Below are positions 1-32,112 of a stretch of DNA of 32,112 nucleotides, piece after piece. Each line of letters begins with the position of its first letter. Position 1 is the stretch's first letter. Made by a program: the position numbers and the translations under genes. The DNA is taken from positions 1 to 32,112 of the forward strand of contig CALKCC010000342.1 in the NCBI GenBank assembly GCA_938082855.1, written 5' to 3'. Origin of the DNA: an uncultured Pirellulaceae bacterium. Lineage in GTDB: Bacteria > Planctomycetota > Planctomycetia > Pirellulales > Pirellulaceae. Below the pieces are notes generated by a model, which did not search any database, was not told the DNA's origin, and saw only the letters and a program-made list of their open reading frames with translations.

Positions 1-1
1 C

Positions 2-697
2 CTTCAGGAACTTGTGGCACGTGGCGCTAGCCTGTGCGAACTTGGCATCCCTTACAGTGATCCGATTGCCGATGGCCCCGTTATTCAGGCCAGCTACACT
101 CGCGTTCTGGATCAAAAACAAAAACTCGCAAATATATTGGACGCGGCTACGCAATGGACTGCTGCCTTGTCAGCTCCGATAGTTTCGATGGTGAGCTACA
201 GCATTATGCACCGACAGGGATTGGAGAATTATGTGGCACGTGCCAAAGCAGCTGGCATTGCTGGGGCGATTGTTCCGGACTTGCTTGTGGAAGAATCCGC
301 AGCGTTTTCAGAAATCTGTCAACGTGAAGACTTCAGCCTGATTCAATTGGTAACTCCGACAACACCACGTGAACGAGCATTGCAAATCTGTGAAACCTCC
401 ACTGGATTCTTGTACTTTGTCTCCGTCACAGGGATTACCGGTGAGCGCACAGAATTGCCTCCTGAAGTTGTAGATCAGGTAGGCTGGCTCAAAGAGCGTA
501 CGGATCTTCCTATCTGTATCGGGTTTGGAATCAGCAAGCCTGAGCACGTTAAAATGTTGGCTCCCGTCGCTGACGGATTAATCGTCGGTTCAGCAATCGT
601 TCGCAAAATTGCGGAAGTCGACGAAAAGGGTGAAGAGGCAGTACTCGCGGAGATTGGCGAATTAGCTGATCAACTAACGGCTGCAATGGATTCTTAA
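2..697 (+). CDS. trpA: Tryptophan synthase alpha chain (5' end truncated by window edge)
   Basis: Open frame runs to the window edge (LQELVARGASLCELGIPYSDPIADGPVIQ). TrpA motifs ELGIPYSDPIADGPVIQ, GAIVPDLL, FLYFVSVTGITGER and GFGISKPEHV. Confidence 0.95.
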   Translation, partial: LQELVARGASLCELGIPYSDPIADGPVIQASYTRVLDQKQKLANILDAATQWTAALSAPIVSMVSYSIMHRQGLENYVARAKAAGIAGAIVPDLLVEESAAFSEICQREDFSLIQLVTPTTPRERALQICETSTGFLYFVSVTGITGERTELPPEVVDQVGWLKERTDLPICIGFGISKPEHVKMLAPVADGLIVGSAIVRKIAEVDEKGEEAVLAEIGELADQLTAAMDS

Positions 698-727
698 TCA
701 CCGTTTTCTTTTCAGGACATCCGCTCC

Positions 728-1831
728 ATGAATACATCGAATCTCAATATTGAAGGCGCTGTTGCTCAACGGTACTCTCAAGCCTCTCAAGCAGCAGAAG
801 CAGCTTTGTGTTGCCCTGTTGATTACGACGCCCAATGGCTTCAAGTCCTGCCTCAGGATTTGATCGATCGCGACTATGGTTGCGGCGACCCCTCCAAGTG
901 GGTTCAGGAAGGCGACCACGTACTCGACCTGGGTTCCGGAGGAGGCAAGATTTGCTATATCGCCTCACAGGTAGTTGGCAAAAATGGCCGTGTCATCGGA
1001 GTGGACATGAACGATGACATGCTAGCTCTGGCTCGGCAGTACCAGGCTGAGATCACGGAACGTATCGGCTGGGACAACGTTACATTTCATAAAGGCAAAA
1101 TCCAGGACCTTCAATTGGATTTGGATCAGTTTGAAACCTGGTTGAAGGACCACTCGGTAACCGATGCCAACAGCTGGCTACAAGCCGAACAACATGCTCA
1201 GCAATTGCGCCAAAGCAGTCCGATGATTGAGAATGAGAGTGTGGATGTCGTAGTCTCCAACTGTGTCCTGAATCTCGTACAACCGGACGACCGTCACCAG
1301 TTATTCCGCGAATTGTATCGAGTGCTTAAACCTGGCGGCCGAGCGGTCATCAGTGATATCGTTGCCAACCAACCCGTCCCCGTTGCATTGCAGGATGATG
1401 CAACGTTGTGGAGCGGATGCATCAGTGGCGCCTTTGAAGACCACCAGTTCATCCAGGCATTTGCCGATGCTGGTCTTGGTAACATTGAAATCCTGGCTTG
1501 GCAGTCCGAACCCTGGCAGGTTGTGGAAGGAATCGAATTTCGTAGTATTACCATCCGAGCCTGGAAACCTCGTCACGATGAAGAAGGTTTAGACGCCGGT
1601 CAATCTGCCATTTATCGTGGGCCGTGGAAAGAAGTCGTCGATGACAACGGAAACGTCCTCATGCGTGGAGAACGAATGGCCATCACGACCGGACAGATGC
1701 AGGCTTACCAAGGCGCCCCTCTTGAGCAGGACCTGATTTTACTCGAAGCCGACGGCCAGACCACTCAAGCAACAGACCATTCTGATTTACCGATCGCTGA
1801 CTGCTGTTCCCCCGATGGAAACTGCTGTTAG
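728..1831 (+). CDS. arsM: ArsM-like arsenite S-adenosylmethionine methyltransferase with C-terminal extension and Cys-rich tail
   Basis: SAM-binding VLDLGSGGGKICYIAS; ArsM-like cysteine contexts CCPVDYD, DYGCGDPSKW, VVVSNCVLNL and WSGCISGAF; C-terminal CCSPDGNCC. Confidence 0.75.
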   Translation: MNTSNLNIEGAVAQRYSQASQAAEAALCCPVDYDAQWLQVLPQDLIDRDYGCGDPSKWVQEGDHVLDLGSGGGKICYIASQVVGKNGRVIGVDMNDDMLALARQYQAEITERIGWDNVTFHKGKIQDLQLDLDQFETWLKDHSVTDANSWLQAEQHAQQLRQSSPMIENESVDVVVSNCVLNLVQPDDRHQLFRELYRVLKPGGRAVISDIVANQPVPVALQDDATLWSGCISGAFEDHQFIQAFADAGLGNIEILAWQSEPWQVVEGIEFRSITIRAWKPRHDEEGLDAGQSAIYRGPWKEVVDDNGNVLMRGERMAITTGQMQAYQGAPLEQDLILLEADGQTTQATDHSDLPIADCCSPDGNCC

Positions 1832-1848
1832 CAACAAGGAGAGATTAA

Positions 1849-2157
1849 ATGATTCACGTCATCTGTACTATTACTATTGCTCCAGGCAGACGCGATGACT
1901 TCATCGCCGAATTCAACGGCATCGTCCCCGAAGTGCTGGCGGAACAGGGCTGCATTGAATATGGCCCCACGGTCGACGTCGACACAGGCATCGAGCGTCA
2001 GGCTCCTCTGGAAGACAGCGTCGTTGTGATCGTTGAAAAATGGGAATCACTGGATGATCTGAAAGCACATCTGGTAGCTCCCCACATGAATGCCTATCGC
2101 GAACGCGTCAAAGACATGGTGGAAAACGGACATCTTCGCATCACACAACCTGCCTAG
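1849..2157 (+). CDS. Antibiotic biosynthesis monooxygenase (ABM)-fold protein, putative quinol monooxygenase
   Basis: About 100-aa ABM-type pattern (MIHVICTITIAPGRRDDFIAEF...CIEYGP...VVIVEKWESLDDLKAHLVAPHM). SD-like AAGGAGAG upstream. Confidence 0.8.
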   Translation: MIHVICTITIAPGRRDDFIAEFNGIVPEVLAEQGCIEYGPTVDVDTGIERQAPLEDSVVVIVEKWESLDDLKAHLVAPHMNAYRERVKDMVENGHLRITQPA

Positions 2158-2189
2158 TCTGCCCAGTCTTTTTAGCTGGCTACCACACA

Positions 2190-3263
2190 ATGCGTGAACT
2201 CGCTCAACAACTCGAAGCACTCGCGACTTCCAAACAGGAAGCCGTGTATTGTCGACTCATCGAAACCCGTGGAAGCACTCCTCAAAAACCCGGCGCCACG
2301 ATGCTCATCTATCCCGATGGCTCACAAGCCGGCACGTTAGGAGGCGGCTGCGTTGAGGCAGAGGTCAAACGGACAGCGCTCACGTACCTGGAAGAAAACC
2401 AATCAGCCATCGCTAAATTCCAGCTCAATCATGATTATGGGTGGGATGATGGATTGATCTGTGGCGGAAGAATGCAAATTCTGATTCAACCTATTAAGGA
2501 TGAAACCTCCAGAGCTTACATCCAGCATCTGGTCAGTTTGTTGCAGACAGCGACCGGATTTACCGAAGTGGTTCAATTTGACGATGAAAGTCAGCAGCCC
2601 CCCACTCTGCTTTTGTTTGATGTGCATCATGAATTAAAAGCCGCACTACATTTAAGTAACGAGACACTTCAGACACAGGCTCTCGAGCATTTAGTCTCGC
2701 TGGATGATCGCCCTCGACCCTACCACCAGAACGGACTCGCCTACCTCCCTACCCTGGAACGATGTCGTCTCGTCATTGTCGGAGGTGGACACGTCGGCCA
2801 GGCAGTTGCCAACCTGGCGGCAGACCTGGACTTTGAAGTTGTGGTCGTGGATGATCGGGAGTCCATAATTTCTCCTGAACGGTTTCCACAGGCGCATCTC
2901 CGAATAGCAGGAGACATGGAAGAGATCCTGCCGACACTGGAGATCACTCCTCATACTTACTGTCTGATTGTCACACGTGGACATAATCATGACCAACGAG
3001 CGCTCTATCATCTGGCAGATCGCGGAGCACGCTACGTAGGTCTGATTGGTTCAAGACGTAAAATCAAATTGATCTATGACGATCTTGTGGATGCCGGAGT
3101 CCGCAAGGAAGCACTCCACAACGTATTCGCTCCGCTGGGAGTCAACATAGGTTCACAAACAGTTCCTGAAATTGCTGTTAGCATCTGTGCCGAGTTGGTT
3201 TCCCATCGTAATCGGGACGGATTCGTTCCGGGTAGACCTGACAGAATCGAGTTACCTGAATGA
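2190..3263 (+). CDS. XdhC/CoxI family protein (molybdenum hydroxylase maturation factor)
   Basis: RGSTPQKPGATM, GTLGGGCVEAEV, CGGRMQILIQP, Rossmann-like VIVGGGHVGQAVANLA, RYVGLIGSRRK. Confidence 0.88.
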   Translation: MRELAQQLEALATSKQEAVYCRLIETRGSTPQKPGATMLIYPDGSQAGTLGGGCVEAEVKRTALTYLEENQSAIAKFQLNHDYGWDDGLICGGRMQILIQPIKDETSRAYIQHLVSLLQTATGFTEVVQFDDESQQPPTLLLFDVHHELKAALHLSNETLQTQALEHLVSLDDRPRPYHQNGLAYLPTLERCRLVIVGGGHVGQAVANLAADLDFEVVVVDDRESIISPERFPQAHLRIAGDMEEILPTLEITPHTYCLIVTRGHNHDQRALYHLADRGARYVGLIGSRRKIKLIYDDLVDAGVRKEALHNVFAPLGVNIGSQTVPEIAVSICAELVSHRNRDGFVPGRPDRIELPE

Positions 3264-3856
3264 ACTTTGTTGCCATCATACCGGCAGCCGGACTCAGTCG
3301 CAGAATGGGGGAACCCAAGCTGCTCAAGCTATTTGACGGTGAGCCTCTGATCAATCATGTTCTAAAAGCCTGGCTTGCCAGTCGGGTCAATCGAGTCGTG
3401 ATCGTCGTTCGTGAAGACGATTTGGAATTGCAGCAGCATCTCAGCGAGTTTGATGTCGATGTCGCAATTGCCAATCCTCCTCCGCCTCAAATGAAAGACA
3501 CCGTTCTCGCCGGCGTACAGTATACAGCTGAACATTACCCCATGGGTGTGAACGATGCCTTCCTGTTAGCCCCCGCGGATATGCCATTCCTATCACCTTG
3601 GCTAATCGATCAGGTCATTGCCGAACATACTCCGGATGCAGCGGCACTTATCGCCCCGAGCTTTGAAGGGACCAAAGGGCACCCTACTTTGTTTCCGTGG
3701 CCATTTGTGACCGGTGTTTATCAATTGCGCGACGACCAGGGTCTCAATACACTCTGGGATCTCTACTTTGGCCGGACGTTTGAAGTGCCCAGTAACGCAC
3801 CGCTGATCGATCTGGATACTCCAGATGAATGGGATGCTCGCTCAGAAGGCAATTAA
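3260..3856 (+). CDS. NTP-transferase family protein, MocA/MobA-like molybdenum cofactor nucleotidyltransferase
   Basis: IIPAAGLSRRMGEPKLLKLFDGEPLINHV and LAPADMPFLSPWLID; start overlaps the xdhC stop by 4 bp. Confidence 0.82.
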   Translation: MNFVAIIPAAGLSRRMGEPKLLKLFDGEPLINHVLKAWLASRVNRVVIVVREDDLELQQHLSEFDVDVAIANPPPPQMKDTVLAGVQYTAEHYPMGVNDAFLLAPADMPFLSPWLIDQVIAEHTPDAAALIAPSFEGTKGHPTLFPWPFVTGVYQLRDDQGLNTLWDLYFGRTFEVPSNAPLIDLDTPDEWDARSEGN

Positions 3857-4911
3857 TTGTCCCCGAGATTAAAAGACTTCTTCAGATACTTAGCTCGGTG
3901 AATATTTCGATCGGCGATATCTAACTTGCCACCAACCATTTTCTGGAGGTGAGCGGGCTGCGTCTGCAGAAACAAGCGATTCAACATGGGAATATCCACT
4001 TCGATCAATCCTAGATTGACTCCCAGACGAATGCTGGACAGCAGATGCATTGTCTCTTCACTGCTAATCGTCTTCGCGTTTTGTAGAATTCCATGAGCAC
4101 GGCTTACTCGGTCACTAAGTTCATCCCGACTCTCCCGCAAAAGAAAGTCCCGTGCTTTCCGTTCGTATTCGATCATCACAGGAATCACTTCGTTGACTTG
4201 TTGAACAAGCTCAACTTCGCTTTTCCCCAGCGTGATTTGATTGCTGATTTGATAAAAGTCCCCCATCGCTTCAGAACCCTCTCCATGCAATCCTCGTACG
4301 GCGAGATTGATTTTCTGCAGGCTTCGGAAAACTTTTTCCAATTCTCTTGTCATAACCAACGCGGGTAAATGCAGCATGACACTGACTCGCATTCCGGTAC
4401 CAACATTGGTCGGGCAAGCTGTCAAATACCCAAATCGTGGGTGAAAGGCATAGGTCAGGCAGGAATCGACAAAATCATCAATCGCATTGATGCGATGCCA
4501 GGCTTCGGTCAGATCAAGTCCGCTCTGGACGGCCTGAATTCGTAGATGGTCTTCTTCATTGATCATCAGGCTGAATTTCTCGTCTGAATCAATCAGAACA
4601 CTACGTGCTCCATTACTCTCAGCTAATTCGCGACTAATCAACTGACGCTCAATCAAAAACTGACGATCCAGATCGTTCATTTCGTCGATCCGGAAGTAAT
4701 TGACCGGATCACTCCATTTGGATTCCTGATTAATCAAGTCGGCAACCCGGGACTCGATGGATGCTTTGTCGGATTCAGAACACTTTCGAACAAATGGAAA
4801 TTCAGAAAGATTTCGCGCCAGACGAATACGCGAGCTGATAACGATATCCGACTCGGGGCCTGTCCCCTTGAGCCATTCGCCTCCGCTGCCTGTTAGTTCA
4901 TCTAAAAACAT
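3853..4911 (-). CDS. mcsB: Protein arginine kinase McsB (ATP:guanido phosphotransferase family)
   Basis: DIVISSRIRLARNLSEFPF, MINEEDHLRIQ, CPTNVGTGMRVSVMLHLPAL, RGLHGEGSEAMGDFYQISNQITLG. Confidence 0.93.
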   Translation of the reverse strand: MFLDELTGSGGEWLKGTGPESDIVISSRIRLARNLSEFPFVRKCSESDKASIESRVADLINQESKWSDPVNYFRIDEMNDLDRQFLIERQLISRELAESNGARSVLIDSDEKFSLMINEEDHLRIQAVQSGLDLTEAWHRINAIDDFVDSCLTYAFHPRFGYLTACPTNVGTGMRVSVMLHLPALVMTRELEKVFRSLQKINLAVRGLHGEGSEAMGDFYQISNQITLGKSEVELVQQVNEVIPVMIEYERKARDFLLRESRDELSDRVSRAHGILQNAKTISSEETMHLLSSIRLGVNLGLIEVDIPMLNRLFLQTQPAHLQKMVGGKLDIADRNIHRAKYLKKSFNLGDN

Positions 4912-4921
4912 GATTCACCTC

Positions 4922-5431
4922 TTAACCTGTCGGCTCGTCTTCCAACCCAGCGATTTGATCGCGAAGCTGCGAGGCTTTTTCATAATCTTCAATTTCAATT
5001 GCCTGTTCCATTTCACGTCGCAGGCGGATCAGGTCTGTCCGTTGATCGGTTCCTGCTGCGCCACTTCGAGGTTGTTTACCCACATGCGCGGTTGCTGAAT
5101 GAATATTGGAAATGATCGGGTCGATTTCTTCTTCGAAACAAATGTAATCATGTGGACAACCCAATCTGCCAACATGACGAAATTCGTAAAAAGTAATCCC
5201 GCATAACGGGCAGGCCTGTTGGTCCAGTTTGGCTAGCTGCTCGGCTGCCTCGTTGATCTTCAGGTGTTGAGCCAGAGCGCCGGCAATGGAAGGCACATCG
5301 TCTTCTTTTACTTCGGACTGCATGAGGTAAGTGCGAGCATGTTCTTCGCAGAGGTGCAATTCCTCCGGAACTTCATCAGTCAATTCCGTGATATGGAAGG
5401 TCGCTGGCTTTTCGCAATGCTGGCACTTCAT
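4922..5431 (-). CDS. mcsA: McsA-like zinc-binding activator protein with UVR domain
   Basis: CQHCEKPA...LCEEH and CPLCGITFYEFRHVGRLGCPHDY; C-terminal UVR-like LRREMEQAIEIEDYEKASQLRDQI; directly upstream of mcsB. Confidence 0.87.
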   Translation of the reverse strand: MKCQHCEKPATFHITELTDEVPEELHLCEEHARTYLMQSEVKEDDVPSIAGALAQHLKINEAAEQLAKLDQQACPLCGITFYEFRHVGRLGCPHDYICFEEEIDPIISNIHSATAHVGKQPRSGAAGTDQRTDLIRLRREMEQAIEIEDYEKASQLRDQIAGLEDEPTG

Positions 5432-5671
5432 TTAGCTTTATCCACAGTTTTAAATCTGACTCTCCATTTGCCACTGGTTTTTAGAAAAAACCAGTCTCTA
5501 GGGGAGTATCAGCAAATTAAAAACCTGTTCAAAATAGGAACTGAGACTGTTCATGATCAGTCGCTGTTCCCGTGGTGTGGTAATAACTGTTAGGATTCTA
5601 TCAGTGCTTACTACCCTGTCAAGAATACCCGACAGCACCTTTATTATATCGTTCCATCAATCCTGCGTTCT

Positions 5672-7165
5672 ATGTCACATTCGCCAAACTTTGAAGCTTT
5701 TGCAGAGCTAGCAGCCAACCATGATCTGGTGCCGGTCTACCGACGCATGTTGAGTGACGGGCTTACTCCGGTCTCCGCCTTTCAAAAACTGGACGATGGA
5801 CAGGATGCATGCTTGTTTGAAAGTGTTATCGGCGGGGAAAAGGTCGGTCGTTACAGCATTTTGGCGGTCAATCCTTTTATGATCATCAATGCCTGCGGGA
5901 ATGATGTGACGATATCCCGAGACGGAGAAACGGAAAGTCGCACGTCTGACAATCCTCTCGATGATCTGAGACAGTTGGTTGACTCCTTTAAAGCTCCCCA
6001 ACTCGAAGAACTTCCTCCTTTTAACGGAGGAGCCATCGGCTATGCAGGTTACGACGTCATCCGATATGTTGAAAACCTACCCAACCCACCGGAAAATGAC
6101 CGTCAAATCCCTGATATGACCTTTGGATTTTATGATTCACTGGTGGTATTTGATAACGTCAATAAAACGATGTTTGTCATTGTGATGGCGCGACTCGACC
6201 AATTTCAGGATACCGAGGCTGCCTACACAGAAGCCGTTGCACGAGTGGACCAACTCATCGAGAAACTCGCCGCACCTGCCGCCTTGTCGATGGCTGACAT
6301 TGATACGGCCGGGGGTACCGATGACTTGTCATATACTTCGAATTTTGAACAAAGTGAATTCGAAGCTGCCGTAAATAAGTGTGTTGAATACATTCGGGCC
6401 GGAGACATTTTTCAGGTCGTCATCAGTCAACGCCTACAACTGGATCTACAGGTAGACCCAGTCGAATTGTACCGCTCATTGCGTGTGGTCAATCCCAGTC
6501 CCTTCATGTTCTTCCTGCGGACTAGTGATGTAACACTCGTGGGAAGCTCACCGGAAATCATGTGTCGAGTTGTAGACGGTAAAGTGACAGTGCGTCCGCT
6601 CGCTGGTACTCGGCCCCGTGGCGCGACAGAGCAAGAAGATAACCAACTCGCCGAAGAACTCTTAGCTGATCCTAAAGAACGAGCTGAACATGTCATGTTG
6701 GTCGATTTGGGTCGTAATGACGTCGGACGAATCGCCAAATACCGCAGTGTTGAATTGTCTGATGTCATGGTCATCGAACGATACAGCCATGTCATGCATA
6801 TTACTTCCAACGTGACGGGACAATTGCGAGAAGATAAAGATGCCTTTGATGCCCTGGCTGCTTGTCTCCCGGCAGGTACGGTTTCCGGAGCTCCCAAAGT
6901 AAGAGCTATGGAAGTGATTGATGAGTTGGAGCGGCATCGACGAGGACCTTATGCCGGCGCTGTCGGCTACATCGATTACGTAGGTAATATGGATACGTGT
7001 ATCGCCTTGCGAACCTTTGTCATTAAAGATGACACTTTGTATGTGCAAGCCGGGGCTGGCATTGTGGCAGACAGCCAGCCGGAAATGGAATATCAGGAAA
7101 CGCTGAATAAAGCCCGTGGTCTATTAAAGGCTGTGGAAATTACCGCCAAACGCTCTGAAGCTTAA
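5672..7165 (+). CDS. trpE: Anthranilate synthase component I
   Basis: [85 protein letters not shown]. Confidence 0.95.
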
Positions 7166-7290
7166 CCTGATACTTGAGCTCGTGCTGATTTCAGATACAT
7201 CCCAACTAGGATGTTACGCAGGCACAACAATGTCTCTTTTGGGAAAGAAGCCCATAGGCTGTCGCAATTCGGTCGGGCGACGGGTGACGT

Positions 7291-7473
7291 TCAGGACTGT
7301 TCACGCAATGTCGTAAAACTGATGATTCCTAGTCCCAGTGCCCCCACAAGTCCTCCAATATCCATCAACATACTTGCTCTGGAAAATGGGATTTTAATTG
7401 CGAGATCAAGTGTGAAGACTAACAATAGCAACGCTGCTACTGACAATCCAAAGATACACATGATTTTAGACAC
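7291..7473 (-). CDS. Small hypothetical membrane protein (60 aa)
   Basis: Two hydrophobic segments (IMCIFGLSVAALLLLVFTLDLAI; IGGLVGALGLGIISFTTL); AGGA-type SD upstream of a GTG start (GGTGAGGAATTTGAAGA-GTG). Confidence 0.55.
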   Translation of the reverse strand: MSKIMCIFGLSVAALLLLVFTLDLAIKIPFSRASMLMDIGGLVGALGLGIISFTTLREQS

Positions 7474-7751
7474 TCTTCAAATTCCTCACCTAGTTCTGTT
7501 CCAAGTCCTGTTGCTCCGCTAGCTTTGACACATTGTAATCTGATTCAACTGGATTTCTTAATGATCAAAGTGGTAGCAATGAGCAAATAGTATAATCCAC
7601 GAAAAATGATTAACGCGACACAGATTTAGTAGTTTTCGTTCAGAAATCCTGTGTATTCTATCGTCTATTATGTTGGTGGATAAATATAGCAAAGAGAAAT
7701 ATCACCATCACATAAACCATTCTTTATATCAAAGTAAATTTAGGCAAAGCG

Positions 7752-8921
7752 ATGTCGAAGATCGAGACTCCCGTCAATCAGAAAATGCGAGCACTCATGC
7801 CCGTGGCCAAGCAGCTGGCCTACTTCGATCATGCCGCCGTCTCCCCCATTCCTCAACCTGCTTACGAGGCGATTTCCACCTGGTTAAGTCAAGCTTCCAG
7901 CCAGGGAGATCTTTGTTGGCCTCAATGGGCCAAGCAAGTTGAAGTAATCCGCCGACGTGCCGCTCGACTTATCAACGCTCACCATGACGAAATAGCATTT
8001 GTCCCCAACACATCAAGTGGCATTGGCCTAGTAGCCGAAGGCTTACCCTGGAAACAGGGAGACAATGTCGTCACTTTCGAAAATGAATTCCCCGCCAATC
8101 AATACCCCTGGATGAACCTCAAGTCACGTGGAGTGGAAACCAGAGTGATCACGGTTGAAAACGGAACTCCTTCGATCGAGCGTTTGCTCGACGCATGTGA
8201 TCACTCAACCCGTCTCATTTCAATTAGCTGGGTGTCGTTCTCCAGTGGTTATCGATTCAGCCAATCACAGCTCCAATGGCTCATTCAGGAAGCGCATCAA
8301 CGGGGAATTTTGGTAATGCTTGATGCCATCCAGGGCTTGGGAGTTTTTCCGATCAACGTGGCTGAATTGGAAGTCGACTTTCTAGCAGCCGACGGACACA
8401 AGTGGATGCTCGGTCCGGAAGGAGCCGGGTTATTCTATCTGCGGAAGGAACATTTGGATTTGCTTCGACCTCTGATGGTTGGCTGGAATTCTGTTGCCTC
8501 TCCGTTCGACTTCAGTAACATCGACTGGAATCCGCGTCAGCAAGCGGCTAGATACGAGGGTGGTACTCAAAATATGGTGGGCCTGATGGGATTTGGGGCT
8601 AGCCTAGAAATGCTGATGGACTTGGGGACAAACTATAACACTTCCAGCATCGGCACTCAGGTCCTGCACTACACCCAACATGCACAACAACTCCTGCAAA
8701 GTGTTTCTGCTGAAATCTTCGGCCCCGATGATCCTGAGCATCAAAGTGGGATTACTTGCTTCACGATTCCTGGCGTCGCGTTGGCGGGCTTGCGCCAAAA
8801 GTGCCTCGACTCCGGAATCGTTCTTAGCCATCGAGATGGACGCCTGCGCATAAGCCCGCATGCGTACAACAATCAGGACGATCTGGATCGATTGCTGAAC
8901 GTAATTCGTAGTGTGAAATAA
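7752..8921 (+). CDS. Class V aminotransferase (PLP-dependent)
   Basis: YFDHAAVSPIP, VPNTSSGIGLVAEGL, AADGHKWMLGPEGAGLFYLR (PLP lysine context). Confidence 0.9.
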   Translation: MSKIETPVNQKMRALMPVAKQLAYFDHAAVSPIPQPAYEAISTWLSQASSQGDLCWPQWAKQVEVIRRRAARLINAHHDEIAFVPNTSSGIGLVAEGLPWKQGDNVVTFENEFPANQYPWMNLKSRGVETRVITVENGTPSIERLLDACDHSTRLISISWVSFSSGYRFSQSQLQWLIQEAHQRGILVMLDAIQGLGVFPINVAELEVDFLAADGHKWMLGPEGAGLFYLRKEHLDLLRPLMVGWNSVASPFDFSNIDWNPRQQAARYEGGTQNMVGLMGFGASLEMLMDLGTNYNTSSIGTQVLHYTQHAQQLLQSVSAEIFGPDDPEHQSGITCFTIPGVALAGLRQKCLDSGIVLSHRDGRLRISPHAYNNQDDLDRLLNVIRSVK

Positions 8922-8935
8922 CACTCAGCAACGCT

Positions 8936-8960
8936 GGCCTTCCCCAGGCCTTCGTCTTTT
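8936..8960 (+). terminator. Possible intrinsic terminator downstream of the class V aminotransferase
   Basis: GGCCT-TCCCC-AGGCC then TTCGTCTTTT; short stem. Confidence 0.4.
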
Positions 8961-9234
8961 GAGTTTGTGGCCACCGGCTGACCCCACGCCCAAAGTCCTA
9001 TCTGCCCCGCCACAATCATCACAATCGCTACAACACGACCTGCCACCACGGCTGAGCAGGCTTCGAAACGATCGACTCTCACTATCAGAGGTAAACCAAG
9101 TCGATATTGGTTTTATCGGGCTCTCCATCTCTCGCCATCGCTTTCTTGACTAAAGCCCTAAGACACAGCTGATGTTCTTCCTGAACACTCAGCTTCAGAC
9201 TGAAGCTTTCCTCTTTAGTTTTTGTTGTAAGACG

Positions 9235-9981
9235 ATGATTCCTCAAATACTGTTGTCGATCAATATCCCTACCAACGCGGCGGTTAGGCCCGATCAACAA
9301 GCATACCGCACCAGAGTCATTGAATTTCTGGCTAGTGAATTAGATCATCACGAGATCGTCGCCACGTGGCTCATCCACGACCCCGGACTCAATGACGTCC
9401 TGGAGATTCATAATCATTGCTCGTTACCCCAGGAATTCTCTGTTGTTGTAACTGGAGAACAGGGTGTTGCCCAACGACAAAATCTCTCACAAACGCTAAG
9501 CGATCGGCTAACAAAGGGGCGAAATCTGGGAGTTCGCATCACCACGTTAAGCCTTCCTGAAAGCGTCCAGGAACAAAACTTAAACCTGCTTGTGAAGCAT
9601 CGTATCTCTATGGTGAATCACCATTGTGGACAAGGTACCGCGGGCACTCTAAAGAAAACGATTGAGCCCCGCTCTTTGAGATTTGGAATCTGGGAAGTCC
9701 CGGCTCCTCTACATTGGGTGAGACAATTAACTCACCCAGTACGAGAATTAGTCCTGCGGTCGGCCATGCACTTTAAATCACCGCGGGCGTTTCAACACAT
9801 TCAAATCGATGTACAGGCATTGTTGCAACAAAAAGTGGCCTTAGAGAAAATCGCGGGCCTGTTGCGATCGCTCGTCCGTATGAAGACACGGGGCAAAATC
9901 GACATTACGCCCATTCGGTCTGCCGCCACTCTACTAAGACATCAACAGACGAAGCAACGCTTTCAGATTCCAGCTGCTTGA
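9235..9981 (+). CDS. Conserved-looking hypothetical protein, possibly a divergent polysaccharide-deacetylase-like fold
   Basis: Long ORF; internal ATG at 9235 (MIPQILLSINIPTNAAVRPDQQAYRTRVIEFLASELDHHEIVATWLIHDPG) is the more natural start than 9172. Family assignment is weak. Confidence 0.5.
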   Translation: MIPQILLSINIPTNAAVRPDQQAYRTRVIEFLASELDHHEIVATWLIHDPGLNDVLEIHNHCSLPQEFSVVVTGEQGVAQRQNLSQTLSDRLTKGRNLGVRITTLSLPESVQEQNLNLLVKHRISMVNHHCGQGTAGTLKKTIEPRSLRFGIWEVPAPLHWVRQLTHPVRELVLRSAMHFKSPRAFQHIQIDVQALLQQKVALEKIAGLLRSLVRMKTRGKIDITPIRSAATLLRHQQTKQRFQIPAA

Positions 9982-10011
9982 CCTGTCTGCCTGACCTGCG
10001 TAGAAGCCGAG

Positions 10012-10500
10012 TTATGAACTCATTCTGGCACGCAGATCCGGTATGATTGCCTGCGGGACAAACCGAGCCAGCATTTCATCATCCGAGAATTGAGCGATTT
10101 GCTTAATCAGAGAACTCGAGACGTGAGCGAATTCTTCATCGGCCATTAAAAAAACGGTTTCAATCGCAGGCGCCAACTGGCGATTGGCCATCATCATGGT
10201 GAATTCACCGGCAATGTCGGTAAGTGGTCGTACTCCCCGAACCATAATTCGGGATTCCTGTTCACGCACAAAGTCAACGGCCAATCCATCGAAGGTCTCG
10301 ACAACCACATTTTCCCATTGAGAGGTAACTCGGCGGACCAGATCTTTCCGTTCCTCGGGTGTAAAGAGCGACTGTTTATCTACGTTGACACCGATACCCA
10401 CCACCAAGGTATCGAACATCTGACGAGACCGGTCGATCACGTTCAAATGCCCCAAAGTAATGGGGTCAAAGGATCCGGTATAAACTGCAATCTTACTCAT
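10012..10500 (-). CDS. coaD: Phosphopantetheine adenylyltransferase
   Basis: AVYTGSFDPITLGHLNVIDRS, VDFVREQESRIMVRGVRPLTDIAGEFTMMMANRQL, HVSSSLIKQIA. Confidence 0.95.
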   Translation of the reverse strand: MSKIAVYTGSFDPITLGHLNVIDRSRQMFDTLVVGIGVNVDKQSLFTPEERKDLVRRVTSQWENVVVETFDGLAVDFVREQESRIMVRGVRPLTDIAGEFTMMMANRQLAPAIETVFLMADEEFAHVSSSLIKQIAQFSDDEMLARFVPQAIIPDLRARMSS

Positions 10501-10846
10501 CGGCTACTAACGTAGTTTTCCCTATTTACACTGAAATGCTCTGCCGGGACAGCGAGACGTATTCCTCATTGGGGTGACGACCGTAAAGACATAACCTAAA
10601 TGTCCCGTCGAGTTCATTCTAATCACATCAGCAATTAGATGACGAGTCCCAATCGAAAGTCTTGAAGTAATCGCGAAGTAATCGGGATAACTCGTTCAGA
10701 TGGTGTACGCGAATTTAAACAACCGTCATCCAACGTAATTACTCAAGACGGCATCCAGCCTATTACCTATAATTCAGATAGCCAGTCCACCAAAGTCACC
10801 GTATTAAGGTGAGTAAATCCAACAGCGAGTTCCATCACTGAGAACC

Positions 10847-12841
10847 ATGGCCAGCCTATCCGACAATTTGATTCCGGAACATCTCCAGGATGGAGCTGCT
10901 GATTCGCTGTCTGAGGAACAGGCTCCCCTCACCCCGGAAGATTATCACGACTCCAAGAGCCTTAAGGATCTGATTGTTGGCGCTGGTGCCCTGGGAATCT
11001 CCACATTTGTCCATGCAGCCATCTTGATTGTGCTGGGACTGTTCACGCTCACCGATGAGATATTGGAGCAATTCAATATTATTGTGGTAGAACCTCCACT
11101 CGAGGAAATTGAAAAGCCCGAAGAACTCATCACGGTGGAGCTAGACGAAGACACGACGCCGTCAGAGGATCTCTCCAACACACAACAATCATCGGCATTA
11201 GCAGGGCTACCGAATGCTGAAGGAGTTAGCCAGTTCTCAGAGCCGACCTTTGATACCGAAGTACTCGAGGATCCAGAACAAGAAACTGGAGTCGAACCGG
11301 CGACTCTGACGATTCCTGCCAGCCTGCAAGCCAGCCTGATGACGGATATTCCAGTTGGCTCCTACGGCGATCCACGGGAAGTCGTCGACAATCTTGAACA
11401 GGCCATCGACCGAATTACTCAGGAAATCATCTTCATGCTTGAAGAAGGAGATGTTCTGGTCGTCTGGTTATTTGATCAGTCTGTCAGCATGCGGGATGAT
11501 CAACGGGAAATACGTGAACGAATCAATAAAGTCTATTCGGAATTAGGCCTGGCCGATGCGGCCTCAGGTGACCACCTGTTAACCGCCATCGCCAGCTATG
11601 GCTCAGGCTATCTCAAACATACGAAACGGCCGACGTCTGACTTAGAGCTCATTCGCCGAGCGATCAATGAAGTACCAATCGATCCTTCTGGATATGAAGT
11701 CATGTGCCCGGCAATCACCCGAGCGATCAATGACCATGAGTCCTACCGAGCTCGTGGCAAACGGCAAATGGCATTGATCGTGGTATCCGACGAGAGTGGA
11801 GAGCCCGATAACAATGTGGCGACGCTGGAAATGGCTGTAGCAACAGCTAAGGAAATGAATTGCCGAACATACTTCTTAGGTCGTGAAGCAGTCTTTGGAT
11901 ATCCCCATGCCTATATGAACTGGAGACATCCGCAAACAGGAGTGAACCACTGGCTGCAAATCGACCGCGGGCCGGAAACCGCTTTTGTTGAACAGTTACA
12001 GACCAACGGTTTTCGCCGACGCCGGGATGCATTTTCCAGTGGCTTTGGCCCCTACGAACAATGCCGCATTGCTCGAGAATCCGGAGGCATTTTCTTCATG
12101 CTTCCAACGGTGGAAACAAAACTCGTAGGTGGAGAGGCAGATAAACGTCGCTATGAATTGAAAGCGATGAAGCCCTATCTCCCAGACTTAGATAGTCGAC
12201 AAAAACAGCTCACCATGCGCAGTGAGTATCCTCTTCGTTCATTTATCTGGCAGGTCATTGTCGATCTAAATCCACTCAATGAAGCAACCGCCGAAATTAT
12301 TGAATTAGATATGACCTTCCCGCTGCAAGCGGATGCCTTCCTCCGGCGTGCAAGACAGGAACAGGAAAAAGCAAAAGTCTACATCACCTATTTGGCGAAT
12401 GCTCAAGCCGTGCTCGAAGAAGCTTACGAATACCGCGAGTCGGAACTAAATGCCCGTTGGCAAGCTAATTATGACTTAATCTACGCTCAGATAATCGCCT
12501 ATCAGGCAAGGGTTTATGAGTATGGTGCCGCATTAGAAACATTTATTCGAAATCCCAAGCAAGTTCCTCCCGTCATGCCCCCCAATCGTCGATTGGTCCG
12601 TTGGGATCTGCGAGGGCGTCTGGAACTTTCTGCCGAGGAAGTAAGCCGTCCTTACATCAATCGAGCTTCGGAGTTATTCGAGAAAGTCATCGAATTGCAC
12701 CCTGGCACACCATGGGCTGAAAGGGCTTCCGAAGAGTTAAAACGAGGATTTGGCCTCGAAGTAATGCCTGTTTACCGCGCTCCGTCTCCTCCTCGACCAA
12801 ATACGCCTAATGCTCCCCGAATCCCAATACCGAAACTGTAA
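10847..12841 (+). CDS. Membrane-anchored von Willebrand factor A domain protein
   Basis: N-terminal TM segment (LGISTFVHAAILIVLGLFTL); MIDAS-type DQSVSM; VWA-like LIVVSDESGEPDN; Pro-rich C terminus. Confidence 0.75.
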   Translation: MASLSDNLIPEHLQDGAADSLSEEQAPLTPEDYHDSKSLKDLIVGAGALGISTFVHAAILIVLGLFTLTDEILEQFNIIVVEPPLEEIEKPEELITVELDEDTTPSEDLSNTQQSSALAGLPNAEGVSQFSEPTFDTEVLEDPEQETGVEPATLTIPASLQASLMTDIPVGSYGDPREVVDNLEQAIDRITQEIIFMLEEGDVLVVWLFDQSVSMRDDQREIRERINKVYSELGLADAASGDHLLTAIASYGSGYLKHTKRPTSDLELIRRAINEVPIDPSGYEVMCPAITRAINDHESYRARGKRQMALIVVSDESGEPDNNVATLEMAVATAKEMNCRTYFLGREAVFGYPHAYMNWRHPQTGVNHWLQIDRGPETAFVEQLQTNGFRRRRDAFSSGFGPYEQCRIARESGGIFFMLPTVETKLVGGEADKRRYELKAMKPYLPDLDSRQKQLTMRSEYPLRSFIWQVIVDLNPLNEATAEIIELDMTFPLQADAFLRRARQEQEKAKVYITYLANAQAVLEEAYEYRESELNARWQANYDLIYAQIIAYQARVYEYGAALETFIRNPKQVPPVMPPNRRLVRWDLRGRLELSAEEVSRPYINRASELFEKVIELHPGTPWAERASEELKRGFGLEVMPVYRAPSPPRPNTPNAPRIPIPKL

Positions 12842-12894
12842 GTAGGTAGTTCACCTCCCCTTTTGATTCGATTCCTTCTAGTTCAGAGTTAACT

Positions 12895-14946
12895 GTGCAG
12901 CAGTCCCTGTTCTTATTACTGGCAACCTTGGTTTTGCCGCTGGCATGTGTACCTGCGGTAATTCGCCATCAAGGGAAATCTCGTATCGTCGCATTATTCG
13001 CCGTCCTAGCCGTAGGAGCGGTGGCGGCCATTTTTTGGCTTTCTTCTGACGAGACGGAACTGGCCGAGTACGAACCACCGCCTGAAACACTCAATGTGCG
13101 TCAGGCAACTAATGACGTACAACTACAAGCGGCAACTCCAAAACTCACAGACCACAACGACTACGTCGGAGCGCAGGTCTGTGCGAAGTGCCATCAGGAA
13201 GAACACAAGTCCTGGCATTCCTCCTACCATCGCACCATGACTCAAATCGCGTCGCCAGAGACTATCCGAGCCGACTTCGATGGCCGTGAAATGAAACTGG
13301 GTAACACCACTTATAAAATCTATCGCAAAGGCGAAGAGTACTGGGTTCGAACTCATGATCCTGAGTGGGAATTGAGACAACGCCCCGAAGTAATTCGAAA
13401 CCATCCCAATCCTCAGATGGCCGATAAACGTATCGTCATGATTACCGGCTCGCACAAAATGCATATGTTCTGGATGTCCTGGGAACACTCCGATGACGAG
13501 CCCAACGCCGAAAATCTGGATAATAATTCCATGTGGCTGTTCCCCTGGGTTTACATGATTGAACAGAAAAAATGGATCCCGTACGAAGACTCATTCATTG
13601 CTGACCCTCAGTTTGGCCGACCACCAACCGTGTGGAACCAATCTTGTATCGCATGTCACGCCGTCGGCGGACAACCTCACTTTCAAACGAAAGAAGATCT
13701 CTATGATATCGAATTCCATTCGAACATAGCTGACTATGGAATCTCCTGTGAAGCCTGCCACGGACCCGGAAAACCTCATGTCGATAAACATCAGGCTTTG
13801 CTCTCGGCCAACACCAATGTAGAGCTTTCCGGAAACGCCGATTCTTCGATCATCAACCCGCTTCGACTCGATAAACATAAGCAGGCTCAGGTTTGCGGAC
13901 AGTGTCACAGCCTCTTCGAATCCAATCATCCTCAGACGTTTCTCGAAGATGGACTGGATTACCAACCGGGTAATGACCTAATCAAAAATCGTCAGATGAT
14001 TTTCCATGAAGACACGGACCCTGGTTTGGTTTACTACAACATGTTTTGGAACGACGGCACAGTGCGTATCGGAGGACGTGAATATCAAGCCCTGGTCAAA
14101 AGTAAATGTTTCACTCAGGGCGAAATGACATGCCTGAGTTGTCACAGCCTGCATTCTATGGAAGAACCCGATAATCAACTGGGACTGGGACTCAATTCGA
14201 ATCAGGCCTGCATCCAATGTCATAAAGAACCAGAATATACAACGGATCTAGCGTCACACACTCACCACCTTACCGATTCAGAAGGCAGCAAATGTTTTAA
14301 CTGCCATATGCCCCACACTTCCTATGCCCTAATGGGAGGCATCCGCAGTCATCTTATTGATTCTCCGCGAATTCAGAGACAACCACAGATAAACGAAAAG
14401 CCCAATGCCTGTAATCTGTGTCATCTCGACGAGACCTTACAGTGGACAGCGGATACTCTCAGTCAATGGTATGGTCATGATGCCATCGAACTAAACAAAC
14501 CTCATCAGGATGTTGCCGCAAGCGTGACCTGGCTTCTTCAAGGCAATGCCGTCCAACGCACTCTTGCCTCCTGGCATATGACCTGGGAACCAACGCTGGA
14601 AACCTCGCCGACCAATTGGCGTTTACCATTGATGGTCCAACTGCTTAATGACAACTATGCTGCCACTCGCTATGTCACTTGGCAATCCTTGCAGAAGCTT
14701 CCGGAGTACAAGCAAGTTCAGGAAGGAATTGATCTCTACCAATTTGTCTCTCCCGCCCCAGAGCGAGTTAAGATTCAACAAGCATTGATGAATAGCTGGA
14801 GTGATAAATTGGAGTTGATCGGCGGGCCGCCACTCAACAATCCGCGGCTACTCTTCAAGACCGACCAGCCAGCAGTTTTCGATCAGGACACTTTACTGTT
14901 GTTACTGCAAAACAGAGATAACACATCGATTCTGATGAGTGAATAA
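12895..14946 (+). CDS. Membrane-anchored octaheme cytochrome c-type protein
   Basis: Eight CxxCH motifs: CAKCH, CIACH, CEACH, CGQCH, CLSCH, CIQCH, CFNCH, CNLCH; hydrophobic N terminus. GTG start is a guess. Confidence 0.85.
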   Translation: MQQSLFLLLATLVLPLACVPAVIRHQGKSRIVALFAVLAVGAVAAIFWLSSDETELAEYEPPPETLNVRQATNDVQLQAATPKLTDHNDYVGAQVCAKCHQEEHKSWHSSYHRTMTQIASPETIRADFDGREMKLGNTTYKIYRKGEEYWVRTHDPEWELRQRPEVIRNHPNPQMADKRIVMITGSHKMHMFWMSWEHSDDEPNAENLDNNSMWLFPWVYMIEQKKWIPYEDSFIADPQFGRPPTVWNQSCIACHAVGGQPHFQTKEDLYDIEFHSNIADYGISCEACHGPGKPHVDKHQALLSANTNVELSGNADSSIINPLRLDKHKQAQVCGQCHSLFESNHPQTFLEDGLDYQPGNDLIKNRQMIFHEDTDPGLVYYNMFWNDGTVRIGGREYQALVKSKCFTQGEMTCLSCHSLHSMEEPDNQLGLGLNSNQACIQCHKEPEYTTDLASHTHHLTDSEGSKCFNCHMPHTSYALMGGIRSHLIDSPRIQRQPQINEKPNACNLCHLDETLQWTADTLSQWYGHDAIELNKPHQDVAASVTWLLQGNAVQRTLASWHMTWEPTLETSPTNWRLPLMVQLLNDNYAATRYVTWQSLQKLPEYKQVQEGIDLYQFVSPAPERVKIQQALMNSWSDKLELIGGPPLNNPRLLFKTDQPAVFDQDTLLLLLQNRDNTSILMSE

Positions 14947-15054
14947 CTGTCCGGTGTGATGGACACCAGTTATCTTCAGTCGGCTTCAGTCGATGTAACC
15001 AGTCTTTTCTTGCACCGTCACGCGGACGTAGCGTTACCTACCGCTAATGACTGT

Positions 15055-16143
15055 CTACCGCTGATAGATTGGCAAGAATGCATGATCGAGCTGCATCATG
15101 ATTAGGTTACAGGCTGTCACATAAATGGGACCAATATTGCCTGTCCAACTTCCATTGTCTGCTTGCTCGTTGGCAATCCGCCCATACAGTTGATCACGAA
15201 ACGGCGACCACTCTTTCTGTCCCTGTCGGTACACAACCTGAGCGTAATAAAGATAGGTGTAATGCCAGTGCCCAAAGGACCTCGCACCACCGCCAATGTT
15301 ATGAAGGTTTTTCTTGGTATACGCCAACATCTCAGGCACATGCTTACTGTCATAGTCACCTGCATTGTAGAGACAGGCTAGCGACGCCGCTGTGATGGCA
15401 GGCCGGGAAGACCCTCGGTTTCTGGAACTGTAGGAGATTCCTCCGTCTGGGTTTTTACAGCTATAGATATATTCCTTGGCTTTATCGATGACCTGTTTGG
15501 GGACTGGTATTCCGGCATTTCTACATCCACGTAGTCCCTGCACCTGAGTAATCGTTGTCGACCCTTCGTCAAAGTTATTACCATCTTTGGCACTTACGTA
15601 TCCCCAACCACCTGATGGTGTTTGAGCATTGGCGCTAAACTCGACCGCCTTCTTCAGGATCTCGATCAATTCTTCGCGGCGTTCTAAGTCTTCTTCTTCC
15701 CCTAGTACTTGCGAAAGAAACAACATCGAAAAACCATGGCCATAGGTATAGCGATTATCTGATAAAGGATCACCAATCAGTCCGTTGCTACGACATTTCG
15801 TGGTGATGTAATCGACACTCTTACGAATCGCTCTGGCATAAGGTCCTTGGGTAGTCGTCGAACCGGAACAGATTAACGCCGTTCCTGCCAATGCCGTCAT
15901 GGCCGTTGGGTAAGTACCTGCAGTCCAGTGCCCTAATGAGGACTGACTGCGTACGACCCAATCCAGTCCCTTCTTAATGCTCGTTTTCCACTCAGGCCTA
16001 ATCTTGGCTGCCTGAGCTTTTGAATTGGATCCGGTTAGAGCCAAACCTGCTGCTGGCAAAGTCACTGCTGCAGTCATCGACTTTAATGCTTGTCGCCTGT
16101 CTTTGTTAACAGATGAGAACGTCACTAATAATCTCCTGACCAT
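15055..16143 (-). CDS. Prenyltransferase/squalene-cyclase-repeat protein with putative Tat signal
   Basis: Repeats such as SSLGHWTAGTYPTAMTALAGTAL, TPSGGWGYVS, NPDGGISYS, DNGSWTGN; DRRQALKSM followed by a hydrophobic stretch and ALTGSNSKAQA. Confidence 0.75.
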   Translation of the reverse strand: MVRRLLVTFSSVNKDRRQALKSMTAAVTLPAAGLALTGSNSKAQAAKIRPEWKTSIKKGLDWVVRSQSSLGHWTAGTYPTAMTALAGTALICSGSTTTQGPYARAIRKSVDYITTKCRSNGLIGDPLSDNRYTYGHGFSMLFLSQVLGEEEDLERREELIEILKKAVEFSANAQTPSGGWGYVSAKDGNNFDEGSTTITQVQGLRGCRNAGIPVPKQVIDKAKEYIYSCKNPDGGISYSSRNRGSSRPAITAASLACLYNAGDYDSKHVPEMLAYTKKNLHNIGGGARSFGHWHYTYLYYAQVVYRQGQKEWSPFRDQLYGRIANEQADNGSWTGNIGPIYVTACNLIMMQLDHAFLPIYQR

Positions 16144-16260
16144 AGCTCACGAGTTTAAGGGAATACTAATATCTATATTCTACCGTAAAATCCCAACCGG
16201 AAATCAAGGCAGACTTAAGTCGGTAAGAGTTTTAAATCGAACTCTTAGAGCAACACTGCT

Positions 16261-17784
16261 CTAAGCATCCCGATATTCAAGGATCGCCTGAAGCAGTCCA
16301 TCTAAATTATGCGACGAGGCTTCGACCGTTGGCGTCACACCGAATTCCCGCATCGTTTCACTGGTAATCGGGCTGATACTTGCCGACTTCATGCTTTGAA
16401 CGTGGTCACCTAGTAACTTGATCGACGACCTAGCGATCGCAGAACTTGTAAATGTAATCCAATCGATCCCTTCTTCGAGTGCCTCTTCGGTCGAAACGGA
16501 TAATTCATCAACATCCTGGCTGTGATAGACCACAACTTCGTCCACCTCAGCACCCGCGTCCCGCAGCCCGTTTGGCAATACATCACGACCGCGATTGGCT
16601 CGAATCAAAAGCACTTGTTTGTTTTCAACATGAGGCGTTAATGCAGCCACCATGGACTCGGCCCGGTACTCGTCCGGAATCAGATCCGCTTTGAGGTGAT
16701 AGTTCTCCAACATAGCGGCGGTTCCGGGACCAATGGCCGCTAATTGTGTCTGGGAAAATGCTCGCACATCCAAGCCTAATTCGAGCACCCGTTCCAAAAA
16801 GTAACGGACTCCATTCCCACTCGAGAAAACGACCCAGTCTGTCTGAGCCAATCGACGAATGGCTTGATCCACCAAAGCAAAATCAGATGGGGCGACGATT
16901 TCGATTGCCGGTTGGAGGACAACTTCCGCTCCCAGATCACTGAGTTTAGCTGCAAATTGTTCGGCCTGAGCGGTTGCTCGAGTCACCAATACTCGTTGTC
17001 CAAACAGAGGCCGCGATTCAAACCAGGAATTCAAACTTGTATCACTCACGACATCACCAACAATGACAATAGCCGGAGGACGTAGACGATGCTCGCCTTC
17101 AAACCGCTCCGGAACCTCGGCTAGCGTACATCTTACTGTAACCTGATCCGGGCAACTTATCCTGCGGATTATCGCAGCTGGAGTCGAAGCAGGCATGCCA
17201 TGTTCGATTAACTTACCAGTCCAGCTACGTGACGTCGTTACGCCCATATAGAACACCAACGTTCCGGGGAAACGAGCCAGCTGGTCGTAGTCCAGTGAAG
17301 ACTCGCCTTTTCCGTCACGTTCATGCCCGGTAATCAACGCTACGGCGGAGGCTTTATCGCGATGCGTTAGAGGGATCCCCACGCATGTGCCCGATGCTAG
17401 GGCTGCTGTGATTCCGGGTACGATTTCATATCCGATGCCTGCGGATTCAAAAGCAGTCGCCTCTTCCGCTGCTCGAGCAAAGATCGCGGGATCGCCACTC
17501 TTGAGCCGTACAACCTGCTGCCCTTGCTGTGCCAGACGGATGCATTCTGAATTAATCTCATCCTGCTTCCAGATTTTTCCTGTACCATGCCGCCCCATAC
17601 ACAAGCATTCCGTTCCCGGTCGAACGTGCTGCAGGATTCTGGGATTAACCAGATAGTCATATAGCACGACATCAGCCTGTTTTAAGCACTGCACGGCACG
17701 TAGCGTAATATAAGAAGGATCCCCAGGACCGGCTCCTACCAGATACACAAATCCGTCAGATGATGTATCCTGAGTCATAGTCAA
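16261..17784 (-). CDS. cobA-hemD: Fused uroporphyrinogen-III C-methyltransferase / uroporphyrinogen-III synthase
   Basis: N-terminal SUMT motifs VYLVGAGPGDPSYITLRA, VLYDYLVNP, VVRLKSGDPAIFARAAEEA; C-terminal HemD-like VLVTRATAQAEQFAAKL...WVVFSSGNGVRYF...ITFTSSAIARS. Confidence 0.92.
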   Translation of the reverse strand: MTMTQDTSSDGFVYLVGAGPGDPSYITLRAVQCLKQADVVLYDYLVNPRILQHVRPGTECLCMGRHGTGKIWKQDEINSECIRLAQQGQQVVRLKSGDPAIFARAAEEATAFESAGIGYEIVPGITAALASGTCVGIPLTHRDKASAVALITGHERDGKGESSLDYDQLARFPGTLVFYMGVTTSRSWTGKLIEHGMPASTPAAIIRRISCPDQVTVRCTLAEVPERFEGEHRLRPPAIVIVGDVVSDTSLNSWFESRPLFGQRVLVTRATAQAEQFAAKLSDLGAEVVLQPAIEIVAPSDFALVDQAIRRLAQTDWVVFSSGNGVRYFLERVLELGLDVRAFSQTQLAAIGPGTAAMLENYHLKADLIPDEYRAESMVAALTPHVENKQVLLIRANRGRDVLPNGLRDAGAEVDEVVVYHSQDVDELSVSTEEALEEGIDWITFTSSAIARSSIKLLGDHVQSMKSASISPITSETMREFGVTPTVEASSHNLDGLLQAILEYRDA

Positions 17785-17834
17785 TGTATCCCTATTTGCT
17801 TCCGATGATTGCCTAATTGAAAGGGCTTACTCGA

Positions 17835-19214
17835 TTGGAACCTGCCACTCCTGAATCTGCAAGTAACCAGCAAACTGGCGTTGAAAAATATGCGCGAGGT
17901 TTTTCTCGTCAACAACGGCGTGAACTGCAGAACCAATTCGAGACGGGACTGCAATGGCTTGAGCAACAGCCTCCTGCTTACGATACAGCTCTGGGCATCT
18001 TTGCCAAATGCATGCAAGCCGACCCCATGGGTGCAGTCTATACGTTTGAGTTCTTACAAGCCTTAGAACAAGGGTATGAGTTGGGTTTGTATAAGCATGG
18101 TTGGCGTCAACGACGGCGCAATCTCAAATTAGTGAGCCGCATCGAACAACTCTGCGAAAATCAACAGTGGCACGAAGCCCTGCAACAGGCACCGGATGCG
18201 TTATATCACAATGCTCGTAATGAAAAGCTGTTACTAGAGCTTGCCTTTGCCGCTCAGGCTATCGAAGCGGTCGAAACTCAATGGACCTATCTAGAGTTTG
18301 CCCTGAAGTACTTTTCTGGCTCTTGCGATGTACATGTCCAAATCATTCATGCCTTCTATCAATCCGGCCGGTTTGATGACGCCAACGATCATATGTTTCA
18401 TGTCGCGAAATCAGCAGATGATCAACTCCTGCAACAAATTCTCCGAGCCCTGCCTGGGGTCATTACTCAACAATTCCCTGGGCGTGAGTTAATCTCGCAA
18501 ATAGATTCCTTGCGATTGGAACTGCAACAAAACCCAAGTCATGAAACAACGTGGGAGCAACTTTGCCAGATACTCGAAGAACTCAATCTCTATGGGCAGG
18601 CCATTGAAGCCACACAGCTTGCTCAACAGGCCACCGGGAATACAAGTAGTTGGTCCCAAAAGAGCCTCCAGCTGCGACTGCAGCAGGCCGAATCCCGATT
18701 GCAATTTCATCTGGATCTACAGGCCTCTGATTCTCTACTCGATGATCTACAGCATGAAGTCTGGCGAATTCGTACGGAATATTATCAAAACCAAACAAAG
18801 CAGTACCCCAATCAGGCTCGGGCCGAAATTCAACTCGGTTGGTGTTTGACCGGTACAAAAAATTGGTACGAAGCGATCAAGCAATTTGAAAGAATTGAGG
18901 CAGATCACTGCACCTTTACCACCGTAGAGGAGATCGCCCTGCAACTGGGACTAGCAGAGTCACAGCAAGCGATTCGACGATTTGATGATGCTCTTGAAAC
19001 GTTCACCAAATTGCTGGAATCGCTAACGCAATGTGAACGGCCTGACGAAGTGGATCAGGAGCTTTCAGCTCAGATTCCTGGTTTGGAAAACGAATCGGGG
19101 ATGCAACGATCGCTAAAACGGATAAAAACGTTAGCCGCATCGATGAATCAGGCCACATTATGCCAAAAATGCGATGATCTGGCCCAAAAAATCGTTGTTT
19201 CTACCGATAACTAA
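17835..19214 (+). CDS. TPR-like hypothetical protein
   Basis: Helical repeat-like sequence (ARAEIQLGWCLTGTKNWYEAIKQFERI; QLGLAESQQAIRRFDDALETFTKLLE). Stop TAA at 17814-17816 precedes the frame; TTG at 17835 has AAAGGG 9 nt upstream (alternative TTG at 17817). Confidence 0.7.
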   Translation: MEPATPESASNQQTGVEKYARGFSRQQRRELQNQFETGLQWLEQQPPAYDTALGIFAKCMQADPMGAVYTFEFLQALEQGYELGLYKHGWRQRRRNLKLVSRIEQLCENQQWHEALQQAPDALYHNARNEKLLLELAFAAQAIEAVETQWTYLEFALKYFSGSCDVHVQIIHAFYQSGRFDDANDHMFHVAKSADDQLLQQILRALPGVITQQFPGRELISQIDSLRLELQQNPSHETTWEQLCQILEELNLYGQAIEATQLAQQATGNTSSWSQKSLQLRLQQAESRLQFHLDLQASDSLLDDLQHEVWRIRTEYYQNQTKQYPNQARAEIQLGWCLTGTKNWYEAIKQFERIEADHCTFTTVEEIALQLGLAESQQAIRRFDDALETFTKLLESLTQCERPDEVDQELSAQIPGLENESGMQRSLKRIKTLAASMNQATLCQKCDDLAQKIVVSTDN

Positions 19215-19342
19215 TCAAATCAGCGCCTAGACAAACTCTATTTTTTAGGCGATAAAAGTAGTTCCCACTTAGGCGAAGTGCGCCATGAGGGATAATCAAA
19301 AAGCTAAATAACTAGTTGCAGGCTGCAAATAACAGGAAAACC

Positions 19343-19645
19343 ATGCCGAATACTGCCAGTGCCAAAAAACGACTTCGTCAAAACGAAACCCGCCGTCAAC
19401 GTAACCGTGGACAGCGAAGTGATCTGCGTACTTCGATTCGTAAAGTGAATGAAGCAATCGATACCTATCAGGCTGCTCGTGCAGATGGTGGCGATACAGA
19501 TGCCGCATTGGCAAGTATCAACGATGCCTACGTTTCCGCTCAAAAGAAGCTGGATAAAGCTGGTGCCAAGAACCTGATTCATCGCAATAAAGCAGCACGC
19601 ACCAAGTCACGTCTTCAGGCTCGAATCCAAAAAGCCAAGGCGTAA
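19343..19645 (+). CDS. rpsT: 30S ribosomal protein S20
   Basis: [35 protein letters not shown]...[26 protein letters not shown]-like CAGGAAAA before ATG 19343. Confidence 0.96.
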
Positions 19646-19665
19646 CTGCTAAGAGAAACAATCCT

Positions 19666-19730
19666 CGGAGATCAACGATCTCCGGATCGAGATAAAGAGG
19701 TCCTACTCCAAATCGAGTAGGACTTTTTTA
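19666..19730 (+). terminator. Tandem hairpins ending in an intrinsic terminator downstream of rpsT
   Basis: CGGAGATC-AAC-GATCTCCG (19666-19684), then GTCCTACTC-loop-GAGTAGGAC (19700-19723) followed by TTTTTT. Confidence 0.88.
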
Positions 19731-19809
19731 TGCGCCTGTTTGTGCGAGAATTCAATTCGTAGGGAACGAAATACAAAGAGAGTCGGCGGTCAACTAGTTA
19801 GCTAGTGAT

Positions 19810-20712
19810 CTAATGCCATACTATTTTGCTGGCATCAAAAACCGGGCCTTCAACACAAGTTCGCTTGTAATCCCAGGAGCCGTCATCCTGCAAGACTTTA
19901 GTAACGCACGTAAAGCAAATACCAATACCGCAGGCCATGGGCGTTTCGAGTGAAACCTGACACGCCACTTCCCAGGATTTACTTACAGCCGCGACAGCTT
20001 CCATCATCGGCTCAGGACCACAACAAACTACTCGTACGCCTTCATTGGAACCATGAGCCTGTTTGTCGTCCTCTAATACCTGTTTCAGTACATCGGTTAC
20101 TAGTCCATGATGCCCAAGACTTCCATCATCGGTACACAGTCGCACATCGAGCCCCTGTACCGCTTCAAACGTCTCGACACCTGCCAGCAGCTCCTTGTTT
20201 CGAGCTCCATAACAGAGCGTTACCTTGTCGGCCTGGGGACAATCCCGTCCATAATTGGCCAAGCCAAGATACTCTTTAGCCAGAGTAACAAACGGAGTTT
20301 GACCAATGCCTCCCGCGACCATAATTAGATGTCGAGTTGGCTGCGGTAGAAAACCATTTCCCAACGGCCCCCAGACGTCCAGTGATTGCCCTGCCTTCAC
20401 ATCAACTAATCGAGTGGTGAGATTTCCTTTGACAAGATAAACCGCGTCCAAGTCGGTTGGGACACCATGTTCGTCCGGAGTGATTTCAAAAACAGCCAGT
20501 GGGCGGCCAATCAGAGGATCATCACGATCTGTGATTTTGAGCATGATAAACTGCCCTGGCTTACACATTGAGGCCATTTCGGGACATCGAAATCGTACTC
20601 GCCAGGTGCCTTGGGCGACCTGAACATTTTCAATGACTTCTGCACAGTGGTGTACTGAAGAGTCTGCATAATAATCAGCATGCAGAGGATTATCACAATG
20701 ATCGGTCGACAT
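19810..20712 (-). CDS. pyrK: Dihydroorotate dehydrogenase electron transfer subunit-like FAD/[2Fe-2S] reductase
   Basis: KPGQFIMLKI, DPLIGRPLAVFEI, GGIGQTPFVTLAKEY, CCGPEPMMEAV, CGIGICFTCVTK...RTCVEGPVFDASKIVW. Confidence 0.88.
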   Translation of the reverse strand: MSTDHCDNPLHADYYADSSVHHCAEVIENVQVAQGTWRVRFRCPEMASMCKPGQFIMLKITDRDDPLIGRPLAVFEITPDEHGVPTDLDAVYLVKGNLTTRLVDVKAGQSLDVWGPLGNGFLPQPTRHLIMVAGGIGQTPFVTLAKEYLGLANYGRDCPQADKVTLCYGARNKELLAGVETFEAVQGLDVRLCTDDGSLGHHGLVTDVLKQVLEDDKQAHGSNEGVRVVCCGPEPMMEAVAAVSKSWEVACQVSLETPMACGIGICFTCVTKVLQDDGSWDYKRTCVEGPVFDASKIVWH

Positions 20713-21758
20713 TAGCGACGTTTCCTTACGTTGCGTTTTTTGGCTGGCTTGCGTTTAGCCGAGCCACCTTTCGTGGACGATTTGCTCTTACTTCCCCGAG
20801 CAGCCCCTCGTGACGACTTTCGTGTCGAGCCAGGGGACTTCCCGCGTGCATCGCCGGACTTCGCTCCGCGTCGACGCGGAGTCTTTTTTACGCCTTTTCG
20901 CGTTGTTTTTCCAGTAGAGGTCTTCTTTTTTACCGACTTACGACGCGTTCCCGGTTTCGTCTTTTCGGCGGTGAGACGCTTCAAGGCTTTAACTTCGGCA
21001 ATGGTTAATTCCCGATACGCGCCTTCAGGTAGCTCACCTAACCGGACCGGGCCGATGGCAATCCGCTTCAATTGAAGTACCTTATGGCCTACGCGGGCCA
21101 ACACACGGCGAATTTCCCGATTCTTTCCTTCGGCTAGGATCATTTCGAGTTCGGTGGTCTGTTTGTGACGCTTCTTAACTCGTATCGACTCTACATTTGC
21201 CTTCCCGTCTGATAGATAGACTCCCTGACGAATTTCGGCAAGCTGCTCTCGCTGAATATTACCTGCGACTCGAACCGTATAGATTTTGCTGACCTGATAG
21301 CTCGGGTGAGCGATCTTGTTAGCCAATTCCCCATCGTTCGTCACGATGATTAGTCCCTGACTACTCCGGTCTAATCGTCCAATGGTGAATAGATGATTCG
21401 CGTCTCCGATCAGATCGACCACTCGTACTCGTCCGTCCGGATCGCTATTGGTCGAAAGGACTCCTGGCGGCTTATTCAGGACATAGTATCGTAAAGTGGG
21501 ACGCTCAATAACATCTCCATCCACTCGGACTTCCTGATTCTCCGGATCCACTTTGGTCCCCAATTGGGTTACCACTTGTCGATCAATCTGAACTCGGCCC
21601 GCCGTGATTAGTTCTTCACAATGTCGACGGCTGCCATAGCCGGCTGCTGCCAGAACTTTCTGTAACCGCACGGAGTCTCCGTCAGCTGCACGTTTGGATG
21701 TCCGTGCCGGCCTTTGATCGAACCCGCGAGTTCGCTTTCGAGAAGATTCTCTGTTCAT
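20712..21758 (-). CDS. RluB/RsuA-family pseudouridine synthase with long Lys/Arg-rich C-terminal tail
   Basis: S4-like VRLQKVLAAAGYGSRRHCEELITAGRV; catalytic GRLDRSSQGLIIVTNDGELANKIAHPS; EGKNREIRRVLARVGHKVLQLKRIAIGP. Stop overlaps the pyrK start (TAATG). Confidence 0.92.
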   Translation of the reverse strand: MNRESSRKRTRGFDQRPARTSKRAADGDSVRLQKVLAAAGYGSRRHCEELITAGRVQIDRQVVTQLGTKVDPENQEVRVDGDVIERPTLRYYVLNKPPGVLSTNSDPDGRVRVVDLIGDANHLFTIGRLDRSSQGLIIVTNDGELANKIAHPSYQVSKIYTVRVAGNIQREQLAEIRQGVYLSDGKANVESIRVKKRHKQTTELEMILAEGKNREIRRVLARVGHKVLQLKRIAIGPVRLGELPEGAYRELTIAEVKALKRLTAEKTKPGTRRKSVKKKTSTGKTTRKGVKKTPRRRGAKSGDARGKSPGSTRKSSRGAARGSKSKSSTKGGSAKRKPAKKRNVRKRR

Positions 21759-21900
21759 GACGATTGATTTCTAATTCAGAAGACGAGCGAGTAAACTCGC
21801 GAGGTAAGCAACCCAAAGGGTCATAAATTCACTCCGCGGTGCATTCTCTAGCACTTCACGGCGTGGTTGGGATCAGTTTTTGAAACCAGAGGATCCACGG

Positions 21901-23379
21901 TTAAACCGGGTCATAACTTTCAGCATATGGGTTTTTGTTACGTGGCATGAATTTACATAACAGGATGCCCAGGAAGTAGAGGACCGTTAGCGGGCCACCT
22001 AGCAAGAGCATACTTAATGGGTCTGCCGGCGTAAGGAACATAGCGATAATGAAAATCACCAGAATCGCCACTCGCCATTTGGCAAGATAAGCCGCTGTGG
22101 TAAACATGCCGATGCGTTGTAGCATTAACATCACCAAGGGTAACTGGAAGGCAACTCCGAATCCGATCGGCAGGAACATAACAAATCCCAGCCATTCGCT
22201 AATACGCGGATCCGGGTCAATGGCCATCATACGGTTGTAACTGAACAGGAAGTCCAGAACCGGTTCCATCACGATGAAGAACGCCATGGCGGCACCTCCA
22301 AAGAACAGTGCCAGACAAAACGGCAGGTAGATGTAGACGTATTTTCGCTCATGAGGATAAAGGCCTGCGGCAACGAACGCCCATAACTGGAAAAAGATCC
22401 AGGGACTTCCAATGACAAAGCCAGCGATGAAGGCTGCTTTTAACCAGATCATAAATCCTTCATGTGCGTTAAGCGTCTGGACTCGAATGTCCTTTTTCTC
22501 CCAGACAGGCAAGGTGATCGTGGCTGGACGTGCCGAGCGGAGATAGTCCGGGAAGGCGTTGGAGAGAGCAAACTTGTTAATACGACGAGTCATGTCCGCG
22601 GTCGACAACCCATCCTTGGGGTCATTGATTCTGGCGGTCAGATTGTTGAAGACCTCATCGATGTCCACCTGGTTTTCATCGGTAGTTGTATCAAACTGTG
22701 CCCACCAGGTGTCCGGTCCCTCAATGGTGGACTCCACAAGACTTCGAATCGAAGCATTGTCGTAGACACTCGCATCATTGGCCCAAGCGTTCAGCAATTC
22801 GACTGCATCGCTTAAGTCTTCGTCGTATGGATTCTCAATCGAATTTACGACTCGACTAAATTGTTCAAGCTGAGTGTCATCAAGCAGGCCTACCAGAAAG
22901 GTAGCCCACGGCTCCTCTTCATCCAGCGAAGATTGAATGTGCTGAAAGAACTTCCGATGCTCCGAACCACTGTCGGATTCGAGATAAAAGTCATCTGCGA
23001 CAAAGGAGTATGGAGAGTAATTTAAGGCCCCCAGTTGATTCGGAACCGCTGCTTTTAGTCGCAGGATGAGCTGGTCTAACTCGACTTCGATATCGTTGGA
23101 GACGTAATTCTCATCGGTAATCAGACCCGCCTGCTCGGCCTTGGCTAGCTCATCATTTTGAATCTTGTCCAGAGCCTGCATTTGATAATAGCCACGCAGT
23201 GACTTCTTGAGTGGCACTTGAATCTGCTGGATGACATCATCTGCCAAAAAGAGTCCAAATCCAACACCGACGACCAGACCAATCGCTGCGCGAAACAAAC
23301 ATTGACGCAATTCTTCCAGATGTTCACCAAAGGTCATGGTGGAATCTGCAAATAGATCTTCTTTGGGGTTCTTAGCCAT
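21901..23379 (-). CDS. tatC: Sec-independent translocase TatC with large P1-loop insertion
   Basis: MTFGEHLEELRQCLFRAAIG (TM1 region); after the insert, SPWIFFQLWAFVAAGLYPHERKYV, GFGVAFQLPLVMLMLQRIG, MFLTPADPLSMLLL. Confidence 0.92.
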   Translation of the reverse strand: MAKNPKEDLFADSTMTFGEHLEELRQCLFRAAIGLVVGVGFGLFLADDVIQQIQVPLKKSLRGYYQMQALDKIQNDELAKAEQAGLITDENYVSNDIEVELDQLILRLKAAVPNQLGALNYSPYSFVADDFYLESDSGSEHRKFFQHIQSSLDEEEPWATFLVGLLDDTQLEQFSRVVNSIENPYDEDLSDAVELLNAWANDASVYDNASIRSLVESTIEGPDTWWAQFDTTTDENQVDIDEVFNNLTARINDPKDGLSTADMTRRINKFALSNAFPDYLRSARPATITLPVWEKKDIRVQTLNAHEGFMIWLKAAFIAGFVIGSPWIFFQLWAFVAAGLYPHERKYVYIYLPFCLALFFGGAAMAFFIVMEPVLDFLFSYNRMMAIDPDPRISEWLGFVMFLPIGFGVAFQLPLVMLMLQRIGMFTTAAYLAKWRVAILVIFIIAMFLTPADPLSMLLLGGPLTVLYFLGILLCKFMPRNKNPYAESYDPV

Positions 23380-23785
23380 AACTAAAAAATAATTGATTCC
23401 AAAAAATGGAAAGAGTTAAGCCATCACAGGCATAACGCGGGATTAAAAAACAGACGGCCAGATCAGAACTTCACAGTTGTGAAAAGGCCCCAAATAAATA
23501 CGGAAGGAAGCTGCCGAATCAGCGGAAACGAATACGCTTTAGGTACTCGCGAGGTCTCCGTTTAATCCTAGCATGGGGCCACTGGATTACCAAGAAGCCA
23601 AACGGGGATATGTGACCAGATTCAAGGTGGTTTAACAAGTAAAACGACGAGAGTAATACACCACCAGAAGGAAGTCCCGGATTCAGACAATGGTATATCT
23701 TCAGGACGGGTTGAGCACTATAATCCGCCGTGCCTTTATCCGGTACACGGTTTTTAACCGACGATTTAGACCAAACCGAATTCTT

Positions 23786-24046
23786 ATGACACGCTCCTTA
23801 CAACTATCCTCTGTGCTGTTACTGCTAAGCTTCCTTGGTGGTTGTCAGCATGTTCAGGAGCAAGTATCCAAGCCACGTGGTGAAATTCGACAGCAACAAT
23901 ATCGAGCAGCTCTGTTTGATCCGTACTCTATTCCGGAAGTAGGAACCGATCTTGGTGGCATGCGACCGCCTGAATTTGATCGTCCCTTGCCAGAACCGGT
24001 GCGAGATAAATACCTCGGCCAAATGGTAAGAAAGAGCCAGCAATAA
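23786..24046 (+). CDS. Small putative lipoprotein
   Basis: MTRSLQLSSVLLLLSFLGGC: signal peptide with LGGC lipobox. Internal ATG at 23786 preferred over the 23690 start. Confidence 0.6.
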   Translation: MTRSLQLSSVLLLLSFLGGCQHVQEQVSKPRGEIRQQQYRAALFDPYSIPEVGTDLGGMRPPEFDRPLPEPVRDKYLGQMVRKSQQ

Positions 24047-24074
24047 GAGGTTGTGAATCAGGGACCGGGCCGAG

Positions 24075-24422
24075 TTAAATAGCGTCGGGCCCACGTTCAC
24101 CAGTACGGATACGTACGCAGTCGTCCATTGGAAGCACGAAGATCTTACCGTCACCGATCGCTCCAGTTTCACCCGATCGCCCCGCTGTCAGCACGGCCTG
24201 AATCGTCGGCTCTACAAATTCATCGTTGACTGCAATTTGAAGTTGCGTTTTACGCAGGAGATTGACCGATAACTCGCGGCCACGATACATCTCAGTCTGG
24301 CCTTTCTGTCGCCCAAATCCCTGGCAGTCCATGACTGTCAGACGCGACACTTCGACGTCCGTCAGTGCGGCTTTGACGTCTTCTAGGCGGCTCGGCTGAA
24401 TAATCGCGATAATTAGCTTCAT
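24075..24422 (-). CDS. glnK: P-II family nitrogen regulatory protein (GlnB/GlnK-like)
   Basis: MKLIIAIIQPSRLEDVKAAL, T-loop GFGRQKGQTEMYRGREL, C-terminal signature TGAIGDGKIFVLPMDDCVRIRTGERG. Confidence 0.94.
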   Translation of the reverse strand: MKLIIAIIQPSRLEDVKAALTDVEVSRLTVMDCQGFGRQKGQTEMYRGRELSVNLLRKTQLQIAVNDEFVEPTIQAVLTAGRSGETGAIGDGKIFVLPMDDCVRIRTGERGPDAI

Positions 24423-24483
24423 TGCGTGTGACTCGGCAGTGAGTAAGGCTCGGTTTCCACCCATTGTACAAGGCAGAGGATAA

Positions 24484-24526
24484 GAAAAAAAGGAGACCGG
24501 TTTCGGGTTAGGAAACCGGTCTCCTT
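24484..24526 (-). terminator. Strong intrinsic terminator between amtB and glnK
   Basis: Perfect 15-bp inverted repeat AAGGAGACCGGTTTC / GAAACCGGTCTCCTT, 7-nt loop, then TTTTTT on the minus strand. Confidence 0.92.
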
Positions 24527-24548
24527 GGATTTTGAAGCATAAGAGTGG

Positions 24549-24601
24549 TACCCCGATTCTGGATAAGCAAGGCGGTTACTTATCCAGAACCATATGGGGT
24601 A
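24549..24601 (-). ncRNA. Long hairpin in amtB-glnK intergenic region
   Basis: TACCCC..TTCTGGATAAG - 11-nt loop - CTTATCCAGAA..GGGGTA: 11+6 bp with an asymmetric internal loop. Confidence 0.55.
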
Positions 24602-24627
24602 TCCTCCCGGATCGAGAACAATCCGTA

Positions 24628-24720
24628 ACCTGTTAGAACTCGAGGTGAGCCAATTGTTGTCCCTGCTGGCGGTTAAACACTAACTACTTGTGTTTCGAAT
24701 CACCCCAGGTCCTAACAGGT
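24628..24720 (-). ncRNA. Putative three-way-junction RNA just downstream of amtB
   Basis: Closing stem ACCTGTTAG/CTAACAGGT (9 bp, perfect) extended by GACCTGGGGTGA vs TCACCTCGAGTT (11 of 12 pairable, with G-U); internal hairpins AAACAC-GTGTTT and GCCA-TGGC. Confidence 0.5.
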
Positions 24721-24731
24721 CATGCTTCGGT

Positions 24732-26210
24732 TTAGGACAGTGAATCGCCATAAGCACGCATTCCGTGCTCTGACAAGTCGAGTCCCATTTCTTCTTCTTC
24801 GCGTGACACGCGTAGCATGCCAGCAGCTTTCAATGCATAGAACAGAGCAAACATTGTTACAAATGCCCATGCACAGATGATGACAGTGGAGTACAGCTGA
24901 ACCCAGATGTACTCACCACGAGCAAGGTCACTTCCGGTCCCGAAAAGACCAGTAGCAAGACCACCCCAGATTCCGCAAAGACCGTGAACAGGCCATGCAC
25001 CAACGGGGTCATCAATCTTCAGTTTGTCCAGGAGAACAATACCGACGACGACCAAAACTCCACCAATAGCACCGATGACTAATGCGTTCGTAGTTGATAC
25101 TTGATCACAATTCGCCGTGATAGAGACCAAACCAGCAAGTACACCGTTAAGAGCCATGGTGACATCAGGTTTTCCGAACATAGCCCAGGCAACAATCATG
25201 GCAACAACTGCCCCTGCACCTGCAGCTAATGTAGTAGTTAACGCGATGTAGGTTGTTGCTTCAGAATTTGCAACACCACCGTAAGTCAGTTGACTTCCGG
25301 GGTTAAATCCGTACCATCCAACCCACAATAGGAATACACCAATGGCAGCGTAAGTAATATTGTGACCAGGAAGCGGAGTCGACTTACCGTCTTCACTAAA
25401 GCGTCCAAGCCTTGGCCCAAGAACAATGGCACCGGCTAAGCCAGCAAAACCACCAACAGCATGAACAACTACCGAACCAGCAAAGTCCTGGAATCCAGCA
25501 GCATCAAGAAATCCTCCACCCCATTTCCAAGCACCACTGATTGGGTAAACCAATCCAGTTAGTACAGCACTAAATGTAAGGTAAGCACCAAATTTCATAC
25601 GACCGGCAACTGCACCAGATACGATCGTTGCGGCAGTCGCAGCAAAGGCAACTTGGAACAGAAAATCAACCGAATTGCTGAATCCATAAGCCAGATCCGC
25701 AGAATCTGCTGCGACACCGGGCCCTGCATAGGCAAAATAACCATTGAAATCGCCTGGGTACATAATTCCCCAACCGATGAAATAGTACAGGAGAACACCG
25801 ACCGAAAGGTCCATGACATTCTTAAACAGAATATTAACTGTGTTCTTTTTGGCGTTCAGGCCAACTTCAAGCAAAGCAAACCCAGGCTGCATCAATATCA
25901 CCAACACAGCACAGATCATCATGAACAGAGTGTTGGTTACATAGTCGGCTTCGCCTTTAGTGTAATAAGGCAGATTATCGGCCTCTGTTTCAGATGCGCC
26001 AGCTTCCATTTCTTCCGTGTTTTCAAGTGCAGCTTCTTCTTCAGCTGTCACTTCTACATCTTCTGAAGCTGCTTCTTCCACAACTTCAGCTGCAGGCTCC
26101 TCGTCCTGAAAAGCCTGAGCAGTTGGCACAAACGTACTTGTGCCGATCATCAATGCCAGCATACACATCATTTTGCGTAGCCAACTTTGATCTATACTCA
26201 AAGATAACAT
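24732..26210 (-). CDS. amtB: Ammonium transporter with signal peptide and acidic N-terminal extension
   Basis: MMICAVLVILMQPGFALLEVGLNAKKNTVNILFKNVMDL, VVVHAVGGFAGLAGAIVLGPR, GAWPVHGLCGIWGGLATGLFG. Confidence 0.95.
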   Translation of the reverse strand: MLSLSIDQSWLRKMMCMLALMIGTSTFVPTAQAFQDEEPAAEVVEEAASEDVEVTAEEEAALENTEEMEAGASETEADNLPYYTKGEADYVTNTLFMMICAVLVILMQPGFALLEVGLNAKKNTVNILFKNVMDLSVGVLLYYFIGWGIMYPGDFNGYFAYAGPGVAADSADLAYGFSNSVDFLFQVAFAATAATIVSGAVAGRMKFGAYLTFSAVLTGLVYPISGAWKWGGGFLDAAGFQDFAGSVVVHAVGGFAGLAGAIVLGPRLGRFSEDGKSTPLPGHNITYAAIGVFLLWVGWYGFNPGSQLTYGGVANSEATTYIALTTTLAAGAGAVVAMIVAWAMFGKPDVTMALNGVLAGLVSITANCDQVSTTNALVIGAIGGVLVVVGIVLLDKLKIDDPVGAWPVHGLCGIWGGLATGLFGTGSDLARGEYIWVQLYSTVIICAWAFVTMFALFYALKAAGMLRVSREEEEMGLDLSEHGMRAYGDSLS

Positions 26211-26284
26211 CGTTTATAACTCCCGATTCCAGTGGATCTCGCCAACACAACCTTCATCGCCAGTGTTGGCATTTATTAGTTTTC

Positions 26285-26364
26285 GAGCAGGTGTTCAGGT
26301 ACTTGGCTCCGTCAAGCCGCCTTCCGTGGATACCTGGTTCCCAACCTGCTCAAAAAAAGAGCAG
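26285..26364 (-). promoter_or_regulatory. Structured amtB 5' leader with alternative stems
   Basis: GAGCAGGT (26285-26292) pairs ACCTGCTC (26344-26351); CTGCTC (26346-26351) can instead pair GAGCAG (26359-26364) across A7. Nested CAGGTA/TACCTG. Confidence 0.55.
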
Positions 26365-26386
26365 ATAGTACTCCGCGAGAGTAATA

Positions 26387-26402
26387 TGCAATGGCCGTGC
26401 CA
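26387..26402 (-). promoter_or_regulatory. Sigma-54 (RpoN) -24/-12 promoter of amtB
   Basis: Minus strand reads TGGCACG-GCCA-TTGCA, an exact match to the TGGCACG-N4-TTGCW core, about 180 bp upstream of the amtB ATG. Confidence 0.88.
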
Positions 26403-26609
26403 TTTGACGTTTTAAAACAGGAAACTCGCTGCGACCGACGGGAAACCTTTCAGAAAAACTCTTAATACGCAGTAAACCAGTTGTTTTTAAAACTGCGTTT
26501 TTTTCAGGACTACTCTTCCCGCAAAATCTGCCTGTCTAAGATGCAGGCAACTTGCACACTTTTATTGCATGCAGATTAGAGCCCTAAGTGGATACGAAAG
26601 AGGCTCGTA

Positions 26610-27992
26610 TTAGAATTCGATGATAGCATCGATGCCGAATGCTGTTTCTGAGTAGTTTTCGGCTGGAATCCAGTCTGAACGTACTTCTGGGCGAAGTAGA
26701 AACAGGCCTTTGCCAGGTCGCCAGTTGGCTCCCACGGTAAACGAGTTCTTGGAGACTGAGTTATCTCGCCACCACTCCATCCTCGCTCCCAAGCTTAAAC
26801 AATCGTCCACGTAGTAGATTAAGTAGTTATTCAAGCCGATATCGTCGCCCGCATCGAACAGGCTACTGGTGTTCACATAATCGCTTTGAAGGATGTACGA
26901 CAGATTTTCGGTTAATGCGAGATCAAGCACGATACTGTGAGAGTACCCTTCACCGCGCCAGCCTAAGTCTCCAAAGGTGGTGATGTAGGTCATCGCAATT
27001 TCTTCGGTCAGATTCTTGGAAACTCCGGCAATCCCGTTACTACCATTTTCTGATTGGGCAAATCCAGAATCCCAGCCTAGCGACCACCCCAAATAGACCG
27101 TCGACTCACTCTCCGTAGTGAATTCGGTCAGCACACCCGTATGAGTGAAGGGTTCGCTATTGAACATCGTTTGAGCATGGCTATAGAAGAAATTATCCGG
27201 CGCGGTAACCGTTTCATATCCAACCGGCGTGTAGAAGTGTCCCAATTTGTAATTGAATCGGCCAACCTGTCCGTGCAGATAGAGCTGAGGCATCGCCCAA
27301 CCATTCTTTCCATTTCCCCAGTTGTTTTGGTAGTCCCAGGTTCCAGATGGATTTCCGAAGGCTTGGGTATCAGGACCGTCAACACCGTAAACGACATCGG
27401 CACGATAACCAATGGTTGGCTCGGAATCTCCATCCCCCTGCCCGACCGACGCATCACTTTCAATGGTCATCCATAACTGGTGAAGGTTTACGCCATGAGC
27501 GTGGTTATTAAATAGTCCATTGTTTTGGTCGTGATAGCCGATCGACGTCCAGCCAGAAAAACGTGGTTGCAGACTCCATTGACTCCGCTCACGGTTTTTC
27601 AGGCGATAGAGCAACCCAAATCGATCGCCTAGGATCTCAGCATCTCCAACAGGCTTGGTTGCCTGAGTGTCTTCCTTTGGGGCACCAGGAGAATCCGATG
27701 CCTCGTCCTGATTCTCGTCAGCTGACAACTGGAACGTGACACTCTTAAACCACTCGGGTTGTTCCAGTGCAGCCGCGTCACCCAGTTCTACTTCTTTTGA
27801 TTGCCCGAAACCTCCATTGTCGGTCAGACCGGCAGACTCTTGGGCAGATAATTCCCCACCAGTCCCGAGCAGACTAAGTAGTCCCAGAACAGCCAGAGAC
27901 AGGCAAGCGAGTAAACAAGTATTTCTTTGTCGAAGCATCGTTTCGTTCAATCGGATCGAATTAGTAGGTAGGCGAATCCAAGGTAATTCCAC
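26610..27992 (-). CDS. Outer-membrane beta-barrel porin (OmpL-like/bbp2 type)
   Basis: Signal-peptide-like N terminus (likely start ATG near 27938: MLRQRNTCLLACLSLAVLGLLSLLGTGGELSAQ). Shares NFFYSHAQTMFNSEPFTHTGVL and LGARMEWWRD with the adjacent paralogue; ends in IDAIIEF. Confidence 0.82.
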   Translation of the reverse strand: MELPWIRLPTNSIRLNETMLRQRNTCLLACLSLAVLGLLSLLGTGGELSAQESAGLTDNGGFGQSKEVELGDAAALEQPEWFKSVTFQLSADENQDEASDSPGAPKEDTQATKPVGDAEILGDRFGLLYRLKNRERSQWSLQPRFSGWTSIGYHDQNNGLFNNHAHGVNLHQLWMTIESDASVGQGDGDSEPTIGYRADVVYGVDGPDTQAFGNPSGTWDYQNNWGNGKNGWAMPQLYLHGQVGRFNYKLGHFYTPVGYETVTAPDNFFYSHAQTMFNSEPFTHTGVLTEFTTESESTVYLGWSLGWDSGFAQSENGSNGIAGVSKNLTEEIAMTYITTFGDLGWRGEGYSHSIVLDLALTENLSYILQSDYVNTSSLFDAGDDIGLNNYLIYYVDDCLSLGARMEWWRDNSVSKNSFTVGANWRPGKGLFLLRPEVRSDWIPAENYSETAFGIDAIIEF

Positions 27993-28225
27993 AGAGATTC
28001 GTCAGTTCAAATCGTCCGTAATCACCTTCTACTCCAATAAATCCCTCGCTTTTCCCAGATCCTCAGACTCTCGAAATTCCATATCTCCGTATTAGCAGTA
28101 TTCCCCTGTATTTACCTACTTTTCCCTGGCTCTCTTCTGGCTCTCTCCTAGCTCCATAGCCACGTCGATTTCAATTTTCGACTTGGCTCGCAAATTCCAA
28201 CTCGGATCCTTGTTTTGGTAGCGCG

Positions 28226-28264
28226 CAAAAAAAACCACCGGTTCGTGAAAACCGGTGGTCTTTT
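28226..28264 (-). terminator. Intrinsic terminator between the two porin genes
   Basis: ACCACCGGTT-CGTGAA-AACCGGTGGT flanked by A8 (T-run on minus strand) and TTTT on plus. Confidence 0.9.
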
Positions 28265-28286
28265 AGTTGTGAGAGTATCTTATAGC

Positions 28287-29402
28287 TTAGTAGCTTAAGA
28301 TAGCATCGACACCGAATCCAGTTCGAGTATCAGTCGTTGAGTCATCCCAATCGATTCTGATTTCTGGACGCAGAACTAAGTCGAAGCTCGATGGTGGTCG
28401 CCAGTTGACACCGGTAGTGAATGCATATTCACTATCAGCACCAAGGTCGTTACCATCTCTCCACCATTCCAGACGAGCACCAAGAGCGATGTCATCAGAA
28501 AGAGTGTAGAAGACGTACTGGTTTACACCAATTTGATATCGTTCGTTAGTATCAACATAATCACTTTGGAATACGTAAGACATACGTTCACCCAGAGTGA
28601 TATCCATTACGATACTGTGAGAGTAACCATTCTCAGTTTCAGAGATATCGCCAAAAGTAGTTACGTAGTTCAGACCAACATTGTCGCCAAGAGATTTACC
28701 CAGAGCGATAATTCCGTTGGAACCATTGGAATCAAAACCAGTATCCCAACCAGCGGTCCAACCAACAGTCAGATCTAAACCAGTTTCAGTGGTTTTGCTA
28801 GCCAGAACACCAGTGTGAGTAAATGGCTCACTGTTATTCATAGTCTTAGCGTGACTGTAGAAGAAGTTATCAGGAGCGGTAACTACTTCGTAACCAACTA
28901 ATGTGTAGAACTTACCAAGTGTAATGTCCCAGTCACCCAGGTGACCAGTTACGTACAACTGTGGCATCGCCCAATCATCTTCTTCTGTATCCCAGTCGCC
29001 AGCAGCGCCAGCATTTGGATTACCAAAAGCGTTGGTGTTTTCAGCATCACGACCATAAACCAGGTCAAAGTGGTAACCGAGTCCAAATCCTTCAGCGTCA
29101 GCGTCGGAAGCTTTATCAAAAGCAAACCAAACCTGGTGTACGCCTACTTTCTTTGGATCAGTGTTAAACAATCCGGTGGAACGGTCGTGGTAACCGACTT
29201 GTGTCCAACCAGAGATTTCAAGGCCTTCACCGTCACGCTTGAAGAGGCTCCAAGTACCATCATCAGATGGTGAGTCAGCAGCATCCTGCAAGGTGTAAGC
29301 GATCGGCTCGAGTACGGGCTGTTGCAATTCATCAGCAGATACACTGCCGCTCATAATAGCGAATGCAAAAGCGCCCAGTAGAGCAAACTTACTGAGTTTC
29401 AT
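28287..29402 (-). CDS. Outer-membrane beta-barrel porin (OmpL-like/bbp2 type), paralogue of the upstream-adjacent porin
   Basis: Signal peptide MKLSKFALLGAFAFAIMSGSVSA; NFFYSHAKTMNNSEPFTHTGVL; LGARLEWWRD; FGVDAILSY; SD GGAGG upstream. Confidence 0.88.
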   Translation of the reverse strand: MKLSKFALLGAFAFAIMSGSVSADELQQPVLEPIAYTLQDAADSPSDDGTWSLFKRDGEGLEISGWTQVGYHDRSTGLFNTDPKKVGVHQVWFAFDKASDADAEGFGLGYHFDLVYGRDAENTNAFGNPNAGAAGDWDTEEDDWAMPQLYVTGHLGDWDITLGKFYTLVGYEVVTAPDNFFYSHAKTMNNSEPFTHTGVLASKTTETGLDLTVGWTAGWDTGFDSNGSNGIIALGKSLGDNVGLNYVTTFGDISETENGYSHSIVMDITLGERMSYVFQSDYVDTNERYQIGVNQYVFYTLSDDIALGARLEWWRDGNDLGADSEYAFTTGVNWRPPSSFDLVLRPEIRIDWDDSTTDTRTGFGVDAILSY

Positions 29403-29967
29403 TTCCCAATATCCTCCATAAAACTAGTGCTTAGGAAACGTTTGGCCCGCCTCACATGTTCGGTAGAACTTGTTAAGCCTAGATTTCCCACAACTAATGC
29501 CTGGTATTCATCCATAAATACAAACAGGCAAAATGTACTTTTTGCTACACAATCAGTTTTTCGGAGCTTTACATGACGTTCGTTAACCTCAAAACCATAA
29601 CTTTCTAACTGAAATGACAATTATTCCGTTTCTAGCGTTAAACCTTGCGGATTAGCCAGACATTTCATCTTCAACACTGTCAAACTAGAGAAACAGGAGA
29701 AACTTTGCGGGCAATCCGGCGTCAGTTTTGACAAATAATTCACACCGATTCCTCGCATTCGGTGCGACAGCTAAACGCATTTTCACACTCAAATAGACAA
29801 TCTGGCTGGAATTAGATTGGTGATCTCCTGGCCTGAGCAGCTCTTACCTGAATACGCTGCCTCCCTTTGCCCGCCGTAGGTTATTGATATACTTAAACCC
29901 AACCCCCATTCGACTCAGACATCCCCCCCACTTCAAAACCGGTTAGGCAAATTCCGCTCATAAGACG

Positions 29968-30999
29968 ATGGCACTATTTAGACGCTCCAAAAAACAAACG
30001 ACTCCCAACGACAGTGAAGCAGCCCCGACTGAACCGACTCAGCAATCGACTCCGGAAGACTCGACCGCAGAAACTGGTTCGCTTTGGACCCGAGTGCGAC
30101 AGGGACTGAAAAAAACTCGAGATGTATTACGTACGGATATCCGTGACATCTTTAAGTCCGAAGGGCAGTTGGTGGATGAGGAATTCCTCAGTCGCTTGTT
30201 TGCGATTTTAGTGAAGACGGACATGGGAGCTCGTCCCGCTGCTGAGATTCGCGACAATATCGAAGCTAAGTTTTCCGGTCGAGTGATCGAATTCGAGGAA
30301 GCGTTGGCTGAAATACGAAACCACCTCAAGGACATTCTGGCTCAACCTCCTCAGCCGGTTCGTTTTGCCGATTCGGGTCCCACCGTCATCTTAGTGGTGG
30401 GCGTCAATGGATCCGGGAAAACTACCTCGATTGCAAAACTCACCAACTACTTTCAGTCCCAAGGTAAGAAAGTTGTCCTAGGCGCGGCCGATACATTCCG
30501 CGCTGCCGCAGTGGAACAGCTCATCATCTGGTCCGAACGATTAGGGGCCGAGATTGTCACCGGCGAAGCCAACTCGGACCCCGCCAGCGTGGCACACCGA
30601 ACAGTCGCCACAGCTCTGGAACAAAATGCGGATATCTGTATTGTTGACACGGCAGGCAGATTGCAGACTCAGACGAATCTCATGAAGCAGCTGGAGAAAA
30701 TCTTCCGCGTTATGAGTAAGCAAATTCCGGATGCACCGCACGAGGTCTTTCTTGTGCTCGATGCCACCGCCGGTCAAAACGGCGTGAGTCAGGCCAAGGG
30801 ATTCTCTGAAGCGGCCAATTGTACTGGGATTATCCTCAGTAAACTCGACGGTACGGCCAAAGGGGGCGTGATCATCCCAATTCGTCAGGAGTTTGAAATA
30901 CCCGTTCTCTTTGTAGGACAAGGTGAGCAAGCTGAAGATCTGGCTCAGTTTGATGCAGACGCATTCGTGAGTGGATTAATTGAAGAAGAAGTCAATTAG
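29968..30999 (+). CDS. ftsY: Signal recognition particle receptor FtsY
   Basis: VVGVNGSGKTTSIAKLTNYF, LGAADTFRAAAVEQL, IVDTAGRLQTQTNLMKQL, LSKLDGTAKGGVIIPI, VGQGEQAEDLAQFD. Confidence 0.96.
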   Translation: MALFRRSKKQTTPNDSEAAPTEPTQQSTPEDSTAETGSLWTRVRQGLKKTRDVLRTDIRDIFKSEGQLVDEEFLSRLFAILVKTDMGARPAAEIRDNIEAKFSGRVIEFEEALAEIRNHLKDILAQPPQPVRFADSGPTVILVVGVNGSGKTTSIAKLTNYFQSQGKKVVLGAADTFRAAAVEQLIIWSERLGAEIVTGEANSDPASVAHRTVATALEQNADICIVDTAGRLQTQTNLMKQLEKIFRVMSKQIPDAPHEVFLVLDATAGQNGVSQAKGFSEAANCTGIILSKLDGTAKGGVIIPIRQEFEIPVLFVGQGEQAEDLAQFDADAFVSGLIEEEVN

Positions 31000-31442
31000 C
31001 TTTCTGCTTCTTCCGCATCAAAGATTCGATCTAATACGCCGTTGACAAAACGGGGTGAGTCTTGCGTACCAAACCGTTTGGCCAATTCTACAGCTTCATG
31101 AATAACAACCTGTCCGGGCGTATCCGTTTGAGTGAGTTCATAAACGCCTAGTCGCAGAATATTCCGATCGGTGGGCGCCATTCTTGATAACGACCAGTTA
31201 TCTGCACTCTCTTCAAGAATCGCATCGACCAGCGACTTGGACTGCCGGATACTCTCCAGCATCTCACGAGTGTAGGTTGAAAGTCCAACCGATTTCCCCT
31301 GCATACGCTCGCTGACAAACTGATCGGCTAACTGCTGATCGCCATTAGGATTCAGGTCATCTTCAAATAGTACCTGAACGATAATTTCCCGAGCAAGGCT
31401 ACGGCCGGTCAATGGCTGGTTATCATCTTCTTGGTCAAACAT
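30996..31442 (-). CDS. nusB: Transcription antitermination protein NusB
   Basis: GRSLAREIIVQVLFEDDLNP, WSLSRMAPTDRNILRLGVYELTQTDTPGQVVIHEAVELAKRFGTQDSPRFVNGVLDRI. Confidence 0.94.
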   Translation of the reverse strand: MFDQEDDNQPLTGRSLAREIIVQVLFEDDLNPNGDQQLADQFVSERMQGKSVGLSTYTREMLESIRQSKSLVDAILEESADNWSLSRMAPTDRNILRLGVYELTQTDTPGQVVIHEAVELAKRFGTQDSPRFVNGVLDRIFDAEEAES

Positions 31443-31505
31443 AACTTGAATCTTCTCTTTGATTTCTCGGTCTCATCATCGACACAATGCGGAGCATGGA
31501 TGCGA

Positions 31506-31994
31506 TCAGCTGTCCAGCTGTTGAATCTGCCGCATCACACTTAGCGTTTCCAATACAGCCGTTGCAGCTTCCTCACCCTTGTTGCCAACCGTACCACCGG
31601 CACGATTCATTGCCTGTTCCATCGACTGACATGTGAGCAATCCAAAGCCAACAGGTAGATTATATTCGAGACTTAAGTTGCCCAGACTCTGGCTTACCTG
31701 AGTGTTAATGTACAGATCATGAGTGGTTTCGCCTTTGATAACAGCTCCCAAACAAATGATCCCTGCGAATTCGCCGGTAGCTGCGAATTGTTTAGCGACC
31801 ACAGGTAATTCCCAGGCACCTGGTACCCATGCCACCTGAATATCACTCTCTGCAATTCCAGCAGCCGTCAAAGTCGCCAACGCTCCGTCATGCAATCGTC
31901 CTGTGATGTTGTCGTTGTAACGCGACACGACAACGGCAAATTTCCCGTTCACGTTATCTGACTTACTCTCAAAAGTCCGTGGCATTCGAACCAT
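31506..31994 (-). CDS. ribH: 6,7-dimethyl-8-ribityllumazine synthase
   Basis: FAVVVSRYNDNITGRL, WVPGAWELPVVAKQ, CLGAVIKGETTHDLYI, GFGLLTCQSMEQAMNRAGGTVGNKGEEAA. Confidence 0.96.
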   Translation of the reverse strand: MVRMPRTFESKSDNVNGKFAVVVSRYNDNITGRLHDGALATLTAAGIAESDIQVAWVPGAWELPVVAKQFAATGEFAGIICLGAVIKGETTHDLYINTQVSQSLGNLSLEYNLPVGFGLLTCQSMEQAMNRAGGTVGNKGEEAATAVLETLSVMRQIQQLDS

Positions 31995-32012
31995 TCCTCA
32001 ATAAAAACCAGC

Positions 32013-32112
32013 TTAGTCTTCCGGATTGATACTCATCAGGAATTCTGCATTAGAATTCGATTTGGCGACTTTGCCTAGCAGGAGTTCCATGGCTTCAGCA
32101 GGTTCCAGGTCA
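32013..32112 (-). CDS. rho: Transcription termination factor Rho, C-terminal end (partial, runs off window)
   Basis: Minus-strand frame to the window edge: DLEPAEAMELLLGKVAKSNSNAEFLMSINPED-stop, resembling the Rho C terminus; absent from the supplied ORF track. Confidence 0.8.
   Translation of the reverse strand, partial: DLEPAEAMELLLGKVAKSNSNAEFLMSINPED

Follow-up and report, generated by a model that had tools for sequence, protein, structure and literature searches.

Bacterial ammonium uptake is usually taken to be controlled by NtrC and by the contact between GlnK and AmtB, and to our knowledge little is known about RNA-level gene control in planctomycetes. Among described RNAs that resemble the leader reported here, those bound by CsrA or RsmA proteins (E. 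coli glgC, RsmE-hcnA, RsmZ) carry the same C-ANGGAN-G loop upstream of a ribosome-binding site that contains GGA; ANGGAN is the hairpin-loop consensus for CsrA/RsmE (PMC3791407, PMC7652899), and on glgC a CsrA dimer bridges the hairpin loop and the Shine-Dalgarno sequence (PMC7652899). The glnA and Downstream-peptide RNAs (RF01739, RF01704) are likewise leaders of nitrogen genes, including those for ammonium transporters and PII, and in cyanobacteria the ammonium transporter and PII genes are under glnA riboswitch control (PMC2864571). The same source lists the Rhodopirellula-1 motif, a candidate RNA of Planctomycetes that is also reported in Proteobacteria (PMC2864571); the present element, found in one planctomycete genus, differs from it in distribution but may be identical with it.

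The locus studied comes from an uncultured Pirellulaceae bacterium, the source of contig CALKCC010000342.1 and hereafter the window's species, the window being the whole stretch of 32,112 nt that was analysed. On its minus strand, to which all window coordinates below refer, amtB (24732..26210) encodes an ammonium transporter of 492 aa (Pfam PF00909, E 1e-125) and has a glnK/P-II gene (24075..24464; PF00543, E 7e-27; likely ATG at 24422) on its 3' side, while two BBP2 family putative porins (26610-27992 and 28287-29402) lie upstream on the same strand. The sigma-54 promoter box TGGCACGGCCATTGC (-24/-12; 26388..26402) is the sole exact match to the sigma-54 consensus within the window, where 0.11 are expected, and an RpoN gene is present in the genome of the species; the position of the box predicts the +1 of the amtB transcript near 26376. 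Further upstream, TGCA-N9-TGCA at 26553..26569 is a putative NtrC-like site, presumably bound by NtrC, and each of the seven species with the RNA element has this motif, with at most one mismatch, at a distance of 155-172 nt on the upstream side of its sigma-54 box. The ribosome-binding region GGAAUCGGGAGUUAUAAACG occupies 26211..26230, with GAAUCGGGAGU kept in 7/7 species. Across family loci (e.g. L016, L049, L216), the most frequent 5-mer within the 20 nt preceding amtB is AGGCG rather than AGGAG; it precedes 27% of amtB ORFs, compared with 3% of the other ORFs of the same loci.

The leader between promoter and gene is, in our judgement very probably, a genuine conserved cis-regulatory RNA. 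Its fold was derived from seven amtB leaders of the same genus (158-166 nt) that share a common core, and the 97-nt leader of the window's species is more stable than its shuffles (z -3.4). Unguided, RNAalifold returned for the seven leaders a three-way junction of helices P1, H1 and P2, in which 92.4% of cells are paired and 11 pairs are changed on both sides, with 0/500 shuffles as good, figures that are favourable to the fold because the structure came from the same alignment; sliding the junction partners by 1-3 columns lowers pairing to 29-40%. Genuine double changes occur in each of the three helices. P1 joins GAGU (26370..26373, transcript +4 to +7) to 26285-26288; 89% of its cells are paired, its pair types include GC, CG, UA and UG, and the two strands covary as GAGU/ACUC, GAGC/GCUC and CAGU/GCUG. 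Hairpin H1, AUCUGCUC-U7-GAGCAGGU (26344..26366), has 8 pairs under a U-rich loop, with 93% of cells paired and 3 pairs changed on both sides, and P2, CCAGGUAU/GUACCUGA (26295..26337), which bears the core, likewise has 8 pairs, with 91% of cells paired and 5 pairs changed on both sides. As judged from this comparison, the leader forms a P1/H1/P2 junction that presents a core with two small hairpins.

The core, CCACGGAAGGCGGCUUGACGGAGCCAA (26303..26329), comprises 27 nt that fold by comparison into P3 (CC-ACGGAA-GG) and P4 (GGCUU-GACG-GAGCC), with the consensus CCAYGGAAGGCGGCUYGACGGAGCCAA across the seven species. Mean pairwise identity is 93% for the core with 3 flanking nt per side and 57% for the remaining leader. 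Neither P4 nor the joining bases show variation or covariation, and P3 has only 2 pairs; its hexaloop ACGGAA (26322..26327), of the ANGGAN type that is the CsrA/RsmE consensus, becomes AUGGAA in L006 and L019, the N position being its sole varying base. In 7/7 species 76-78 nt separate the core from the sigma-54 box. The core would lie about 50 nt after the predicted start, with about 80 nt between it and the ribosome-binding site downstream. We rejected the idea that the core encodes a leader peptide (with AUG in L006 and L019 and ACG elsewhere), as the third positions of its codons do not vary and the frame does not end alike between species. ANTAR antiterminator RNAs also consist of two small hairpins, and the P3 hexaloop has the A1 and G4 of that class; P4, in contrast, has a GACG tetraloop without A1/G4, so that only P3 fits the pattern of two hexaloops before a terminator, and no terminator overlaps the core. 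The search for ANTAR proteins gave no match in the bacterium's own genome and none in the control genomes either.

A pattern search found the core once per genome in seven of the nine genomes of the genus, always before amtB, and the element is present in seven of the eight same-genus species with a readable leader, G003 (L008) standing outside this count with its amtB at a contig edge; the eighth, the sister species G007 (L005), has kept amtB behind a different leader in which the element is absent. A covariance model run against 241 family genomes recovered the seven leaders, each with an E value of 5e-21 or lower, and had no other hit below 0.01; its unfiltered application to 22 related loci gave only noise outside the genus. 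Neither the pattern search of the genus nor the 241-genome search placed the element before any nitrogen gene other than amtB, and the search of phage records returned none. Rfam yielded no credible match to the window's leader at gathering score or up to E 10, and its glnA and Downstream-peptide models had no match up to E 3 in the loci of the seven species; an earlier note, made from the window's letters, was right to see here a structured amtB leader and no match to the glnA/Downstream-peptide core, and the leader is conserved and not a known riboswitch. Because of these pattern, covariance and Rfam results, the element appears restricted to the genus and tied to amtB. It is a structured amtB leader RNA of one planctomycete genus, not previously listed in Rfam, and the literature searched held no planctomycete amtB leader RNA.

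The amtB-glnK spacer contains a second structured RNA (24485..24731; -118.8 kcal/mol, z -11.45), which is conserved in the genus, has no Rfam match and has no further copy in the genome of the window's species. In order, it consists of a three-way element with UAGUUAGUGUUUAACCGCCAGCAGGGACAA, a CGGAUUGUUCUCGAUCCG hairpin, a hairpin with the loop AACCGCCUU (24557-24589) and an intrinsic terminator (24490-24526, by terminator scan) before glnK; UAGUUAGUGUUUAACCGCCAGCAGGGACAA is kept also in another genus (L009). A shortened 3' element lacking the 5' half of the spacer RNA is common to L005 (G007) and L008 (G003), and no glnK was seen behind amtB in either. Directly 3' of amtB, a counterpart of the AACCGCCUU hairpin is found in 71 of the 95 usable family loci (e.g. 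L153, L162, L179, L207), and across these 71 its heptaloop is nearly always UCCGCCU. In 14 such hairpins from across genera, which were picked for being hairpins, no cell is unpaired, and each of the 11 pairs counted has a two-sided change in one species or more. Since most of the hairpins behind amtB run into a T-tract, they look like terminators. We rejected the CCGCC loop as a general terminator feature, genome-wide counts of loosely flanked RTNNCCGCCTNAY being equal to those of a reversed-pattern control, and given that lack of genome-wide enrichment the UCCGCCU loop looks specific to amtB. In L191 (2340-2773) and L020 (615-1391) the CCGCC-loop hairpin behind amtB occurs in tandem arrays, with units of about 100 and 171 nt respectively, which look as if copy number mattered.

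How the leader might act can be proposed by analogy with the CsrA/RsmA-bound leaders. It would be a cis-acting structured leader of the amtB(-glnK) transcript whose core is recognised by a trans factor, and this factor would adjust the translation of amtB or the stability of its mRNA in addition to control by NtrC and sigma-54; a dimer of the CsrA family, the best candidate, would grip the ANGGAN loop of P3 together with a second GGA, either that of P4 or one near the start codon in the ribosome-binding site, in the manner of E. coli glgC. The conserved fold, the invariant core, the promoter context and the distribution are shown here, and the transcription start, the binding partner and the effect on translation or stability are the predicted steps. 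We hold this explanation as a whole tentatively, at somewhat less than an even chance; that some protein binds the leader may be put at about even, and that CsrA in particular would be the partner is possible and yet rather doubtful. On its side, the P3 loop C-ANGGAN-G (ACGGAA or AUGGAA) is closed by C-G in 7/7 species, and CsrA is encoded in all 20 relatives checked, with 2-5 copies per genome of the genus and 4 in the window's species. The chance of meeting CANGGANG in an equally long stretch is about 0.01, and that of two ANGGA about 0.02; the whole leader, for its part, has 2 ANGGA sites against 1.2 expected, which is not unusual, the second ACGGA lies mostly inside P4, and GGA motifs are common. 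At the ribosome-binding site GGGAG is present in 7/7 species, with UGGAA just upstream in 6/7, a GGA within a Shine-Dalgarno sequence being weak evidence. Unlike the known CsrA/RsmA leaders, this one holds its loop in a three-way junction next to an invariant second hairpin, and binding is a prediction; the invariance of P4 and the joining bases exceeds what a CsrA site needs and counts against CsrA. The literature searched contained no case of amtB controlled by CsrA. Counting against the leader explanation more generally are G007, which has amtB without the element, and the comparison of only seven species.

The earlier note had instead proposed a switch of mutually exclusive stems, built on three copies of one 6-mer arm. 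The letters are as it described them: CUGCUC-U7-GAGCAG at 26364-26346 and a third CUGCUC at 26285-26290, on the minus strand, so that arm 1 is CUGCUC (26364-26359), U7 follows (26358-26352), arm 2 is GAGCAGGU (26351-26344) and arm 3 is ACCUGCUC (26292-26285), whose GCUC is the 3' strand of P1 and whose ACC extends P2. The start predicted near 26376 lies upstream of arm 1, and for this reason arm 1 and both other arms would be transcribed, as the proposal supposed. Its CAGGUA/UACCUG pairing is likewise present (26336-26331 with 26301-26296), and the inner CUUG/CAAG hairpin gives way to GGCUU-GACG-GAGCC plus the 2-bp CC-ACGGAA-GG. The layout of 6-mer, complement and 6-mer, once thought telling, is unremarkable by itself, because 10 of 3204 windows of the same DNA have it within 80 nt. 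In its fullest form the switch would alternate between one state, with the 5' end and arm 1 in a 5-bp hairpin followed by U7 while arm 2 pairs with arm 3, and another, with arm 1 paired to arm 2 and the 5' end to arm 3. Predicted folds of the window's species allow both, mutually exclusive, at -37.9 kcal/mol for the alternative and -30.5 kcal/mol for the H1 state; G001 (L007) likewise favours the alternative (-28.0 vs -23.2 kcal/mol), so that in these two species the preference amounts to 5 to 7 kcal/mol, and a terminator scan scores the hairpin of the 5' end and arm 1 with its U-tract as terminator-like. Against this, the other five species are predicted to favour the H1 state by 5.1-9.9 kcal/mol, and the 5' hairpin shows neither covariation nor an excess over shuffles among the seven, the lack of covariation leading us to reject a 5' terminator as a conserved feature. 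In the comparison of relatives that the earlier note had suggested, H1 is kept by compensatory change and the arm-2/arm-3 helix is not: the latter is paired in 66% of cells over the seven species, a level that 59 of 500 shuffles reach, and its two central pairs are broken in 4/7 and 6/7 species. Arm 3 is fully complementary to arm 2 in the window's species only, reading ACCGACUC in the closest relative, whose AmtB is 92% identical, and ACCGGCUC, ACCCGCUG or ACCAACAAG in the others, so that the loss of complementary arms in close relatives, which the proposal itself had named as fatal to it, is found for arm 3. Mutually exclusive stems thus look possible in the window's species; across the genus, however, the layout of a switch has not been conserved, and predicted folds do not support bistability across species; the arm swap is, on these predictions, an alternative fold of the window's species and not a conserved mechanism, and a switch is improbable, a little more so than the riboswitch weighed below. 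Since the arm-2/arm-3 helix and the 5' hairpin lack conservation and the H1 state is favoured elsewhere, it is the junction rather than the exchange that selection appears to have kept. Three matching arms in one genome are insufficient to infer a switch, because relatives may keep, as here, another fold.

The main alternative to binding of the CsrA type is a metabolite aptamer, the core sensing glutamine or another nitrogen signal and acting on amtB translation or mRNA stability. Such an aptamer might well look like this core, whose loops, stems and joining bases do not vary although the flanking helices covary, and the control of ammonium transporter and PII genes by glnA riboswitches in cyanobacteria (PMC2864571) offers a precedent. 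The glnA/Downstream-peptide RNAs nonetheless have another architecture and no useful covariance-model match here, and an aptamer confined to one gene of one genus, with no other nitrogen gene and no Rfam match even at E 10, would be unusual. Nor is there, beyond the core, a conserved partner that sequesters the ribosome-binding site or a terminator: the partners of that site and its accessibility differ between species in predicted folds, its sequestration by either arm 3 or the 5' end, which we considered and rejected, is seen in some species only, and the terminator scan finds no terminator after the core. The string ACGGAAG is common to the amtB core and the glnA/Downstream-peptide riboswitches. 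Overall we regard a riboswitch as unlikely, and to the same degree a passive leader that needs no regulator, its 5' hairpin and junction serving to stabilise the mRNA or to keep the ribosome-binding site insulated; a hairpin near the 5' end and site accessibility that differs among species would suit the latter, which leaves unexplained why the core is so much better conserved than its surrounding helices. That the conserved stretch could be a DNA operator, the half-palindrome GGCTCGACGGAGCC just 3' of the promoter blocking or tuning transcription, we find hardly credible: it is near-palindromic, strictly conserved and at a fixed spacing from the promoter, yet the framing P1, H1 and P2 covary as RNA helices. 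Only slightly better placed, and still very unlikely, is long-range pairing of AAGGCGG in the core with the CCGCCUU loop behind amtB, which would join the mRNA ends or let a 3' fragment target the mRNA. The 7-nt match is perfect in all six species of the genus that have both parts, and G007 (leader AAAGGCGC, loop AUCGCCUU) keeps 6 nt though the remaining leader has changed; about 10% of Markov-shuffled leaders, however, give a 7-nt match, part of AAGGCGG is itself paired within P3 and P4, and family-wide AGGCG near the start codon is no rarer in loci without the loop (9/24) than in those with it (18/71). Such pairing of the 5' and 3' ends is suggestive within the genus, as far as base complementarity goes, and unsupported family-wide.

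The furthest-reaching prospect, which we consider improbable, is that the core, as a novel aptamer or protein-binding site, reports nitrogen status on the amtB-glnK mRNA and acts together with the conserved CCGCC-loop hairpin behind amtB, so that dedicated RNA control elements would sit at both ends of the same mRNA. Both the amtB leader and the 3' hairpin are compact elements that can be tested directly. A leader RNA in one genus and a terminator hairpin with a loop conserved throughout the family, both on amtB, would add an RNA layer to ammonium uptake.
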